Both the position numbers and the translations under genes were made by a program. Below, piece after piece: positions 1-64,000 of a DNA stretch of 64,000 nucleotides. Source of the stretch: Halorubrum trapanicum (GTDB lineage: Archaea; Halobacteriota; Halobacteria; Halobacteriales; Haloferacaceae); assembly GCF_002355655.1 (NCBI RefSeq), contig NZ_AP017569.1, forward strand, positions 2,294,001 through 2,358,000, in the 5' to 3' direction. The notes beneath the pieces are model-generated. The model worked only from the letters and a program-made list of their open reading frames with translations. It was not told the origin of the DNA and did not search any database. Every line of letters begins with the position of its first letter. Position 1 is the first letter of the stretch.

Positions 1-1
1 C

Positions 2-178
2 CCCGATGCCAAGTCTGTAAAAGACTCTGTCGAAGAGACAGTCCACGAAGGAGCAAAACAGGCAACAACAGACGCCGAGCGCGAAGCGATTGACGCCGTT
101 CGTGAACATATCGAGGAGAACCCTGAGATCGTCGCGGAGAACCCCGAATTGATCAAGCAACTGTTAGGAGACGAGTAA
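2..178 (+). CDS. C-terminal fragment of an unidentified protein
   Basis: An open frame runs in from the left edge and stops at TAA (176-178), giving the last 58 residues of a protein. The visible part is rich in Glu, Asp, Ala and Lys and would form charged amphipathic helices, ending ELIKQLLGDE. No domain can be named. Base composition is clearly less GC-rich than the chromosomal genes to the right, and it shares this with the next gene, with which it converges. Both probably belong to one accessory element that continues outside the window. Confidence 0.6.
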   Translation, partial: PDAKSVKDSVEETVHEGAKQATTDAEREAIDAVREHIEENPEIVAENPELIKQLLGDE

Positions 179-244
179 CGGCCGCGGGGAAAATCCCCTC
201 CCAATAGTGGCTCCCGTAGTGTCCGTCGCCCGTCGCGAAAGCCC

Positions 245-847
245 CTACAGTACCATCGTGAACAAAAGATAGCCGACCCCGACAAGTAACACCAGCAACA
301 TGAATATCTGCTGTATGGGTGTCATATCCTCAAAGTCCAACTCACCGCCGATCTCATTGCTCATGCCAGCATCAGTAGCATTTCCACCGTGTTGAGTGCC
401 TATCTCAGATGTCGCCTTGTGAACGAATCGTACAGGGGCCGTATTTGGGTCCATACCCATGTCCATCGGGTCATCAGCAAAGTCGTTCTGTAGCCGACGC
501 CATCCCGACATATCCTCAATCCCACACGCACAAGCAATCACGCCATCGTATTCACGCTGATACGCGTCGATTTGACCGCGTAACTTCTTCGTATTGCTGT
601 TGGTCAAATCCTGTTTGAGTTCGATAGCGACAGTATCGTCAACAGCGATATCGGCGTTCTGCTGGCCGTGCTCAGTCTCAACGACGTGGGTTGACTGTTG
701 ACCCATCCGACCGCCGCTGTTGAGTTGAGTATCGAGATACTGTTGGAGATCCTGTTGATAGTCATACTCACGGTCATGTTCTTCTTCAGGAACCCAGTCT
801 TTCACCAGCTCGTGGGTCCGTCTTTTGATGTTTCCTATCGCAGCCAT
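245..847 (-). CDS. Membrane-anchored PD-(D/E)XK nuclease-like protein
   Basis: The protein has 200 residues and an ATG start. A TATA-like box on the minus strand near 870-877 sits about 27 bases upstream. Residues 60-100 look like a PD-(D/E)XK nuclease core: D66 in ADIAV, then E76 and K78 in AIELK, then Q92 in GQIDAYQREY. The C-terminal 20 residues (about 179-198) form one hydrophobic helix, so the domain would be held at the membrane facing the cytoplasm. The nuclease fold is my reading of a short motif, not a database result. GC content is lower than that of the neighbours, and the gene lies directly beyond sdhB where sdhA is normally found, so it is probably carried by an integrated element. 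Substrate and role are unknown. Confidence 0.6.
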   Translation of the reverse strand: MAAIGNIKRRTHELVKDWVPEEEHDREYDYQQDLQQYLDTQLNSGGRMGQQSTHVVETEHGQQNADIAVDDTVAIELKQDLTNSNTKKLRGQIDAYQREYDGVIACACGIEDMSGWRRLQNDFADDPMDMGMDPNTAPVRFVHKATSEIGTQHGGNATDAGMSNEIGGELDFEDMTPIQQIFMLLVLLVGVGYLLFTMVL

Positions 848-958
848 ACAGAGTCATATCACATCTATTGACTAATAGGTTAGTCTGGCGGCGGAGAGTC
901 AACGCTGTGGCACAGCCACGGTATCCCGCTCCGCCACGTCAGTTATTCTAAGTCTATT

Positions 959-1843
959 TCACCAAAATTTCAGGTTGTTTTTGACCGCCTCGCGCTTCAG
1001 CTCCTGGATGTGCTCGGTAAGGGGGATGTCCTTCGGGCACACCTCCGTACAGGAGAACTGCGTCTGACACCGCCAGACGCCGTGTTCCTGCTCGATGATC
1101 TCCAGCCGCTTCTGTTTCATCTCCTCGCCCTCGCGTTCGTCCATCGCGAACCGGTACGCCTTGTTGATCGCGGCCGGCCCGAGGTACTCGTTGTCGCCCG
1201 CGGCGATGTTGCACGAGGACATGCACGCGCCACACCAGATACAGCGCGTGGACATCTTGATCTTCTCGCGGTTCTCCCGGTCCTGGCGCTGCTCTTCGAG
1301 CTCGCCGTCCGGGTACTCGTCCGTCTGGAAGTACGGCTCGACGGCCTCCATCTGCTCGTAGAAGTGCTCCATGTCGACGACGAGGTCCTTCGTCACCTCG
1401 GCGTGCGGGAGCGGCTCGACGCGGACCGGCTCCTCGAGGTCCGAGATCTGCGTCTTACACGCCAGCTTCTGGCCGCCGTTGACGAACATCGCGTCGGAGC
1501 CGCAGACGGCCTGCCGGCAGGAGTGCCGGAACGTGAGCGAGGAGTCGTACGTGTCGCGCGCGTACATCAGCGCGTCGAGGACGGTCATCCCCTTGGTGAA
1601 CGGGACGTGGAACGTGTCGAACCGCGGCTCCTGTTTCCCCTCCACCTGCGGGTCGTAGCGGAACACCTTCAGCTCGATCGTGTCCTCGTCGGCGGCCGCC
1701 TTCTCGGCCTCCTCCGCCTGTCGCTGCTCGCGGCGCTCGGCCGCGCGGCGCCGCTTCTCCGCGCGGCGCTCGTCGCCCTTCGAGGCGGGCTCCGTCTCGG
1801 TCTCGGTCGATTCCTCGGTCTGCTTCGGAATTTGCGTGCTCAT
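959..1843 (-). CDS. sdhB: Succinate dehydrogenase iron-sulfur subunit
   Basis: The 294-residue electron-transfer subunit of complex II passes electrons from the flavoprotein SdhA to quinone through three Fe-S clusters. Cluster motifs are visible in order: CRQAVCG plus a later C for the [2Fe-2S] centre, CIWCGACMSSC for [4Fe-4S], and CQTQFSCTEVCP for [3Fe-4S]. The first 55 residues are an unusual charged Arg/Glu-rich extension ahead of the plant-type ferredoxin domain, as I recall from other haloarchaeal SdhB proteins. It ends naturally in LKREAVKNNLKFW. It is the third gene of sdhC-sdhD-sdhB, 7 bases after sdhD. The catalytic subunit SdhA, normally next, is not seen. Confidence 0.96.
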   Translation of the reverse strand: MSTQIPKQTEESTETETEPASKGDERRAEKRRRAAERREQRQAEEAEKAAADEDTIELKVFRYDPQVEGKQEPRFDTFHVPFTKGMTVLDALMYARDTYDSSLTFRHSCRQAVCGSDAMFVNGGQKLACKTQISDLEEPVRVEPLPHAEVTKDLVVDMEHFYEQMEAVEPYFQTDEYPDGELEEQRQDRENREKIKMSTRCIWCGACMSSCNIAAGDNEYLGPAAINKAYRFAMDEREGEEMKQKRLEIIEQEHGVWRCQTQFSCTEVCPKDIPLTEHIQELKREAVKNNLKFW

Positions 1844-1850
1844 GGTCGGT

Positions 1851-2222
1851 TCAGTAGAGTCCGATGCCCGCCCACGCGTTCGCGGTGCGGATTCCCTGCG
1901 CGATCAGCACGACGCTCGCGGCGACGAGCGTCCACTTGATCACGGTGCGTTTCGTGCCGGTGAGCCCCTGGTTCACCAAGGCGTTGTAGACGCCGTTGAC
2001 CCCGTGGAACGTCGCGGTCACGAGGAAGAGGATCATCAGCGAGTAGTAGCTCAGCTGCTCCATCCGGGCGGAGCTGGCGAGGAACGACACCTCGTCGGCG
2101 TGGTGGACGAAGTGGAGCAAGAAGAAGTGGAACGCCAACACGACTAAGAGGAAGACCGCCGTGACCCGCTGGAGGAACCACATCCGGCCGCCCGACTTGA
2201 ACGAGGAGTAGCGCTCGGCCAT
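1851..2222 (-). CDS. sdhD: Succinate dehydrogenase membrane anchor subunit
   Basis: A small integral membrane protein of 123 residues with three predicted hydrophobic helices (about 18-40, 60-80 and 98-120). It contains His residues in the first helix and the following loop (AFHFFLLHFVHH) that could serve haem b or quinone binding. It anchors the SdhAB head to the cytoplasmic membrane. Its start follows the sdhC stop by one base and it lies 7 bases before sdhB, so the three are surely cotranscribed. The assignment rests on operon position and topology more than on sequence, because SdhD is poorly conserved. Confidence 0.9.
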   Translation of the reverse strand: MAERYSSFKSGGRMWFLQRVTAVFLLVVLAFHFFLLHFVHHADEVSFLASSARMEQLSYYSLMILFLVTATFHGVNGVYNALVNQGLTGTKRTVIKWTLVAASVVLIAQGIRTANAWAGIGLY

Positions 2223-2223
2223 C

Positions 2224-2649
2224 TCAGAACGCCCCCGCGATGAACGTCGGTACCGACGCGACGGTGATCGCTCCGGTTAAGATTAGCGACGCGTAGAAGC
2301 TTTTGTCCTGTGCGTCCAGCCCGATCCCGAGGTCGGTGAGGAGGAGTCGGGTCCCGTTGAGCATGTGGAACACCGCCACCGCGAGCAGGCCGACCTCCAG
2401 GAGCCGCACGAGCAGCAGCCCCTCCAAGGAGACGATCGTCTGCGTGTACACGTCGGTGCCCGCGTTGATGGCCGCCTGACTCGCGCCCGCCGCCGGAATC
2501 CCCGTACTCAACACGGCGATGTGCGTGAACAGGTACCCGATGAGCACCCATCCCGTGAACTTGTGGAAGATCCACGCCCACATCCCCGCCTCGAACTCCC
2601 GCCAGCGGCCGAAGTCCTCGATGAGGCCTCGATTGTACGACTGACTCAT
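2224..2649 (-). CDS. sdhC: Succinate dehydrogenase cytochrome b subunit
   Basis: The 141-residue membrane subunit carries the SdhC/cytochrome b556 signature. It has three hydrophobic helices, with conserved His in LFTHIAVLS (helix 1) and [15 protein letters not shown] (helix 2), the usual haem axial ligand region. It is the first gene of the operon. A minus-strand TATA-like sequence (CTATAC, about 2673-2678) lies 27 bases before the ATG, which suggests a leaderless sdhCDB transcript. It works with SdhD as the quinone-reducing anchor of complex II. Confidence 0.94.
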
Positions 2650-2839
2650 ACCTAACGGTTCTGAACCGCGCTCGTATAGTAGTTACTAACACGGCGGCCT
2701 GCGCGGCCGGATCCCCGGAGACACCGATCGGAGCGAAATCGGAACGTACGGGGGTTCATGCGGCCGAGTTCTGAAACGGACCCGTCCCGCGAAACCCGTC
2801 GGTGTGACGCCGTTCCACGCCGTGGGTCGTCGCGGAAGC

Positions 2840-2847
2840 CTTATATG
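2840..2847 (+). promoter_or_regulatory. TATA box of the cold-shock protein gene
   Basis: CTTATATG is centred about 29 bases before the ATG at 2873, the spacing expected for a leaderless haloarchaeal transcript. No Shine-Dalgarno sequence is present. This spacing supports the short 64-residue protein rather than a longer upstream start. Confidence 0.7.
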
Positions 2848-2872
2848 TCCCACTCCCGGTTCTACGGTCGCA

Positions 2873-3067
2873 ATGGCGAAAGGCGAAGTTGACTTCTTCA
2901 ACGACACTGGCGGCTACGGTTTCATTTCGACTGACGACGCGGACGAAGACGTGTTCTTCCACATGGAAGACGTCGGCGGCCCGGACCTCGAAGAGGGTCA
3001 GGAAGTCGAGTTCGACATCGAGGAGGCGGACAAGGGTCCGCGCGCGTCGAACGTCACCCGTCTGTAA
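2873..3067 (+). CDS. cspA: Cold-shock domain protein
   Basis: A 64-residue single cold-shock domain (OB fold) that binds single-stranded nucleic acid, thought to act as an RNA chaperone. RNP-1 and RNP-2 type motifs are visible as GGYGFIST and DVFFHME. The length is normal for the family. The start at 2873 is chosen because the TATA box lies 29 bases upstream and the protein then begins MAKGEVDFF, as in other archaeal and bacterial Csp proteins. It is monocistronic: upstream lies the divergent sdh operon, downstream the separately promoted tetR gene. Confidence 0.95.
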   Translation: MAKGEVDFFNDTGGYGFISTDDADEDVFFHMEDVGGPDLEEGQEVEFDIEEADKGPRASNVTRL

Positions 3068-3218
3068 GTCGGCGACACCCGAGGCGAATCGGCTTTTCGA
3101 CTGTTCTCGTCCCCCGAGCGGCGGCGCCGGAGCGCGTTCCGCCGCGAGCGACGGGCCGCGTCGGCGGCGATCTGACTCGCCGCCGGACGGCCCCGACCGA
3201 TAGGGATTTACCGCTCGC

Positions 3219-3236
3219 TGACTGACCGGTCAGTCA
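3219..3236 (+). promoter_or_regulatory. Operator palindrome for the TetR regulator
   Basis: TGACTGACCGGTCAGTCA is a perfect 18-base palindrome that ends on the base before the tetR start codon at 3237. A TATA-like GATTTA at about 3205-3210 places the transcription start inside or next to it. Binding there would block the transcription start of the tetR-MFS transcript. It is the natural autoregulatory site for a TetR dimer (inference from position and symmetry). Confidence 0.75.
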
Positions 3237-3977
3237 ATGAGCGACTCGCCGAGCGCGGCAGCGGAGATCATGGACGGGGTGTACAGCGCCCTCCGCGCTC
3301 ACGGCTACGCCGACCTGACGATGCAGGACATCGCCGACGAGTGTTCGAAGAGCAAGTCGCTGCTCCACTACCACTACGACACGAAGGAGGACCTGCTCGT
3401 CGCCTTCTTGGAGTACATCATCTCCGACTCCGAGGAGCGGATCGCGGCCCGCGCCGACGACCCGCCCGTCGACCGGTTGGTCCAGTTCGTCGGGTGGTTC
3501 GTCTTCGCGCCCGACGAGGCAGACCGCGAGGCGTTCCACATCGCCCTGCTGGAGCTGCGCACGCAGGGGCCGTTCAACGAGCGGATCCGCGAGCAACTGG
3601 CGCGCAGCGACCGGCTGCTCCGGGGGACCGTCGCCGACATCCTCGCGGACGGCATCGAGGCCGGCGTCTTCCGCGACGTCGACGTCGAGGAGACGGCGGC
3701 CCTGCTCGTGGCCACCCTCGACGGCGCGCGGACGCGGCAGATCACGCTCGCCGGCGCGGAGCGCGACGCCGAGGGCGACGGCTACACCCGAGAGGTCGCG
3801 GAGGCGGCGCTCCGGCGGATCGTCGGGCCGCTGCTCGCGGAGGGGGTCGAACTACCGCCGCTCGACGAGGCTATCGAGGCGCTCCGGCGCACCCCCGACG
3901 ACTCTGACGGTGACGACGACCCCGACGGTTCGGACGACGACCCTGAGGCCGACGGGCCCGCGGGCGACCGCGAATGA
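3237..3977 (+). CDS. TetR/AcrR family transcriptional regulator
   Basis: The 246-residue ligand-responsive repressor has an N-terminal helix-turn-helix at about residues 27-50 (TMQDIADECSKSKSLLHYHY), the standard TetR_N signature, followed by an all-helical ligand-binding domain. The last 30 residues are an acidic Asp/Ser/Gly tail with no predicted fold. The gene overlaps the downstream transporter by ATGA, so translation is coupled. The palindrome immediately before the start suggests it represses itself and the efflux pump until an inducer binds. The inducer cannot be told from sequence. Confidence 0.92.
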   Translation: MSDSPSAAAEIMDGVYSALRAHGYADLTMQDIADECSKSKSLLHYHYDTKEDLLVAFLEYIISDSEERIAARADDPPVDRLVQFVGWFVFAPDEADREAFHIALLELRTQGPFNERIREQLARSDRLLRGTVADILADGIEAGVFRDVDVEETAALLVATLDGARTRQITLAGAERDAEGDGYTREVAEAALRRIVGPLLAEGVELPPLDEAIEALRRTPDDSDGDDDPDGSDDDPEADGPAGDRE

Positions 3978-5350
3978 CCCGCTTCGGGTTCGAGCGGCCG
4001 CCGCCGGTCCTGCTCGCGGTGATCGCGAGCACCTTCTTCGTCGGCTTCGGCGGCGGCGTCGTCTTCCCAATCTTACCGAACCTCGGCGCGGTTCTCGGCA
4101 TCTCGGCGTTCGTGGTCGGCGCGATCCTCTCAGCGAACCGGTGGGTGCGGCTCGTCGCGAACGCGCCGGCCGGCGCCCTCGTCGACCGGTACGGGACGCG
4201 GACGCCGTTCGTCGTCGGCCTGTTCGTCGAGGGGGTCGCCACGCTCGGCTACGTCGTCGCGCTCGCGATGCCGCCCGCCGAGTCGCTCCGCCCGCTCGCG
4301 GCCTCGCTGCCGACGGTCGCGGCCGGTCCCTTGGTCGTCGGCCCCGAGGAGTGGTTCGGTCCGATCGGGGTCGCCGTCGCGCCCGAGACGTGGTTCCTGC
4401 TCGCGCGGGTCCTCTGGGGGCTCGGCTCCGCGGCCGTGTTCGCGACCGCCTACACCATCGCCGCCGACCTCTCGGACAGCGGCTCGCGCGGGACGAACAT
4501 GGGGATCGTCCGCGGCGGGATCACGATGGGGTTCCCGGCCGGCCTCGTGCTCGGCGGGATCGTCTCCGCGCTCGCGGGCAACGTCGCCGCGTTCACCGTC
4601 GCCGCCGCGTTCGCGCTCACGGCCAGCGTGGTCGCCTACCGGTACGTCCCGGAGACACACGTCACGACCGACCGCTCCGACGACTCGATCAGGCCGTGGG
4701 AGGTCGACACCGCGGTCCCCGCCGTGACGGTCGGCTTAGTCAACTTCGGGCTGATGTTCGCGTACATCGGTGCGCTCTTTTCCACGCTCGTTTTGTTCCT
4801 CGGCGCCGAGGACATCTCGCTGTTCGGCCTCGCCCCGCAGGGCACCTCCGGGCTGTTCATGGCCGGCACGGTCGTCTCGGCCGCGTTCTTCATGCTCGTC
4901 GGCGGGCGGGTCTCCGACACCCGTGACTCCCGGACGCCGATCCTGCTGGCGTTCCTCGTCGTCTCGTTCGTCGGGTTCCTGCTGCTCGCCCGGGCCGGGT
5001 CGGTCCTCTCTTTGGGCCTCGCCTGCGTCTTCATCGGCGCCGGGCAGGGCGGGACGAGCGGCCCGATGATGGCCCTGCTCGCGGACCTGACCCCCGACGA
5101 GCGGATGGGGCGCGCCTCGGGGACGAACAACGTCCTCGGCGACGTGGGCGGCGGCCTCGGCCCGATGGTGTCGCTCCCCCTGATCGAGGCGGTCGGGTTC
5201 ACTCCCATCTACGCCGCCTGCGCGGCCCTCCCGCTGCTCGCCGGTGGCGTCCTCCTCCTCGGCGTCCGCCGGGAGACCGGGACGTTCCTCCCCGGCCGCG
5301 TCGCGGACGAGACGGGTTCGAGCGACCCGTCGAGCGTGGTCGACTCGTAG
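3974..5350 (+). CDS. Major facilitator superfamily transporter, probable drug efflux
   Basis: The 458-residue membrane protein has about 12 hydrophobic helices in two halves. The loop after helix 2 carries NRWVRLVANAPAGALVDRYG, matching the MFS motif A region (G-x3-D-R-x-G), repeated in the second half as GGRVSDTRDSR. It begins 4 bases before the end of the tetR gene. This regulator-transporter arrangement is typical of multidrug or metabolite exporters. Proton-driven export across the cytoplasmic membrane is expected from the family. The substrate is unknown. Confidence 0.9.
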   Translation: MTRFGFERPPPVLLAVIASTFFVGFGGGVVFPILPNLGAVLGISAFVVGAILSANRWVRLVANAPAGALVDRYGTRTPFVVGLFVEGVATLGYVVALAMPPAESLRPLAASLPTVAAGPLVVGPEEWFGPIGVAVAPETWFLLARVLWGLGSAAVFATAYTIAADLSDSGSRGTNMGIVRGGITMGFPAGLVLGGIVSALAGNVAAFTVAAAFALTASVVAYRYVPETHVTTDRSDDSIRPWEVDTAVPAVTVGLVNFGLMFAYIGALFSTLVLFLGAEDISLFGLAPQGTSGLFMAGTVVSAAFFMLVGGRVSDTRDSRTPILLAFLVVSFVGFLLLARAGSVLSLGLACVFIGAGQGGTSGPMMALLADLTPDERMGRASGTNNVLGDVGGGLGPMVSLPLIEAVGFTPIYAACAALPLLAGGVLLLGVRRETGTFLPGRVADETGSSDPSSVVDS

Positions 5351-5380
5351 TCGAGGGTGCCTTCGACCAGCGTAGCTACG

Positions 5381-5800
5381 GTTTATAAATGAACGAGGCG
5401 GTGGCGCGTGCCTGCGAGCGGCCCTTGGCCGCGAGCAGCACGCGCGAGGGAGTCGGCCGACCGGAGGGAGGCCGACGAGGCTGGGGAGGTGTGAGGTGCG
5501 GTTGCGGTGCTGTGCGGGGTGGGACTCAAAGGGGCAGCCGCGAGGCGGGCGCAGGCGACGCAAGGACCGCAAGGAGCGAGTGAAACGAGCGACTGAGGAC
5601 CGCAGCGAGCGTGCGCCCGCCTCGCGGCTGGGGCTTTGGAAGTGTTCGCCGCCGAACCGCGATCAACTATTTATAAACGAGCGGCTGGGGCTTTGGAAGT
5701 GTTCGCCGCCGAACCGCGATCAACTATTTATAAACGAGCGGCTGGGGCTTTGGGGACGTTCTCCGCCGATCCGGCATCAGACATTTATAAATGAGCGGCT
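5381..5800 (+). repeat. Hairpin-rich dispersed element, copy A
   Basis: Copy A of an element found four times in the window, here in the opposite orientation to B, C and D. It runs from a TTTATAAA at 5382 to another at 5774. Three stems are visible: GCGGCC/GGCCGC with loop CTT (5418-5432), GTCGGCC/GGCCGAC (5452-5476), and a perfect 19-bp stem 5535-5553 with 5612-5630. It ends in three 57-base units. Open frames across it (for example 5496-5954) have no conserved protein features and look spurious. No gene is seen between 5351 and 5979. Confidence 0.8.
5626..5796 (+). repeat. Three tandem 57-base units with TTTATAAA core
   Basis: Units 5626-5682 and 5683-5739 are identical and 5740-5796 is a diverged third copy. 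Each begins GGCTGGGGCTTTGG and ends with TTTATAAA(C/T)GAGC. A decayed fourth copy may follow to about 5846. Units of the same 57-base length flank copies C (42502-42574 region) and D (59828-59880 region), with conserved ends and a variable middle. Confidence 0.85.
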
Positions 5801-5979
5801 AGGGGTTCGCTATTGCTCCACTCGGAATATCGAGATCCTTTATAAATCCGCACTGGATCTACGTAGCTCGTCGAAACGGTCGTTCACCGCCAGTTACGCG
5901 AGATGTAAGGTGTGCGAACCGCTGACTCCCCCTGCCCGAAAGAACAACCGTTAAAAGTCGGCGACGGGTTCGTACGGAC

Positions 5980-6456
5980 ATGGCTGGAACTATCGAAGCG
6001 CTCGTCCCCGGCGGGCAGGCCAACCCCGGCCCGCCGCTCGGTCCCGAGCTCGGACCGACGCCGGTGGACGTTCAGGACGTCGTCGCGGAGATCAACGACG
6101 AGACCGCTGCCTTCGACGGCATGGAGGTGCCCGTCACCGTCGAGTACGACGACGACGGCTCCTTCACCATCGAGGTCGGCGTGCCGCCCACCGCGGAGCT
6201 CATCAAGGACGAGGCCGGCTTCGACACCGGCTCAGGCGAGCCCCAGGAGAACTTCGTCGCCGACATGTCGATCGAGCAGGTGAAGAAGGTCGCCGAGCAG
6301 AAGTCGAGCGACCTGCTCGCGTACGACACGAAGGCCGCCGCCAAGGAGGTCGGCGGCACCTGCGCCTCCCTCGGCGTCACCATCGAGGGCGAGGACGCCC
6401 GGACGTTCGACGACCGCGTCGACGCCGGCGAGTACGACGACGTCCTCGACGAGTAG
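5980..6456 (+). CDS. rpl11: Large ribosomal subunit protein uL11
   Basis: The 158-residue L11 protein forms the base of the ribosomal stalk and binds the GTPase-associated centre of 23S rRNA. The N-terminal domain shows the conserved PGPPLGPELGP motif (about 16-26), and the C-terminal rRNA-binding domain shows KEVGGTCASLGVTIEG. The archaeal form lacks part of the bacterial C terminus and has an acidic tail. A TATA-like TTAAAAG at 5951-5957 lies 27 bases before the ATG, consistent with a leaderless monocistronic transcript. It is not beside L1, L10 or L12 here. Confidence 0.97.
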   Translation: MAGTIEALVPGGQANPGPPLGPELGPTPVDVQDVVAEINDETAAFDGMEVPVTVEYDDDGSFTIEVGVPPTAELIKDEAGFDTGSGEPQENFVADMSIEQVKKVAEQKSSDLLAYDTKAAAKEVGGTCASLGVTIEGEDARTFDDRVDAGEYDDVLDE

Positions 6457-6548
6457 CTCCCTTTTCGCGGCTCTCCGACTTTCGGCGCCGCTTTCGATTC
6501 CGATCCGTTACATCGCGGGCCGTTCCGACCCGTTACACTACGGACCGG

Positions 6549-7292
6549 CTACACCGCGGACCGCTCCGCGACCTCCGGCTCGGGCGGTTCGGTCGCGACC
6601 GGCCGCACGTCGGCCCACGTCCAGCCGACGATCGCGGCCGCGGCGACGAGCGCGTAGAACTGGACGAACACGCCGGCGATCGTCCCGAGGATCGGGACCA
6701 CGGAGAGGACGCCGATAGCGAGCGCGCCGGCGAGGACGACGACCGCCGCCGTGAGCCAGCCGGTCGCGTACGCCCGTTTCGTGACGACGCCCCAGAGCGC
6801 GCCGACGGCGAACCCGTCGCCGACCCGTCCCGACTCCGCCACCGCGGCGAGCGCCGCCGGCGTCACGTAGAGCCCGACGAGCGACAGGGCCAGGGCGACG
6901 AGCCCCGCGACGAGGACGAAGATCCCGACAGCGAAGGCGCCGAGGAAGGACCCCGCGCCGCCGTCGCCGGTTCCCGGGACCACGACGAACGCGCTGAGGC
7001 TCACGACCGCGGCGGCCGCGGCGACCGCGAGCGGGAGCAGCGAGTAAACGAAGACGACGGCGAACGCCTTCAGGCCGTCGACGAACAGCTCTCCCCACGC
7101 CTCGAAGACCGGCGGCTCGTCGTCGCCGTCGGAGGTGCGCCGTAGGACCCGCGCGAGGTAGCCGAAGACGAGGATCGAGGGGATGACGAGCGGGCTCGCG
7201 AGGAGCAGGAGCCCGCCGATGACGGCGGTGGTGACGGCGTCGTCGCCGTCGCGAAGGTAGGTGAGCGATGCTTCTATCATGATGGTTCTCAC
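6549..7292 (-). CDS. DUF4013 family membrane protein
   Basis: The 247-residue polytopic protein has about five to six hydrophobic segments and no catalytic motif, in the pattern of the archaeal DUF4013 family. Function is unknown. The frame can begin at GTG 7292 or at ATG 7280 (MIEASLTYL). A TATA-like CTTAATA at 7313-7319 is 24 bases before the GTG and 36 before the ATG. The ATG with a short leader is as plausible as a leaderless GTG. It is transcribed alone. Confidence 0.7.
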   Translation of the reverse strand: MRTIMIEASLTYLRDGDDAVTTAVIGGLLLLASPLVIPSILVFGYLARVLRRTSDGDDEPPVFEAWGELFVDGLKAFAVVFVYSLLPLAVAAAAAVVSLSAFVVVPGTGDGGAGSFLGAFAVGIFVLVAGLVALALSLVGLYVTPAALAAVAESGRVGDGFAVGALWGVVTKRAYATGWLTAAVVVLAGALAIGVLSVVPILGTIAGVFVQFYALVAAAAIVGWTWADVRPVATEPPEPEVAERSAV

Positions 7293-7387
7293 GCTCTTAA
7301 CGCGCCGTGAGGTATTAAGATAGTACGGCAGTGTTCAGCGGCCGCCGGAGCCGACGGATTTTATCCGCCCCGACCCGACTCGCCGAT

Positions 7388-7675
7388 ATGCCCGACCTCA
7401 ACCCCGTCGCGAAGCGGATCCACAACGTCCAGCCTCGGCCGGTGCGGCTCGAACTCGACACCGGCGAGACGGGCGTCTTCGAGTTCTCGTCGACGGAGTT
7501 CTTCCAGCGGGAGTTCCGCGGCGAGGGCGTCCGGACCGACGCGGACAGCGACGCCGACTTCCGGCTGATCAGCTCCGACGACTACGAGCGGATCCTGCTC
7601 GGCCGCTCCGGCTCCGACGAGGAGGGGTGGTCGATGGTCGGCGAGGTGGTCGCGGCCGAGCGCGCCGAGGAGTGA
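7388..7675 (+). CDS. Conserved haloarchaeal small protein of unknown function
   Basis: A 95-residue acidic soluble protein beginning MPDLNPVAKRIHNVQPRPV. I do not recognise a named domain; the spacing of beta-like segments (VRLELDTGETGVFEFS) suggests a small beta-rich fold. The start at 7388 is chosen over an upstream in-frame codon at 7331 because the TATA-like TTTTAT at 7359-7364 lies 27 bases before it. It converges with the UspA gene, 30 bases apart. Confidence 0.75.
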   Translation: MPDLNPVAKRIHNVQPRPVRLELDTGETGVFEFSSTEFFQREFRGEGVRTDADSDADFRLISSDDYERILLGRSGSDEEGWSMVGEVVAAERAEE

Positions 7676-7705
7676 GGGGACGGCGGGCCGCCCGCGGAGC
7701 CCGAC

Positions 7706-8161
7706 TCACCGGACGACCGTCACGGGCACCTCTGCGCGGCGCACCACGCCCTCCGCGACGCTACCGAGGAGGACACGCGAGAGCCCGGTCCGCCCGCGGC
7801 TCGCCAGCACGACGTGGTCGAACGGCTCGCCGGGCTCGTCGCCGTCCTCGCCGACGGGCTTCTCGCCGCCCGCCACGGCGAGGATCGTCTTCGTCGGGCG
7901 CCCGACCTCCAGCCGCGTGTCGATCTCTTGATCGACCGCGTCGACCGCCTCGGAGAGAATCCGTTCGCCGCGCTGCTTGGCGCTCTTGTACCACTGGTCG
8001 GAGGCGCCCGGGAACCCCCCCTCGGCGCCCGTCGCCGAGTCCGCGGGGTTGATCACGTGGAGCGCCGTGAGGTCGGCGTCGGGCCACTCGCCGGCCGCGA
8101 ACCGCAGCGCTTCGGCCGCCTCCTCCGACCCGTCGACCGCGACGAGGATGCGCTTGCTCAT
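7706..8161 (-). CDS. Universal stress protein, UspA family
   Basis: The 151-residue single-domain protein begins MSKRILVAVDGSEEA with the nucleotide-binding G-x2-G-x9-GS motif near the end (GRTGLSRVLLGS). Family members of this type bind ATP and dimerise. The exact stress role is not predictable. A roughly 15-residue Gly/Glu/Asp insertion lies before the last beta strand (GEKPVGEDGDEPGEPF), common in halophile loops. It stands alone on its strand. Confidence 0.92.
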   Translation of the reverse strand: MSKRILVAVDGSEEAAEALRFAAGEWPDADLTALHVINPADSATGAEGGFPGASDQWYKSAKQRGERILSEAVDAVDQEIDTRLEVGRPTKTILAVAGGEKPVGEDGDEPGEPFDHVVLASRGRTGLSRVLLGSVAEGVVRRAEVPVTVVR

Positions 8162-8264
8162 ACGCGGCGGTTCGCCCGCTCCGGATAAAAAGGGCGGCGG
8201 CGACTCCGGCTCGGCGGCAATCCGGGGCGCGCCGCGTCGCGCAGAGGGGCGCGGATACGTCTCG

Positions 8265-10148
8265 TCAATCGTGCCGGGTCACGCACTCCGAGAGCCCGAT
8301 CAGCTCGACGGGCTCTGAGTTGTCCGGCGAGTAGACGACCATCTGCCCCTTCTCCATGTACGGCACCTTGCCGGCGAGGTTCGAGGGGATGTTGACGCTG
8401 GAGATCGCGTCCTCGTCGCCGAGGTTCAAGACGATCTTCGTGTTTATCTGTTTGAACACCGACTCGGCCACGTCCTGCGGGTCCTGCGTAATTAAAAAGA
8501 GACCCAGCCGCTCCTTGCGGCCCTGCTTGGCGGCCTCCGTGAACTTCTGGACCACCTTCTGGGCCTGGACGTTGTCGGCGTCCGCGAGGAAGTTGTGCGC
8601 CTCGTCCATCCCGACGAGGAGCGGCGTCTCCTTGATCCGGTCGCTCGCCGGGTCGTTCGAGAGCTTGTCGTCGACTAACAGTCCCGCGACCGCGAGGACG
8701 ACGATCTCCTTCTGCCGGGAGGTCGGCAGGTGGTAGGTGGGGACGACAGAGAGTCCCCCCGGCCGGACGAGGGTGTGGTCGAGCTCCGTGATCGGCTTCG
8801 CGTCCTGGTCGAACACGCCGCTCGGAACCCCGCGGACCCGGCGCTTGACGGCGTCGAAGGTGGCCTCGTGGACCCGCCCGCTCTCGTGGAGCTCCTCTTT
8901 GAGCGCCGGGTCGTCGAGGTACGAGAGGAACTGGCTGTAGGTGCCCGAGTCGCCGTAGTCGTCGAAGAAGCGGTTGAGCAGCGTCAGCAGCGCGGGGTAC
9001 TGGTTGTCGTTGAGCCCGGAGCCGGCCACGAGCCACGGCATGTCGTCCGCCAGCGAGAAGGGGATCGTGAACTCGACGCGCTCGGCGCGGTGCCCCTCGC
9101 CGGGGTACGTCGCGTTCGCGACGCGGGGCACGAGGGCGACCGTGTCGTCGTGGCCGCCGTGGGCGATCCCCTCCCGTTCGAGCCGCCGCGCGAACGCGTC
9201 GTCGAGGTCGGGGTTGTCGTCGTGCATCTGCGCGTACTCGTCCTGCGGGTCGAACTGGACGACCGCCATCCGCGACTCACGGCCGTCGCCCATCGGGTAC
9301 GTCCGGTCGGAGTCGAGGTACTGCCGGAGGACGTTCTTCGAGGCGTGGGTCTTCCCCGATCCGGTGCCGCCGGCGACGAGCGTGTGACGGAAGGCGAGCG
9401 GGTCGCCGTCGCCGTAGTCGTCCTTCACCCGGTAGTCGACTGTCGGGGGCTCCGCCGCGGTCCGCACCTTCTCGCCGCCGACCGAGAGGTGGCCGAGGAA
9501 GACGCCGTCGTCGGGGATCTTCAGCCCCGTCTTGATCTCGGCGTCGTCGGCCGCCTCCTCGACGACGGCGCCGGGCTTCGGTACGCGGTCCGTCATCCGC
9601 CGCTTCATCTCCTCGCCCTCGCCGTAGACGACGGACATCGGCTCCAGGTCGGCGACGAACTTGTAGTCGCGCTCGGCGAACTCGTCGCGCCGCATCTGCC
9701 GGCGGGCGTGGATCTCGGTCGCGTCGTCCGACTGGAACTCCTGTGCGTACTCTAACCCCGTGATCCGACAGAACAGCCGCTCGCCGTCGGGATACGGGAT
9801 CAGGAGGTACTTCCCGAGCCGCACGGACTCGCGGTTTCCCGTCGTGACGAACGCCTTCAGCGACGTCTCCTCTTCCTCCTCGGCCACGCGGAGCCCCTGC
9901 GAGACCGACACCACACCGAGGCCCGAATCGCTGCCGGCCGGCGTCGCGTCGTAGTCGGCGAACGCGTCGTCCGCGGCGTCGCTTCCGGAGGTCCCTGCCG
10001 CGGCGTCGGTCGCGCTCCCTCCGTCGGTCGCGTTTCCGTCGTCGACCGCGGAGTCGCCGCCGGCCGCGCTCCCGGCGTCGTCCTCGCCCGGGGCGTCGCC
10101 GTCGCCCTCGCCGTCACCGGTGAACTCGGTGAAATCCTCCAGCGTCAT
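8265..10148 (-). CDS. HerA/FtsK-like DNA-pumping ATPase (DUF87)
   Basis: The 627-residue protein has an N-terminal acidic, disordered region (1-75), a beta-barrel HAS-type domain (about 95-190), and a RecA-like ATPase with Walker A GGTGSGKT (260-267), Walker B LLVGMDEAHNF (near 520) and a sensor-like ITQDPQD. This is the layout of archaeal HerA, the hexameric translocase that works with NurA in DNA end resection. No NurA or Mre11-Rad50 gene is adjacent, so it may be one of the HerA paralogues common in haloarchaea rather than the repair operon copy. Confidence 0.85.
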   Translation of the reverse strand: MTLEDFTEFTGDGEGDGDAPGEDDAGSAAGGDSAVDDGNATDGGSATDAAAGTSGSDAADDAFADYDATPAGSDSGLGVVSVSQGLRVAEEEEETSLKAFVTTGNRESVRLGKYLLIPYPDGERLFCRITGLEYAQEFQSDDATEIHARRQMRRDEFAERDYKFVADLEPMSVVYGEGEEMKRRMTDRVPKPGAVVEEAADDAEIKTGLKIPDDGVFLGHLSVGGEKVRTAAEPPTVDYRVKDDYGDGDPLAFRHTLVAGGTGSGKTHASKNVLRQYLDSDRTYPMGDGRESRMAVVQFDPQDEYAQMHDDNPDLDDAFARRLEREGIAHGGHDDTVALVPRVANATYPGEGHRAERVEFTIPFSLADDMPWLVAGSGLNDNQYPALLTLLNRFFDDYGDSGTYSQFLSYLDDPALKEELHESGRVHEATFDAVKRRVRGVPSGVFDQDAKPITELDHTLVRPGGLSVVPTYHLPTSRQKEIVVLAVAGLLVDDKLSNDPASDRIKETPLLVGMDEAHNFLADADNVQAQKVVQKFTEAAKQGRKERLGLFLITQDPQDVAESVFKQINTKIVLNLGDEDAISSVNIPSNLAGKVPYMEKGQMVVYSPDNSEPVELIGLSECVTRHD

Positions 10149-10272
10149 GGCGTATCCACCGGTCGCCGGGCCGAAAGCGTTTGCCCTCGCGCCGCGGGGG
10201 CCGCCCCACTGTGGACCGGCCGCGGAGCGCCGGTCACGGCGCCCTTATCCCGCTCGACCACGTACCCGTGGC

Positions 10273-10608
10273 ATGATACTCGTTCGCGGCAGCGGCGGCG
10301 GGACGGACCTCACCGGCACGGTGTTCGAGCGCGGCGAGGAGCCGCCCGCGTACAAGGGCGCGCCGGACGAGGACGCGCCGTACGTCTGGGTGTGCGACTC
10401 CTTCTACGAGGTCGAGAGCGGCGGGTCGCCGCTCGTCGTCGACGGCGAGGAGATCCGCGTCGCCTTCGAGGAGCCGATGCCCCGCGGGTTCGACACCCGC
10501 GACCAGGCGGTCGAGGCCGCCCGCGAGCACGTCCGCACGCAGTTCGCGCGGATCGGCGTCGACCCCGCCGACGTCGCGGTCGAGGTGACCGCGGCTGACC
10601 CGGCCTGA
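10273..10608 (+). CDS. Conserved haloarchaeal protein of unknown function
   Basis: A 111-residue acidic protein beginning MILVRGSGGGTDLTG. It is soluble, with no Cys cluster and no membrane segment. Its C-terminal half (about 75-105) looks helical and resembles a small regulatory domain, but I cannot name it. The start at 10273 avoids an upstream extension that lies antisense to the HerA promoter. It faces away from the HerA gene and is followed 78 bases later by the M28 peptidase. Confidence 0.7.
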   Translation: MILVRGSGGGTDLTGTVFERGEEPPAYKGAPDEDAPYVWVCDSFYEVESGGSPLVVDGEEIRVAFEEPMPRGFDTRDQAVEAAREHVRTQFARIGVDPADVAVEVTAADPA

Positions 10609-10686
10609 GCCGCGGCGACGGGCGGGAGCGGTCGACCGCGGCTCCGCTTCCCGAACCCCTTTTCGCCCGCGGCCCAACCGGCCCGT

Positions 10687-12045
10687 ATGACCGAGCTACC
10701 GGACCGCGTCGTCGGCGACGCGCGGACGAGCGACTTCGGGTGGAGCGTCCTCACGGACCTGACGGACATCGGGAACCGCATGGCCGGATCGACCGGCGAG
10801 CGCCGCGGCGCCGAGCGCGTCGTCGAGGCGTTCGAGGACGCCGGCCTGCGGAACGCCGGCCTCGACGAGTTCGAGATCCCCGGCTGGTGGCGCGGTGAGT
10901 CCTCGCTCGCGGTGTCGGGCGCGGTCGAGCGACACCACGAGAACTCCCACGAGGTCATCGCGCTACCGGGGACGCCGAGCGGCGAGGCGACGGCGCCGCT
11001 CGTCGACGTCGGCGACGGCACCGACGAGGCGTTCGCGGCCGCGGGAGACGAGCTGGAGGGCGCGGTCGCGATGGCCTCCTCGCGCACGCCGGACTCCCAC
11101 GACCGGTGGATCCACCGGATGGAGAAGTACGTCGCGGCCGCCGAGCGCGGCGCGGTCGGGTTCGTCTTCCGCAACCACATTGAGGGGGCGCTCCCGCCGA
11201 CCGGCGAGATCGGGTACCACAACCGGCCGGGGCCGATCCCCGCCGTCGGCGTCTCGAAGGAGGTCGGCGAGCGGCTCGCGCGGCTCGCAGCTGACGGAAA
11301 CGAAGACGGACCGACCGTCTCGCTCGACGTCGACTGCCGGAACGAGCCGACGACCTCCGTCAACGCGGTCGCGGAAGTCGGACCTGACACGGAGGAGGCG
11401 GTGTACCTCACCGCCCACGTCGACGCCCACGACGTGAGCGACGGCGCCAACGACAACGGCGCGGGGTCGGCGCTCGTCGCCGAGGTCGGGCGCCTGCTCG
11501 CGACCGTCGAGGACGATCTCGACACGCGGGTGCGGCTCGTCACGTTCGGCTCGGAGGAGATCGGCCTGTGGGGGGCGTATCACACCGCGGAGACGACGCC
11601 CGAGGAGGAGATCGCCTGCGTGGTCAACCTCGACGGCGCCTGTAGCTCTCGGAATCTCCGCGTGGGGACGAACGGGTTCGGGGGGATGCGCGCCGTCTTC
11701 GAGGGCGTCGCGGACGCGTTCGACGCCTCCCTGACGACCGGGGAGACGATCTCGCCGCACGGCGACCAGTGGGCGTTCGTCCAGGAGGGGATCCCGGCCG
11801 TGATGGCCTCCACGACGAGCGACCAGTCCGGGCGCGGCTGGGGCCACACCCACGCCGACACCCTCGACAAGCTCGACTCGCGGGACCTCCGCGAGGTGGC
11901 GACGCTCGTGACCGCGGCGGTCTACCGGTTCGCGACCGGCGAGGTCGAGGCCGAACACCGCTCGCGGGAGTCGGTCCGCGACGCCATCGACGAGGGGTAC
12001 GTCGAGGAGCTGAAGACGGGCGGGCGGTGGCCCTACGAGGAGTGA
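10687..12045 (+). CDS. M28 family zinc aminopeptidase-like protein
   Basis: The 452-residue protein is a probable di-zinc exopeptidase. Metal-site motifs are present in order: HVDAHDVSDGANDNGAG (His and bridging Asp), FGSEEIGLWG (catalytic Glu and metal Glu), VVNLDGA (Asp) and GWGHTHADTLDKLD (His). A protease-associated insert separates the N-terminal strand region from the catalytic core. No signal peptide is seen, so it should act in the cytoplasm. TTTT at 10660-10663 lies about 26 bases before the start, fitting a leaderless transcript. Substrate is unknown. Confidence 0.88.
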   Translation: MTELPDRVVGDARTSDFGWSVLTDLTDIGNRMAGSTGERRGAERVVEAFEDAGLRNAGLDEFEIPGWWRGESSLAVSGAVERHHENSHEVIALPGTPSGEATAPLVDVGDGTDEAFAAAGDELEGAVAMASSRTPDSHDRWIHRMEKYVAAAERGAVGFVFRNHIEGALPPTGEIGYHNRPGPIPAVGVSKEVGERLARLAADGNEDGPTVSLDVDCRNEPTTSVNAVAEVGPDTEEAVYLTAHVDAHDVSDGANDNGAGSALVAEVGRLLATVEDDLDTRVRLVTFGSEEIGLWGAYHTAETTPEEEIACVVNLDGACSSRNLRVGTNGFGGMRAVFEGVADAFDASLTTGETISPHGDQWAFVQEGIPAVMASTTSDQSGRGWGHTHADTLDKLDSRDLREVATLVTAAVYRFATGEVEAEHRSRESVRDAIDEGYVEELKTGGRWPYEE

Positions 12046-12150
12046 TCCGGACGAGCGAGTGCGGAGGACTACGACGGCGACTGTCGGGAGCTACGACGGA
12101 GACCGGTACCGAGAGGCGCGGCCGCGTCGAAGCCCTCGGACGGCGATAGA

Positions 12151-12814
12151 CTAGGCCGCGTCGCGAGGGTCCATCATCCCTTCCTTTACGCCCATCCTGA
12201 TCAGGAGGACGTTGACCGGATAGGCGGCGACGAGCCCCAGCGACAACGAGACCACGAGCGCGGACCAGAACAGCGCGTCCGTCAGTCCGGCCTCGCCCGC
12301 CAGCCAGAGGTCGGCCCCGATCGCCACGACTTCCATCACGGTGATACTCGGCGTTTCGCTCAGGAACGCGTCCCGCATCGCGCGAGGGAACGACACTCCG
12401 TCCTGCATGAGCGGGCCGACGGTCAGCGCGTAGCCGAACGCGTACGCGAACGCGAGACGTCGTGGCCACGACGGCGAGGCGGTCCATCGCCAGCACACCG
12501 AGGGCGATGACAAGGCCGGTCACCTCGCCGGCGCCGCAGCCGGAGTAGCAGTGGCAGACGCTGCGAAAGCCTCGACGCCAGAGGCTGTCGCGCCGTATCT
12601 GACTCCGGCCGGAGTACCAGTACACCGCCAGTCCGATCGGGCCGGAGTACAACACGGTGAGACCCCAGACGAACTTCATCAGGCTCCCGAGGCCGCTGTT
12701 GTTCGAGCGGAGGTCGTGGCTCAGGGCCCCGAGGGAGACGGCGACGAGGGTCCCCCAGCCCAGCAGGTACGTGGGGTTCGTCAGAACGCCTTGAAGCGAG
12801 GTTCTGAGCGCCAT
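12151..12814 (-). pseudogene. Frameshifted DUF4396 membrane protein
   Basis: Two frames together give one DUF4396-type protein. From ATG 12814 the frame encodes MALRTSLQGVL and the family hallmark HCYSGCGAGEVTGLVI, then loses homology after residues VVATT. The other frame resumes at LAFAYAFGYALTVGPLM and runs to TAG at 12151. One extra base (or two missing) near 12457 explains the switch. It follows the permease by 3 bases, so they form one operon. It may be a real mutation, a sequencing error or, less likely, a recoding site. If intact it would have four to five membrane helices of unknown function. Confidence 0.8.
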
Positions 12815-12817
12815 ATA

Positions 12818-14170
12818 TCAGCGTTCCCCCACGATCCGAGTCGGCGGGTCGAACGCGTCGACCTCCTCCTCGATGATGTCGCGCTCGAAGTAGAGCAGTT
12901 CGACGGCGAGGACGAACGCCGCGATGCCGAGCACGGTGTAGAACGTGTTCGGCTCTCGGGTGTAGAGATTGAACAGCATAAGCGGGAAGAACGCCAGCGA
13001 TCCGACCGTCCCGATCGCCGGGATGACGGCGTTCACCTCGTCGTGGTCGCGCTGCCGGAACGCGAGGTAGCTCATCGCGCCGAACACGAGGATGAACGAC
13101 AGCGAGGCGAACGAAGTGATGGCCTCGAGGCTTCCGTACCACGTAAATATCGCGGTGACGCCGCCGAGCAACAGGACCGTCCGTTCGGGGATACCGTCGC
13201 CGTCCGGGCTCCCGATCCGATCCGGGAGCAGGTCGTCGCCGAGCAGTCCCTTGGCGAAATGCGCCGACGAGAACAGCGTCGCGTTGATCGCGCTCCCGGT
13301 CGAGAACAGCGCCGACAGCGCGAGAGCGACCGCCCCGAGCTGGGCCAGGCCGTAGGGCCGCATCGCGAGCCACGCGGCGTCCTTCAGCGCGACGTGCGGG
13401 CGGGACACGAGCGCTTCCGGGGCGAGGTTCACCGTCACCATCCCCGCGAGGACGTAGACGGCCACGGCGACGGGGATGGAGATGTACACGGCCTTCCGGA
13501 TGGTTTCGACGGGGTCCTCGATGCGATCCTGGTCGTAGTAGAGGAGCTGCCACCCTTGAAACGCGACGAACGAGATGGCGGCCGCCGTTACGGGGTCGAA
13601 GCCGCCGAAGTGGCCGCGGCCGTAGTCGAACGGGGCGCCGCTGAACCCGAACGCGTACACCAGTCCGAGTAGCCCGAACGCGACGAGGATGCCGACCTTC
13701 AGTGCGACGAGGACGTTCTCGGCGACTCCGGTGGTTCGCGCCCCGAGCAGGTTCAGACCAACGAATCCGACCACCGCCAGCACCGAGGCGAGCGGCCGCA
13801 CGGACACGCCCGCGACACGCGACGGGACGACACCGAACGCGGCCGTGAACTCGCCGAAGGCGAACGCGTACATCGCGATCGAGCCGACGTAGCCGAACAG
13901 GAGCGTCCACCCGATCATCCCGGCCACGGTCGAGTTGCCGAGGTAACACTGTACGAACGTCACCGAACCCCCGCGGTTATCCGTGAGGCGGTTGAGCGCG
14001 TTGTACGAGTACCCCGCACACGTGGCGACGACCCCGGCGATCAGGAACGCGAACCAGACGGCCGAGACCGTGATCTGCGCGACGACGCCGAGGACGGCGT
14101 AGATGCCGCCACCGATCATACCGCCGAGCGCCATCGAGAGCGCCTCTTTCAGTCCAAGATTCTCAGCCAC
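12818..14170 (-). CDS. APC superfamily amino acid permease
   Basis: The 450-residue transporter has about 12 hydrophobic helices. The N-terminal motif LGLKEALSMALGGMIGGGIYAVLG matches the unwound helix 1 of APC transporters that binds the substrate amino group. The in-frame codon at 14179 is TTG. GTG at 14170 gives the more typical start MAENLGLKEAL and is preferred. The downstream DUF4396 gene is cotranscribed but frameshifted. Proton- or sodium-coupled amino acid uptake is expected from the family. The substrate is unknown. Confidence 0.88.
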   Translation of the reverse strand: MAENLGLKEALSMALGGMIGGGIYAVLGVVAQITVSAVWFAFLIAGVVATCAGYSYNALNRLTDNRGGSVTFVQCYLGNSTVAGMIGWTLLFGYVGSIAMYAFAFGEFTAAFGVVPSRVAGVSVRPLASVLAVVGFVGLNLLGARTTGVAENVLVALKVGILVAFGLLGLVYAFGFSGAPFDYGRGHFGGFDPVTAAAISFVAFQGWQLLYYDQDRIEDPVETIRKAVYISIPVAVAVYVLAGMVTVNLAPEALVSRPHVALKDAAWLAMRPYGLAQLGAVALALSALFSTGSAINATLFSSAHFAKGLLGDDLLPDRIGSPDGDGIPERTVLLLGGVTAIFTWYGSLEAITSFASLSFILVFGAMSYLAFRQRDHDEVNAVIPAIGTVGSLAFFPLMLFNLYTREPNTFYTVLGIAAFVLAVELLYFERDIIEEEVDAFDPPTRIVGER

Positions 14171-14324
14171 AGCTATCAACCTCGGTTGTGGGAGGCCGCG
14201 TTTGGAGGGGGTTCAAAGCTTTGGCTTCCCCGTCGGTCATCGTACCGCTCCCGTCGCGGATAACGCACTACCGCGTCCGCCCGGCGCGGCGGCTCACGAG
14301 TCTCTCACCGGCCCGCCGCCCGAC

Positions 14325-14510
14325 TCACTCCTCGTCGGAGCCGTCGCAGACGCCGAGCGGGAGCGACTCGGGGGCGTCGTCGTCGAGGCCGGCGTACGCG
14401 TCGTCGATGAGCCGAGCCAGCTGCGTCTCGGGGCTCACGCCGCGGGCGGCGGCGAGGGCGGTGAGACGCTCGTACTGCTCGTCCGGCACGGACACGGTTC
14501 CGTCGTCCAT
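14325..14510 (-). CDS. Small ribbon-helix-helix-like protein
   Basis: A 61-residue protein starting MDDGTVSVPDEQYERLTALA. A short beta strand (TVSVPDEQ) followed by two helices is the pattern of CopG/ribbon-helix-helix DNA-binding proteins, with an acidic tail. The start at 14510 is preferred to one 57 bases upstream because a T-rich GCTTTTG at about 14536-14542 lies near -28. It sits just downstream of the Bat-type regulator gene on the same strand. An antitoxin-like role is possible, but no toxin gene is adjacent. Confidence 0.6.
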   Translation of the reverse strand: MDDGTVSVPDEQYERLTALAAARGVSPETQLARLIDDAYAGLDDDAPESLPLGVCDGSDEE

Positions 14511-14578
14511 GTGCGCCGCTCCGTTCCGGAGCGACAAAAGCGTTGGTTCGGGCCCGAAATACGTCAAATCCGTTCAGA

Positions 14579-15319
14579 TCACGACGAGTCCGTCCGGTCT
14601 CGCTCGCGCACGGCGCCGACCGGCTCGCCCTCTGCGAACCGGTCGAACAGCGCGTTCATCACCGCCGACTCCGCGCGTGAGAGGTGTTCCCAGACGGTCG
14701 TCGACCCGAGCCCCAGCTCCTCGGCGACCTCCTCGACGCCAACGCCGCCGCCGTGGTCGTAGTAGCCCGCGGCGATCGCGGTCGCGAGGACCTCTCGCTG
14801 CCGCTCGGTGAGCCCGTCGAGGAGGCCGGACGCGGGGAGCTGCGGCGAGCGCTCGATCGACGCGAGCTCGACGTTCCGCGCCAGCTCCACCTCGTTGCCG
14901 CCGCGCTCCAGCTCGCGCATCACCGCCGAGAGGTCGTCCCCGTCCTCGAGGTACGCCGTCCAGCGCTCGACCCCGCCCGAGATGGTCGTCCCCGTTCGGT
15001 AGTGGATCCCCATCTGCGAGAACCGGTCGCCGATCCCGTCCCAGTCGGCGGCGTCGACGTCGATCGTCAGCGCGACGTACGCGTGCGTGCCCTCGATCGG
15101 CGCGAGCGGCTCCGCCGACACGATCAGATCGAACTCCCGGAACTCCTCGACGAACGCCTCGATCTCGGCCGGCGGCCCCGTGAGTTCGGCGATCCGCTTG
15201 CGCTCGGGTCCGCTGCCGGTCATCGAGGAGACTGAGCGATACCGCACCTCCGGGTGGCGCGCGCTCACCTCGCACTCCGGCTCCCCCGCGTGGCGGATCC
15301 GGAACGTCACTTCTCGCAT
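14579..15319 (-). CDS. Bat-type helix-turn-helix regulator (HTH_10)
   Basis: The 246-residue haloarchaeal regulator has an N-terminal all-beta domain (about 1-155) and a C-terminal bacterio-opsin-activator helix-turn-helix (about 168-225) with the family signature LTERQREVLATAIAAGYYDH and WEHLSRAE. The N-terminal domain of this class senses unknown signals. A TATA-like TATAAATGG on the minus strand (about 15370-15378) implies a leader of about 25 bases. Its target cannot be inferred. Confidence 0.88.
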   Translation of the reverse strand: MREVTFRIRHAGEPECEVSARHPEVRYRSVSSMTGSGPERKRIAELTGPPAEIEAFVEEFREFDLIVSAEPLAPIEGTHAYVALTIDVDAADWDGIGDRFSQMGIHYRTGTTISGGVERWTAYLEDGDDLSAVMRELERGGNEVELARNVELASIERSPQLPASGLLDGLTERQREVLATAIAAGYYDHGGGVGVEEVAEELGLGSTTVWEHLSRAESAVMNALFDRFAEGEPVGAVRERDRTDSS

Positions 15320-15620
15320 GGGAGGGGTAGAGGTGGCCGGGGTTCAAACGGGTTCCGGAGCGTCGCGAGCCATTTATACCCGCGACTGCGCAACGGTCGG
15401 CGTGGTGGCGATGACGAGTCGGTTACCCCCACCGAGCCCCCTGTGACGACGGGTTTCCACCGAGCCACCGTTCCTACCGCCGCCAGTGGCGCGGCCGCCG
15501 CTCGCGGTCGTGGAGCGCGGTGAAAGTGGTCGTAAGCCGACGAGTAGCGCCGCTGTCGTGCGGTTTCGACGCGAAATAGAAGGGTGGGTCGTCGTCGCAA
15601 GCGGCGGGGCGGGTCGCCGC
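15320..15620. other. Intergenic region, no gene seen
   Basis: The stretch holds the minus-strand TATA box of the Bat-type regulator (15370-15378). The rest is GC-rich sequence without a convincing start codon, TATA spacing or RNA fold. Open frames crossing it are extensions of antisense frames. Confidence 0.5.
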
Positions 15621-16694
15621 TCAGTACGAGGCCGCGCGCTTGTCGAGGCCGGCCGCCTCGATGTCCTCGCCGTCGACGGAGGTGCGGAGGACGTCCATCC
15701 CGTCGTCGCGGTCGACGTCGAAGTTGCGGGCGTACAGCGCTTCGAGGCGGTCGTACTCGGCGTCGGAGATCGGCGGCACGTCGCTCGCGGCGCTCCACTC
15801 GGCGATGTCGTCGCCGTCGCGGAAGGTGGGCGTGACGGAGGCGACCTCGTCGTGCGCGAGCAGCCAGCGGATCGCGGCCTGCGCCATCGTGCGCGTCCCC
15901 TCGACCCCGTCGGGGTCCTCGAGGAAGCGGATGGCGTCGACCTTCTCCCAGCCCGTCTCGTACCACTCCTTCGGGCGGTGCGAGCGGTGGTCACCGTCTT
16001 CGAGGACGGTGTCGGGCGTCACCTGCTCGTTGAGGAGGCCGGAGGAGTGCGGGACGCGGGCGATGACCGACGTGTCGGAGTCGCTCTCGCGGATCGTCTC
16101 GACGAAGTGGCGGCCGGGCTCCTGCTCGAAGAGGTTGAAGACGGTCTGGACCGCGTCGAACTCCTCGTACTCGACGGCGGCGTCGCCCTCGGCGAGCCAG
16201 CCGATCGAGGGGCCGAGCGCCCAGCCGAGCGCGCGGACGCGCCCCGACTCCTTCCACTCGCGGAGGAGGTCCCGCACCTCGGGCGTGACGTCGTCGACGT
16301 TCGCGTTGTGTAACTGGAGCAGGTCGACGTGGTCGGTGTCGAGGCGGTCGAGCGAGCGCTCGAAGGCGGTTTCGAGGTACTCGCGGTCGAGCTCTTTCGG
16401 AAGCTCGCCGTGGCCGGCCTGCGGGTTGTTGTAGAAGTCGTAGCCGATCTTCGTCGCGAGCGTCACCTCGTCGCGGCGGCCGTCGATCGCTTTCCCGATT
16501 ATCTCCTCGCTGTCGCCGTGGCCGTACACGTCGCCGGTGTCGACGTAGGTGACGCCCGCGTCGAGCGCCTCCTCGACCATCCCGACCGCCTGGTCGTCCG
16601 AGCGGTCGCCCCACCAGTCGGTACCGACGACCCACGCGCCGAAGCCGATCTCCGAGACCTCGACGCCCGAGTTACCGAGTTCGCGGTGTTCCAT
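15621..16694 (-). CDS. Aldo/keto reductase
   Basis: The 357-residue NAD(P)H-dependent oxidoreductase has the (beta/alpha)8 fold. The catalytic tetrad is present: D52 and Y57 in VDTGDVYG, K82 in ATKIGYD and H129 in LLQLHNA. The start at 16694 (MEHRELGNSGVEVSEIGFG) is the family N terminus, and ATAAGT at about 16717-16722 lies 26 bases upstream. Residues 20-32 (AWVVGTDWWGDRS) resemble the subgroup often annotated as YajO or AKR11. The substrate is unknown. Confidence 0.92.
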   Translation of the reverse strand: MEHRELGNSGVEVSEIGFGAWVVGTDWWGDRSDDQAVGMVEEALDAGVTYVDTGDVYGHGDSEEIIGKAIDGRRDEVTLATKIGYDFYNNPQAGHGELPKELDREYLETAFERSLDRLDTDHVDLLQLHNANVDDVTPEVRDLLREWKESGRVRALGWALGPSIGWLAEGDAAVEYEEFDAVQTVFNLFEQEPGRHFVETIRESDSDTSVIARVPHSSGLLNEQVTPDTVLEDGDHRSHRPKEWYETGWEKVDAIRFLEDPDGVEGTRTMAQAAIRWLLAHDEVASVTPTFRDGDDIAEWSAASDVPPISDAEYDRLEALYARNFDVDRDDGMDVLRTSVDGEDIEAAGLDKRAASY

Positions 16695-16847
16695 ACTCGC
16701 CGTTGGGTGCTGGCGCACTTATCCGGTGCGGTCTCGGTCACCGCGTGGGAACGCCGCCACCGCGCGCGGGCCCGGATCGCGGGCGGCGCCCGCGCGTCCC
16801 GTTCGCACAACCGAATCCCTTTGAGGGACGGCGACGAAGGAGGGCCG

Positions 16848-17759
16848 ATGACAAAGCGACACGTGTCCCTGCCCGACGGCGCCGAGGCCGGGGTCCGAGG
16901 GTTCATCGACGAGGTGGACGAGCGGCTCTCCTCGGACGAGGACACCTGCGAGGTCGTTCGCGACGTGCTGATCGACCTCCACGGCGACCGCGAGGCGTGG
17001 GAGGCGTGGCAGAGCGGCGAGTCGGTGTCGCGCGCCGAGCGCGTCCGCCTCCAGGGGTACGACCCGTGTAACGCGACGCTGGAGTCGGAGTACTACGCCG
17101 AGAAGGACGAGGACCGCTTCCAGCGCTCGAAACACCTCCAGTGGCTCTGGCGGCAGTTCGACGCCACGCCGATGGCCGACAACGTCGAGTTCGCGCTCCG
17201 CTTCCGACAGATGCTCGGCAAGCACCTGTTCGCCGAGTGCGGGGACAACTGTCGCTTCTTCAAGGGAATCTCCGTCACGTACGGCCACAACATCGAGGTC
17301 GGCGACAACGTCGTGATCCACGACGACGTCCACCTCGACGACCGCGGGAAGCTGACGATCGGCGACCGCGCGTCCATCTCCGACGGCGTCCACATCTACA
17401 GCCACGACCACGACATCGTCGACCAGACCGAGGTGCGGAACTTCCACACGATCGTCGAGGCGGACGCGCGCGTCACCTACGACGCGATGGTCAGGGCGGG
17501 CTGTCGGATCGGGGAAAACAGCGTCGTCGGCGCGCGCTCCGTCGTTCAGGGCGACGTGCCCGACCACCACGTCGTCGTCGGCTCGCCCGCGCGCTCCGTC
17601 CGCGTGAAACCCGGGTGGGAGGAGGCAGCGGAGGAGCTCGAAGACGGTCGGCTCCCCGACAACCAAGACGACCGCGAGATCGAGTACGAGCTCCCCGACG
17701 ACCTCGAACAGTTCGACGAGTTTCAGCGGGACCTCCGGCCGCCGAACCAGTCCCGCTGA
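16848..17759 (+). CDS. Left-handed beta-helix acyltransferase
   Basis: The 303-residue protein has a helical N-terminal domain (1-105) and a hexapeptide-repeat left-handed beta helix (about 140-240), with repeats such as IEVGDNVVI and LTIGDRASI and a catalytic-type SHDHD. This resembles the maltose/galactoside O-acetyltransferase branch with an enlarged N terminus. An acyl-CoA-dependent transfer to a sugar or alcohol is likely; the acceptor is unknown. Unusually for this window, GGAGGG lies just before the ATG, a possible Shine-Dalgarno site. Confidence 0.82.
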   Translation: MTKRHVSLPDGAEAGVRGFIDEVDERLSSDEDTCEVVRDVLIDLHGDREAWEAWQSGESVSRAERVRLQGYDPCNATLESEYYAEKDEDRFQRSKHLQWLWRQFDATPMADNVEFALRFRQMLGKHLFAECGDNCRFFKGISVTYGHNIEVGDNVVIHDDVHLDDRGKLTIGDRASISDGVHIYSHDHDIVDQTEVRNFHTIVEADARVTYDAMVRAGCRIGENSVVGARSVVQGDVPDHHVVVGSPARSVRVKPGWEEAAEELEDGRLPDNQDDREIEYELPDDLEQFDEFQRDLRPPNQSR

Positions 17760-17892
17760 CGCCCGCCGGTCTCCCTAATGCCGCCGTCCGGCTGACGGCG
17801 CGAGAACCGCTTTCGAGGGGGAGCGTATCATGGTATCACTCCCCAGTATCGTTATTGGCTAGTAGCGCGTACTGACAGACGGTGTTACGCGC

Positions 17893-18486
17893 ATGCCAGG
17901 ACAACAGATACTGATGATCGTCGGCGACTTCGGCGAGGACTACGAGATCATGGTCCCGTTCCAGGCGCTTCGGGCGGTCGGGCACGAGGTCCACGCCGTC
18001 TGCCCGGAGAAGGGGGCGGGCGAGACGGTCAAGACCGCGATCCACGACTTCCGCGGCGACCAGACGTACCTCGAGGAGCGCGGCCACGACTTCGAGCTCA
18101 CCCACGGGTTCGACGACGTCGACCCGGCCGACTACGACGCCCTGGTCGTCCCCGGCGGACGCGCCCCCGAGTACCTCCGCGGCTACGACGAGGTGCTCGA
18201 CGCGGTGCGCCACTTCTTCGAGGCCGACAAGCCGGTCGCGTCGATCTGTCACGGCCCGCAGATCCTCGCGGCGGCGGGCGTGCTCGACGGCTACGAGATG
18301 ACGGCGTACCCGGCCGTCAGGCCCGAAGTCGAGGCCGCCGGCTGCTCGTGGGTCGACGGCGTGACGACCGACGGGAACCTCGTCACCGGGCAGGCGTGGC
18401 CCGACCACCCCGAGTGGATCGCGGAGTTCCTCGACCTCCTCGGTACCGAGATCGAACACGAGGGGGCCGCCGCGACGGCCGACTGA
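17893..18486 (+). CDS. DJ-1/PfpI family protein
   Basis: The 197-residue glutamine-amidotransferase-like protein carries E15 and the nucleophile elbow ASICHGPQ with C119 and H120, the usual DJ-1/PfpI active site. Members act as deglycases, chaperones or proteases, and the precise activity cannot be read from sequence. The next gene starts 15 bases after its stop, so the two are likely cotranscribed. Confidence 0.9.
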
Positions 18487-18500
18487 ACCCCTCGTTTTTC

Positions 18501-19340
18501 GTGTCCGACCCCCGCGCCGTCGCCGTCAACGTCGCTGCCAACACGAACGAGCCGGGCTTCCGCGGCCCCGTCTATCCCGACGGCTCGTTCGCGTACGTCC
18601 CGATCCCCGAGTCGGCGCCGACGCTCTCCCGCGACCGGTTCCCCGTCGACGAGCCGGTCCCGGCCTACGGCGACCTCGACCTCCCCTTCGCGGTCCCGGC
18701 GGAGCTGCGCGGGACGCCCGTCCACGCTGACCCCGAGTTCCCGGGCGTCCACGGCCGCGAGCGGGCGACGTACGGCGACCCCTACGGGGTGAAGGCGTCC
18801 CGGATCGCCGACCTCGACCCCGGCGACTGGCTCCTCTTCTACGCGACGCTCACGCTGCGACCGCGCGGGTGGGCGGGACCGGGCGACGAGCGCGCGGGCG
18901 ACCCGGAAGTCGACGAGCGCGGCGGCGCGTGGCTCCGCGAGCGGGGCGTCGACGTCGACGCCGACCTCGCGCCCGACTGGGGCGCGTACCTCTTCGCCGG
19001 GATGCGGGTCGAGCGCGTGCTCTCGACCGGGGAGGGAGACGGCGGCGACGGGGACGGTGGGGGCGTCGTCGACCGCGCGGCCGCCGCCGCGGTCGCGCCG
19101 ACGAACGCGCACCTGAAGCGCGACCCGTTCGACGCCCGCGTGGTCGCGCTCGGCGACCCGGACGCGTCCGGGCTCTTCGACCGCGTCGTCCCGCTGAGCG
19201 CGGCCGACGCCGGGGGCGAGGCGAACCCGATCGTCACCGACCTGTCGAGCGACTCCGGGAGGGGCCCCTGGTGGCGACGCCCGATGGCCTTCGACGCGGC
19301 GGCGACGAGTCGGGTACTGGAGCGTATCGACGGGGTGTGA
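18501..19340 (+). CDS. Nmad3-like putative nucleotide modification protein
   Basis: A 279-residue protein with a GTG start 15 bases after the DJ-1 gene. It begins with conserved-looking AVAVNVAANTNEPGFRGPV and YVPIPE motifs that I associate with the Nmad3 (nucleotide modification associated) family. This is a recognition from memory, not a search. It has no membrane segment and contains a Gly/Asp-rich insertion near residues 175-190. If correct it would take part in base hypermodification, perhaps of DNA. The pairing with a DJ-1 gene is notable. Confidence 0.6.
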   Translation: MSDPRAVAVNVAANTNEPGFRGPVYPDGSFAYVPIPESAPTLSRDRFPVDEPVPAYGDLDLPFAVPAELRGTPVHADPEFPGVHGRERATYGDPYGVKASRIADLDPGDWLLFYATLTLRPRGWAGPGDERAGDPEVDERGGAWLRERGVDVDADLAPDWGAYLFAGMRVERVLSTGEGDGGDGDGGGVVDRAAAAAVAPTNAHLKRDPFDARVVALGDPDASGLFDRVVPLSAADAGGEANPIVTDLSSDSGRGPWWRRPMAFDAAATSRVLERIDGV

Positions 19341-19417
19341 CGGGCCGGGTGCGACGCGGCGGGGGTCCGCTCCCGTCGCCACCGCGATTTATACCGTCGG
19401 CCGCCGTTACGAGAGGT

Positions 19418-19831
19418 ATGAGCGACGACGAACCCACGGAGACGACCGACGAGGCGGTCGACCGCGGCGCGCCGTCGCGGCTCGGCCGCGTCCTGCTTGG
19501 GGTCGGCCTCGCCGCGCAGGCCTCGGAGGACTTCCGCGACATGGACGACACGATCGAGTACGCCGAGTCGGCGGGCGTCCCGATGCCGGACGTCGCCGCG
19601 CCGTTCGCTTCCGGCATGATGGTCGTCGCCGGGCTCGGCATCGCGCTCTGGCGGCTCCCCCGGGTCGCGACCGGCGCAGCGGTCGCGTTCCTGACCGTCG
19701 TCACCGCGACGATGCACGACTTTTGGAACGCCGACGAGGACGACAAGAGCGGCGAGCGGCTCGCCTTCTTCGGCAACCTCGCAATGTTGGGCGGGGCCTT
19801 GGTGTTCCTGCGCGAGGCGTACAAGAAGTGA
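19418..19831 (+). CDS. DoxX-like small membrane protein
   Basis: A 137-residue protein with about three to four hydrophobic helices after a 25-residue acidic N terminus. Its organisation (VLLGVGLAAQASEDF, VAGLGIALWRLPR, FFGNLAMLGGALVFL) resembles the DoxX/SURF4 family. TTTATA at 19387-19393 lies 28 bases before the ATG, fitting a leaderless transcript. Role unknown; some DoxX proteins are linked to quinone or thiol redox chemistry. Confidence 0.72.
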   Translation: MSDDEPTETTDEAVDRGAPSRLGRVLLGVGLAAQASEDFRDMDDTIEYAESAGVPMPDVAAPFASGMMVVAGLGIALWRLPRVATGAAVAFLTVVTATMHDFWNADEDDKSGERLAFFGNLAMLGGALVFLREAYKK

Positions 19832-19940
19832 CCGGCGGCGGCGAATCGCGACGCGCAGCCGAATCGTCTCACAACCCGCTCCGGTGTCGATTCCGACTGT
19901 CTCCCCGCTCCTCGACGAGCGCAGCGGCTCACGAGCAACG

Positions 19941-19946
19941 AAAAAA
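19941..19946 (-). terminator. T-run after the solute-binding protein gene
   Basis: On the minus strand six T follow about 25 bases after the TAG of the solute-binding protein gene. U-rich tracts commonly end archaeal transcripts. No clear hairpin precedes it. Confidence 0.4.
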
Positions 19947-19970
19947 TCGGAGAACGGCTCTGGCGAACTC

Positions 19971-21353
19971 CTACTCGTTCAGCACGCTCGACCACTGGCT
20001 GGTGTACGTCGGCTGGTTCGGCTCGAAGGAGACGCGCTGAGTGATCGTCCCGTCGCGCTCCTCGAAGGCGTTCACGTACGCCTCCTCCAGGGACTGCCCG
20101 TAGGCGTCGTTGAGGTACAGCGTGCCCGAGCTCTCGGCGCCGACGTTGTCGCCCACGGCGAGGTCGGCCATCGCGGGCCCCTGGAGCAGGTCGGAGGGCG
20201 CGGTCCGGAAGATGTAGCCGTTGTCCTCTAAGTCCGTCACGTTCGGGTCGGTCGAGGACGGCGAGATGCCGACGACGCCGTTGGGGATGAACACCTGGTC
20301 TGCGACCTGGAGGTTGACGTTCGACGACGCCGGTCCGACGACGGCGCCGTAGCCGGCGTTGACGATGGCGTTCGCGCCCGAGATACCGGCCTGCGGGTTG
20401 GTCTGCGTGTCTTCGACCCGCGTCTCGACGTCGACGTTGATGCCGGCGTCGTTGACCTGTGTCGCGGCCAGCAGCGCACCGTCGCGGATCGGGACGCCGA
20501 GCGGACCGAGGTCACCCGTCTCTGGCATCAACACGCCGATCCGTGCCGTGAACGAGTCGACGCCGACCGGATCCGCGGCCGTCGCGTTCAGGTCCTCCTC
20601 GGTGAGGTCGTTCCCGAACTCGACGGTGTCGATGGTTTCCAGTTCGCCGTTCCGGAAGTCGATGATGTCGTAGGCGGCCGTCGCGATGTCGCCGTTGATG
20701 TCGAAGTTGACCCTGGAGGACGCGCCGACGTAGTTGACCGGGTCGCCGCTCGCAACGGTCTCGACCGCGTCCGGGAGGTCCGCGGGCCCGAACTCCTCGC
20801 CGCCGGGATTGGCGACGGTCCGGACTCGGTCGCGGATCGCTTCGCCGTCGTTCTCGCCCGCCGCGGTCGCCGCGAGGATCTCGACCGCCATCGCGTCGTA
20901 CGCCTGCGCGGTGAACACGCCCGGCTCCTCGCCGTACGCCTCCTGATACGACTCGGTGAAGAACTCCGCCCCGGGACCGCCCGCGGAGGGCGCGGTGCCG
21001 ATGACGTTGTTCATATCGTTGTCGACCTCCTCGGGAAGGTCGGCGTCGATCAGCCCGTCGGGGACGATGATGTCGAGGTCGGGCGCGCTGTCGGCGAACT
21101 CGGAGTAGAAGTCGCGGAACAGCTGAATGCCGGACTGCGGGAAGCCGACGACCATCACCGCGTCGGGGACGTTGTTGGCGTCGCCGCCGTCGGAGCCGTC
21201 GCCGCCGTCCATTCCGTCACCGCCGTCAGACCCGTCGCTGCCGTCACCGCCATCGGACCCGTCGCCGCTCTCCGTCGAGCAGCCGGCGAGGCCCGCGATG
21301 CCGACCGCGCCGGCGCCCTTGAGTACGTCGCGTCGCTGGATTCGTCGCTTCAT
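19971..21353 (-). CDS. Type I solute-binding lipoprotein with circularly permuted lobes
   Basis: The 460-residue lipoprotein has a twin-Arg signal (RRIQRRDVLKG), lipobox LAGC with C25, and a Gly/Asp/Ser linker to residue 59. The body resembles haloarchaeal branched-chain amino acid type (Peripla_BP_6) receptors, but the order is reversed. Residues 62-245 (AVMVVGFPQSG and after) match the C-terminal half. The usual N-terminal strand RIGVLMPETGDLG appears only at 271, and the protein ends TYTSQWSSVLNE at the point where the C-terminal half should begin. Thus the receptor appears circularly permuted with a new linker at 246-270. CTTATAAG at 21379-21386 lies 29 bases before the ATG. No permease or ATPase genes are adjacent. 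Confidence 0.85.
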   Translation of the reverse strand: MKRRIQRRDVLKGAGAVGIAGLAGCSTESGDGSDGGDGSDGSDGGDGMDGGDGSDGGDANNVPDAVMVVGFPQSGIQLFRDFYSEFADSAPDLDIIVPDGLIDADLPEEVDNDMNNVIGTAPSAGGPGAEFFTESYQEAYGEEPGVFTAQAYDAMAVEILAATAAGENDGEAIRDRVRTVANPGGEEFGPADLPDAVETVASGDPVNYVGASSRVNFDINGDIATAAYDIIDFRNGELETIDTVEFGNDLTEEDLNATAADPVGVDSFTARIGVLMPETGDLGPLGVPIRDGALLAATQVNDAGINVDVETRVEDTQTNPQAGISGANAIVNAGYGAVVGPASSNVNLQVADQVFIPNGVVGISPSSTDPNVTDLEDNGYIFRTAPSDLLQGPAMADLAVGDNVGAESSGTLYLNDAYGQSLEEAYVNAFEERDGTITQRVSFEPNQPTYTSQWSSVLNE

Positions 21354-21561
21354 GCTGTGAGCGTATACCATACGAGCGCTTATAAGTGTATCCACGATCA
21401 CAAATACCACAGCGCCGGAATTCGGACGCAGCAAGCCGCTTCCGTTCGGTACAGCCGCGCTCTCCCGACCGTTCGCCGATCGGCGGTCGACCGCGAACGC
21501 GGGGGTCGTTCTCGCTCGCTGATAGGATATCGGGCCGCGGGGCGGCGCGGTCGCCTCCGGC

Positions 21562-23220
21562 TTAGTACCCCTGCGCGTTCCCGTCCTTCCGGGGCTCCGT
21601 GGCGGCCGACAGCACTCCGCCTTCGTTCCGGGCGATCTGTGCGCCGCCGAACATGACCGGCGAGAGCGTCCGCACGTCGTGGTCCTTCCGGACCAGCTTC
21701 GCCGCGGCGTCGTCGTCGAAGTGCGGTTCGAGCCCCAGCTCGCCGCTCTCGCGGTAGCGCCAGCGCGGCTCGTCGAGCGCGCGCTGGAGCGGCATATCGT
21801 AGTCGACGATGTTCGAGATCACCTGAACGTGGCCCTGCGGCTGCATGTACCCGCCCATCACGCCGAACGCGGCCCAGTCGTCCTCGTCGAACCGGACGAC
21901 GCCCGGGATGAGCGTGTGGAACGGGCGCTTGCCGGGTTCGAGGCTGTTCGGGTGGTCCGGGTCGAGCGAGAACGACGCGCCGCGGTTCTGGAGCGCGATG
22001 CCGGTGTCGCCGGCGACCAGGCCGGAGCCGAAGCCAGCGAACCGCGAGTTGATGTACGAGACGACGTTGCCCGCCTCGTCGGCGACGGTGAGGAGGACGG
22101 TGTCAGCGTCCTCCGCGTTCGCGTTCGGCACGCCGAAGGAGACGTCGTGCGAGGCGGTCTCGCCGACGCCAGCGGCGCGCTCCGCCGCCCACTCCTCCGA
22201 GGCGAGCGGCGGGACCTCCTCGTACTCGGGATCGGTGATGTAGCGGTGGCCGTCGTGGAACGCCCGCTTCATGGCCTCCGCGAAGTAGTGGACGCGCTCC
22301 GGCGAGTCGTACTCGTACTCGCCGGCGCCGAGCTCGCTCGCGACGTTGAGCGCTTCGAGGGCGATCAGTCCCTGGTTGTTCGGCGGGAGCTCGTACACCT
22401 CGGCGCCGTTGTAGGTCGTCGACACCGGGTCCGGCCACTCCACCTCGAAGTCGGCGAGGTCGTCGACGGTCATGAACCCGCCCCGCGACTGGACCTCGTC
22501 GGCGATCGCCTCCGCGATCTCCCCCTCGTACACCGCGTCGGCGCCCTCCTCGGCGATCGTCCGCATCGACTCGCCGAGCCGGGGGAGCGTCACCGTCTGG
22601 CCGACGCTCGGGGGCTCGTCGTCGAAGAGGAACGCCTCGCGGGCGTGGTCGTCGCTGAACAGCGCGTCGGCGCTCGCCCAGTACGACGCGATCACCTCGG
22701 ACACCGGGTACCCCTCGGTCGCGTAGCGGATGGCGGGCGCGAGCGCGTCGGCGAGGCTGAGGCGTCCGAGCTCCTCGACGGTCGCCTCCCAGCCCCGGGC
22801 CGTTCCGGGGACCGTGACCGCGTGCGGGCCGTAAAAGGGCATCCCGGCCTCGCCGGCGTCGTCGACCGCGTAGCCGCCGTCGTCGGGGTAGTACGAGTCG
22901 GCGTCGTCGTCCTCGGCGAGCGCCGCCTTGACGTTCTCGATCGTCGCGTCCGCGGGCGCGCCGCCGCAGGAGCGCATCGCGCCCACGTCGCCGTCGGCGG
23001 TCCGGTACAGGGCGAACACGTCGCCCCCGAGCCCGGTCGAGGTGGGCTCGACGACGTTGAGCGCGGCCGCGGTCGCGACCGCGGCGTCGAACGCGTTGCC
23101 GCCCTCTCGGAGGACTTCGATTCCCGCTTCGCTCGCGAGCGGCTGACTGGTCGCCACCACGCCGCGCTGACCGTACACGGTCGACCGGCGCGACGTGAAT
23201 CGGTCTAAGTCTGGCTCCAT
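21562..23220 (-). CDS. ggt: Gamma-glutamyltransferase family protein
   Basis: The 552-residue N-terminal-nucleophile hydrolase contains the self-cleavage region DADTVLLTVADEAGNVVS, in which T374 would become the nucleophile of the small subunit, and the glycine-rich FGSGLVAGDTG. The large-subunit start VVATSQPLASEAGIEVLREGGNAFDAA is typical. No signal peptide is seen. Haloarchaea contain gamma-glutamylcysteine rather than glutathione, so a related gamma-glutamyl substrate is likely (inference). The start at 23220 has a T-rich TATA-like box (TTTATTC) about 27 bases upstream. Confidence 0.92.
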   Translation of the reverse strand: MEPDLDRFTSRRSTVYGQRGVVATSQPLASEAGIEVLREGGNAFDAAVATAAALNVVEPTSTGLGGDVFALYRTADGDVGAMRSCGGAPADATIENVKAALAEDDDADSYYPDDGGYAVDDAGEAGMPFYGPHAVTVPGTARGWEATVEELGRLSLADALAPAIRYATEGYPVSEVIASYWASADALFSDDHAREAFLFDDEPPSVGQTVTLPRLGESMRTIAEEGADAVYEGEIAEAIADEVQSRGGFMTVDDLADFEVEWPDPVSTTYNGAEVYELPPNNQGLIALEALNVASELGAGEYEYDSPERVHYFAEAMKRAFHDGHRYITDPEYEEVPPLASEEWAAERAAGVGETASHDVSFGVPNANAEDADTVLLTVADEAGNVVSYINSRFAGFGSGLVAGDTGIALQNRGASFSLDPDHPNSLEPGKRPFHTLIPGVVRFDEDDWAAFGVMGGYMQPQGHVQVISNIVDYDMPLQRALDEPRWRYRESGELGLEPHFDDDAAAKLVRKDHDVRTLSPVMFGGAQIARNEGGVLSAATEPRKDGNAQGY

Positions 23221-23320
23221 ACGGTTCCGTCCGGGGCGCGAGAGAATAAAGCTCCGACCGGATGTGTCCGGTGTCGGTCCGCCGCGGTCGGCGGGACGCT
23301 CGGCTGCGACCGCGGACTGC

Positions 23321-23626
23321 TCAGGAGTGTTTGGCCGCCAGCACGTCGATCTCGTCGACCTGCGGCTCCTCGACGAACAGCTCGTCGGCGCGCTCGAACA
23401 GCTCCGCCGCGATCTCGCCGTCGAGGTGCGCCTGTCGGCCCTCCTCGTCGGGGAACGTGTCGAAGATGCCGAACGTGGTCTCGTCGAGCCGCAGCGCGAA
23501 CCACGTCGTCGTCTTCTCCTCGGCCTCGGCCGCGGGGAGCGCGGACTCGAGGAACTCGGCCACCTCGTCGGCCTTCTCGGGCTTGGCTTCCAGCCGCGCC
23601 TGAAGCGCGTACTCGGAGTCGGACAT
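23321..23626 (-). CDS. Antibiotic biosynthesis monooxygenase-fold protein
   Basis: A 101-residue ferredoxin-like alpha/beta-barrel protein of the ABM/YgiN group. It begins MSDSEYALQARLEAKPEKADEV and contains TTWFALRLDETTFGIFDTFPD, the usual central strands. Such proteins form dimers; many act as small quinone or haem monooxygenases, though enzymatic function here is unproven. The ATG at 23626 is chosen because the upstream extension has no family similarity. Confidence 0.88.
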   Translation of the reverse strand: MSDSEYALQARLEAKPEKADEVAEFLESALPAAEAEEKTTTWFALRLDETTFGIFDTFPDEEGRQAHLDGEIAAELFERADELFVEEPQVDEIDVLAAKHS

Positions 23627-23870
23627 TCCAGTAGATCGGAGGGCTGCGAGGCGTAAAACTCCCGTGACACCGGGTATCCGGACGCGGGGGGTATCCGGAC
23701 GCGAAGCCCGATCCCTATCGACGGGCCGGGGGGACACGTCGACCGGTGCGACGGCACGCCTCACACTTCCTCTGAGCCGGCGGACGGGGCGGCCGGCATG
23801 GCGAGCGCGCCACGGTGCTGACCCGGTGTCACGGGGACAACGCCACTGTGCCCCGATCGAGCCGGAGCGT

Positions 23871-24374
23871 TCAGATGTACCCGAGATCCCGGCCGACCTC
23901 GCGCAGCGCGTCCTCCTGTCGGTCGGTGTCGTCGGAGTGGAGGTCGGCGATGATCCGCCGCTTGTCCGCCGTGCCGTACTCGGTGTGTATCTCCTTCACC
24001 AGGCCCTTGAGATCGGACTCGCTGAGCGTCTCGCCGGCGACTCGCCGCGAGATCTGCTGAATTCGCTCCGCGGTCCGATCGTACAGCTCGGTCTCCGAGA
24101 TCGGATCGCGCGTCTGCTTCGCGGACCCGGCGGACGCTTCCGTCTCCGAAGCCGGATCGCGATCGATCCCGGCTCGCCTGTCTTTTTCCTCGCGGAGCTT
24201 CTGCTCCATCGGCGAGTGAATCGGATCGTCGAGCAACAGGTTCAGCTCGTCGTTCGTCAGGTCTCGCGGACTCGTCGCGCCGGTGTACAGGGACTCTTCG
24301 AGCCGCTCCTCGGAGGACTGGAAGTACTCCTCCGGCGCCCCGTCCCAACCGGTGCTGTTCGTCCAAGCGGTCAC
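23871..24374 (-). CDS. Hypothetical acidic helical protein
   Basis: A 167-residue protein beginning from GTG (MTAWTNSTGWDGAPEEYF). It is mostly predicted helix, highly charged, with no Cys, no membrane segment and no motif I recognise. The C-terminal part has repeated Asp/Arg-rich helices. It lies at the edge of a gene-poor, repeat-bearing stretch and may be lineage-specific. Confidence 0.6.
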   Translation of the reverse strand: MTAWTNSTGWDGAPEEYFQSSEERLEESLYTGATSPRDLTNDELNLLLDDPIHSPMEQKLREEKDRRAGIDRDPASETEASAGSAKQTRDPISETELYDRTAERIQQISRRVAGETLSESDLKGLVKEIHTEYGTADKRRIIADLHSDDTDRQEDALREVGRDLGYI

Positions 24375-24548
24375 GTCACACCAGTTGGACTACCAACAGA
24401 TTGTATCTTTCGGGGAAGTCCCTCGTGGCGCGATGTTCGGAAGCCGGCGTGACCGGAACACGGGACGGGGGTTCGAGTCGACCGAAACTCGACGTGCTTC
24501 TTCACCACTACTCTCTACCTACTGCGGTTCCGATAAAAACGAGTTTTT
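24375..24548. other. Intergenic stretch, nothing recognised
   Basis: No gene, tRNA or clear promoter apart from sequence upstream of the hypothetical gene starting at 24374. It leads into an IS-like inverted repeat at 24549. Confidence 0.4.
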
Positions 24549-25191
24549 GGCTCTGTTGAAATCCTCTTTTTCAGATGGGCTCTTACCTGAAAAAAGTGGT
24601 CGCTGAAGAGTGCTTCTTGGTTGGTTTCGGGAGTGAGTGTAGTACGTCGTGAGTGAGGCTATTTATAAGCAGGATCGCGGTTTTGCTGTCGGTTATTTAT
24701 AAGTGACTGACGCTGCTGCGGTGAGGGCCTTCAAAGCCCCAGCCGCGAGGCGGACGCACGCTCGCTGCGTTCCTTGGTCGCTCACTCCGTTCGCTCCCTG
24801 CGGTGTCGCCGGCGGCTTCGCCGCCGGCTTTCCGTGGGCGTAGCGCCACGCTACTTACGTCGCCTGCGTCCGTCTCGCGGCTGCCCCTTTGAGTCCCGCC
24901 CCGCACAGTCCCGCAACCGCACCTCACCCCTCCCCAACCTCGTCAGTCGCCTCCGCTTCGCTCCGGCGACTGACTCCCTCGCGGGCTGGCTCGCGGCCGC
25001 CGGTGGCGGCCGCTCGCAGGCGCGCCACCGCATTCTCTTTTTATAAGCGCTTGTCGCCGTCGCTCACGACTATTTGAATACTGTCTCGTCGCCACCGATC
25101 TGCGATACTCACTCCCGCTATCGCTCGCCGCTACCCCTGTACTGAGCGATTGGGGTGAAAACTATTAGATTCAGAGGATTTCAACAGAACC
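24549..25191. mobile_element. Possible non-autonomous element between IS-like inverted repeats
   Basis: GG(C/T)TCTGTTGAAATCCTCT is present at 24549-24567 and, inverted, at 25173-25191 (18 of 19 bases match). Such ends look like insertion-sequence terminal repeats, but the 640 bases between hold no transposase, only repeat element B. It could be a MITE-like derivative or the remains of a deleted IS. Target duplications are not obvious. Confidence 0.45.
24659..25047 (-). repeat. Hairpin-rich dispersed element, copy B
   Basis: Second copy, in the orientation opposite to copy A. The long stem is 24741-24758 with 24865-24882 (17 pairs plus one G-T). In it a G-C pair of copy A is replaced by A-T on both strands. 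The loop carries two extra hairpins: GCCGGCGGC with loop TTC (about 24807-24827) and GTAGCG/CGCTAC with loop CCA (24840-24854). Further stems are TCAGTCGCC/GGCGACTGA (about 24942-24972) and GCGGCCGCC/GGCGGCCGC with loop GGT (about 24993-25013). TTATAA boxes bound it. Confidence 0.8.
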
Positions 25192-25238
25192 GAGCTTTTA
25201 TATTTCAGAGGATTCACCCAATACAGGGCCTTTCGACC

Positions 25239-25907
25239 ATGTCTCGTGACACCGATCACGGCGGTACCTTGGTCGCGGTAGTGGTGTTCGTCTGTTTTCT
25301 CGCTGGATTGGCGTCGGTCATCTCCGCGATGGCGACGTTCCTGCTGAACCCGTTCGGTATCGCAGACGCGTTCCCCTCGCTGCTAGTCGTTCCCGATCCG
25401 ATCGGGGCAGTTCAGCGAGGCAGCGTCGGCGTCGGCCTGATTCTGCTGGCGGAGGTGGTTGATGCGCTGACGGGGCCGGAATACGTCGTCACCGACGCCG
25501 GCCTTGACGACGGTGTTATGATGAGTACCGCTGTACAGAGCGGGCTGATACTGTTGCTGTCCGGGATCTCCCTGTATTTCTCTCTCACGGGCCTCTTGCT
25601 CCTGCCATCGACGGTTTCGCTCCTTCTGGAATTCGCGGTCGTCGACGCTCTCGTCTCGGTCGTCGAAGCGGGCTTGTGGGTCGGTGTTGGTCTCCTGTTT
25701 CTGGGACTGGTGATGTGGCTCGCCCGTGAGAAACAGGCCGAAGGGACCCAGCCGCCGGAACCGACTGGAGCGGGCACTCGACAAGAGCGCGGAGATGGTT
25801 CCCGTGCTGATGCCCACGATGACGGGCCGGACTCAACCGGCGTCGAAAACGCGTCGCGAACGGGGACCGTACAGACCTCGTCGACGGTTGAACGGGACGA
25901 CGCGTGA
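25239..25907 (+). CDS. Hypothetical membrane protein, about four helices
   Basis: A 222-residue protein with four to five hydrophobic segments (about 10-32, 60-80, 105-130, 135-165) and a hydrophilic Glu/Arg/Asp-rich C-terminal tail of about 55 residues. I do not recognise a family. The start follows a TTTTATAT box at about 25196-25203, which gives a leader of roughly ten bases. It lies just outside the inverted repeat ending at 25191, so that element or its scar supplies the upstream region. Confidence 0.65.
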   Translation: MSRDTDHGGTLVAVVVFVCFLAGLASVISAMATFLLNPFGIADAFPSLLVVPDPIGAVQRGSVGVGLILLAEVVDALTGPEYVVTDAGLDDGVMMSTAVQSGLILLLSGISLYFSLTGLLLLPSTVSLLLEFAVVDALVSVVEAGLWVGVGLLFLGLVMWLAREKQAEGTQPPEPTGAGTRQERGDGSRADAHDDGPDSTGVENASRTGTVQTSSTVERDDA

Positions 25908-26221
25908 GAGTTCACCAACGGGTCGGGCGAGCGGCCTCCGGTTCGAACTCACCAGCGGGAGACCCCATCGAAGTCAGCGTGTTCGGCACGCGGCACCGAA
26001 CTTTCGGGTTCGGATCCCCAGCACGGTGGCCGTATGTACCATCGTGTGTCCGCTGCCCGAAATCTCACGCGACGTCAATACACCGCGCTCGACACCGAAG
26101 TGTGGCCTCGGCACTCATAGGGCTCGTCGTCGCCGGGTGCCGAGTCCGGCTCGGAGCGGTGATTCGTCATCGGCCGCTCGTCGGTAGTCGCGCCGTCGAA
26201 TAAAAGGATCCGGCCGCGGCG

Positions 26222-26497
26222 TCAGTGCGACGAGCCGGCGTACTCGTTCCAGCGGTCGGTGCCGTTCGCGATCCGCCGGGTATCGGACGGGTCGAACGTC
26301 CCCGCCGCCTGCGCGACCGCCTCGGCGGCGGTCGGCAGGCCGTCGGTCCCGTCGTCGGCGTCGGTCGCACCGTCGTCAGCCGGGTTCGTCGATGGACCCG
26401 ATCGGTCGGTCGTCGGTTCGGTCTCGGTCGCCTCGCGCGTGCTCGGACCGCCGGGACCGGTCGCCGTCCCCGCCGTCGAGCGTGCGTCAGTCGTGTA
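26222..26497 (-). pseudogene. Orphan 3' gene remnant
   Basis: A minus-strand frame with haloarchaeal-type acidic coding content runs from just after a stop at 26498-26500 to TGA at 26222-26224. No ATG or GTG lies at its head. Its C-terminal part reads as a plausible folded segment (GLPTAAEAVAQAAGTFDPSD, ending WNEYAGSSH) after an Asp/Thr/Pro-rich linker. This looks like the tail of a truncated gene. The rest of 25908-26593 holds nothing I can support. Confidence 0.4.
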
Positions 26498-26593
26498 CTA
26501 CGGGTGGCACGACTCGACTGATGGGCGTATCCTTCATAATTGTTTATGTTGGTACGAGGTTTCGCCGGGCGGGGTGGGGAGAGCGCGCCGCGC

Positions 26594-27250
26594 CTACCAG
26601 GCCGACCACGCGGTGAGCGTCTCGTCGCGGGCGTACACCCGCTTGAGGTCCTTCGCGTAGGCGAGGTCGCCGGGGTGGTCGAGCTTCTCGTGGCGGTACT
26701 CGGGCGCGTCCTCGCGGATCTGGAGCCCCTCGACGGTGAACTCCTCCTCGCCGAACTCGACGGTCTCGTCGACGGTGAACTCGTAGTCGCCGGGGACGTT
26801 CACCCGCAGTGAGCGCGTTTGGTCCGCGTCGCCGTCCTTCGGGTGGAGCGTGACGGGGACCGCGACGTTGTCGACCGCGCGGGTCCACAGCGTCTCCACG
26901 TCGGTGATTTCAGCCTCCTCGACGCGGTTCTCCGGTCCGAGCTCGATCCCCGTGATCCGCACCTGCATCAGGGCGTCGTCGGTGTCGACGACGAACTCCT
27001 CGCCGGTCGCCACGTCGCCCTCGGCGGGCACGTCCATCGTCGTCGTGAACGAATCGCCGTCCTGCGAGACGACGATCGTCACGGCGACGGTCTCCTCCTC
27101 GGGGATCTCGGCCTTGTGGGTGTGGTCGCACTCGGTACAGCGGACGGTGGCCTGCCCGCCCGGGCTGAGGACCTCGTGGACGGTCGGCTCGGAGGGCGAA
27201 CACGACGGACAGGGGAGCCCGACGCGCGCGCCGGCTTTGGTGTCGCTCAT
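26594..27250 (-). CDS. HVO_0476-type zinc-ribbon protein
   Basis: The 218-residue protein has a zinc ribbon (C14, C17, C38, C41: CPSC and CTEC) followed by beta-rich domains. I recognise it as the haloarchaeal family named for HVO_0476. The function is unknown, though the ribbon suggests nucleic-acid or protein binding. GATATTTAC on the minus strand lies about 27 bases before the ATG. It is divergent from prs. Confidence 0.85.
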   Translation of the reverse strand: MSDTKAGARVGLPCPSCSPSEPTVHEVLSPGGQATVRCTECDHTHKAEIPEEETVAVTIVVSQDGDSFTTTMDVPAEGDVATGEEFVVDTDDALMQVRITGIELGPENRVEEAEITDVETLWTRAVDNVAVPVTLHPKDGDADQTRSLRVNVPGDYEFTVDETVEFGEEEFTVEGLQIREDAPEYRHEKLDHPGDLAYAKDLKRVYARDETLTAWSAW

Positions 27251-27415
27251 TGGGCGCTCGTACCCGCCGCGCCCGTAAATATCCGCCCCTGTGGGGCCGG
27301 TGTGGGTCGCGCTCGCGTGGCGCGCGCCGACGGGGTGCGGTTCCGCGGTCGGAACGTCCCGCCGAGGCCGCGCGGTAAGGAAACTGGTTTACCGGTGTCC
27401 GCGGAACGGTCGCCC

Positions 27416-28276
27416 ATGATCGTACCCGGGTCCAGCTCGCAGCAGCTCGCGGCCGCGCTCGCCGCGGAGACGGGCCGGGCGCTCGCGACCCCGACATACG
27501 ACCGGTTCCCGGACGGGGAGGGGCTCGCCGCGGTGCCCGACTTCGACGCCGACGAGGCCGTGATCGTCGCCGCGACCGACTCCGACGAGGCGTGGGTCGA
27601 ACTGCTCCAACTCCAGGACGCCGTCCGCGAGGCCGGCGCGACGGGCGTGACCACCGTTGTCCCCTATATGGGGTACGCCCGCCAGGACGCCTCGTTCGGC
27701 GACGGCGAGCCGGTGTCGGCCCGCGCGATGGCGCGGGCGATCTCGACCGGGACCGACCGCGTCGTCCTCGTCAACCCCCACGAGGCGACCGTCGCCGACT
27801 TCTTCGACGTTCCCGTCGAGACGGTCGACGCCGCGGGCGCGCTCGCTGACCCGCTCCCGGCCGACCTCGACGATCCGCTGTTCCTCGCGCCCGACGAGGG
27901 CGCGATCGACGCGGCCGCCACCGTTCGCGACGCCTACGGCGCCGGCGAGACGGACTACTTCGAGAAGCACCGCGACCGCGAGACGGGCGCCGTCGCGGTG
28001 TCGCCCTCCGACGCGCCGGTCGCCGACCGCGACGTGGTCGTCGTCGACGACATCATCGCGACCGGCTCCACGATGAGCGAGTCGGTCGCCGTGCTCACCG
28101 ACCGCGGCGCTGCGCGAGTGCTGACCGCCTGCGTCCACCCGGTCCTCGCGGCCAACGCGGTGACGAAGCTGCGCGCCGCCGGCGTCGACCGGATCGTCGG
28201 CACCGACACCGTCGAGCGGGGCTGTAGCGTCGTCAGCGTCGCGCCGGCGGTGGCCAATGCGCTCGACTCCCTGTAA
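27416..28276 (+). CDS. prs: Ribose-phosphate diphosphokinase (PRPP synthetase)
   Basis: The 286-residue enzyme makes 5-phosphoribosyl 1-diphosphate from ribose 5-phosphate and ATP, feeding purine, pyrimidine, histidine and tryptophan synthesis. The PRPP-binding loop VVVVDDIIATGSTMSE, the catalytic flexible-loop region (YFEKHRDRETG) and the N-terminal YDRFPDGE and PYMGYARQD motifs are all present. It is shorter than bacterial Prs, as expected of archaeal class enzymes. A TTTA box lies about 28 bases before the ATG. Confidence 0.96.
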   Translation: MIVPGSSSQQLAAALAAETGRALATPTYDRFPDGEGLAAVPDFDADEAVIVAATDSDEAWVELLQLQDAVREAGATGVTTVVPYMGYARQDASFGDGEPVSARAMARAISTGTDRVVLVNPHEATVADFFDVPVETVDAAGALADPLPADLDDPLFLAPDEGAIDAAATVRDAYGAGETDYFEKHRDRETGAVAVSPSDAPVADRDVVVVDDIIATGSTMSESVAVLTDRGAARVLTACVHPVLAANAVTKLRAAGVDRIVGTDTVERGCSVVSVAPAVANALDSL

Positions 28277-28279
28277 AGA

Positions 28280-28846
28280 TCACTCGTCGTCGTCGATTTC
28301 CCGGATCACCTCGGCCGGGTTGCCGCCGACCACCGTCCGCGCCGGCACGTCGTCGACCACGACGGCGCCCGCGGCGACGACCGCGCCGTCGCCGACCTCG
28401 ACGCCGGGCGTGAGGACCGCCCGCCCGCCGATCCAGACGTCGTCGCCGACCGCGACGGGGTCGCCGAACTCGCGGCCTGCCGCGCGCTCGTCGGGGTCGA
28501 TCGGGTGCGTCGCGGTGTACACGTGGACGCCGGGGCCGAGCTGACAGTTCTCGCCGAACGCGACAGGCGCGACGTCGAGAAAGACGCAGCCGTAGTTCGC
28601 GAAGAAGCCGTCGCCGACGCCGACGTTGTACCCGTAGTCGCAGCGGAACGGCGGCACGACGGTCGCGTCGCCGCGGACCTCGCCGAACAGCTCGCCGAGG
28701 AGTCGGTCGCGCCGGTCGGTCTCCGTCGGGGCGGTGGCGTTGTACCGCCGGCAGCGGTCCCGTGCGCGCCGGCGATCGGCGGCGAGTTCGGGAGCCGACG
28801 GGTCATACGCCTCGCCGGCGAGCATCCGCTCCTTCTCGCGTTCCAT
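28280..28846 (-). CDS. Maltose/galactoside O-acetyltransferase family
   Basis: The 188-residue hexapeptide acyltransferase begins MEREKERMLAGEAYDPSAPEL, the family N-terminal helix region. It carries the left-handed beta-helix with the catalytic His segment TATHPID and ends in the conserved ARTVVGGNPAEVIRE. It would form a trimer and acetylate a sugar using acetyl-CoA. It converges with prs, the stop codons being only a few bases apart. Confidence 0.93.
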   Translation of the reverse strand: MEREKERMLAGEAYDPSAPELAADRRRARDRCRRYNATAPTETDRRDRLLGELFGEVRGDATVVPPFRCDYGYNVGVGDGFFANYGCVFLDVAPVAFGENCQLGPGVHVYTATHPIDPDERAAGREFGDPVAVGDDVWIGGRAVLTPGVEVGDGAVVAAGAVVVDDVPARTVVGGNPAEVIREIDDDE

Positions 28847-28910
28847 ACATCATCGGCCGCGGCGAGCGACAAAGGGCTGTCCGTCGGCGCTGCCGAAGGT
28901 TGTTACAAAA

Positions 28911-28955
28911 ACTCGAGGCGAAAAGCCTCGCGCTTCAGCGCGGGGAGGCTGTCGA
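28911..28955 (+). mobile_element. Right-end remnant of an IS200/IS605-type element
   Basis: CTCGAGGCGAAAAGCCTCGC followed by GCTTCAGCGCGGGGAGG forms stacked hairpins (GAGGC/GCCTC and a GCGC stem). This closely resembles the sequence I know at the 3' end of haloarchaeal tnpB genes, where it overlaps the guide-RNA scaffold and the transposon right end. No tnpA or tnpB is present nearby, so it is a solo end or a scar. It marks the left edge of a lower-GC region. Confidence 0.55.
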
Positions 28956-29178
28956 GTCGACAGATGTCGTGATGGCCGTGCGGTACTCGGATTCAACGCA
29001 CCGGACCGCTTCCGGGAGAGCGTAGCGGGATCACATTCTTTTTATTCAGCTTTGGGAAAATATATCGTAGTTGAGAGTATCCGTGGAGTACAATGCTTTT
29101 GATCCATAGTAACGTATATTCAGATAACGTTAGATTCTCCAATAAAAATAAAAAACCGAGAAATTGTTCTCTTCAACT

Positions 29179-29823
29179 ATGCCCATTTTTGATCCTCCGA
29201 CCCTCGTTGCGTTCGTTTCGGCGGCGGTCGTGGTCATTATTTCTCCCGGCCCCGATACGATATACGCCTTGACAGAGAGTCTCCGTCGCGGGCGCTATGC
29301 TGGGGCGGCTGCCGCGTGTGGAACGGCGACGGGAGTCCTCGTTCACACGACAGCAGCGGTACTCGGATTAGCTGCGATTGTCCGAACGTCAGCGCTCGCC
29401 TACACCGTCGTGAAATACGTTGGCGCCGCCTATCTCGTCTATCTCGGTGTTCAGACGTTCCGACACGACGAAGCGTTCGAGATCCGGAATCACCTCTCAG
29501 CGGAAAACACCTCACTTAAACGGTCATACCGGCAAGCGGTGACGATCAATGTCTCTAATCCAAAGGTTGCCGTCTTCGTCCTCGCGTTCTTCCCACAGTT
29601 CGTCTCTCAGCCGGCAAACGTCTCGCTCCAGATCTCCATTCTAGGGGTGACCTACGCTACTCTCAGCGTCCTGTACCTCTTGATCGTGGTAATGTTCGCC
29701 AGCCGCGTACGACACATCATCGTTAACTCCAAGACGATTTCTCGGTTTGTACAGTATGCGAGCGGTAGCGTACTGATCGGCTTCGGTTTAAAACTTGTAA
29801 CCGAGAAGCAGCTCGGCGCGTGA
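29179..29823 (+). CDS. LysE/RhtB family exporter
   Basis: The 214-residue inner membrane exporter has about six hydrophobic helices. The N-terminal signature VIISPGPDTIYALTESLRRG is that of the LysE/RhtB family, which exports amino acids or homoserine lactone-like compounds. GC content and codon choice are distinctly lower than in flanking chromosomal genes, and the upstream 300 bases are AT-rich, so recent transfer is likely. The ATG at 29179 gives the family N terminus. Confidence 0.92.
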   Translation: MPIFDPPTLVAFVSAAVVVIISPGPDTIYALTESLRRGRYAGAAAACGTATGVLVHTTAAVLGLAAIVRTSALAYTVVKYVGAAYLVYLGVQTFRHDEAFEIRNHLSAENTSLKRSYRQAVTINVSNPKVAVFVLAFFPQFVSQPANVSLQISILGVTYATLSVLYLLIVVMFASRVRHIIVNSKTISRFVQYASGSVLIGFGLKLVTEKQLGA

Positions 29824-30024
29824 TCCCTGAGAAATTTCAAAAACCGTACTCGTACGATCACTATCCGTGATTTCGGCGCAGTCGTGTGTACTGTACTTCC
29901 GTCTGTGAATATGATAATCGTACGATAGACTGAGAATATTATTGATATCGTACGTCGACCGGGAAGGGTTCGAGACGTTTCGGCACGCCACGGAGGCCGT
30001 TGTAGATATATACGAATATTTATC

Positions 30025-31803
30025 ATGGGTCGATATTCAATCGTGGGTGTGACCACCACAACCTACGGTCTGTTGGCGTTGGCGCCGCCGCTTCTTGCGA
30101 TCGTACTGGCGATGACGACACGGCAGGTGCTCGTGTCCTTGTTCGCCGGCGTCTGGATCGGTGCGATGATCGTGGCGGGCTGGAACCCCATCGCCGCGAC
30201 AGCGCTCACCATGGACTGGCTCGTAGAGGTGTTCCGGTCGCCATTCGACACGAAGTTCATAATCCTGATCATGTTCATGGGGGCGGGCGCGGCGTTCATC
30301 CATCGCTCCGGAGGCATACTAGCACTAGAGCAGTGGATCGGCGACCGAGTCGACAGCGCCCGCGAGTCGCAGATTCTCACCTGGCTCATCGGCGTGTTCA
30401 TCTTCTTTAGCTCGTACACCAGCACGATTGTCACGGGAAACTCCACGCGGGACCTCGCTCAGGAGAACCGCTCCTCCCGAGAGATGCACGCGTATACGCT
30501 CGACTCAACGACCTCGCCCGTAGCGACCTTCGGGCCGGTGTCATCTTGGATCGGGTACCAAGTGTCGATGATTATCGTCGGCTTCGAGGCCGCCACGGTC
30601 ACCGCCTCGGAACTCGGGATGACTCCCTTCGGACTGTTCCTCCAGAGCATTCCTTGGAACATCTACTGTTTCATGGCGTTCTTCATGGTCGGGTTCATCG
30701 CGATTACCCAGCGGTTCTTCGGTCCGATGCTCGACGCCGAGTGGCGAGCGCGGTCCACCGGTCAGACCATCCGTGAGGACGCGACACCGCTGTCGGACGT
30801 TTCACAAGACGTCGGCGAACCCAGCGATAAGAACCCGACGCTGGTGAACTTCTTCGGGCCGATCATGGTGTTGCTCGTCGTCAGCTTGGTCTCGATGTGG
30901 TGGCTCGGAGGTGGCCATAACCCCGGCGTCGGCATCTCGGAGGCGTTCCAAGAGACCGACGTGGCCCTCGGTCTTCTGTACGGTTCCTTCGCGTTCATGG
31001 TGTCTGGATTTGTCGGCGCGCTCGGCTACCGAACAATGGACCTCGAAACGGCCAGCGACACCATCATTCAGGGCTTCAAGACGATGAACATCGCCATCGC
31101 GATTATCGTGTTGGCGTGGTCGATCGGTTTAGCCGCAGAGAAGGTGGGCACCGCTCAGGTCATCGTCGACGTGATGGTCGGCAGCGGCGTCCCCGGGAGC
31201 TTCCTCCCAGTGATCATCTTCCTCGCGGCGATGTTCGTCGCCTTCACGACCGGTACCTCTTGGGGGACCATGGCTATTCTGACTCCGCTGGCAATCCCGC
31301 TGGGGTACGAGTTAGTCGGTCCCTCAATCCTCCCCGTGCTCGTCGGGGTGCTCTTCGGCGGCGCCATCTACGGGGACCACAGTTCGCCGATTAGCGACAC
31401 GACAGTCATGTCGTCGATCTTCTCGGGCTCTGACCACATCGACCACGTTAACACCCAGATCCCGTTCGCCGGAACTGCCGCAGGGGTCACGGTGTTCGTG
31501 CTCGTGCTGTACGGTCTCGGTCTTCAGACGGCCTACGTCCTCTTGCCACTAGCGCTCGTGCTGACGGTGGTCGCGGTGCTCGCTCTCAACAAGTTTGACG
31601 CCAGACGCAAGGGACTCCCCGAGGTAATGCCCTCCGCCGACGCCATCGAGTCCGGCGAGGTCGACGTCGACGCCGTTGAGCGCGGTGAGGTCGACGGCAA
31701 CAACGGGAGTCACGACCACCTCACGCTGGTTCCGGTGTTGGCGGTCACCGTCGTCGTCGTATACCTCGCCCTCGTGTTCGGGTTCGCGGTGATAGGTAGC
31801 TGA
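30025..31803 (+). CDS. NhaC-type Na+/H+ antiporter family protein
   Basis: A 592-residue polytopic protein with about 12-13 helices. It shows features of the NhaC/ArsB ion-transporter superfamily: FTTGTSWGTMAILTPLAIPL and GAIYGDHSSPISDTTVMSS. Sodium-proton exchange or antiport of a sodium-coupled organic solute is likely. AT-rich TATA candidates (TATATAC about 30006, TATTTAT about 30015) precede it. GTG codons at 30043 or 30049 are alternative starts giving a more leaderless arrangement. It shares lower GC with the LysE gene. Confidence 0.9.
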   Translation: MGRYSIVGVTTTTYGLLALAPPLLAIVLAMTTRQVLVSLFAGVWIGAMIVAGWNPIAATALTMDWLVEVFRSPFDTKFIILIMFMGAGAAFIHRSGGILALEQWIGDRVDSARESQILTWLIGVFIFFSSYTSTIVTGNSTRDLAQENRSSREMHAYTLDSTTSPVATFGPVSSWIGYQVSMIIVGFEAATVTASELGMTPFGLFLQSIPWNIYCFMAFFMVGFIAITQRFFGPMLDAEWRARSTGQTIREDATPLSDVSQDVGEPSDKNPTLVNFFGPIMVLLVVSLVSMWWLGGGHNPGVGISEAFQETDVALGLLYGSFAFMVSGFVGALGYRTMDLETASDTIIQGFKTMNIAIAIIVLAWSIGLAAEKVGTAQVIVDVMVGSGVPGSFLPVIIFLAAMFVAFTTGTSWGTMAILTPLAIPLGYELVGPSILPVLVGVLFGGAIYGDHSSPISDTTVMSSIFSGSDHIDHVNTQIPFAGTAAGVTVFVLVLYGLGLQTAYVLLPLALVLTVVAVLALNKFDARRKGLPEVMPSADAIESGEVDVDAVERGEVDGNNGSHDHLTLVPVLAVTVVVVYLALVFGFAVIGS

Positions 31804-31951
31804 ACCGACATCGACCCTCGGTCGATCTTCGCGTTGCGTGAGCGCTCAGTGACCTCGGACGGACTAGACGCCCGCCGGACGAGGGGTATTCCAGAGGTCC
31901 GGTCGCCACGGCCGTCGTCGCAGGTGACGGCGAGGCGGGACGCGCCTCGCC

Positions 31952-33091
31952 TCAGACGATCTTCATCATCCGCGTCTCGAACTTCCCGACGCGGACGCGG
32001 ACCCACCCCGCGAGCTCCGCGTCGAGGTCGGGATCGTCGGTGTCGACGCGGAGGGCGCGCACGTCGTCGAGCTTCGCGCGCGAGGCGACGATCCGGAGGT
32101 CGCAGCGCCGGATCACGGCCGGCGAGATCTGGGGGTTGCCGCGGCCGAAGACGAACCCCTGCCCGCCGATGGGCGAGACGACGACGACGTTCTCCTCGCC
32201 GAGCGCGTCGAGGATCTCCGCCTCCGTCGCGTCGTAGGCGATCACCTCGCCGTCGCGCCACACGTCGACGCCGATGGGAGAGGGGTCGAAGCCGAGCTCC
32301 TCTTTGATCGCGCCGACGGTCGATCCCGGCCCGAGGACGAAGGTGACGCCCTCGCCGTCGCGCTCGCGGATGTCGGCCGCGACGCCCTCCGCCAGCGACT
32401 CGACGGTCCCGCTCGCGGTCTGTTTCGACGACTGGAGGTCCTCCGCGACCGGGACGTGTGCGACCCCGCGGAGCGTCGGGTTGACCTCCCCCTCGCGGTA
32501 GGCGTCCTCGTCGATGTCCATCACCTCGCGGCGCTCGGTCCGCGAGAAGGAGGCGGCGACCTCCGCGGCATCTTCCGGCGACACGGCGAACACCGACGAG
32601 TACACCTTCACGCCGGCCGGGACGCCGAGCATCGGCACGTCGGTCCCCTCCAGCGCGTCCGCGACGTCCGCCGCGGTGCCGTCGCCGCCGACGAACAGGA
32701 CGAGGTCGACGGGGTCTCTCCCCTCCGTGCTGTCCCCATCCCCGTCGATACCCGCGAACGCCCGCACGACCGCGGCGGTGTGGGCCGCGGTCGTCTCCGT
32801 CGGCTCAGGGGGTGCCGCCGACTCCGCCCCCTCGCCGTCGAACGGGTCGACGACGCGGACGGGGTCGAAGCCCGCCTCGCGGACGATCGACTCGCCCATC
32901 GGGTCCGCGGCGACGGAGACCCTCGTCTCGGGCGCGACCGCGGCCAGCCGGTCGAGCATGCGCTTCGCCCGGTCGGGCGCCCGGGGCTCCGCGCCGCGCT
33001 CGACCGCCTCGGCCACCTTCCCGTCGGTCCCCTTCAGCCCGACGCGGCCGCCCATCCCGGCGACCGGGTTCACCGCGATCCCCACGTGCAT
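31952..33091 (-). CDS. ATP-NAD kinase-like protein
   Basis: The 379-residue protein of the NAD kinase/diacylglycerol kinase superfamily has the nucleotide-binding GGDGTAAD motif and the N-terminal GIAVNPVAGMGGRVGLKGTD, the signature of the AcoX-like archaeal branch. Its role could be NADP formation or a related phosphorylation; it is longer than the canonical PpnK. The start at ATG 33091 is chosen because CTTAAG at about 33116-33121 lies 28 bases upstream. The codon two residues earlier is TTG. Confidence 0.85.
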   Translation of the reverse strand: MHVGIAVNPVAGMGGRVGLKGTDGKVAEAVERGAEPRAPDRAKRMLDRLAAVAPETRVSVAADPMGESIVREAGFDPVRVVDPFDGEGAESAAPPEPTETTAAHTAAVVRAFAGIDGDGDSTEGRDPVDLVLFVGGDGTAADVADALEGTDVPMLGVPAGVKVYSSVFAVSPEDAAEVAASFSRTERREVMDIDEDAYREGEVNPTLRGVAHVPVAEDLQSSKQTASGTVESLAEGVAADIRERDGEGVTFVLGPGSTVGAIKEELGFDPSPIGVDVWRDGEVIAYDATEAEILDALGEENVVVVSPIGGQGFVFGRGNPQISPAVIRRCDLRIVASRAKLDDVRALRVDTDDPDLDAELAGWVRVRVGKFETRMMKIV

Positions 33092-33432
33092 GCCCAACGT
33101 TCACCGCGCCGGCCCCTTAAGCGAGCCGCGTCCGGCCGGGGGTCGAGGAGGTCGGACGCCGTCGGCCCCCCGGTGGACTGATAAAAATCCGCAACAACGA
33201 GGCACGGGAACCAACAGGCGTCACCCCGTAGGACCGTGTGCCGATGGAGTGAGCCCGCCATCGGCCTCGCAACTGCTCGTCTCACAGGGACCGGATCCCT
33301 CTCGTGGTAGCCGCCACACGCCCACCGCTCCTGGTCCCGTTTTCGTGCCAGCGCATCGGTGCCCGTCCGCCGGACGGTCCCCTCCTCGTTCGAGAATCAA
33401 CGCTTAAGACGCCCCCAAGACAACTCCGGGAC
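33092..33432. other. Intergenic region with TATA box and hairpins, possible small RNA
   Basis: The gap holds the promoter of the NAD kinase-like gene and, on the plus strand, a TATA-like GATAAAAAT (33180-33188). Downstream are hairpins CCGATGG/CCATCGG (33241-33264), AGGGA/TCCCT (33286-33300) and CGTCC/GGACG (about 33364-33376). A second TATA-like GCTTAAGA (33402-33409) serves the small gene at 33433. No reading frame is convincing, so a structured RNA starting near 33210 is possible but unproven. Confidence 0.3.
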
Positions 33433-33546
33433 ATGATCCTCGAAGCCGCCGTGACGGAGCCGCTGCCGATCAGCGCGACCGCGGGCGCGGTCCTGCTCGC
33501 GAGCCTCGCGCTCGTCGCCGTGTGGGTCGCGTACCTCTACCGCTAG
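33433..33546 (+). CDS. 37-residue single-helix membrane protein
   Basis: MILEAAVTEPLPISATAGAV continues into one hydrophobic helix ending VAYLYR. GCTTAAGA (33402-33409) is 28 bases before the ATG, the same spacing as for the larger genes here, which supports a true leaderless gene. The position, convergent with cinA, and the compact helix suggest a small membrane-associated partner protein. Function unknown. Confidence 0.7.
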   Translation: MILEAAVTEPLPISATAGAVLLASLALVAVWVAYLYR

Positions 33547-33566
33547 GCGGACGGTCTCCGGACCGC

Positions 33567-34265
33567 TCAGGCGGACCGCTCCTCGACCGCGTCCGTGCGC
33601 TCGCGGATCCACGCCGCGGCGCGCTCCGCCTCTCCCTCGCTCTCCGCGGTGATCTTCACGGTCACGACCTCGCCCGGGTACGAGCCGACCCGTACGTCGA
33701 ACCGCTCGCGAAGCGACGCGAACCGGTCGAGCAGTTCACTCTCCGGTTCGTCCACGTCGACCGTGACCACGTGGGTCCGCGTTCCCGCGAACTCGTCGGC
33801 GACCAGGTCGAACATCGCCTTCATCTCCCCCGGAACCCCCGGGAGGACGTAGACGGACTCGACGACGGCGCCCGGCGCGACCCCGACCTCGTTCGGCAGC
33901 GGCCGGCAGTCCGCGGGGAGGTGCGTCGTCTCCGCCGCGAGGTCGCTCCCGCTGTACCCCCGCTCGGCGAGCCACGCGGCCGCCTCCTCGTTTTCTGCGA
34001 GGTCGCGCCCGAACGCGGCCGCGACCCCTGCCATCGTCACGTCGTCGTGCGTCGGGCCGAGGCCCCCGGTGACGACCACCGCGTCGTACTCGGCGTGGTA
34101 CTCGTTGACGACGCGCGCGATCTCGCTCACCTCGTCCGGCACGACGGTCACCCGCCGGACGGCGACCCCCCGCGCGTCGAGGCGGTCGCAGAGCCAGGTG
34201 GCGTTCGTGTTCTCGGTGTCCCCGACGAGGAGCTCGTCCCCGACGGTGACGACGGCGGCGTTCAT
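33567..34265 (-). CDS. cinA: CinA-type molybdopterin-binding domain protein
   Basis: The 232-residue protein carries the MoCF-biosynthesis/CinA N-terminal domain: VTVGDELLVGDTENTNATWL and VTGGLGPTHDDVTMA. The C-terminal nicotinamide deamidase domain of bacterial CinA is absent, as is usual for archaeal members, so it may be an ADP-ribose pyrophosphatase-like or nucleotide-binding protein. It is last in the tfe-DUF2110-DUF5803-cinA run on the minus strand. Confidence 0.88.
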   Translation of the reverse strand: MNAAVVTVGDELLVGDTENTNATWLCDRLDARGVAVRRVTVVPDEVSEIARVVNEYHAEYDAVVVTGGLGPTHDDVTMAGVAAAFGRDLAENEEAAAWLAERGYSGSDLAAETTHLPADCRPLPNEVGVAPGAVVESVYVLPGVPGEMKAMFDLVADEFAGTRTHVVTVDVDEPESELLDRFASLRERFDVRVGSYPGEVVTVKITAESEGEAERAAAWIRERTDAVEERSA

Positions 34266-34340
34266 ACCCGCCTCAAGCGGCGCGTGCTAGAAAAGGACCG
34301 CGGCGCGGGCCGACGCGAGCGACCGACGGACGACGGGGGC

Positions 34341-35120
34341 TCAAAGCCAGCCGTCGTCGTCCTCGTCGTCGTACACGCCCAGTCCGAGGTCGCGGCGGCG
34401 CTGTCGGAGCGCCTCCAGCTGCCGGCGGAAGTAGAGCGTGCCGGCGATCGCGGCGACCACGGCGACGGCGAGGATGACGCCGAACACCGCCAGGTCGCCC
34501 TCGCGGTACGACTGGACGACGATCGAGCCGCTCGTCACCTCGTCCCAGACGATCCGGTCGCGGTCGCCGACCGTCTCGACCGAGTAGTCGCGCGGCGACA
34601 CGTGGCCGACGACCGGGAACTCCGTGCTGAACTCCGGCGGGAGCGTCACGGCGTACGACCCCTCGACGTACGCGCGCATCGTGAACCGGCGCGGCGACCC
34701 GGCGCCCGAGAACGCGGCCTTGCCGCCGGCCATGTCGTCGGCGAAGCGGATCCACGTCTCGTCGGTCGTCCGCTCGATCTCGCCGCCGCGCGCGCGGAAC
34801 TCGCTGCCCGTGATCACCTCGCCGTCGGGGTACTGATACCGAAACGCCTCGAACTCCAGGGGCTGGTCGCCCGCGTACGGCGTCTGCTCGTACAGCCGGA
34901 TCTCCTCCCGGTCGCCGACCGCGTACACGGCGGTGTACCTCGCGTCGGTCGAGAGGGTGAACGCGGCGTCGCGGTCCGTGTCGAACTCGTACTCGCGGGG
35001 CGGCTCGGCGTCGAGCGTCTCGTTCGTCACCTCGCCGCCCCCGGTCGCGTAGCCGAGGCAGCCGGCGCTGACCGCGAGGAGGGCGATCGCCGCCGCCGCG
35101 AGCGCGAAGCGTCTGTTCAC
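34341..35120 (-). CDS. DUF5803 family lipoprotein
   Basis: The 259-residue protein has a GTG start, an N-terminal signal with lipobox VSAGC near residue 20, an extracellular beta-rich domain (about 40-210), one transmembrane helix (about 212-236) and a basic then acidic cytoplasmic tail. I recognise the overall type as haloarchaeal DUF5803, unknown function. It follows the DUF2110 gene by 12 bases in the tfe operon. Confidence 0.78.
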   Translation of the reverse strand: MNRRFALAAAAIALLAVSAGCLGYATGGGEVTNETLDAEPPREYEFDTDRDAAFTLSTDARYTAVYAVGDREEIRLYEQTPYAGDQPLEFEAFRYQYPDGEVITGSEFRARGGEIERTTDETWIRFADDMAGGKAAFSGAGSPRRFTMRAYVEGSYAVTLPPEFSTEFPVVGHVSPRDYSVETVGDRDRIVWDEVTSGSIVVQSYREGDLAVFGVILAVAVVAAIAGTLYFRRQLEALRQRRRDLGLGVYDDEDDDGWL

Positions 35121-35132
35121 GTTTGTATGGGT

Positions 35133-35828
35133 TCAGACGACGCAGCGCATCTCGGCCGGGAGGTACGAGCCGATGGCGGCGAGTAGTCCCGGCGGGTCGG
35201 TGCCTTCCGCGCAGACGATGCTCTGTTCTAAGAGCCCCAGCCGCTCGACGGTGACGATGTCCTGCGCGTGGCCCGCGCGGTTCACCGTCGCCCGCGTCTC
35301 GCCGCGTGTCGCGGAGTTGACGTTCACCCGGCCGTCGCCGCGCTGCCAGTCGTACAGGCGGTCGCGCTCGGCGTCGGCGAGCCGGGAGGGCTCCGCGTCC
35401 GGGTCGCCGGCGTCGCCGCCGTAGACGAACCGCATCGGGAGGTGCTGGACGAGGCCGAACCGCTCGACGACCTGCTCCGGCGAGCCGACGCCGAGCCCGA
35501 GCTCGTCGGCGGGGACGAACACGTCGACCCCGGCGTCGAGCGTGAACCCGACGTCGTCCCACGACTCGAGGGTGCCGACGTACTCCTCGCCCGCCTCCAG
35601 TCCGCCGTCGTGGGCGACGATCTCGCCCCACGTCTCCGCGAGGACGTTGCGCGCGACCGGCGCGTCCTCGCCCGTCACGTCGACCTGGACGAACTCGTCG
35701 TCGCGGACGCCCACCTGCCAGTCGGCGTCGAGCTCGCCGACGTCGTTGGCGACGAGCGAGTTCATGCCGTCGAGCGCCCGCTCGCGGGCGTCGCCCTCCA
35801 CGTAGCACTTGGTTGCGAGGACGACCAT
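35133..35828 (-). CDS. DUF2110 family protein, partner of TFE
   Basis: A 231-residue protein starting MVVLATKCYVEGDARERALDG. Its ATG overlaps the tfe stop by one base (TGATG), so translation is coupled. DUF2110 is almost always found beside tfe in haloarchaea. The middle holds an S1-like or OB-type stretch (EYVGTLESWDDVGFTLDAG). It may act on or with RNA polymerase initiation factors (inference from context only). Confidence 0.85.
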   Translation of the reverse strand: MVVLATKCYVEGDARERALDGMNSLVANDVGELDADWQVGVRDDEFVQVDVTGEDAPVARNVLAETWGEIVAHDGGLEAGEEYVGTLESWDDVGFTLDAGVDVFVPADELGLGVGSPEQVVERFGLVQHLPMRFVYGGDAGDPDAEPSRLADAERDRLYDWQRGDGRVNVNSATRGETRATVNRAGHAQDIVTVERLGLLEQSIVCAEGTDPPGLLAAIGSYLPAEMRCVV

Positions 35829-36352
35829 CAGCCGGTCACGTCCACGTTGAGCTCGTCGCGCAGCGCCTCGATGCGCTGGTCCATCGCGTCGCGGAGCCGG
35901 TCGTTGTCCATCGCCTCCACCGGGGAGCCGCACTCGGGGCACTCGAAGCCGAAGTCCATCGCCTCGCCGAACTCGAAACGGATCGAACACACCTCACAGA
36001 GGTAGAACTCGTGCGTGCGCTCGTACTCCTCGCGCTCCTCTAAGGCCTCGAGCAGCCGGTACATCTCCTCCTGGAGGTTCTCGGGGATGTTGTCGTAGTG
36101 GAACGTCCACAGGTACGTGAGCCACCCGGAGTCCTCGTCGCGGACGCGCCGGTACGTCGCCAGGTCGTTCTCGTACAGGATGAACAGCGCGCGCCGCACG
36201 TCGTTGAGCTCCAGGCCCAGCTCCTCGGCCAGCTCCTCGTCGGTGACCTCGCCGTCGGGCGGCGCGGCCGCGACCGGCATCCCCGTCGGCCCCACCAGCT
36301 CGTGGAGGTACTTCTGGATGACGGGGTCGTTCAGTAGATCCTCAAAAGCCAT
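35828..36352 (-). CDS. tfe: Transcription initiation factor E, alpha subunit
   Basis: The 174-residue factor helps open promoter DNA and stabilises the RNA polymerase-TBP-TFB complex. The winged helix covers about residues 1-90, and a zinc ribbon uses C119, C122, C138 and C141 (CEVC and CPEC). A coiled stretch lies between. A minus-strand TTTTAACC box at about 36378-36385 lies 27-30 bases before the ATG. It leads a four-gene operon. Confidence 0.96.
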   Translation of the reverse strand: MAFEDLLNDPVIQKYLHELVGPTGMPVAAAPPDGEVTDEELAEELGLELNDVRRALFILYENDLATYRRVRDEDSGWLTYLWTFHYDNIPENLQEEMYRLLEALEEREEYERTHEFYLCEVCSIRFEFGEAMDFGFECPECGSPVEAMDNDRLRDAMDQRIEALRDELNVDVTG

Positions 36353-36503
36353 TACGGGAAACTGGTGGAGGAATCCGGTTAAAACCTCCGAAAGGCGCGG
36401 TCACGTTCCCCGCACCGATCCGGGGAGGTCGCCCCCGCGGCCCGCGGTCGACCCACCCGCGGGTCCGGCAGAGCTTTACGGGCCGTGGCTCACACTCGCC
36501 CGT

Positions 36504-37469
36504 ATGGCAGACTCGGTCGACGGACGGGGGCGACGCGCGCTCGGGGCCCTCGCGCTCCTCGCGGTCCCGGCGGTGCTGGCGGCGGTCCCGCTGGTCCCGC
36601 TCGCCGCGCTGCTCGGCCCCGGCGGACTCGGGCTCGTCCCGGTCGGCGCGCCCGGGGGACTGCTCGCGGCCGTCGTCGCCGGCCCGGCCGCCTCCGCGCT
36701 GCTCGGCCCGGTCCTCGTCGACAGGCGGATCGCGCGGCTCCCCGCCGCCGACCTCGACGACCGCCGCGCCGACTTCGTCGCCGACCGCGTCGAGTCGCTC
36801 GCGGCCGAGGTCGGCGTCGACGCGCCCGAGGCGACCGCGGTCCGCGCCGACGCCGCGAACGTCGCCGTCGCGGACGGCTACCGCGGGTCGCGGCTGGTGG
36901 TGTCGACGCGCCTGCTCGCCCTCCCGAAGGCCGACCGCGACGCCGCGCTGCGCCACGCGCTCGTCAGGCTTCGAACGCGGCAGGCGCTGCTCACGACGGC
37001 GACGCTCCCGGCGCTGGCGGCCGTCGAGACCGCGGCGCTGCTCGCGACGCTGCTCGTGGGGCGCCGCGGCGACCGCACCGCCGCGGACCGGCGCGTCAAC
37101 CGGATCCACGGCTACGAGCCGGACCGCGAGCGCGTCCCGTCGTGGGCGTACGCGGCCGCCGGCGTCTGCTGCTGGCTGCTGCTCCTCCCGGCGTGGATCC
37201 CCGCGACGGTCGGCGACCGGCTCTCCGTCGCCGGCGGACGCCGCGCCGCGGACGCCCTCGTCGCGCGGGCCGGAACCGAGGAGCGGAACGGGCTCGGCAA
37301 CGCGGTCGCGTTCGCGAGCGACGCCGCGGGCGCCGGCGACTGGCCGCCGCTCCTCGACCGGCTCTCCTTCGTCTCCATGGCCGACGCCGAGACGGGCCGC
37401 GTCCGCGGAACGAGCCGGCAGGAGGCCCGGACGCGGCTCGCGCGGCTCCGCTCGAAGCGAGCGTTTTAG
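36504..37469 (+). CDS. Degenerate M48-like membrane protein
   Basis: The 321-residue protein has hydrophobic segments near residues 12-70 and two more around 168-190 and 215-240. The layout follows HtpX/M48 zinc proteases, with SRLVVSTRLLALPKADRDAA before the position of the active site. The expected HEXXH is HALVR at 151-155, and the downstream ExxxAD zinc ligand reads AGGRRAAD. Both Glu residues are lost, so it is unlikely to be a protease. Arginine-rich and Ala-rich composition is marked. Function unknown. Confidence 0.72.
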   Translation: MADSVDGRGRRALGALALLAVPAVLAAVPLVPLAALLGPGGLGLVPVGAPGGLLAAVVAGPAASALLGPVLVDRRIARLPAADLDDRRADFVADRVESLAAEVGVDAPEATAVRADAANVAVADGYRGSRLVVSTRLLALPKADRDAALRHALVRLRTRQALLTTATLPALAAVETAALLATLLVGRRGDRTAADRRVNRIHGYEPDRERVPSWAYAAAGVCCWLLLLPAWIPATVGDRLSVAGGRRAADALVARAGTEERNGLGNAVAFASDAAGAGDWPPLLDRLSFVSMADAETGRVRGTSRQEARTRLARLRSKRAF

Positions 37470-37540
37470 GGGAATACGGAGGGCAAAGGGTGGCGGCCGA
37501 CCGGTCGCGTGGCCCATAGGCCGCGTGGCCCGCAACCCGG

Positions 37541-39061
37541 TCAGGGGTGCGCCGGGACCTCCAGCCGGATCGTCGTCCCGTCCGCGCCGGTGTCGACGTC
37601 GAACTCGCCGCCCGCCTTCGCCACGACCCAGTACATGAGCCAGATGCCGAGCCGGTCGGCGTGGGTCAGCGACGTCTCGCCCGCCTCCAGCACCTGCGTC
37701 TCGTGGTCCGGGATCCCGGGGCCGTCGTCCGCGACCTCGATCGCGATCCACCCCGGCGGACGGCGCTCGACGCGCACCTCGACAGACGGCGACGGCGCGT
37801 CGTTGTGTTTCACGGCGTTCTCGACCGCCTCCGCGACGGCGACGGGGAGGCCGACGACCGTCACCCCGATCGGATCGTCGTCCGGAAGCGCCAGGGTCAC
37901 CTCGGCCTCCGGGTAGCGACTGCGGGTCCGGTTCCGGATCTCGATCAGCTCGTCGCGGAGGTCGATCGGGGCGTCGAGCGGGGGCGCGGAGACCGTCTCG
38001 TCGACTTTCTGGACGGCGGCCGCGATCCCCGTGAGGTCCGCTGCCGTCTCGGCGATCACGTCGAGTGCCCGGCGTTGCGACTCCTCGTCGGGACCCTTTC
38101 GGAGCAGGTCCGCGTACCCCGAAATGAGGTTCATCTTGTTCCGGAGGTTGTGGTTGAGTACCCGGGCCATCACCTCCAGCCGCCGCTCGCGGATCTTCCG
38201 ATCGGTGATGTCCGTCTGGAACCCGACGAAGTGCGTGGTCTCGCCCGCCTCGTTCCGCAGGGGTTCGATCTGGAGCCGGTTCCAGAACTTCTGCCCGTTC
38301 GCTCGGTAGTTGAGGACGTCCACGTCGACCGGTCGCTCCTCGTCGAGCCCCGCCCGGATCTCGTCGGTCGTCTCCTCAGAGGTGTCCGGTCCCTGAAGGA
38401 ACCGGCAGTCCTCGCCGAGCCGTTCCTCGCCGTGGCCGGTCAGCGACTCGAACTCCTCGTTGAGGTACACGAGCGGGTTGTCGTCGCCGTCCGCCGCCCG
38501 CGCGAGGGTGATCCCGACCGGCGCCTCGTCCATCGATCGCTCCTTGAGCCGCAGGTCCGCGACGGTCCGTCGGAGCCGGAGCGAGGTCGTCCGGCGCTCG
38601 ATCAGGTTCGAGACCCGCGTGAGCAGCGCCCGCCGGGCGACAGGCAGCTCGATCACGTCGTCGACGCGCTCCCAGGCGCGGTCGGTCGGCTGCGTCCGGG
38701 CGTTCTCCCCGACCAACAGCACGAACGGCAGGAACGCGGGGCCGGCCCGTTCGCGGCGGGCGTCCAGCGCGTCCCCGATGGCCTCGAACGCGCCCGCGTC
38801 GAGGAGACAGCAGTCGAACTCGGCGTCGAGCGCGGCGGGGTCGGCCGCGGCCCGGATTCGGTACCGGTCGCTGAGCGCCTCGGCGAGCAGCTCGCGGTCG
38901 CGGTCGGCGTCCATCAACAGGAGGACCGTCGCGTCGTCGCCCGGTGACGACGTCTCCGTGCGCCCCTGGTTGGGGGCTCGGCTATCGCCGGGGGCCGAGT
39001 CGGTGACGGCGGACCCGTCGCTGTCGGCGCCACCGACAACCGGACCCGACTCCGAACCCAT
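37541..39061 (-). CDS. LOV-domain histidine kinase with degenerate receiver
   Basis: The 506-residue cytoplasmic sensor kinase begins with a receiver-like domain (about 44-155) that has acidic residues near 51-53 and D88 but lacks the conserved Lys. The PAS domain (about 175-288) has blue-light LOV hallmarks: GEDCRFLQG with C219, flavin-contact N251 and N261 in NYRANGQKFWN, and Q282 in VGFQTD. The Asp before C219 replaces the usual Asn. The kinase core has H304 in LNHNLRNKMN, N415 in ENAVKHN and DDGPGI at 445-450. It is divergent from a KaiC-like gene, sharing a promoter region. Confidence 0.85.
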   Translation of the reverse strand: MGSESGPVVGGADSDGSAVTDSAPGDSRAPNQGRTETSSPGDDATVLLLMDADRDRELLAEALSDRYRIRAAADPAALDAEFDCCLLDAGAFEAIGDALDARRERAGPAFLPFVLLVGENARTQPTDRAWERVDDVIELPVARRALLTRVSNLIERRTTSLRLRRTVADLRLKERSMDEAPVGITLARAADGDDNPLVYLNEEFESLTGHGEERLGEDCRFLQGPDTSEETTDEIRAGLDEERPVDVDVLNYRANGQKFWNRLQIEPLRNEAGETTHFVGFQTDITDRKIRERRLEVMARVLNHNLRNKMNLISGYADLLRKGPDEESQRRALDVIAETAADLTGIAAAVQKVDETVSAPPLDAPIDLRDELIEIRNRTRSRYPEAEVTLALPDDDPIGVTVVGLPVAVAEAVENAVKHNDAPSPSVEVRVERRPPGWIAIEVADDGPGIPDHETQVLEAGETSLTHADRLGIWLMYWVVAKAGGEFDVDTGADGTTIRLEVPAHP

Positions 39062-39102
39062 CTCCCTTCCAACGGGGCGGGGAACCCACTAAGAACTACC
39101 CA

Positions 39103-39109
39103 TTTATAT
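39103..39109 (+). promoter_or_regulatory. TATA box of the KaiC-like gene
   Basis: TTTATAT is centred 29 bases before the ATG at 39135. The apparent earlier start at 39108 lies inside this box, so 39135 is the better start. The reverse reading (ATATAAA) is about 42 bases upstream of the divergent kinase gene, which may use it or a TTCTTAG nearer by. Confidence 0.7.
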
Positions 39110-39134
39110 GCCGGTCGAGGGCGACTGGGGAGCT

Positions 39135-40622
39135 ATGACATCGCCAACGGCCGAGCGAGCGTCGACGGGGGTCGCCGGGCTCGACGAGGTACTGTCCGGG
39201 GGCCTCATCCCCGCGCGGAGCTACATGGTCCGCGGGCAGGCCGGGAGCGGCAAGACGATCCTGAGCTTCCACTTCCTCCAGCAGGGCGTCGACGAGGGAG
39301 AGACGGCGCTGTTCGTCAACCTCGAAGAGGACCTCCGGGACCTGAAGGCGAACGCGGCCGCGCTCGGCTTCGACACCGACGCGATCGAGTTCCTCGATTT
39401 GAGTCCGAACGCCGAGGCCTTCGTCGAGGACGAGTCGTACGAGGTGTTCGAGCCCGCGGAGGTGGAGCGCGAGCCGCTGACCGACCGGATCGTCGAGGGC
39501 GTGACCGAGGTCGATCCCGACCGCGTCGTCGTCGACCCGCTGACCCAGCTCCGCTTCCTCCTGTCCGACGACTACCAGTTCCGGAAGCAGGTGGTCGGGT
39601 TCATGCGATTCTTAAAGGATCAGGGGGCGACGGTGCTTTTCACCGTCCAGAACACGGAGTCGCTGCCGACGGACGACCTGGAGTTCATCACGGACGGGAC
39701 GATCCGGCTGGACGCGGCGGAGTACGGCAAGACGATCAGCGTGCCGAAGTTCCGCGGGTCGGCGACCCAGAGCGGCGACCACGCCTACCGGGTCACCGAC
39801 TCCGGCATCGAGGTGTACCCCGCGCTCCAGCCCGGACAGCGCGACCGGGACCTCGAGTTCGAACAGATCTCCTCGGGGATCCCGGAGGTGGACCAGCTGC
39901 TCCACGGCGGGATCGAACGCGGCACCGTCACCATCGTGAGCGGGCCGACCGGGGTGGGGAAGACCACCCTGAGCACGCAGTTTATGAAGGAGGCCGCGGG
40001 CCGCGGGGAGCGCTCCGTCATCTACCTCTTCGAGGAGAACCGGGAGACGTTCCTCACCCGGTCGCGCGCCGTCAACATCCCGGTCGACGAGATGCTGGAG
40101 CGGGGGACCCTCCAGGTGAACGAGGTGGAGGCGCTAGAGCGGTCGCCGCAGGAGTTCGCGCGGATGGTCCGCGACGAGGTCGAAGAGCGGGGCGCCGACA
40201 TCGTCATGGTCGACGGCATCTCCGGCTACCGGCTGACGCTCCGCGGCGGCGACGACCAGATGCTCCAGCAGATGCACGCGCTCGGTCGGTACCTCAAGAA
40301 CGCGGGCGTGACGGGGATTTTCGTCGACGAGACGCGGAACGTCACGGGCGAGTTCCACGCGACGATGGAGAACATCAGCTACCTCGCGGACAACATCGTC
40401 TTCCTCCGGCACCTGGAGGTCGACGGCGAGATCCGCAAGGCGATCGGCGTCTTAAAAAAGCGGACGAGCGACTTCGAGCGCACGATCCGCGAGTTCAAGA
40501 TCACGGAACACGGGATCACCGTCGGCGAGCCGATGTCCGGGCTCCGCGGCATCCTGAGCGGCGCGCCCGAGATCGTCGACCGGGAGCGGCGCGGGGCGGA
40601 GCGCGACGACCGCGACGAGTAG
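39135..40622 (+). CDS. KaiC-like ATPase with two RecA domains
   Basis: The 495-residue protein has two KaiC/RecA domains. P-loops are GQAGSGKT (34-41) and GPTGVGKT (270-277), and each is followed by a catalytic Glu pair: E64-E65 in NLEED and E300-E301 in FEENRE. This is the domain count of the cyanobacterial clock protein KaiC, which haloarchaea share without KaiA. It likely forms a hexameric ring that signals through ATP turnover or phosphorylation. The divergent LOV kinase is the natural candidate partner (inference). It ends in an Arg/Glu/Asp-rich tail. Confidence 0.93.
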   Translation: MTSPTAERASTGVAGLDEVLSGGLIPARSYMVRGQAGSGKTILSFHFLQQGVDEGETALFVNLEEDLRDLKANAAALGFDTDAIEFLDLSPNAEAFVEDESYEVFEPAEVEREPLTDRIVEGVTEVDPDRVVVDPLTQLRFLLSDDYQFRKQVVGFMRFLKDQGATVLFTVQNTESLPTDDLEFITDGTIRLDAAEYGKTISVPKFRGSATQSGDHAYRVTDSGIEVYPALQPGQRDRDLEFEQISSGIPEVDQLLHGGIERGTVTIVSGPTGVGKTTLSTQFMKEAAGRGERSVIYLFEENRETFLTRSRAVNIPVDEMLERGTLQVNEVEALERSPQEFARMVRDEVEERGADIVMVDGISGYRLTLRGGDDQMLQQMHALGRYLKNAGVTGIFVDETRNVTGEFHATMENISYLADNIVFLRHLEVDGEIRKAIGVLKKRTSDFERTIREFKITEHGITVGEPMSGLRGILSGAPEIVDRERRGAERDDRDE

Positions 40623-40628
40623 CGCGTA

Positions 40629-41246
40629 TCAGTTCGGATCGGCGGGGTCGGAGCCGTCATCGTCTGCGGCCCCTCCCTCCGCGTCGACGACCGTCTTTCC
40701 GGTCGCCTCGGGCACCACCCGGCGGTCGGCGTCCGCCCACTCGCGGTCGAGTTCCGCGCCCTCGAACAGGCGGTCGAGGAAGACGGCGAGCCCGGCGACC
40801 TCGGAGTGCGGCTGGTTCGTCACGCCGACGTTGAAGTCGGCGCGCTCGTACAGCGCCCACGGCACCTTCTCGCCGCCGACCACGACGAGGAGGTCGCGCG
40901 GCGGCGACGCCTCTCCGACAACCTCGGGCTCGTCGAGGCCGACCGCCTCGCGGACGTCCGCCTCGACGTCTTGGACGCGCTCGCCGTACATCGTGAGGTG
41001 GACGACGACCCCCTCGAAGTTCCGGACGATCGCCTTCTGGTCGTCGCGGAGCTCGACCGCGAACGGCCCGCCGAACCGACCAGTGATGTCGCGGACGGTC
41101 TCCGCCGACTGACCGGCGTTGTCGGGGAAGATCACCCGGTCCGCGCCGAGCGCCCGCGCCGTGAGCCCGACGTGCGTCGTCATGCGGTCGTCGCGCCCCG
41201 GCCGGTGGCCGTACCGGAGGACGACGACCTCGCGCGCATCGTTCAT
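40629..41246 (-). CDS. trm56: tRNA (cytidine(56)-2'-O)-methyltransferase
   Basis: The 205-residue SPOUT-class enzyme methylates the 2'-hydroxyl of C56 in the T-loop of archaeal tRNAs using S-adenosylmethionine. Recognisable motifs are [20 protein letters not shown] at the N terminus, the knot region [11 protein letters not shown], and [17 protein letters not shown]. It ends in an acidic tail. It converges with the KaiC-like gene, stop codons a few bases apart. Confidence 0.95.
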
Positions 41247-41395
41247 GCCACGGAGTGCGGGGGCGAGTCGGGTGTCGCTTTCGATGCGGCGACGCGGTCG
41301 GTCCGATCCGTACTCGTGGATCGAAGCGGGTCGAGACAGTCCGAGGTGACCACGTAACTGAAACCTTCTTGTGGGAGGCGGTCGCGGTATGCGCC

Positions 41396-42469
41396 ATGAC
41401 GAGCGTCAAGGAGTTCCGCGTCGACGAGCCGGCGACCGCCGACGGGCTCGGCCGGGGGCGGTTCGTCTTCACGGACGCCTACTCGGTGTTCGACTGGGGG
41501 CAGATGCCCGACGCGATCCCGAACAAGGGCGCGAGCCTCTGCGCGATGGGCGCGTTCAACTTCGAGCTGCTGGAACGCGAGGGGATTCCGACCCACTACC
41601 GAGGGGTCGCGGATCCGAATCGGGACGCCGACGCGGCCGGCGAGGGCGAGCCCGACATCGTCCCCCTCGACGAGGCGACCGCCCCGCCGACCGAGATGGC
41701 CATCGACCTGGCGCAGGTGCCGGACCTCCCGTACGAGGGGCCCCACGCCGGCTACGACTACGACGCCTTCCACGCGGCGGGCGGGGAGAACTACCTCGTC
41801 CCGCTCGAAGTGGTGTTCCGCAACCGGGTTCCAGTCGGGTCGAGTCTGCGAAGGCGGGCCGACCCCGCGGACTTCGGCCTCGACGACCTCGCCGGGGCCG
41901 ACGGCGAGTGGCCGGACGAGCCGGTCGACCTCCCGGAGCCCGTCGTGGAGTTCTCGACGAAGTACGAGCAGCAGGACCGCTACCTGACCCGCGCCGAGGC
42001 CGACGAGATCGCGGGCGTCGCCGACGTCGATGCGCTGGAGTCGCTCGCGCGCGACGTGAACCGCGTCGTCACCGAGCGCGCCGAGGCGGCCGGCTTCGTC
42101 CACGAGGACGGGAAGATCGAGTGCCTCTACCGCGACGGCGAGCTCAGGGTCGCCGACGTGGTCGGCACCTTCGACGAGAACCGGTTCTCCTACGGCGGCC
42201 GCGGGATCTCGAAGGAGGTCGTCCGCCAGTGGTACAAGGCGAACGATCCCGACTGGGTCGAGGCCGTGAAGACGGCGAAGGAGTCGGTCGCGGGCCGCGA
42301 CATCGACGACTGGCGCGAGCTCTGCGACGAGTCGCCCGACCCGCTGCCGCCCGCGGTCGTCGACGCCGTCTCGGACCTGTACGCCGCCGGGACGAACGCC
42401 TACACCGGCCGCGAGTGGTTCGACGTCCCCGACATCGAGGCGGCGCTGGATTCGGTCGACGATTTATAA
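41396..42469 (+). CDS. purC: Phosphoribosylaminoimidazole-succinocarboxamide synthase
   Basis: The 357-residue purine enzyme (SAICAR synthase) joins aspartate to CAIR with ATP. It begins [20 protein letters not shown] and contains the family motifs [28 protein letters not shown] and IECLYRDG. The archaeal form is longer than the bacterial enzyme. The TAA stop lies inside the TTTATAA box that opens repeat element C, so the repeat inserted exactly at, or evolved with, the end of this gene. Confidence 0.95.
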
Positions 42470-42834
42470 GAGAACGCGACCGCTGACACCGCGGCGAACA
42501 CCTCCAAAGCCCCAGTCGCTCATTTATAAATGGCAGATGGTGGATCGACGGCGAACGCCTCCAAAGCCCCAGCCGCGAGGCGGGCGCACGCTCGCTGCGG
42601 TCCTCGGTCGGTCGCTCGCTTCGCTCGCTCCCGCCCTGCGGTCCTTGCGTCGCCTGCGCCCGCCTCGCGACTGCCCCTTTGAGTCCCACCCGACCGCGAC
42701 CGCACCGCACCTCACACCTCCCCAGCCTCGTCAGTCGCCTCCGCTTCGCTCCGGCGACTGACTCCCTCGCGCGGTGCTGCTCGGCCGCGGGGCGGCCTCG
42801 CAGGCACGCGCCACCGCACCTACGGTTTATAAAT
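42461..42834 (-). repeat. Hairpin-rich dispersed element, copy C
   Basis: Third copy, same orientation as B. It runs from the TTTATAA that contains the purC stop to TTTATAAA at 42827. The long stem pairs 42571-42588 with 42655-42672 with one mismatch. Other stems: GTCAGTCGCC/GGCGACTGAC (about 42730-42762) and GGCCGC/GCGGCC with loop GGG (about 42783-42797). One full 57-base unit precedes it. Open frames here (for example 42520-42715) are not supported as genes. Confidence 0.8.
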
Positions 42835-42883
42835 GAACAACGCCGTCGCTCACCGGTCTGAACGAGTCGAGACGACGACCCCG

Positions 42884-45622
42884 TCAGCGCCGTGCCCAGT
42901 CGAGCATCCGCGCGTAGAAGGGGTCGGAGCCGAGCGCGTCGGCGTCGCCGACGATCGTCAGCTGCTTTTTCGCCCGGGTGAGCGCGACGTTCACGCGGCG
43001 GTGGTCCTCGAAGATGGGGCCGTCGAGGTCGCCGGTCGCCACGAAGGAAACGAGGACCACCTCCTTCGAGGAGCCCTGGAAGCGGTCGACGGTGTCGACG
43101 GTCACGTCGGTCCGGCGACCGATCTCCGCGACCTGCGCGCGGAACGGGGCGATCACGCCGATGTCGTCCGGGTCGACGCCCGCGGCGACGTAGGCGTCGA
43201 CGGTCGCGGCGACGCGCTCGGCCTCGCGGACGTTCCGGTTGCCGTCGCGCTCGCCGTCGGGGTCGACGAACCCCACGCCCCCGGTCAGCTCCGGCGCGAG
43301 CGCGTCCGGGTCGACGCCGAGGTCCGCGAGCGTCTGCCCGGCCACCTCGGGGGTCGCGGGGCGGAGCGCGCCGTCGTAGAACTCCGCGGAGGCGAACGCC
43401 TGGATGCGCTGGCTCATCCGGTACTGGCGGTCGAGCATGACGCTCGCGTCCGGGTACGTCTCGATGAGCCGCTGGAAGAGGGAGGTCTGGAGGTCGTTCT
43501 CCGCGCGGACGACCGGCGGGAGCTGCTCGTGGTCGCCGACGAGCACGAACCGGTCGGCGCGGTTGATCGCTGCGTGGGTCCCCGGCTCCGTGAGCTGGGA
43601 GGCCTCGTCGACGAGGGCCACGTCGAACTCGCACTCGCGCATGACGCGGGAGCCGCAGGCCGCGGTCGTGGCGGCGACGACCGGCGCGTCCCGCAGCTCG
43701 GCGGCCTTCGCGTTCGGCTCGCCGCGCTGAACGAGCCGCACGTCCTGCATGTCGCCGCGGACGCCGGTCTCGGTGCCCACGCGGAGCACGTCGTCAAAGC
43801 CCTGATCGCGGAGGGCTTCGAGGGCGTTGTCGACCGCGCGGTTCGTGAACGCGGAGAGGAGCACGCGGTTCCCCTCCTCGACCAAGGCGCGGATCGTCCG
43901 CGCGATGGTGTACGTCTTCCCGGTGCCGGGCGGCCCGTGGATCAGCGCCAGGTCCTCGGCGTCGACCGCGAGCTCGACCGCCTCGTTCTGGGCCGCGTTG
44001 TTGCCGATGTACGCGTCGGGGACGTCCGGGTCGTCGACGTCGCCGCTCCCGGGGTTGCCGGGGCTGCCCGGCGGTCGCTCGGCCGGGTCCCGGAACTCGG
44101 GCTCTCGCCGGCCGAAGATCACGTCCTTGCGGTCGGACTCGCCCTTCAGGACCGCGTCGTGGAGCGCGGTGAGCGAGCGGTCGACGGAGATCTCGGAGGG
44201 GTAGACGTCGAGCCGGCGCACCTCGACCGGCTCGTCCGTCTCGACGACGACCTCGTCTTTCCCGAGTTCGGTGATCCGTCCGAGCTCCGCGTGCCCCGAG
44301 ACCGGGTCGCCGTCGCTCGCGAGCGCAACGTCGCCCTCGCGGAGCTTCGAGACGGCGTCGCCGGGCTTCCGGGCGCGGAGCTCCCACCGGGCGTCGTCGA
44401 TCTCGGTCTGCGCGACGGGCTCTAAGTCGATCAGCGCGCGGTCGTCGGCCGCCCGCTCCTCGGGGGTCTGCTCCCACAGCTTCCGGTACTCGGCGTGGGT
44501 CTCGCGGCGCTCCTCCTCTAAGGCGACGTAGAAGCGGTCGAAGTAGTCGCGCTCCGCGTCGGGCACCGGCGTCCCGACCTGTCCCGCCTTCGACTCCTGA
44601 TCGAGGCGGCCGGAGACGACCATACACGTGTCCTGCTCGAAGCAGTAGCTACACGTCGCGTCCGCCTCGTACCCCGTCGGCACCGTCGGCCGCTCGCCGG
44701 GGTCGTTGAGCGCGCGCCACTCCATCGCCGCGAGGGCGTTGCGCTCGCGCACGACGAACTCCAGGAACCCGCGTCCGACGGTGAACTCCTTGGCGGGCGC
44801 GAGGTCGCCCGACTCCTCGTTGCGGTCGAGGGCGGTGTTCTTCGTGTACAGCAGGGTGCCGATGTCGGGGTCGACGCCGCGCTCGTCGAGCATCAGCGCG
44901 TAGCAGGCGGCCTGGACCTTGTCGTGGAACCGCGGCTCGCGCTTGGTGTTCTTCCCGGTCTTCAGCTCGACCGGGGTGCCGCGCCGGAGCGCGTCCGCGC
45001 GCCCTTTTAAACCGAAGGTGGGCGAGATGAGGGTGAACTCCGACCGCCACGTGTCCTCGTCGCTCAGGGTTCCCTGCGCGAGCCACCCCTCGACGGCGGC
45101 GGCGTTGCGGCGCACCTCGTCTTCCACCTCCTCCGTCTCGTAGCCGAGGAGGCCGAGCTCGAGCCCCGCCTCGGCGACGCGGTCCTTGACGGACTCCTCC
45201 AGCTCCATCCCCCGGAGCAGGTCCCCGAACACCTCGTGGACGATGGTCCCCTTGACCACGGGGTAGTTGAGCGGGATCCCGGAGAGCTTATTTAAATAGT
45301 ACATCCGCGGGCACTGGACCCACGACCGGATCCCGGTCACGTCGACGAGGAAGTCGGGCTCTAAGACGACCCACGACTCGTCGGTCGTCGCGTACCCCGT
45401 CTCGCCGCGGTACTCCTCTTCCTCGGGGTCGGTGACGAGCAGCTCCATTCCCGGCTCCGCGTGCTCGGCCGTCTCCGTCCACTTCCCCCACAGCGTCACG
45501 TCGACCGGGTCGCCCGCGCCGCGGTCGGGCCGGACCCGCAGCTCACGGAGGTCGCGCTCGCCGTACGACGTCGACACCGTCCGCGCCTCTCCGACGGAGA
45601 CGATCGGCCCGCGAACGTTCAC
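42884..45622 (-). CDS. Dna2-like nuclease-helicase
   Basis: The 912-residue fusion has an N-terminal Cas4/RecB-type nuclease with [4Fe-4S] cysteines (C104 in WVQCPRMYY, later CSYCFEQDTC) and the GRADAL and VELKTGK catalytic residues. An SF1 helicase follows: Walker A GPPGTGKT, DEASQLTEP, then DTVDRFQGSSKEV and RRVNVALTRAKKQL. Such proteins process Okazaki fragments or DNA breaks. The start is GTG 45622 (MNVRGPIVSV), because a TTTTT box at 45646-45650 lies 26 bases upstream. Longer upstream frames are low-complexity antisense sequence. Confidence 0.9.
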   Translation of the reverse strand: MNVRGPIVSVGEARTVSTSYGERDLRELRVRPDRGAGDPVDVTLWGKWTETAEHAEPGMELLVTDPEEEEYRGETGYATTDESWVVLEPDFLVDVTGIRSWVQCPRMYYLNKLSGIPLNYPVVKGTIVHEVFGDLLRGMELEESVKDRVAEAGLELGLLGYETEEVEDEVRRNAAAVEGWLAQGTLSDEDTWRSEFTLISPTFGLKGRADALRRGTPVELKTGKNTKREPRFHDKVQAACYALMLDERGVDPDIGTLLYTKNTALDRNEESGDLAPAKEFTVGRGFLEFVVRERNALAAMEWRALNDPGERPTVPTGYEADATCSYCFEQDTCMVVSGRLDQESKAGQVGTPVPDAERDYFDRFYVALEEERRETHAEYRKLWEQTPEERAADDRALIDLEPVAQTEIDDARWELRARKPGDAVSKLREGDVALASDGDPVSGHAELGRITELGKDEVVVETDEPVEVRRLDVYPSEISVDRSLTALHDAVLKGESDRKDVIFGRREPEFRDPAERPPGSPGNPGSGDVDDPDVPDAYIGNNAAQNEAVELAVDAEDLALIHGPPGTGKTYTIARTIRALVEEGNRVLLSAFTNRAVDNALEALRDQGFDDVLRVGTETGVRGDMQDVRLVQRGEPNAKAAELRDAPVVAATTAACGSRVMRECEFDVALVDEASQLTEPGTHAAINRADRFVLVGDHEQLPPVVRAENDLQTSLFQRLIETYPDASVMLDRQYRMSQRIQAFASAEFYDGALRPATPEVAGQTLADLGVDPDALAPELTGGVGFVDPDGERDGNRNVREAERVAATVDAYVAAGVDPDDIGVIAPFRAQVAEIGRRTDVTVDTVDRFQGSSKEVVLVSFVATGDLDGPIFEDHRRVNVALTRAKKQLTIVGDADALGSDPFYARMLDWARR

Positions 45623-45762
45623 GTCCCCGCTCGGCGGCGGCACCGAAAAACGCTGTCGGTGGTCGCGGTCGGCGGTCGCCGTGACCGTCGGATCGATCGC
45701 GCCCGACCGCTCCGCCGGCACCGACACGCTCTTGCGCTCGCCGTCCCGAACTCTCGACCGAC

Positions 45763-46314
45763 ATGCGCGTACGAGACTGGGACGACATCCTCGCGGACGT
45801 CGCGAGCGACTCGACCGACCCCGACGGCTGGCGCGCGGTCGCCGGCTCCCGCGAGGGCGGGCTCGGCGAGGACCTCTACTTCGGCCACCCGAGCGTCGGC
45901 CTCTACCACCTGAAGACGTACGCGAAGAACCCCCGCGACCTCCGCGGCGTCGGCGCACAGGTCGCCCGCAAGGTCGACGACGACCTCGACCCGCTCCTCC
46001 CGGACGCCGACAGCGACGGGCGGTTCGCGGTTCGGTCGGCGCCCGAAGACGAGGAGCACGCCGAGGAGATGGCCACCCGGCTCACGGAGACGCTGAAGGT
46101 CCACGCCGAGGCGCCCACCGACCCGGACCACCTCTTCGAGGACGTGATGGAGGCGGTCGAGTCGCCCGCGTTCGGTCCGATGGAGTACGAGTTCGACGGC
46201 CGGCCCGACGAGCTCGACGAGCTCTCCGAGGCCTTCGAGGCGGCCGAGGAGCTGCTCACGAGCGAGCTCGACGACCTGATCGAGGACGACGACGTGGACC
46301 GCGGCTTCCACTGA
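45763..46314 (+). CDS. Conserved haloarchaeal protein of unknown function
   Basis: The 183-residue acidic soluble protein begins MRVRDWDDILADVASDSTDP and has a long predicted helical C-terminal half (about 105-178) rich in Asp and Glu. It contains FGHPSVGLYHLKTYAKNPRDL, a probably conserved core that I cannot name. It is divergent from the Dna2-like gene, with about 140 bases between their starts, and may share regulation with it. Confidence 0.7.
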   Translation: MRVRDWDDILADVASDSTDPDGWRAVAGSREGGLGEDLYFGHPSVGLYHLKTYAKNPRDLRGVGAQVARKVDDDLDPLLPDADSDGRFAVRSAPEDEEHAEEMATRLTETLKVHAEAPTDPDHLFEDVMEAVESPAFGPMEYEFDGRPDELDELSEAFEAAEELLTSELDDLIEDDDVDRGFH

Positions 46315-46418
46315 CTCCCGGGCGACCGCCGCAACCGACCCGACCGCTCGGCCCGTACGGACCGAGTCGCGCCGAACGCCGGCGAACCGGTTTTGTCGCT
46401 CCGCCGTCAACACCGGGT

Positions 46419-46586
46419 ATGGGACTCAAAGAAGACACGGCGAACGGCGTAATATCGCTCGGCATCGGCGTCGCGGTCACCTGGCTCACCGCCGGCGACG
46501 GCGACCACGACACGGCGGACCTCCTCGTCGCGGTCGCGATCAGCTCGTTCCTCTCGGGCTTCTTCACGAGCTACTTCGCGAAGTGA
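46419..46586 (+). CDS. 55-residue membrane protein
   Basis: A short protein starting MGLKEDTANGVISLGIGVA with two hydrophobic stretches (about 10-24 and 36-52) separated by a polar Gly/Asp/His segment, so a helical hairpin in the membrane is likely. TTTTGT at 46390-46395 is about 27 bases before the ATG, supporting a leaderless gene. Function unknown. Confidence 0.7.
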   Translation: MGLKEDTANGVISLGIGVAVTWLTAGDGDHDTADLLVAVAISSFLSGFFTSYFAK

Positions 46587-46648
46587 CGCGCGGAGCGGCG
46601 CCGCGTGGACCGTCGCCGGCGGTCCCGTGACGGCGCTCTCAGTTCTCC

Positions 46649-47047
46649 TCAGATCGCTGTCACCCAGGCGCGGTACTCTTCGTCGAGCTCGTACACCTCG
46701 CGGAACGCGCGCTCGATGAACCCCGCGACGCGGTTCGCGTCCGACCGCGCGGTGACGACGGCGTTCGTCCCCTCCGCCTCCTCCGGGCTGACGAGCTCGT
46801 CGATCCGGAACTCGGGGAACTCGGAGAGCAGGTCCTTCAGGCGGTCTAACTCCTCGTCGGTGCAGTCCATGATGAGCTCCGTCCCCGCGAGCTGGATCCA
46901 CGGGGGCACCTCGCCGCCCTCGGTGTCGTCGCTGTCGGGGTCGACGTCGACGGTCATCACGTCACCGGAGCGCGCGCGGTGCGCGGCCGCGGCGTCGGCG
47001 AACAGCTTCAGCCGCTCCGCTTCCGTCGCGGCGTCGAATCTGGTCAT
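46649..47047 (-). CDS. Conserved haloarchaeal protein of unknown function
   Basis: A 132-residue acidic protein beginning MTRFDAATEAERLKLFADAA. An alpha/beta pattern with DPDSDDTEGGEVPPWIQLAG and C62 in the middle is visible, but no named family. GATTTTTAAG at 47071-47080 (minus strand) places a TATA box 28 bases before the ATG. It converges with the 55-residue membrane protein gene. Confidence 0.7.
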   Translation of the reverse strand: MTRFDAATEAERLKLFADAAAAHRARSGDVMTVDVDPDSDDTEGGEVPPWIQLAGTELIMDCTDEELDRLKDLLSEFPEFRIDELVSPEEAEGTNAVVTARSDANRVAGFIERAFREVYELDEEYRAWVTAI

Positions 47048-47130
47048 ACCACCGCTCGGCCGCGACGGGGCTTAAAAATCCGCACTCCGGGCCGGCGCGG
47101 CGTCCCGCCACCGACCGCGTCGAGTGGAAC

Positions 47131-48321
47131 CTACTCTCGCTCCGTTTCCGCCAGCACGTCGTCGACGAGCGAGCGCGTCCGCTCGGCCTCGGCGAGGCGC
47201 CCGTCGGCCTCGCCGCGCTCGATCAGGGCGAGGTCGTCGCCGTCGAGCTCGTGGCGGACCTCCGCGGCCCGGCGGAGCCGCTCGTACTCGTCGCTCCGCG
47301 CGAGCTCCCGGACGGAGCGCAGGGTCGCGACGACCTCGTCGTCCGCGATCCGACCGACTAGGGGAACCAGCTCGTCGATCTCGTAGGCGAGCTCGTCGCC
47401 CGGCTTCGGCGGCCAGTCGAGCGTCAGCGGCTCGCCGTCGAGCCGTTCGAGGTACGTCCGGTGGACCGCGACCGCGGTGCGGAGCGCCCCCGGGTCGTCG
47501 ACGTAGTGCTCCAGCTTGGAGTTCGTGTAGTCGGCGTACTCCAGCAGCGTCGCGGGCGGCTCCTCGCCGGCCGCGTGCGTCTCGACGTACTCCGCGAGGT
47601 CGGTCGGCGGCACGTCGACGTCGACGAACGGGGTCGAGTCCGCGCGGTCGAGGAAGTCGAACACCTCGCGGGCGGACGCCGACTTGAAGAACTCGCGGAA
47701 CGCCTCCCGGACCGACTCGTCGTACGCCTCGATCGGGTCGCGGAGGCGGTCGAGGTCGGCGTCGAGGTCGGCGTCGGCCATCTCCGCGACCTCGCGGAGC
47801 TCGTCGAGCCGCGAGTCGAGGCGTTTGCGGGCCTCGCGGGCGTCCTTCCGGGCCGCCCGGTAGTCGTCGACCGCGTCGTCGTGCGCCTCAAGCAGGTCGA
47901 CGAACTCCCCGGCCGGCTCCAGCGCCTCGCGGGCGGCCGCGAAGTCCGACTCCGAGAGCCGGCGCTTGTCGACCGCCTCGTCGGCCGCCTCGAAGGCGTC
48001 GGCGGCCGGGAGGTCGTCGTCGACGTCGGCCGCGTCGTCGAACTCGCCCCGGAACCGGACGTACGACTCGAAGTCGCCGGAGCCGACCGCGTCCTCCTCG
48101 TACCGATCGAGGATCCGGTGGGCGCGGCGGTAGGCGTCGGCCGTCGCCTCGACGCGGTCGCGCCCGTAGCCGTCGATCCGCTCCTCGATACGCCGGAGCT
48201 CGTCGTAGCGCTCGCGGAGCCGCGCGGCCGCCTCGCCCGCCTCGGCGACGGGGTCGTCCGCGGCGTCCGCTCCGCGCCCCTCGTCGCCTCGCCGCGCCGT
48301 CCCGCCGGCACCCTCGGCCAT
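47131..48321 (-). CDS. Coiled-coil protein, DUF7118-like
   Basis: A 396-residue, highly charged, mostly helical protein. Predicted coiled coils cover about 28-75 and 140-190, and later helices contain SVREAFREFFKSASAREVFDF. No ATPase motif is present. It starts 3 bases after the hisI stop on the same strand and so is cotranscribed with it. I associate it with the haloarchaeal DUF7118 group from memory. Role unknown; SMC-like structural function is possible but unproven. Confidence 0.7.
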   Translation of the reverse strand: MAEGAGGTARRGDEGRGADAADDPVAEAGEAAARLRERYDELRRIEERIDGYGRDRVEATADAYRRAHRILDRYEEDAVGSGDFESYVRFRGEFDDAADVDDDLPAADAFEAADEAVDKRRLSESDFAAAREALEPAGEFVDLLEAHDDAVDDYRAARKDAREARKRLDSRLDELREVAEMADADLDADLDRLRDPIEAYDESVREAFREFFKSASAREVFDFLDRADSTPFVDVDVPPTDLAEYVETHAAGEEPPATLLEYADYTNSKLEHYVDDPGALRTAVAVHRTYLERLDGEPLTLDWPPKPGDELAYEIDELVPLVGRIADDEVVATLRSVRELARSDEYERLRRAAEVRHELDGDDLALIERGEADGRLAEAERTRSLVDDVLAETERE

Positions 48322-48324
48322 CGG

Positions 48325-48708
48325 TCAGTACACCTCGTCCGGGTCGAAGACGCGCTCACCGACGTGTTCGCCGTCTATCGTCCGGTGGAAACACGACCGG
48401 TGGCCGGTGTGACAGGCGCCGCCCGCCTGGTCGACGAGGTACAGGAGGGTGTCGGCGTCGCAGTCGACCCGGACCTCACGGACCGACTGGGTGTGGCCGG
48501 AGGTGCCTCCCTTGTGCCATAGCTCCTCGCGGGACCGGGAGTAGTAGTGGGCCTCGCCGGTCTCGCGGGTCCGCGAGAGCGCCTCGGGCGAGACGTACGC
48601 GAGCATCAGCACCTCGCCGGAGTCGGCGTCCTGGGCGACCGCCGGGACCAGCCCGTCCTCGCCGAAGTCGACGTCGATCGGCTCGGCCTCCGCGTCGGCG
48701 TCACTCAT
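48325..48708 (-). CDS. hisI: Phosphoribosyl-AMP cyclohydrolase
   Basis: The 127-residue enzyme opens the purine ring of phosphoribosyl-AMP in histidine biosynthesis. The zinc and catalytic cysteines are present in [14 protein letters not shown] and [12 protein letters not shown], and the conserved WHKGGTSGH is intact. It lacks the HisE domain fused in many bacteria. The start at 48708 follows the family N terminus. It heads an operon with the coiled-coil gene. Confidence 0.96.
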
Positions 48709-48820
48709 GCCTGTCCGGAGGCGTGGCGCTCGAATAGTCCTTGTGTCTGCGGTCACCGCGCGGGAGCGCCTGCCGCGAGCCGCCTCGGGCGCGCTACCCG
48801 TCGCGGGCGCCTCGGGTGCG

Positions 48821-49243
48821 CTATCCCAGCCGCAGGACGAGCGCGTCGCCGTCGGCGTACGCGTCCGGCCGCCGCTCGACGACCTCGAAGCCGAGCGATT
48901 CGTAGAGGGAGAGCGCCGCGTCGTTGTCCGGGTGCGCCTGGAGCGTTACCGGGCCGTCGGCGTCGGCGATGGCCGCGCGGAGGAGCCCGCGAGCGCGCCC
49001 CTCCCGGCGGAAGGGGGGCGCGACGACGAGTTCGGCGAGGTGAACGCCCGGTCGGTTCGGCGCGTCCACCGGGAGCAGGTAGCCGACGACGCGGCCGTCG
49101 GCGACGCTCACGCGGGCGGCGCCCACCGCGAGCCCGTACTCCAACAGGTCAGGGCTCGGCTGCCGGAGGTGCGACTGGAGCTCGCGGATCCGGTCGGCGT
49201 CGGCGGTCCGTCCCTGGCGGACTCGGGGGTCTCCGCCCGCCAT
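48821..49243 (-). CDS. GNAT family N-acetyltransferase
   Basis: A 140-residue acetyltransferase with the acetyl-CoA-binding region [17 protein letters not shown] and the C-terminal [18 protein letters not shown]. Its ATG follows the DUF92 stop directly (TGA then ATG), so the two are translated from one message. The substrate (protein N terminus, small amine or antibiotic) is unknown. Confidence 0.9.
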
Positions 49244-50578
49244 TCACACCACCGCCCAGCACGCGACGGCGACGACCGCGCCGCCGAGCGTCGCGAGGAA
49301 GTTCACGGCCTGATTGCCGACCCGGTCGCCCTCGATCAGAGCGCCGAGGAGGCTGTCGACGGTCATCCCGGCGACGCCCGCGGCGACGACGGCCCCGCCC
49401 GCGGCGACGCCGCCCGCGGCGACCGGGTCGAGCACCGGCGCCCCGCCGGCGGCGAGGGCGCCGACGAGGAGGGCGCCGGAGAGGCCCGCCAGCTCGCCCT
49501 GCCAGGTGATCGCGCCGTCGGTGCCGGGCTCGACGCGGCGGAGCGTCGTCACCAGCCGCGGCCCGTCGTAGAGGCCGCCGATCTCCGAGGAGAGCGTGTC
49601 GGCCATCGCGGTCGCCGTCGCGCCCGCGAACGCGAACCCGAAGGGGGCGGCCGGGACGGCGAGGTGCGGCGCGGCCGCGTAGCCGACCACGGCCGCGAGC
49701 GCGACCGCGGAGTTCGCCAGCACGTTGCCGGTGCCGCGGGCCCCCTCGTTCTCCTGGGCGACCCCCCGGGCCGCCTTCTCGTCGAACCGGTACTTCGAGG
49801 CGAGGCCGCCGACCGCGTAGAAGGACATGAGGGTGAGGAACCAGCCGACGCCGCCGAGGACGACGGCGAGCAGCGCCGAGACGACGCCGGTGAGCATCCC
49901 CGCCACCGAGGCGGTGCCGATGGCGAAGGAGACGTAGCCGAGCGCGCCGGTCACCGCGAGGCCGGCGACGATGAGCGGGGCGTCGACGGTCGGCTCTAAA
50001 GCGAGGAACCCCCACGTCGCGAACGCGACGAGGATCGTCGTGATGTGCGCGTCCCGGGAGAACACGAGCGAGCGGACCAACGCCGCCGTCAGCGCGGCCG
50101 CCGCGGCGAGGAAGACGAGGAGGGGAACCGTCTCCGCGTCGACGGGGGCGCCGGTCTGGAGCCGCACCCCGACCTGTCCGGCGAGGGCGGCGGCCGTCCC
50201 GGCGGCGACGTAGCCGGCGACGAGCGGGAACTCGTCGGTCGTTCGGCGGGAGACGAGCGACCGACCGAGGCGACCGACGCCGACGGCGAGCGCCGCGGCC
50301 GCGAACGCCTCGTACGGCAGCGGCGCGCGCGGCAGCGAGGCGAACAGCGCGAGGCCCGCGCCGGCGAGCGCGAAGGAGACGAACCCGTAGAGGCGCTCTT
50401 CCTCGCGGTCGCCGGGCAGCGCGAGCGTCTCGAACCACTCCCCGTCGCGGACGCCGAAGAAGGCCGCGCCGGCGACGGCGAAGAAGGGGACGGCGGCGGC
50501 GGTCTCGAGCGACGGCGCGAGGACCGCGAGCGCGGCCACCGCGGCGAAGACGCTCGCGCGTCGGAGCCTCCGTATCAC
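49244..50578 (-). CDS. DUF92 family membrane protein, prenyl-phosphate kinase-like
   Basis: The 444-residue membrane protein has about 12 hydrophobic segments. The C-terminal half carries the DUF92 core (KYRFDEKAARGVAQENEGAR, LANSAVALAA, ATATAMADTLSSEIGG). The plant homologue VTE6 is a phytyl-phosphate kinase, so a role in isoprenoid phosphate metabolism is likely (established for the plant enzyme, inferred here). The start is GTG 50578, with GTTAAGTG about 27 bases upstream. The N-terminal 200 residues add an extra membrane block. Confidence 0.85.
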   Translation of the reverse strand: MIRRLRRASVFAAVAALAVLAPSLETAAAVPFFAVAGAAFFGVRDGEWFETLALPGDREEERLYGFVSFALAGAGLALFASLPRAPLPYEAFAAAALAVGVGRLGRSLVSRRTTDEFPLVAGYVAAGTAAALAGQVGVRLQTGAPVDAETVPLLVFLAAAAALTAALVRSLVFSRDAHITTILVAFATWGFLALEPTVDAPLIVAGLAVTGALGYVSFAIGTASVAGMLTGVVSALLAVVLGGVGWFLTLMSFYAVGGLASKYRFDEKAARGVAQENEGARGTGNVLANSAVALAAVVGYAAAPHLAVPAAPFGFAFAGATATAMADTLSSEIGGLYDGPRLVTTLRRVEPGTDGAITWQGELAGLSGALLVGALAAGGAPVLDPVAAGGVAAGGAVVAAGVAGMTVDSLLGALIEGDRVGNQAVNFLATLGGAVVAVACWAVV

Positions 50579-50664
50579 ACCCTCGGCTACCCCCGACGAC
50601 CACTTAACGGTCCCGACAGCCGTCGGGCGGTCGCTCGCGGACCGAAGCGGCCGCGACGCCGCTC

Positions 50665-50778
50665 TCAGTACCGGTACTCGTTGAACCGGACCGCGTGTCC
50701 CTCCAGCACGCGGACGGACTCCTCCGGGTCCTCCTCGTCGTCGCCGGTCCGGTCCTCGTGTGAGTCAAGCACTCCCAT
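50665..50778 (-). CDS. 37-residue acidic protein
   Basis: A short gene with ATG at 50778 encodes MGVLDSHEDRTGDDEEDPEE, a linker-like acidic stretch, then a compact end VRVLEGHAVRFNEYRY. A CAGTTATG box (about 50802-50809) lies 28 bases before the start, the same promoter spacing as well-supported genes here. The ordered-looking C terminus suggests a binding peptide. Function unknown. Confidence 0.68.
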   Translation of the reverse strand: MGVLDSHEDRTGDDEEDPEESVRVLEGHAVRFNEYRY

Positions 50779-50853
50779 ACGCGAGCCGAGCGGTCGCTCC
50801 CACATAACTGTTACCCACGCGGCGGAGGTTGTCGGCGGCGGTCGCGGCGCGGC

Positions 50854-51633
50854 TCAGCCGATGACGCGGTCGATCTCGCCGAGATGGTCGATCACGTGAT
50901 CCGGTTCGATCTCCGAGGCCGCGAGGTCGTCGTCGTCGGTGACGCCCGAGCGGACGAGGACGGTCGTCATCCCGGCGCGCTCGCCGAGCGCGACGTCCGT
51001 GTCGAGCCGATCGCCGACGACGAGACACTCCTCGGCGGGGTAGGGGAGCCGCTCGCGCACCATCTCGATCGCGGTGTCCGAGGGCTTGCCGAGGACGGCG
51101 TCGGGCTCGCGCTCGGCGACGCCCGCGATCGCGTTGATCACGGCGCCGGACCCGGGTACGTCGCGCTCGGGCGCCGGGATCACTACGTCCGGATCGGTGC
51201 CGATGAACGGGATGTCGCGCTCTAAGGCCCACAGCGCGGTACAGAGGTCGTCGTAGTCGAACTCGTGGTCGATGGAGGCGACCAGGGCGTCGGCGGCGTC
51301 GACGTCGTCGGTCGTCGAGAGCCCGGCCTCTGCGAACTGGTCGAGCAGTCCCGGGGCGGCGATACAGAGCAGGTCGTCGTCAGCGTGGCGCGCTCGGAGG
51401 TACCGCGTCGTCACGCTGCCCGCGGTGAAGACGCGGTCGGCGTCGACGTCGTACCCCGCCGCGCCGAGGCGGTCGACGTACGCCGGCGGCGCCTTCGTCG
51501 GGTTGTTCGAGACGAACAGGGGCTCGATTCCGGCCTCGCGGAGCCGCCGGTACCCCGCCGGGGCGCCCGGGATCGGATCGTCGCCGCGCACGACCGTGCC
51601 GTCGACGTCGATGACGGCGCCGCTGTATGTCAT
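50854..51633 (-). CDS. HAD superfamily hydrolase, subfamily IIA (NagD-like)
   Basis: The 259-residue phosphatase has motif I VIDVDGTVVRGD, motif II FVSNNPTKAPP, the motif III region LGKPSD, and motif IV VVGDRLDTDVALG. NagD-like enzymes dephosphorylate small sugar or nucleotide phosphates. The capping domain lies between motifs II and III. Substrate unknown. It stands alone. Confidence 0.93.
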   Translation of the reverse strand: MTYSGAVIDVDGTVVRGDDPIPGAPAGYRRLREAGIEPLFVSNNPTKAPPAYVDRLGAAGYDVDADRVFTAGSVTTRYLRARHADDDLLCIAAPGLLDQFAEAGLSTTDDVDAADALVASIDHEFDYDDLCTALWALERDIPFIGTDPDVVIPAPERDVPGSGAVINAIAGVAEREPDAVLGKPSDTAIEMVRERLPYPAEECLVVGDRLDTDVALGERAGMTTVLVRSGVTDDDDLAASEIEPDHVIDHLGEIDRVIG

Positions 51634-51784
51634 ACCTCGAGTGCGGGCGCCACGGCCGTAGGGGTTGCGCCCGGGCTCGGGGACGGAGCGAGGACGGGAT
51701 GGCCGGGCGGGTCAAGGATCACGAACCCGGTACCGGTTCCACCTTCGGTATAACGGAAGGGTAAAGCGGCAGCGTTCCGTATCG

Positions 51785-52567
51785 ATGTTCACTGTGACGA
51801 CGACTCAGGTGACCCTCGTCCAGATCGACAACTACGGGCCGTGGACGACGACGCCGGAGCCGCGCCGAGAGATGGACCTCCAGACGCTCCAGTCGCGGCT
51901 GTTCGCCGACGTCGCCCAGTTCCTCGGCCACCGCGACGCCTACGTCTTCTTCACCCGCTTCGACAACATGATCGCGGTGACGAACGGCGTCGACGGCGCG
52001 GCCCACGCGACCCTTCAGGAGTCGATCGGCAACCGCTACCCGGTCAGCGTGAGCCTCGGGACCGCCGTCGCCGAGCGCCCCGTGGACGCGCTCGAAGCGG
52101 CGAACCGGCGGCTTCAGACGGAGGGGAGCGCCCAAGACGAGAGTCGGACCGAGGTGCTCGCCGGGGAGTACCTCTCGGAGACGGACCGGTCGGACCTCCA
52201 GGTCGCGCACTTCGACGTGGTCAACGCGACCGGCAAGTACACCGACCGCCTCAACGAGTTCGATACGTTCATCAACATCGAACGGGCGTACGGCTCGCTG
52301 ATGCGCCACCTCCGCGAGGCGCACGGCGCCCTCTCCTTCTTCGTCGGCGGCGACAACGTCGTGGCCGTCTGCCCCGACCTCCCCGAGTCGGCGTTCTCGT
52401 CGGCGGTCGCCCACGTCGCGGACGACGTCGACATCGAGCTTCAGGTCGGCGTCGGCCGCGGTGCCTCCGCCCACGAGGCCGGCTTCGCGGCCAAACACGC
52501 GCTCGAAGACTGTCGACACGACGGGACGAGCGTCGAGCTGTTCGGCGCGCCCGCGGTCAGCGATTAG
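51785..52567 (+). CDS. gch3: GTP cyclohydrolase III
   Basis: The 260-residue archaeal enzyme converts GTP to a formylaminopyrimidine nucleotide, an early step toward riboflavin and F420. It resembles nucleotide cyclases: it begins MFTVTTTQVTLVQIDNYGPW, has the paired palm-domain cores FFTRFDNMIAV and FFVGGDNVVAV, and QVGVGRG near the end. The start at 51785 fits the family N terminus, and the upstream extension is not conserved in type. Confidence 0.93.
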   Translation: MFTVTTTQVTLVQIDNYGPWTTTPEPRREMDLQTLQSRLFADVAQFLGHRDAYVFFTRFDNMIAVTNGVDGAAHATLQESIGNRYPVSVSLGTAVAERPVDALEAANRRLQTEGSAQDESRTEVLAGEYLSETDRSDLQVAHFDVVNATGKYTDRLNEFDTFINIERAYGSLMRHLREAHGALSFFVGGDNVVAVCPDLPESAFSSAVAHVADDVDIELQVGVGRGASAHEAGFAAKHALEDCRHDGTSVELFGAPAVSD

Positions 52568-52674
52568 CCGGACCGGCCGCGGAGTCGGTCGGTTTCGCGG
52601 TGCCGAACGGCAGAATCAAATCCGATAATTTCGGTGCGGGGTTTTTATACACCCGCCGGGAACCCCCGGTTAGC

Positions 52675-52914
52675 ATGTCAGAGGAGATAGTGTTCGTCTG
52701 TACGGCGGACGGCTGTGACGAGGGCCCGTGGGAGGGCTCGCACGACGCGATGGCACACTGCTCCGAGCATCCGGACCACGGCTACACCGGGATGCCGCGG
52801 TCGGAGATCGACCCGACCCGCGAGGTCATCCCCGCGACCGCGACGCGGAAGCGCGACAACCGCAATCTCCAGCACAAGGGGCACCCGAAGGGTGCGTACG
52901 CGCAGAACGACTGA
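52675..52914 (+). CDS. 79-residue conserved protein with possible zinc site
   Basis: MSEEIVFVCTADGCDEGPWE begins a small protein with C9, C14, several His and C29 (AHCSEHPDHG), which could bind zinc. The C-terminal half is basic (RKRDNRNLQHKGHPKG), unusual among these acidic proteins. TTTTTATAC at about 52641-52649 is 29 bases before the ATG. Function unknown. Confidence 0.75.
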   Translation: MSEEIVFVCTADGCDEGPWEGSHDAMAHCSEHPDHGYTGMPRSEIDPTREVIPATATRKRDNRNLQHKGHPKGAYAQND

Positions 52915-53095
52915 CGAGTCCCGACGGGCGGGCCGCGACTCCGGCGTCCGTCCCAGACGCTGGGAGCGGCTTCCCGTCCTCTCTGCGGGGCGCCACGAGG
53001 AGTCGCCCCGCTGAGCCGCGTTCTCCTCCCGCTCCGAGTGCCGATCCGGCACCGATCCGACGCCGTTTATGAGCGGGCCGGACGTAGGAGCCGGC

Positions 53096-54007
53096 ATGGT
53101 CTCGGAGATCTTCGATCCCGACGCGTGGGAACCCGTCACCGACGAGTTCGACGACATCACCTACCACCGCGCCGTCGACGTCCCCGCGGTCCGGATCGCC
53201 TTCGACCGGCCCGCGGTCCGCAACGCGTTCCGGCCCGGCACGGTCGACGAGCTGTACGCCGCGCTCGATCACGCGCGCAAGCAGGCCGACGTGGGGACCG
53301 TCCTCCTCACCGGCAACGGCCCCTCCGAGAAGGACGGCGGCTGGGCGTTCTGCTCCGGCGGCGACCAGTCGGTCCGTGGCGGCTCCGGCTACGAGTACCG
53401 CGACGACGACGAGGCGGGCGACGACGACGACGACCTCGTCCGCGAGGCGCGCGCGGGTCGGCTCCACATCCTCGAAGTGCAGCGGCTGATCCGCTTCATG
53501 CCCAAGCCCGTCGTCGCGGTCGTCCCCGGCTGGGCGGTCGGCGGCGGCCACTCGCTGCACGTCGTCTGCGACATGACCCTCGCCAGCGAGGAGCACGGGA
53601 AGTTCCTCCAGACCGACCCCGACGTGGGCTCGTTCGACGGCGGGTTCGGCTCCGCGTATCTCGCGAAGCAGATCGGCCAGAAGAAGGCCCGCGAGGTGTT
53701 CTTCCGCGGGAAGACCTACTCCGCCGAGGAGGCCGCCGACATGGGGATGGTCAACGAGGTGATTCCGCACGAGGAGTTAGAGGACGTGGCGCTGGAGTGG
53801 GCCGACGAGATGACCCGGAAGTCGCCGACCGCGATGCGGATGCTGAAGTACGCGTTCAACATGGCCGACGACGGGATGGTCGGCCAGCAGGTGTTCGCCG
53901 GCGAGGCCACCCGGCTCGCGTACATGACCGAGGAGGCCCAGGAGGGCCGCGACGCGTTCTTAGAGGGCCGCGAACCGGAGTTCCGCGACTACCCTTGGCA
54001 CTACTGA
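53096..54007 (+). CDS. menB: 1,4-dihydroxy-2-naphthoyl-CoA synthase
   Basis: The 303-residue crotonase-fold enzyme closes the second ring in menaquinone synthesis. The oxyanion-hole regions AFCSGGDQSVRG and GWAVGGGHSLHVVCDMTLAS, plus the C-terminal EGRDAFLEGREPEFRDYPWHY end, are those of MenB. The ATG at 53096 is preferred to one at 53069 that lies within the TTTATG box. The stop codon falls inside the first unit of a 29-base tandem repeat. Other men genes are not adjacent. Confidence 0.93.
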   Translation: MVSEIFDPDAWEPVTDEFDDITYHRAVDVPAVRIAFDRPAVRNAFRPGTVDELYAALDHARKQADVGTVLLTGNGPSEKDGGWAFCSGGDQSVRGGSGYEYRDDDEAGDDDDDLVREARAGRLHILEVQRLIRFMPKPVVAVVPGWAVGGGHSLHVVCDMTLASEEHGKFLQTDPDVGSFDGGFGSAYLAKQIGQKKAREVFFRGKTYSAEEAADMGMVNEVIPHEELEDVALEWADEMTRKSPTAMRMLKYAFNMADDGMVGQQVFAGEATRLAYMTEEAQEGRDAFLEGREPEFRDYPWHY

Positions 54008-54089
54008 CGGCAGAGCGGAGGAGTCACTGTTACTGACGGCAGAGCGGAGGAGTCACTGTTACTGACGGCCGAGCGGAGGAGTCACTGTT
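54003..54089 (+). repeat. Three tandem 29-base repeats at convergent gene ends
   Basis: Units 54003-54031 and 54032-54060 are identical and 54061-54089 differs at one base. Each contains the end-of-gene sequence of menB (TACTGA) and, on the minus strand, the stop context of the permease gene. The repeats therefore duplicate the junction between the two convergent stops. A slippage origin is likely, with a possible effect on transcription termination. Confidence 0.85.
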
Positions 54090-56484
54090 CGAGCGGGCTT
54101 CGGTCGGGCGTCGCCCCGCGACGCCGAGCCAGCCGTCGCAGGAACCGATAGACCGGGAAGAGGTAGTCCTCGAACCGCTCGTAGACGCCGCTCCGGCTCG
54201 CGTAGACGATCACCGGGACGTCCGCCGCCCGCGCGGTCCGAATCACCGCGTCGGGCGTGCTCCCGAACACCCACTGGCGGAACCGCCGGTCGCGCGACGC
54301 CCCGATCACGAGGAGCCCGCCGGCCTCGGCGGCCGTGTCGACGAGGCCGTCGGCGATCGTCCCGGCCTCGACGCTCATGACGCGGAGGTCCTCGACGCCG
54401 TTCAGCTCGGACACGGTCGTCGCCGGGTCCTCCGGCGGCTCCTCGCCCGCGGGGTCGACCGTGATGACGTTCACGTTCGTTCCCTGTCGGCCCAGCACTC
54501 GAACGACCGACAGCGCGGCGCGGTGGTGCGGGCCGCCGCCGGCGCCCACGTTCACCGTCTCGACCGTCTCGCCCTCGTACCCGCTCGTGAAGACGACGTC
54601 GCACGGCGCGCCGTACTCGACCTCTCTGGTGATCTCCTCGCTCTCCTCGGGGTACCCCATCAAGATCAGGTCGGATCCCTGGTTCCGGGCGGTGTTGTTG
54701 ATGTCGAACGCGATGTTCCGGCAGGTGTGGGCGGTCACCGTGTACTCCACGGGGTGGTCGTCGGCCGCCAGCTCCTCCGTGATGCGGTCCGCTCGGTCGG
54801 TGGCGATGTCGCTGACGACCTCGTGAGGCGTCTGCTCCGGGATCTGCGTCACCGTGAGGACCGTGACCGCCACGTCCCGGTCGCTGCCGGACGCGAGTAC
54901 GTCCGCCAGTTGGAGGTACTTCGCGGCGTTCTCCGGCCGCGCGACCGGGATCAACACCCGGAACGGCCCCGACTCACCTTCGCCGGCCGCCGTCCCGCCG
55001 GAGGCGACGGTCTCGTCGGGCGCCAACTCGTCGGATGTCGCCTCGTCGGGTGCCGGCTCGTCGGATGCCGCCTCGTCGGGCGCCGCCGCGGTGTCGGACC
55101 CCGGAACCTCCTGAATGAGGTCTTCGACCGCGGGGGCGCCGCCCCAGACGAGGTAGGCGACGACCAGCAGCCCCGACAGCAGCAGTCCGATCGCGACGCC
55201 CCGCCTCGGGAGGTTGTACACCAGCCCGAGGTTCGCGGCGACCCCGACCAGCGGCACGAGGGGGACGCCCGGAACCCGGAAGCCGCGTTCGACGTCCTCG
55301 AACCGCCGCCGATGGACGATGAGCGCGACGTTGACGACCGCGAGCGGGAGCAGCAGGTTCAGCGTCGCGAATCCGGTGAGCGCGTTGAGCCCGAGGTCGA
55401 TACCCGCCAGCCCGTCCTCGGCGGGGAACACCGCGATGAACGCGACGATCAGCGCGACGATCACCCCCGTCGCGGTGGCCACGCTCCAGAACGGCGTGCT
55501 GTACTCCGGATGGATGCGGGCGAACGGCCGCGGGGCCTGCCCCTGCCGGCCCATCAGCGACCCGATCGACGACGCCGCGAGGATCGACGCGTTCGACGCG
55601 GACACCATCGAGAAGACCGCTCCCGCGACGATCAGCGACTGCCCGACGGGGCCGAGGAAGCCCTCAGCGACCCGTCCCATGGCCGTCTCGCCCTCCCGCG
55701 CGATCACCTCCGGCGGCACCGGCGAGTTGGTCATCGCGATGATCACCAGCGCGTACAGGACGGTGACCGTGACGATGCTCGCCGCGATGGCCCGCGGGAC
55801 GGTCTTGCGGGGTTCGATTATCTCCCCGGCGCTCGCCGCGATCGCCGAGAACCCGAAGAAGGTGATGAACGCCAGCGCCGCGACCGAGAGGATGCCGACG
55901 ACGTCCGTCGAGAACTGCGCCGCGAAGGTGCCCACGGCGGCCGTGGGGCCGCGGAACGCGAACGCCCCGGCGATGAACGCGAAGAGCACGGCGACCTTCG
56001 CGCCCGAGACGAGGAGCTGGAAGGTTCCGGACTCCTCCGTCCCCCGGCTGTTCAGGACGCCGAGGAGGACCGCCGCGGCCACGCCCGCGGTCCCGTGCGG
56101 CAGCCAACCGAGCGACTCGGGGATGATGAACCGGACGAACCACTCGTCCATCGTCGCGAGGTAGAAGGCCGTCGTCCCGGTGTAGCCGAGGAACAGCGAC
56201 GCCCCGATCCCGTACGTGAGGAGGTCCCGGCCCTCGAACGTCCGGGAGGCGAACAGGTAGCCGCCGCCGTTCTCCGAGTAGATCGAGGCGAACTCCGAGT
56301 AGGCGGCGGCCGTGATCCCGGCGATCACCGCGGCGATGACGAAGGAGATCACGGCGCTCGACCCGATCCGGGCGACGGCGGCGCCCGAAAGCGAGAAGAT
56401 CCCCGCCGCGATCATCGTTCCGAGCCCGATCGCGAAGGCGATCTTGAAATCGAGCGTTCGAGTGTGCTCTACCACGACGACCAC
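54082..56484 (-). CDS. APC transporter fused to universal stress protein domains
   Basis: The 800-residue protein has a 12-helix amino acid permease (about 1-455) with GLGTMIAAGIFSLSG in helix 1. A flexible linker (about 460-510) made of repeated A/S-PDEA segments follows, then two UspA-like domains (about 515-640 and 655-780). The second ends in VIGASRDRRFRQWVFGSTPD. Haloarchaea commonly fuse USP domains to transporters, where nucleotide binding could gate uptake (inference). The start is GTG at 56484 or the GTG three codons later. It converges with menB. Confidence 0.9.
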   Translation of the reverse strand: MVVVVEHTRTLDFKIAFAIGLGTMIAAGIFSLSGAAVARIGSSAVISFVIAAVIAGITAAAYSEFASIYSENGGGYLFASRTFEGRDLLTYGIGASLFLGYTGTTAFYLATMDEWFVRFIIPESLGWLPHGTAGVAAAVLLGVLNSRGTEESGTFQLLVSGAKVAVLFAFIAGAFAFRGPTAAVGTFAAQFSTDVVGILSVAALAFITFFGFSAIAASAGEIIEPRKTVPRAIAASIVTVTVLYALVIIAMTNSPVPPEVIAREGETAMGRVAEGFLGPVGQSLIVAGAVFSMVSASNASILAASSIGSLMGRQGQAPRPFARIHPEYSTPFWSVATATGVIVALIVAFIAVFPAEDGLAGIDLGLNALTGFATLNLLLPLAVVNVALIVHRRRFEDVERGFRVPGVPLVPLVGVAANLGLVYNLPRRGVAIGLLLSGLLVVAYLVWGGAPAVEDLIQEVPGSDTAAAPDEAASDEPAPDEATSDELAPDETVASGGTAAGEGESGPFRVLIPVARPENAAKYLQLADVLASGSDRDVAVTVLTVTQIPEQTPHEVVSDIATDRADRITEELAADDHPVEYTVTAHTCRNIAFDINNTARNQGSDLILMGYPEESEEITREVEYGAPCDVVFTSGYEGETVETVNVGAGGGPHHRAALSVVRVLGRQGTNVNVITVDPAGEEPPEDPATTVSELNGVEDLRVMSVEAGTIADGLVDTAAEAGGLLVIGASRDRRFRQWVFGSTPDAVIRTARAADVPVIVYASRSGVYERFEDYLFPVYRFLRRLARRRGATPDRSPLEQ

Positions 56485-56715
56485 TCCCGTGACGATGAGT
56501 TGCTGTTCATGATCCCGATCCGCGAGAGGAGCGCCCGGCGGTCCCTCCCGACGCCGTTCAGTCTGCCGTCCCGTAAACTACGGTCTCTGTTAAACCCCAG
56601 TGGTCTCGGCGCAGACCCGATCCACGGGCGCCGACGGTCGTCGGACTCGACCGGCGTCGACGGACGCTGGACCCGACCGACGCGCCGGCCGCCGGCTCGG
56701 ACCGACGCCGACGGA

Positions 56716-59007
56716 TCAGTCGTCGTCGCCGACGATCCCCTCCGCGACCGCCATGTCGTCGACGGTGGGGTCGTCCTCGGACGCCCGCAGGACGAACCGC
56801 TTCCGGATCAGGTCGGCGACGTAGATCGCGGTCCCGGCGATGATCAGCGTGTCGCCGGGGAGCCGCGCCCAGAACAGCGTCTGGACGATGTCCCGCTCGT
56901 AGAACGCGAGGCTGCGGGCCGCGGCGTAGCTCTCCGTGAACGCGACGTCGAGCTGGAGGAAGCCGACCGGGAGGACGGAGACGAACACCATCAGCGCGAG
57001 CCCGACGTTCCAACACCAGAACGACGCCCGGAGCCACGAGCCGTCCCAGCGCTCGGGGTCGATCGACAGCTGGAGCATGTACGTCACCATCCCGAGCGCG
57101 AGGAAGCCGAACGCGCCGAACATCGCGGCGTGCGCGTGGCCGACGGTGAGGTACGTCCCGTGCTCGTAGTAGTTGATAAGCGGGAGGTTGATGAAGAAGC
57201 CGAGCACCCCCGCGCCGACGAAGTTCCAGATCCCGCTGGCGACGATGAACATGAACGGCAGTTTGTACGGGAACCCGCCGCTCTCCGTCATCGCGCGGTA
57301 CTGGCCGATCGCCTCGTAGAGGATGAAGATCAGCGGCAGCAGCTCCAGCGTCGAGAAGACGCTGCCGATCGGCACCCAGTAGTCGGGCAGCCCGATCCAC
57401 CAGTAGTGGTGCGAGACGCCGATGACGCCGGTGCCCATCACGAGGAGGGCCTGTAGCATCACCGCCTTCTCCGCGCTGCGTCGCGTGAGGAGGTTCATCG
57501 ACACCAGCGTCAGCCCGATGATGGCGACGATGAAGAACTCGAAGGCGCCCTCGACCCACATGTGGACGACCCACCAGCGCCAGAACTCCGTGACGGCGAT
57601 GTTCGTCGAGGGCGTGAACATGAACCCGGCGACGAACAGCAGCGTGATCGAGCCGCCGGCGTAGAGGATCATGTGCGCGAGCCCGTAGGCCGGCTCGCGG
57701 TCGAGCAGCGGCTTGAGCCCGCGGATCGCGAGAATCGCCCAGAGGACGAACCCGGCGAGCAGGCCGGCCTGCCACACCTTCCCGACTTCGAGGTACTCTA
57801 ACCCCTCGTTGCCGAGCAGCCACCAGAGCTCGCCCGGGAGGTAGCCGTTCGCGCCGAGCCAGATGCCGCCCATCCCGCCGACCACGACGACGACGAGCGC
57901 GCCCAGCAGGACGCTCACGTACGTCCCCTGCCGCTTCGGCTCGTGGCCGGTGAGCAGCGGCGGGAGGAACAGCCCGGCGCCGAGCCACGTCGACGCGATC
58001 CAGAGGATGCCGAGGTCGATGTGCCACGTCTTCGCGATGGAGAAGGGGAGAATCTGGAGGATGTGTATCCCGAAGATCTGCTCGATCCCGAAGAAGCCGG
58101 CCCGCTCGATGTAGAAGTGCGCGAGCAGGCCGCCGAGCAACACCTGCGCCATGAACAGCCCCGCGGCGACGGGGACGAACCGGAGCGCGGCGCGCTGGCT
58201 CGGGAAGACGCTCACGTCGCCCGGCTCGGGCACCGAGATCCCCGCCGCGGACGGCTCGGGGAGCTTCACCGATTTATAAAGGAGGATCGCGGCGCCCGCG
58301 GCGCCGACGAGCAGCACCATGGCGATCACGCTCCAGATCATCGCCGAGCCGGTCGCGTCGTTGCCGGCGCCGGGCGCGTACGGCCACTCGTTGGTGTACG
58401 AGTGGTCGGCGTTCGGCCGGTCGGTGTGCGAGAACCACGCGGTCCACAGCGCGAAGTCGGCGAAGTCCTCGGCCTCCTCCTCCGAGCCGATCATCCCGAC
58501 CGGGACGCCCCGGTCGTGGTCGCCCTCGTGGTAGCGCTCGACGTACGTCTCGCGCACCCGCTCGTGGGCGTACAGCTCCGCGGCGGAGTACTCCACGACG
58601 TCGCCGCCGTCGTGCGACTGGTCGAGCTCGTCGCGCACCAAGGCGTCGACGCGCGACTGCTCTCCCGAGTCGAGGGCGTCGTACGCCGCGCCGTACTCGG
58701 CGTCGGCGTAGTACTCGCGCATGTGCCGGGTCTTCACCTCCAGCGTCTCGGCGGTGTAGTCCTCGCCGTAGTACGCGCCGTTACCGAGTATCGACCCGTG
58801 GTTCATCAGCCCGTACTGTTGGAACGCCTCCTTCCCGTCTTGGACCTCGGCCCCCGTGACGACCGTCTCGCCGTCGGGACCGACGACCTCGTCGGGTATC
58901 GGCGGCGCCTCCTGATACGCGAACCACGCCCCGGCGCCCATCACGACCAGGTTGAGCAGGAACGCCGCGACGATCACCTTCGCGATCGTCTTTCTCGTGA
59001 GTCGCAT
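56716..59007 (-). CDS. norZ: Quinol-dependent nitric oxide reductase
   Basis: A 763-residue single-subunit NO reductase (qNOR) that reduces 2 NO to N2O with quinol electrons. An N-terminal cytochrome c-like domain without haem-binding cysteines (about 30-220) precedes about 12-13 helices of the haem-copper oxidase core. Metal-ligand segments seen are AKTWHIDLGILW, VVHMWVEGAFE, GVSHHYWW and VGHAHAAMFGA. TATA-like TATGCG lies near -27, and an AACATGTT palindrome lies 39-50 bases upstream of the start. Likely induced without oxygen or by nitrogen oxides. Confidence 0.95.
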   Translation of the reverse strand: MRLTRKTIAKVIVAAFLLNLVVMGAGAWFAYQEAPPIPDEVVGPDGETVVTGAEVQDGKEAFQQYGLMNHGSILGNGAYYGEDYTAETLEVKTRHMREYYADAEYGAAYDALDSGEQSRVDALVRDELDQSHDGGDVVEYSAAELYAHERVRETYVERYHEGDHDRGVPVGMIGSEEEAEDFADFALWTAWFSHTDRPNADHSYTNEWPYAPGAGNDATGSAMIWSVIAMVLLVGAAGAAILLYKSVKLPEPSAAGISVPEPGDVSVFPSQRAALRFVPVAAGLFMAQVLLGGLLAHFYIERAGFFGIEQIFGIHILQILPFSIAKTWHIDLGILWIASTWLGAGLFLPPLLTGHEPKRQGTYVSVLLGALVVVVVGGMGGIWLGANGYLPGELWWLLGNEGLEYLEVGKVWQAGLLAGFVLWAILAIRGLKPLLDREPAYGLAHMILYAGGSITLLFVAGFMFTPSTNIAVTEFWRWWVVHMWVEGAFEFFIVAIIGLTLVSMNLLTRRSAEKAVMLQALLVMGTGVIGVSHHYWWIGLPDYWVPIGSVFSTLELLPLIFILYEAIGQYRAMTESGGFPYKLPFMFIVASGIWNFVGAGVLGFFINLPLINYYEHGTYLTVGHAHAAMFGAFGFLALGMVTYMLQLSIDPERWDGSWLRASFWCWNVGLALMVFVSVLPVGFLQLDVAFTESYAAARSLAFYERDIVQTLFWARLPGDTLIIAGTAIYVADLIRKRFVLRASEDDPTVDDMAVAEGIVGDDD

Positions 59008-59045
59008 GTGCGAACGTCCCGTCGAGACGTCCTATGCGTTTAGCG

Positions 59046-59057
59046 GCAACATGTTCG
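59046..59057 (-). promoter_or_regulatory. NarO-like palindromic site upstream of norZ
   Basis: GCAACATGTTCG differs at two positions from the CGAACATGTTCG element that I recall as the binding motif of the anaerobic regulator NarO in Haloferax denitrification promoters. It lies 39-50 bases before the norZ start, just upstream of its TATA region. Confidence 0.6.
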
Positions 59058-59105
59058 GTCGAATTCCCGCCGCTCGGAAGCGCTCCAGTCGGGCGGGCTC
59101 TCGCG

Positions 59106-59117
59106 AACATGTTCGTC
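59106..59117 (+). promoter_or_regulatory. Perfect CGAACATGTTCG palindrome upstream of the MoaD-like gene
   Basis: A perfect 12-base palindrome lies 37-48 bases before the MoaD-like start at 59154 and upstream of a CTTACC TATA-like box (about 59126-59131). It mirrors the norZ site at nearly the same distance, so one regulator probably controls both divergent promoters. Confidence 0.68.
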
Positions 59118-59153
59118 CCCCGGCTTACCCGGAACGGTGCCGTACGTACGCGC

Positions 59154-59609
59154 ATGGCCCGATCCAGCGAGATGGCCGAGCCGTCCCCGGCCGAAGCGGA
59201 GACCGAGGCGAGCCCGGACGACTCGGAGGCGACCGCGACCGAGGCGGAGACGACCGTCACCGTGCGGTGTACCGGTCACGTGCGCACCGAACTCGACGTG
59301 TACGAGTTCGAGTACACCTTCGAGGGCGACACGCTGCGCGCGTTCCTCGACGACCTGTTCGAGGAGTACCCGCAGCTTCAGGACATGCTGATCGCCGAGT
59401 CTGAGTCCGACGCGACCCACAGCGGCTGGGCGCCGACGCCGGAGGAGCTGCCGGGCACGTGGTCGAAGAACCCGGTCGGCGAGCAGACCATCGCGTACGC
59501 CCGGATCCTCGTCAACGGCCACTTCAACGAGAACGAGAACGGCTTCGACACGAAGCTGGAGGCGGGCGACCGCGTCGCCCTGGTCTACCCGTTCATGTTC
59601 TGCTGTTGA
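59154..59609 (+). CDS. MoaD-like beta-grasp protein ending in Cys-Cys
   Basis: The 151-residue protein has a 35-residue Glu/Ala/Thr-rich N terminus, then a ubiquitin-like fold with the MoaD/ThiS ending pattern ILVNGHF and LEAGDRVALVYPFMFCC. True MoaD proteins end in PPVSGG; here the thiocarboxylate-forming Gly-Gly is replaced by Phe-Cys-Cys. It therefore cannot act as a standard sulfur carrier and may bind a metal or NO through its cysteines. The divergent pairing with norZ suggests a role in nitric oxide response or reductase assembly (inference). Confidence 0.8.
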   Translation: MARSSEMAEPSPAEAETEASPDDSEATATEAETTVTVRCTGHVRTELDVYEFEYTFEGDTLRAFLDDLFEEYPQLQDMLIAESESDATHSGWAPTPEELPGTWSKNPVGEQTIAYARILVNGHFNENENGFDTKLEAGDRVALVYPFMFCC

Positions 59610-59654
59610 TCGCGGTATCGAGGCCGCGGCGAACGCCGTCGACGACTCGGTTCC

Positions 59655-60117
59655 CTATTTATAAACGACGGACCGCGGATCGACGGTAAACGCCACCGAC
59701 GCCTCTACTATTTGTTTATAAGTAACTTATCGTAGCCCGACAGCGGGCATCGCTATCGTGCCGATGATTCGCTTATAAACGACGGGATACAGATCGACGG
59801 CGAACACCGCCGAGGACTCAGCGGCTCGCTTATAAATGATCGAGCGAAAATCGACCGCGAACACCTCCAAAGCCCCAGTCGCGCCCCGCACGACACCGCA
59901 CCCCTCACCTCCCCAGCCTCGTCGCTGGCGGCGCTAGCCGCCAGCGACTCCAGCGAGAATCGGAGATTCTCTGGCAGCGAGGGACACAGTCCATCGGGCA
60001 ACCGGGCTTCGCCCGGTGACAGCCGGCGCGTAGCGCCGGCGACCTCGCGCGTGCTCCTCGCGGCCGCCGAGGGCGGCCGCTCGCAGGCACGCGCCACCGC
60101 ATCGGATTTATAAATGG
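59655..60117 (-). repeat. Hairpin-rich dispersed element, copy D
   Basis: Fourth copy, same orientation as B and C. It lacks the long GCCGCGAGG stem but keeps the outer framework and replaces the middle by other hairpins. These are a 12-bp stem GTCGCTGGCGGC (about 59920-59947), AGAATC/GATTCT, ACCGGGC/GCCCGGT with loop TTC (about 60000-60016), GCCGGCGC/GCGCCGGC with loop GTA (about 60022-60040) and GCGGCCGCC/GGCGGCCGC with loop GAG (about 60060-60080). Two or more 57-base units precede it. No gene is seen. Confidence 0.78.
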
Positions 60118-60130
60118 CCGCGACTGTCGC

Positions 60131-60261
60131 TCGCGAAGTGTTCGCGACAGCATGCGGGGGAAGGGATTCGAACCTCACTCACTCCGCTCGCTGCGCTCGC
60201 TCCGTTCCCTGGTTCGAATCCCTTCCAATCCGAGACGCGGCGCTCACGGTGTGTGAGCGCC
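60131..60261. repeat. Nested palindromes and partial tRNA duplication
   Basis: TCGCGAA/TTCGCGA with loop GTG (60131-60147) and GGCGCTCAC/GTGAGCGCC (60239-60261) bracket a copy of the tRNA-Leu 3' end at 60151-60174. An inverted copy of 16 bases of that end lies at 60211-60226. The tRNA end is thus present three times, twice direct and once inverted, in 140 bases. Confidence 0.75.
60151..60174 (-). repeat. 24-base duplicate of the tRNA-Leu 3' end (att-like)
   Basis: The 24 bases at 60151-60174 equal 60266-60289, covering the acceptor 3' strand and T arm of the tRNA gene. Duplicated tRNA 3' ends are the usual trace of integrase-mediated insertion at a tRNA. No integrase gene lies between the copies, so any element has been lost or lies elsewhere. 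Confidence 0.7.
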
Positions 60262-60267
60262 GCGACA

Positions 60268-60352
60268 TGCGGGGGAAGGGATTCGAACCCTCGAACCTCT
60301 ACAGGAGCGGATCTTAAGTCCGCCGCTTTTGGCCAGGCTCAGCCACCCCCGC
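60268..60352 (-). tRNA. tRNA-Leu (anticodon UAA)
   Basis: Read on the minus strand, the 85-base gene begins GCGGGGGTGGCTGAG with a perfect 7-bp acceptor stem (GCGGGGG/CCCCCGC). It has a D arm, anticodon TAA within GACTTAAGATC, a long class II variable arm, and the T arm GGGTTCGAATCCC. The long variable arm and anticodon identify leucine. No intron is seen. CCA is not encoded. Confidence 0.95.
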
Positions 60353-60398
60353 GCGGATTCGGCTACCGGCGGCGGGGTGAAACCCCTTTCGGAAATCC

Positions 60399-60812
60399 CT
60401 ACCAGTCGACCGAGAGCGTCCCGTCGCCGTGCGGGTCCGGCGCTATCTCCTCGTCCGTCCGGCGGTCGACGACGTGGATCACGCCCGCGTCCTTCTTGGC
60501 GGGGCACGCCTCGGCCGCGCGGACGTTCTCCTCGAGGTCCTCCTCGCCGATGTAGTACGCCTCCGGCTTCGCCATGCCGCTCACGACGTCCATCACCCAG
60601 TTGTCCGCGACCTCCGCGCACTTCCCCGCCCCGAAGCACTTGTTCGCCTCGAAGACGATCTTGTACGGCTTCTCCTCGACCGGCGGTCCCTCGCCGCCGA
60701 TGTCGCTGGCGCGGAGCACCTCGTCGCCGCCGTCGGTCACGCCCCCGTTGTCCTCGGTCGCGGCCCTGTCGTCCTCGGTCGCGGCCTCGCCGCCGTCGGC
60801 CTCGTCGCTCAT
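60399..60812 (-). CDS. Ferredoxin-like protein with three-Cys cluster site
   Basis: The 137-residue protein has a 45-residue acidic, disordered N terminus and a small ferredoxin domain (about 48-125). Cluster ligands are C59, C65 and C103 (CFGAGKC and ACPA). The position of a fourth Cys (residue 62) is Ala, so a [3Fe-4S] cluster is more likely than [4Fe-4S]. It would carry electrons in the cytoplasm; the partner enzyme is unknown. Confidence 0.85.
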   Translation of the reverse strand: MSDEADGGEAATEDDRAATEDNGGVTDGGDEVLRASDIGGEGPPVEEKPYKIVFEANKCFGAGKCAEVADNWVMDVVSGMAKPEAYYIGEEDLEENVRAAEACPAKKDAGVIHVVDRRTDEEIAPDPHGDGTLSVDW

Positions 60813-60891
60813 GTCGCCTCCTCGGCGGTCGCGGGACTTTCGTCTGTCGGTCGTTCCCGCTCGCTCGGGACGACCGGGGCGGACGAGTCGG

Positions 60892-61131
60892 TCACTCCTC
60901 GACGTGGTCCGCGAGCAGTCGCTCGGCGTGATCGACCGAGTCGGCCAGCTCCCAGCGCACCTTCGCGGCGTCGCCGTACGCGAGCGCCTCCTTCAGCTCG
61001 TCGCGGAGGACGCCCGCGCCGAACCCCACCGTTTCGCCGTCGGCGTCGCCGAGCTCGTACAGCGCGTACCGCTCCGGGGCGCTCCCGACCGTCGAGCGGT
61101 CGAGGTCGCGCCAGGGTTTCGCGAGGCTCAT
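60892..61131 (-). CDS. Conserved haloarchaeal 79-residue protein
   Basis: A small acidic protein beginning MSLAKPWRDLDRSTVGSAPE, with a beta-rich first half (ERYALYELGD, ETVGFG) and a helical second half (DELKEALAYGDAAKVRWELA). No named domain is recognised with certainty. It starts 19 bases after the stop of the preceding DUF5796-like gene on the same strand and is probably cotranscribed. Confidence 0.75.
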   Translation of the reverse strand: MSLAKPWRDLDRSTVGSAPERYALYELGDADGETVGFGAGVLRDELKEALAYGDAAKVRWELADSVDHAERLLADHVEE

Positions 61132-61150
61132 TTCCGTGACTGCGGCGCGG

Positions 61151-61609
61151 TCACCGGTGCGCGTCGAGCCCGTCCTCGGGGCCCTCGACGATCTCGTAGC
61201 TCCCCTCGGTCCAGCCGTCCTCGACGAAGACGAACACGCGCCCGCCGGCGACCTCCGGGTCGGCGACGACCTCGTTGCGCTGGCCGTCCCGGCCGACGAT
61301 CACGCCGGGGAACACCTCGTCGCGCTCGCCGTCCTCGACGATGACGCGGCCGACGCCGGACTCCTCGAGGATCTCGTCGTCGGTCTTGTAGTCGTTCACG
61401 TACGTCATCACGCCCTCCGTCTCCGTGGGGTCGGTGACGAGGACGTGGGTCTCCTTGCCGGGGCCGGCGGTCACCGATCCCTCGGCCGACTCGGGGACGC
61501 CCCGGTAGAGGGTCGTCCGGCCGTCGAGGTACTCGACGACGACGCCCTCCTCGCGGAGGTCGACGCCGATCGACGTCGGCGGCACGTCGCTGCGCGTTGG
61601 CGCGGACAT
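61151..61609 (-). CDS. DUF5796-like protein
   Basis: A 152-residue beta-rich protein starting MSAPTRSDVPPTSIGVDLRE, containing EEGVVVEYLDGRTTLYRGV and HVLVTDPTETEGVMTYVND. I recognise it as the haloarchaeal DUF5796 type from memory. Function unknown. The ATG at 61609 is chosen because the 60-residue upstream extension is arginine-rich antisense-type sequence. Confidence 0.75.
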   Translation of the reverse strand: MSAPTRSDVPPTSIGVDLREEGVVVEYLDGRTTLYRGVPESAEGSVTAGPGKETHVLVTDPTETEGVMTYVNDYKTDDEILEESGVGRVIVEDGERDEVFPGVIVGRDGQRNEVVADPEVAGGRVFVFVEDGWTEGSYEIVEGPEDGLDAHR

Positions 61610-61787
61610 ACGCGACGCTCGGAGTGCCGGCCTCAAAAGGGACGCGCTCGGCCGTCGCGCCGGAGTGCGCCGGAACGCGCCGGACAGCGCCCGCAGACGG
61701 CCCGACCGAAGGAGTGCGTGACGGGGCGGCCTCAGCCGCGAGAATCGGCGTACCACATTTAAGTTCCTGCCGCGGGGAGTGCGTGTC

Positions 61788-63155
61788 ATGCAACGGACGC
61801 GACGGACGCTTCTGGGCGTCGGCGCCGCCCTCGTCGGGACCGCCGGGTGTCTCGGCGTCGAGGGCGTCGAGTACCCCGACGCCCCGGAGGGGGCCGACGC
61901 GCCGGGCGACGGGGACGACCCCGGCGGCGACCCGCCCGAGGACGGCCCTCCCGACGACCCGCCCGAGCAGGCCGACGGCGACCCGCCGACGACGAACGCC
62001 GCGCTCGCGGACGCGACTCGCGCGGTCGTCGACGACGCGGTGTGGTTCGCGACCGAGTACCCGGACGCGGTCGCGACCTACCGCGACGCGATAGCCGACG
62101 CGGTCTCGACGGTCCGGTCGGTCCGCCGGACCGTCGACGAGGAGGCGGAAATCACGGCCGAACAGGTCGACGCGGTCGCGGCCGCCGGCGAGACCGCGGC
62201 CGACCGCGCGGCCGAGGCCCTCGAACCGCACTTCTCGCCCGGCCCCCGGATCCGCGCCCGGATCGACCGACACGTCGCGGTCCTGCGGGAGTTCGCGCCC
62301 CGCGGCGACGTCGACCGCGCGCTGGAGGAACTCGACCGGATGCGGACCGACCTCGCCAGCATTGGCACCTCCATCTACGTCGAGGAAGAGTTCTCTCGGA
62401 ACCCGATTCACAACCGGTTGTTCCGCCGGCTGTTGGCGCCGCTGCCGCCGGACGACCCCGAGCGCGGACGCGTCACGACCGGAACGCTCGTCGAGCTCGC
62501 GGTCGCGAGCCGCGGCTTCTCGACGTTCGCGCACCGGCCGTACGACCGCGACGGGGTCGACCGCGACCGGATCCCGCGGATCTACGGCGACGCGTTCGGC
62601 CCCGAGCGTCAGCGGGAACTACGGGCCCGGCTCGGCCCGATCCCCCGGCCGGAAGACCGCGTCGAGGAGCTGTTCGTCGCGTTCGCCGACCGCCCGCCGC
62701 TGGGGAACCGCCGCCGGGAAGCGTTCGAGGGCTGGGCCCGCGAACTCGACGGCGTCCCGGTCCACGTCCAGCGGTACCCTGACGCCGAGACCGCACAGGC
62801 GCGGCTGTCCGCGGCCCTCGACGAGGGCGCGACGGAAGGTCGCGCGCCGATCGACCCCGAGGCGACCCTCGCCGGCTCCGACTTTGGCGGGAATTCGTCC
62901 GACGACGGGAACGGGTCCGAGACGGACGGCGGAGCGACGCCCGAAACCGACGCCGGCCCGACCGCCTGGCACCGGTTCTACCACCGCGAGGCGGAGGGCG
63001 AGCGGTACGGCTTCGACGAGCACGCCGGCGTCCAGTACGGCTACGTCGTCCGGGCGGGCGAGTTCCTGCTCGCGACCGGCTTCTCCGGCGACGCGTGGGA
63101 GGAGCGGGTCGGCTGGCACGGCCGACTACGGCACGGGTGGGTGACCGGCGCGTGA
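61788..63155 (+). CDS. Large haloarchaeal lipoprotein of unknown function
   Basis: The 455-residue protein has a twin-Arg-type signal (RTRRTLLGVGAALVGTAGC, lipid-attached C about 19), an acidic Pro/Asp linker to about 65, and a largely helical domain (70-330). A disordered Asp/Gly/Ser stretch follows, then a conserved-looking end YGFDEHAGVQYGYVVRAGEF. CATTTAAG at 61756-61763 is 29 bases before the ATG. Its stop overlaps the next start (GTGA), so three genes form an operon leaving the window. Confidence 0.75.
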   Translation: MQRTRRTLLGVGAALVGTAGCLGVEGVEYPDAPEGADAPGDGDDPGGDPPEDGPPDDPPEQADGDPPTTNAALADATRAVVDDAVWFATEYPDAVATYRDAIADAVSTVRSVRRTVDEEAEITAEQVDAVAAAGETAADRAAEALEPHFSPGPRIRARIDRHVAVLREFAPRGDVDRALEELDRMRTDLASIGTSIYVEEEFSRNPIHNRLFRRLLAPLPPDDPERGRVTTGTLVELAVASRGFSTFAHRPYDRDGVDRDRIPRIYGDAFGPERQRELRARLGPIPRPEDRVEELFVAFADRPPLGNRRREAFEGWARELDGVPVHVQRYPDAETAQARLSAALDEGATEGRAPIDPEATLAGSDFGGNSSDDGNGSETDGGATPETDAGPTAWHRFYHREAEGERYGFDEHAGVQYGYVVRAGEFLLATGFSGDAWEERVGWHGRLRHGWVTGA

Positions 63156-63613
63156 ACGCGAACGCGATCGGCCTCGTGGCCGCGGCGTTCGCCCTGGTCG
63201 GCGTCGGCGTCGGAATCGTCGCCGCGGCCGCGACGGGCTGGGCGGAGGCGGCGCTGGCGACCGCCGCGACCGGCGAGACCGCGCGGTTCGGGCCGGTGTT
63301 CGTCGCGCAGTCGTACCTCGCGGCGACCGCGACCGTCCTCGTCTCCGCCGTCCCGCTGGCCGGCGTCCTCGGCGTCCTCGTCGGCTCGCGGGCCCGCGGC
63401 GTCGTCGCCGCGGCGACGACTTGCGGGCTCGGGACCGGCCTCGGCGCGCTGGCGTACGGGCTGATCGCGGTCACGGTGATCGTCGTCTCGCAGGGCGACG
63501 CCGCCGCGCAGGCGCACGGGCTCGCGGACGCGGCCCTGCCGACGCTCGCGACGGCGTTCGTCGCCGGCGCCGTCGGCGCGTCGACCGGTGTCCTCGGGAC
63601 GGTGATGCGATGA
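63152..63613 (+). CDS. Four-helix membrane protein
   Basis: A 153-residue protein starting at GTG 63152, which overlaps the preceding stop by GTGA. It has four hydrophobic helices (about 5-30, 50-75, 80-110, 120-150) rich in Ala, Gly and Val and no charged active-site residues. Its stop overlaps the next ATG by ATGA. It may form a membrane unit with the two flanking lipoproteins. Function unknown. Confidence 0.72.
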   Translation: MNANAIGLVAAAFALVGVGVGIVAAAATGWAEAALATAATGETARFGPVFVAQSYLAATATVLVSAVPLAGVLGVLVGSRARGVVAAATTCGLGTGLGALAYGLIAVTVIVVSQGDAAAQAHGLADAALPTLATAFVAGAVGASTGVLGTVMR

Positions 63614-64000
63614 CCCCCGACCGAGGCGGGCGGGACCCCGCCGACAGCGAGCGACCCGACGGGCGGATCCGACGCGCGTCGCGGCGAGGCGTCCTCGCGG
63701 CCGGCGCCGCCGGGCTACTGGCCGGCTGCCTCGTCACCTCGGAGGAGGAGGGCTCCGACGCCCGACAGGCGGGCGACGGCGCGAGCGGTAACGACACGGA
63801 CGGCGACGGCGCGAGCGGTAACGACACGGACGGCGACGACGCAGACGGCGACGGCGGTGGGGAGTCCGACGACGACGCGGGCGGCGGCGAAACGACCCCC
63901 GACGAGGTCGAGCCGGACGGATCGGGGCTCGTCGTCACCGACGCGACGGTCCTGGGAGTGAGCGACGGCGGGGGACGCACGACCGTCCGGGCTCGCTTGA
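63610..64000 (+). CDS. Lipoprotein, 3' end outside the window
   Basis: The first 130 residues are visible. A twin-Arg signal and lipobox (RRASRRGVLAAG, LLAGC, C about 40) is followed by an Asp/Gly/Ser linker that includes a 30-base tandem duplication (63781-63810 and 63811-63840). A folded domain begins at GLVVTDATVLGV. It starts by ATGA overlap with the membrane protein gene. The family cannot be told from this part. Confidence 0.7.
   Translation, partial: MTPDRGGRDPADSERPDGRIRRASRRGVLAAGAAGLLAGCLVTSEEEGSDARQAGDGASGNDTDGDGASGNDTDGDDADGDGGGESDDDAGGGETTPDEVEPDGSGLVVTDATVLGVSDGGGRTTVRARL

Follow-up and report, generated by a model that had tools for sequence, protein, structure and literature searches.

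Where a gene for a candidate blue-light receptor kinase lies next to one for a KaiC-like ATPase, the question arises whether the two proteins form one signalling module and, if they do, which of them signals to the other. Such a divergent pair is found in the window analysed here, a stretch of 64,000 nucleotides from the 3.08 Mb genome of Halorubrum trapanicum. We regard it as fairly probable that the two genes encode one module, in which KaiC would signal to the kinase via a pseudo-receiver domain while a LOV domain would add blue light as an input. The evidence behind this reading consists of the conserved pairing, the near exclusivity of the pseudo-receiver, the swapping of the parts behind it, the co-divergence of the partners, the enrichment of LOV domains and a promoter region shared by both genes.

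The two genes and their common promoter region

The kinase gene (37541..39061, minus strand) encodes a protein of 506 aa, which according to domain searches combines a disordered start, a pseudo-receiver, a LOV domain, a HisKA-type domain and a HATPase_c domain. A preliminary description of this DNA had recognized the LOV core with its cysteine and flavin contacts as well as the pseudo-receiver, and its coordinates, strands and domains all hold. The LOV/PAS domain (approximately residues 175-289; 38195..38539, minus strand) matched PAS_9 in Pfam (2e-14), and its best matches in the PDB were LOV photoreceptors with E-values down to 3e-27. Cys219 (codon 38405..38407, minus strand) sits in GEDCRFLQG, compared with the reference motif GXNCRFLQ, which by sequence places the domain among the photoactive LOV domains, and the flavin-contact positions Asn (LNY), Asn (FWN) and Gln (GFQ) are present; the paired LOV domain is thus predicted to undergo flavin photochemistry. 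Catalytic parts follow, with HATPase_c (approximately residues 400-504; 37550..37864, minus strand) scoring above the Pfam cut-off (50.8 bits, E 3e-13) and HisKA just below it (25.2 versus 26.9 bits). His304 in NHNLRN (codon 38150..38152, minus strand) is the predicted phospho-acceptor, and the HisKA histidine together with HATPase_c identifies the protein as a histidine kinase. In the AlphaFold model of the full-length kinase, the domains were poorly placed (pTM 0.45, pLDDT of the LOV domain approximately 40), and therefore we make no claim on their arrangement.

The aspartate directly preceding Cys219, where the reference has asparagine, had been pointed out before as a change that may tune the photocycle. 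We confirmed the aspartate and found that in this genus it is almost confined to the LOV domain paired with KaiC. By hand count, it occurs in the paired domain in approximately 42 of 43 Halorubrum genomes, whereas the other LOV domains of the same genomes carry asparagine in approximately 84 of 87 cases and aspartate in approximately 3. One genome in which the paired LOV domain has asparagine (G149, locus L138) has cleanly lost KaiC, a single case that proves nothing. The cysteine itself is kept in most members of the pair; it is replaced by His at L097 and by Trp at L141, where KaiC is lost too.

On the plus strand, the divergent gene (39108..40622) encodes a KaiC-like ATPase of 504 aa as listed, with two complete KaiC domains, each having the Walker A Lys, the paired catalytic Glu and the Walker B Asp, which confirms the earlier assignment of two domains with catalytic glutamates and adds the Walker residues. 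The region between the genes (39062..39134) contains a TATA box, ATTTATAT (approximately 39102-39109), the core of which is invariant in 12 aligned loci, and a conserved CACTAAGA element on the kinase side; it represents a conserved promoter region common to both genes. Because the listed KaiC start at 39108 overlaps the invariant TATA box and the orthologues align from approximately residue 9-10, the ATG at 39135, approximately 26 bp downstream of the box, is more likely the start.

The kinase N-terminus is a pseudo-receiver

Single sequences of the N-terminal domain (approximately residues 44-163; 38573..38932, minus strand) were assigned to no family by Pfam, with just two weak Response_reg matches among 48. 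A profile of the 48 sequences matched receivers, best the second receiver of PleD (E 7e-16), and the AlphaFold model of the domain adopts a receiver fold (pLDDT 93.3) with PleD residues 150-287 (REC2) as the best structural match (Z 16.3, rmsd 2.3 over 129 residues). Across the 48 sequences, the acidic pair DD, the Thr and the Lys of the catalytic site are mostly or wholly gone, Lys being absent among the residues seen at its position, while the Asp57-like residue is retained in 46. Since a pseudo-receiver is defined by a receiver fold that lacks at least one of the five catalytic residues (PMC12632262), the domain is a pseudo-receiver, one that was previously uncatalogued as a domain. Pseudo-receivers of CikA and KaiA act in the cyanobacterial clock, which provides a precedent, and the same review knew no functional study of any archaeal pseudo-receiver (PMC12632262). 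The dN/dS values indicated purifying selection, with the pseudo-receiver evolving faster than the remainder.

Constant association of the pseudo-receiver with this KaiC subfamily

A survey of 52 Halorubrum genomes yielded a KaiC orthologue in 40, and judged from coordinates the LOV kinase lies divergent beside it in 40/40, while five of the remaining genomes have the kinase with no full KaiC match and seven have neither. The initial proposal of a joint locus had been staked on the two genes being neighbours in relatives, and for this genus that is now documented. As the flanks are conserved within Halorubrum as well (block TFE...Trm56-purC), the pairing within the genus is by itself weak evidence and could be inherited synteny. 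However, divergent pairs with different flanks were also found in Haloplanus-like, Halovenus-like and other Halobacteriales genomes, and across genera, phyla, orientations (divergent or co-directional) and varied flanks the pseudo-receiver remains adjacent to KaiC. With an iterated profile built on the kinase N-terminus, the domain was located beside 125 of 135 KaiC copies, from loci that were picked around KaiC or the kinase and are not a random sample; ten copies, e.g., L111/L156, L124 and L125, have no strong pseudo-receiver partner nearby.

For an unbiased test of KaiC adjacency, 40 genomes of the taxonomic family were searched in full for the domain alone. At E<1e-20 there were 36 matches, and for 34 of them KaiC lies no more than approximately 1.3 kb away. 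The sole strong exceptions, with no adjacent KaiC match in the 40 genomes, are G002:C1:1548937 and G037:C8:136930. Per genome, both domain and KaiC were present in 27 cases, neither in 12, the domain only in one and KaiC only in none (Fisher 2e-9, from related genomes representing 28 genera). Furthermore, the trees of KaiC and partner mirror each other (r 0.57, compared with at most 0.19 after shuffling), and where a genome has two pairs, the variation of each KaiC follows that of its own partner (r 0.75); of 2000 swaps of partners within genomes, just one gave a value as high. Taken together, these results identify the pseudo-receiver as the partner domain that stays constant in this KaiC subfamily and that is found almost solely in KaiC partners, and they suggest a joint function of the two proteins.

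LOV domains are enriched among interchangeable parts

Behind the constant domain, the partner proteins carry no sensor, one PAS, several PAS, a LOV domain, or GAF-BAT-HTH_10 in place of the kinase, so that with N for the pseudo-receiver the architectures beside KaiC read N alone, N-HK, N-PAS-HK, N-LOV-HK, N-LOV-PAS-HK and N-GAF-BAT-HTH_10. The stand-alone matches beside KaiC (L103, L106, L117) are closer to ordinary receivers, and it is uncertain whether they represent the same domain. A BAT/HTH_10 end instead of a kinase was seen at L115, L116, L162, L164, L166 and L214, where it is possible that a single protein passes KaiC output to DNA.

LOV domains occur in 14 of the 30 KaiC-adjacent pseudo-receiver kinases, compared with 53 of 1255 other HATPases in the 40 genomes (odds ratio approximately 20, Fisher 2e-11), which corresponds to an approximately ten-fold enrichment among KaiC partner kinases; these are hand sums, in which the approximately 1255 comprise all other HATPases and related genomes are counted singly. 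A background taken from the histidine kinases of the fetched loci (5/22) was too small and too biased to show enrichment, and therefore the whole-genome LOV counts were used. In 11 of the 18 genera with such kinases, at least one pseudo-receiver partner kinase has a LOV domain. The earlier suggestion that light sensing and KaiC are joined at one locus is in this part supported by the conserved pairing, the LOV counts and the mostly kept cysteine, whereas its second part, an oscillator or timer, is not.

Direction of signalling

In the module that we favour, the KaiC-like ATPase, probably a hexamer like its relatives, would report its nucleotide or phosphorylation state, which would reach the kinase through the N-terminal pseudo-receiver. 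Blue light would act on the same kinase via the LOV cysteine adduct, and both inputs would be integrated at His304, from which the phosphate would then be passed to an unlinked response regulator. Physical contact, the direction from KaiC to the kinase, the flavin photochemistry and the target of phosphotransfer are the parts of this scheme that we infer.

The direction can be approached through losses. Throughout the 52 Halorubrum genomes, the KaiC orthologue was never seen without the kinase beside it, apart from two genomes with a frameshifted kinase and an intact KaiC (L145, L146), possibly due to sequencing error. Conversely, the kinase is kept where KaiC is broken or gone at L136, L137, L138, L140 and L144, of which L137 and L144 may owe their breaks to sequencing errors, and in Haloplanus-like genomes at L141-L143; L139 is cut by the contig end. 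At L140 (3018-4263), a single deletion from KaiC residue ~470 to kinase residue ~173 took most of KaiC together with the whole pseudo-receiver and left an open LOV-kinase frame. Because KaiC was repeatedly lost with the kinase kept, the kinase does not depend on KaiC in every species, and because the kinase often outlives KaiC while the reverse is nearly unseen, KaiC acting on the kinase would fit this asymmetry better than the opposite direction.

In that opposite direction, light would alter the kinase and the pseudo-receiver would dock on KaiC and change its ATPase activity, assembly or phosphorylation, making KaiC an effector on other proteins. The pairing and the domain evidence apply to it identically, the stand-alone receiver-like proteins beside KaiC (L103, L106, L117) could act only on KaiC, and archaeal KaiC proteins such as ArlH are described as effectors in work cited in PMC13286277. 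We nevertheless consider it rather unlikely, since within Halorubrum the 40 genomes with KaiC offer no opposite loss save the two frameshifted kinases, and since the DNA-binding BAT/HTH_10 output behind the pseudo-receiver in other lineages suggests an output on the partner's side.

Comparison with the circadian clock

The preliminary description had further drawn on the cyanobacterial analogy to propose a KaiC-like oscillator or timer. Such a device would be entrained by light, dispense with KaiA and KaiB and use the LOV kinase for both input and output. Both ATPase domains are intact with their catalytic Glu, and in Haloferax volcanii the expression of the cir genes tracks light and dark, whereas knockouts of cir genes, cirC among them, disturb it (PMC3941300). 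However, KaiB (PF07689) was not found in the genome of the pair at E 1e-3, while the positive control in Synechococcus was detected. Of the KaiC residues Ser431-Thr432, here Ser424-Tyr425 (40377..40382, plus strand), the serine is kept and the threonine is a tyrosine in this protein and in 127 of 136 members of the subfamily, archaeal and cyanobacterial. The scores also fall far under the cut-offs of the circadian KaiC equivalog TIGR02655 (182.9 versus 546 bits) and of PRK09302 (293.6 versus 408 bits), and in the extracts of the literature on haloarchaeal cir genes considered here no persistent free-running rhythm is shown. A KaiABC-type oscillator is therefore not supported for this pair, and we regard a light-entrained oscillator or timer as improbable.

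That the genes are mere neighbours, regulators held together by synteny or co-expression with no direct interplay, would agree with the conserved Halorubrum block and the common promoter region but is highly improbable, as the adjacency of pseudo-receiver and KaiC persists across genera, orientations and phyla with differing flanks and as, in the swap test, KaiC varies together with the partner encoded beside it.

Distribution beyond Halorubrum

Members of the KaiC subfamily together with a kinase carrying the same pseudo-receiver were also found in the cyanobacteria Kastovskya, Pegethrix, Myxosarcina, Phormidesmis and Acaryochloris (plasmid). The cyanobacterial KaiCs at L114, L119, L121, L122 and L217 are 46-57% identical to the haloarchaeal KaiC and have the same partner domain, and the distribution suggests transfer between cyanobacteria and haloarchaea. 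On proteobacterial plasmids (L218-L224, including pSymA of Sinorhizobium meliloti), KaiC genes have kinase genes downstream that overlap them or lie close by, with no KaiB annotated nearby. The N-termini of these kinases resemble a diverged pseudo-receiver (profile-profile probability 86, E 5e-6 against A1), and their best PDB matches, weak ones, are receivers; they are therefore likely, not certainly, a diverged version of the same domain. A megaplasmid of Halorubrum ezzemoulense (L225, 6523-9890) carries a second KaiC with two pseudo-receiver kinases behind it and a CheW gene nearby. In the plasmid records H16, H17, H26 and H47, KaiC-family genes are publicly annotated as gvpD, probably by broad similarity.

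It is conceivable, though we consider it quite doubtful, that haloarchaea, cyanobacteria and Proteobacteria have a KaiC system in common in which KaiC would be read by a dedicated pseudo-receiver instead of KaiB, with exchangeable sensors and outputs driven by that domain, and which in haloarchaea would be coupled to blue light and act as a timer set by light.

Relation to known systems

The cyanobacterial KaiABC clock with SasA and CikA resembles the Halorubrum pair in that KaiC is tied to a histidine kinase and that pseudo-receivers occur in CikA, which binds KaiB, and in KaiA (PMC12632262). In contrast, the Halorubrum pair has no KaiB match, no KaiB-like domain of the SasA type and a tyrosine in place of Thr432, and its pseudo-receiver is N-terminal in a kinase that is encoded beside KaiC. 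As in the LOV histidine kinases of the Brucella/Rhizobium type and in YtvA, a LOV sensor is expected to control a signalling output; however, the Halorubrum kinase stays below the equivalog cut-offs of YtvA (121.1 versus 250 bits) and BluLightHisKinLov (107.4 versus 450 bits), and a KaiC-linked pseudo-receiver is absent from those models. A closer relative in habitat is the haloarchaeal LOV domain ALovD-1, located in a PAS kinase, which according to PMC12202551 photocycles at up to 3 M salt and has the canonical Asn before the Cys, where the Halorubrum paired LOV has Asp, and for which the sections considered report no link to KaiC.

Operons that join kaiC to kinases have been described in bacteria (PMC3899966), and archaeal KaiC-like ATPases have already been proposed as hubs tied to signal transduction parts (Makarova 2017, as cited in PMC5847659). 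The constant pseudo-receiver and the LOV enrichment, of which we found no description in the portions of the literature on KaiC hubs considered, distinguish the present system and make this locus a specific candidate, with a pseudo-receiver that is almost always retained next to KaiC.

Also published is the position of cirC, a double-domain KaiC gene of Haloferax volcanii, between orc2 and ‘fixL’, the latter reported as an oxygen sensor, and the response of the cir genes to light and dark (PMC3941300). Both haloarchaeal loci have a double KaiC next to a kinase gene, with light-dependent cir expression in H. volcanii, whereas the Halorubrum genes are divergent and the kinase is shorter. The Haloferax-like loci L188, L191, L192, L196 and L197, whose genus was deduced from a 59% match and a similar gene order in Haloferax larsenii, have the order Orc1/Cdc6 - KaiC - pseudo-receiver/LOV/PAS kinase, which is the order reported for cirC. 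Because these relatives have a pseudo-receiver-LOV-PAS kinase in the place of fixL, they suggest that the neighbour of cirC in H. volcanii may be a pseudo-receiver LOV kinase, which would make it a sensor of blue light rather than of oxygen. The pair thus provides a concrete and testable route by which light and KaiC signals could meet in salt-loving archaea, and offers a possible reason for the light response of the H. volcanii cir genes.
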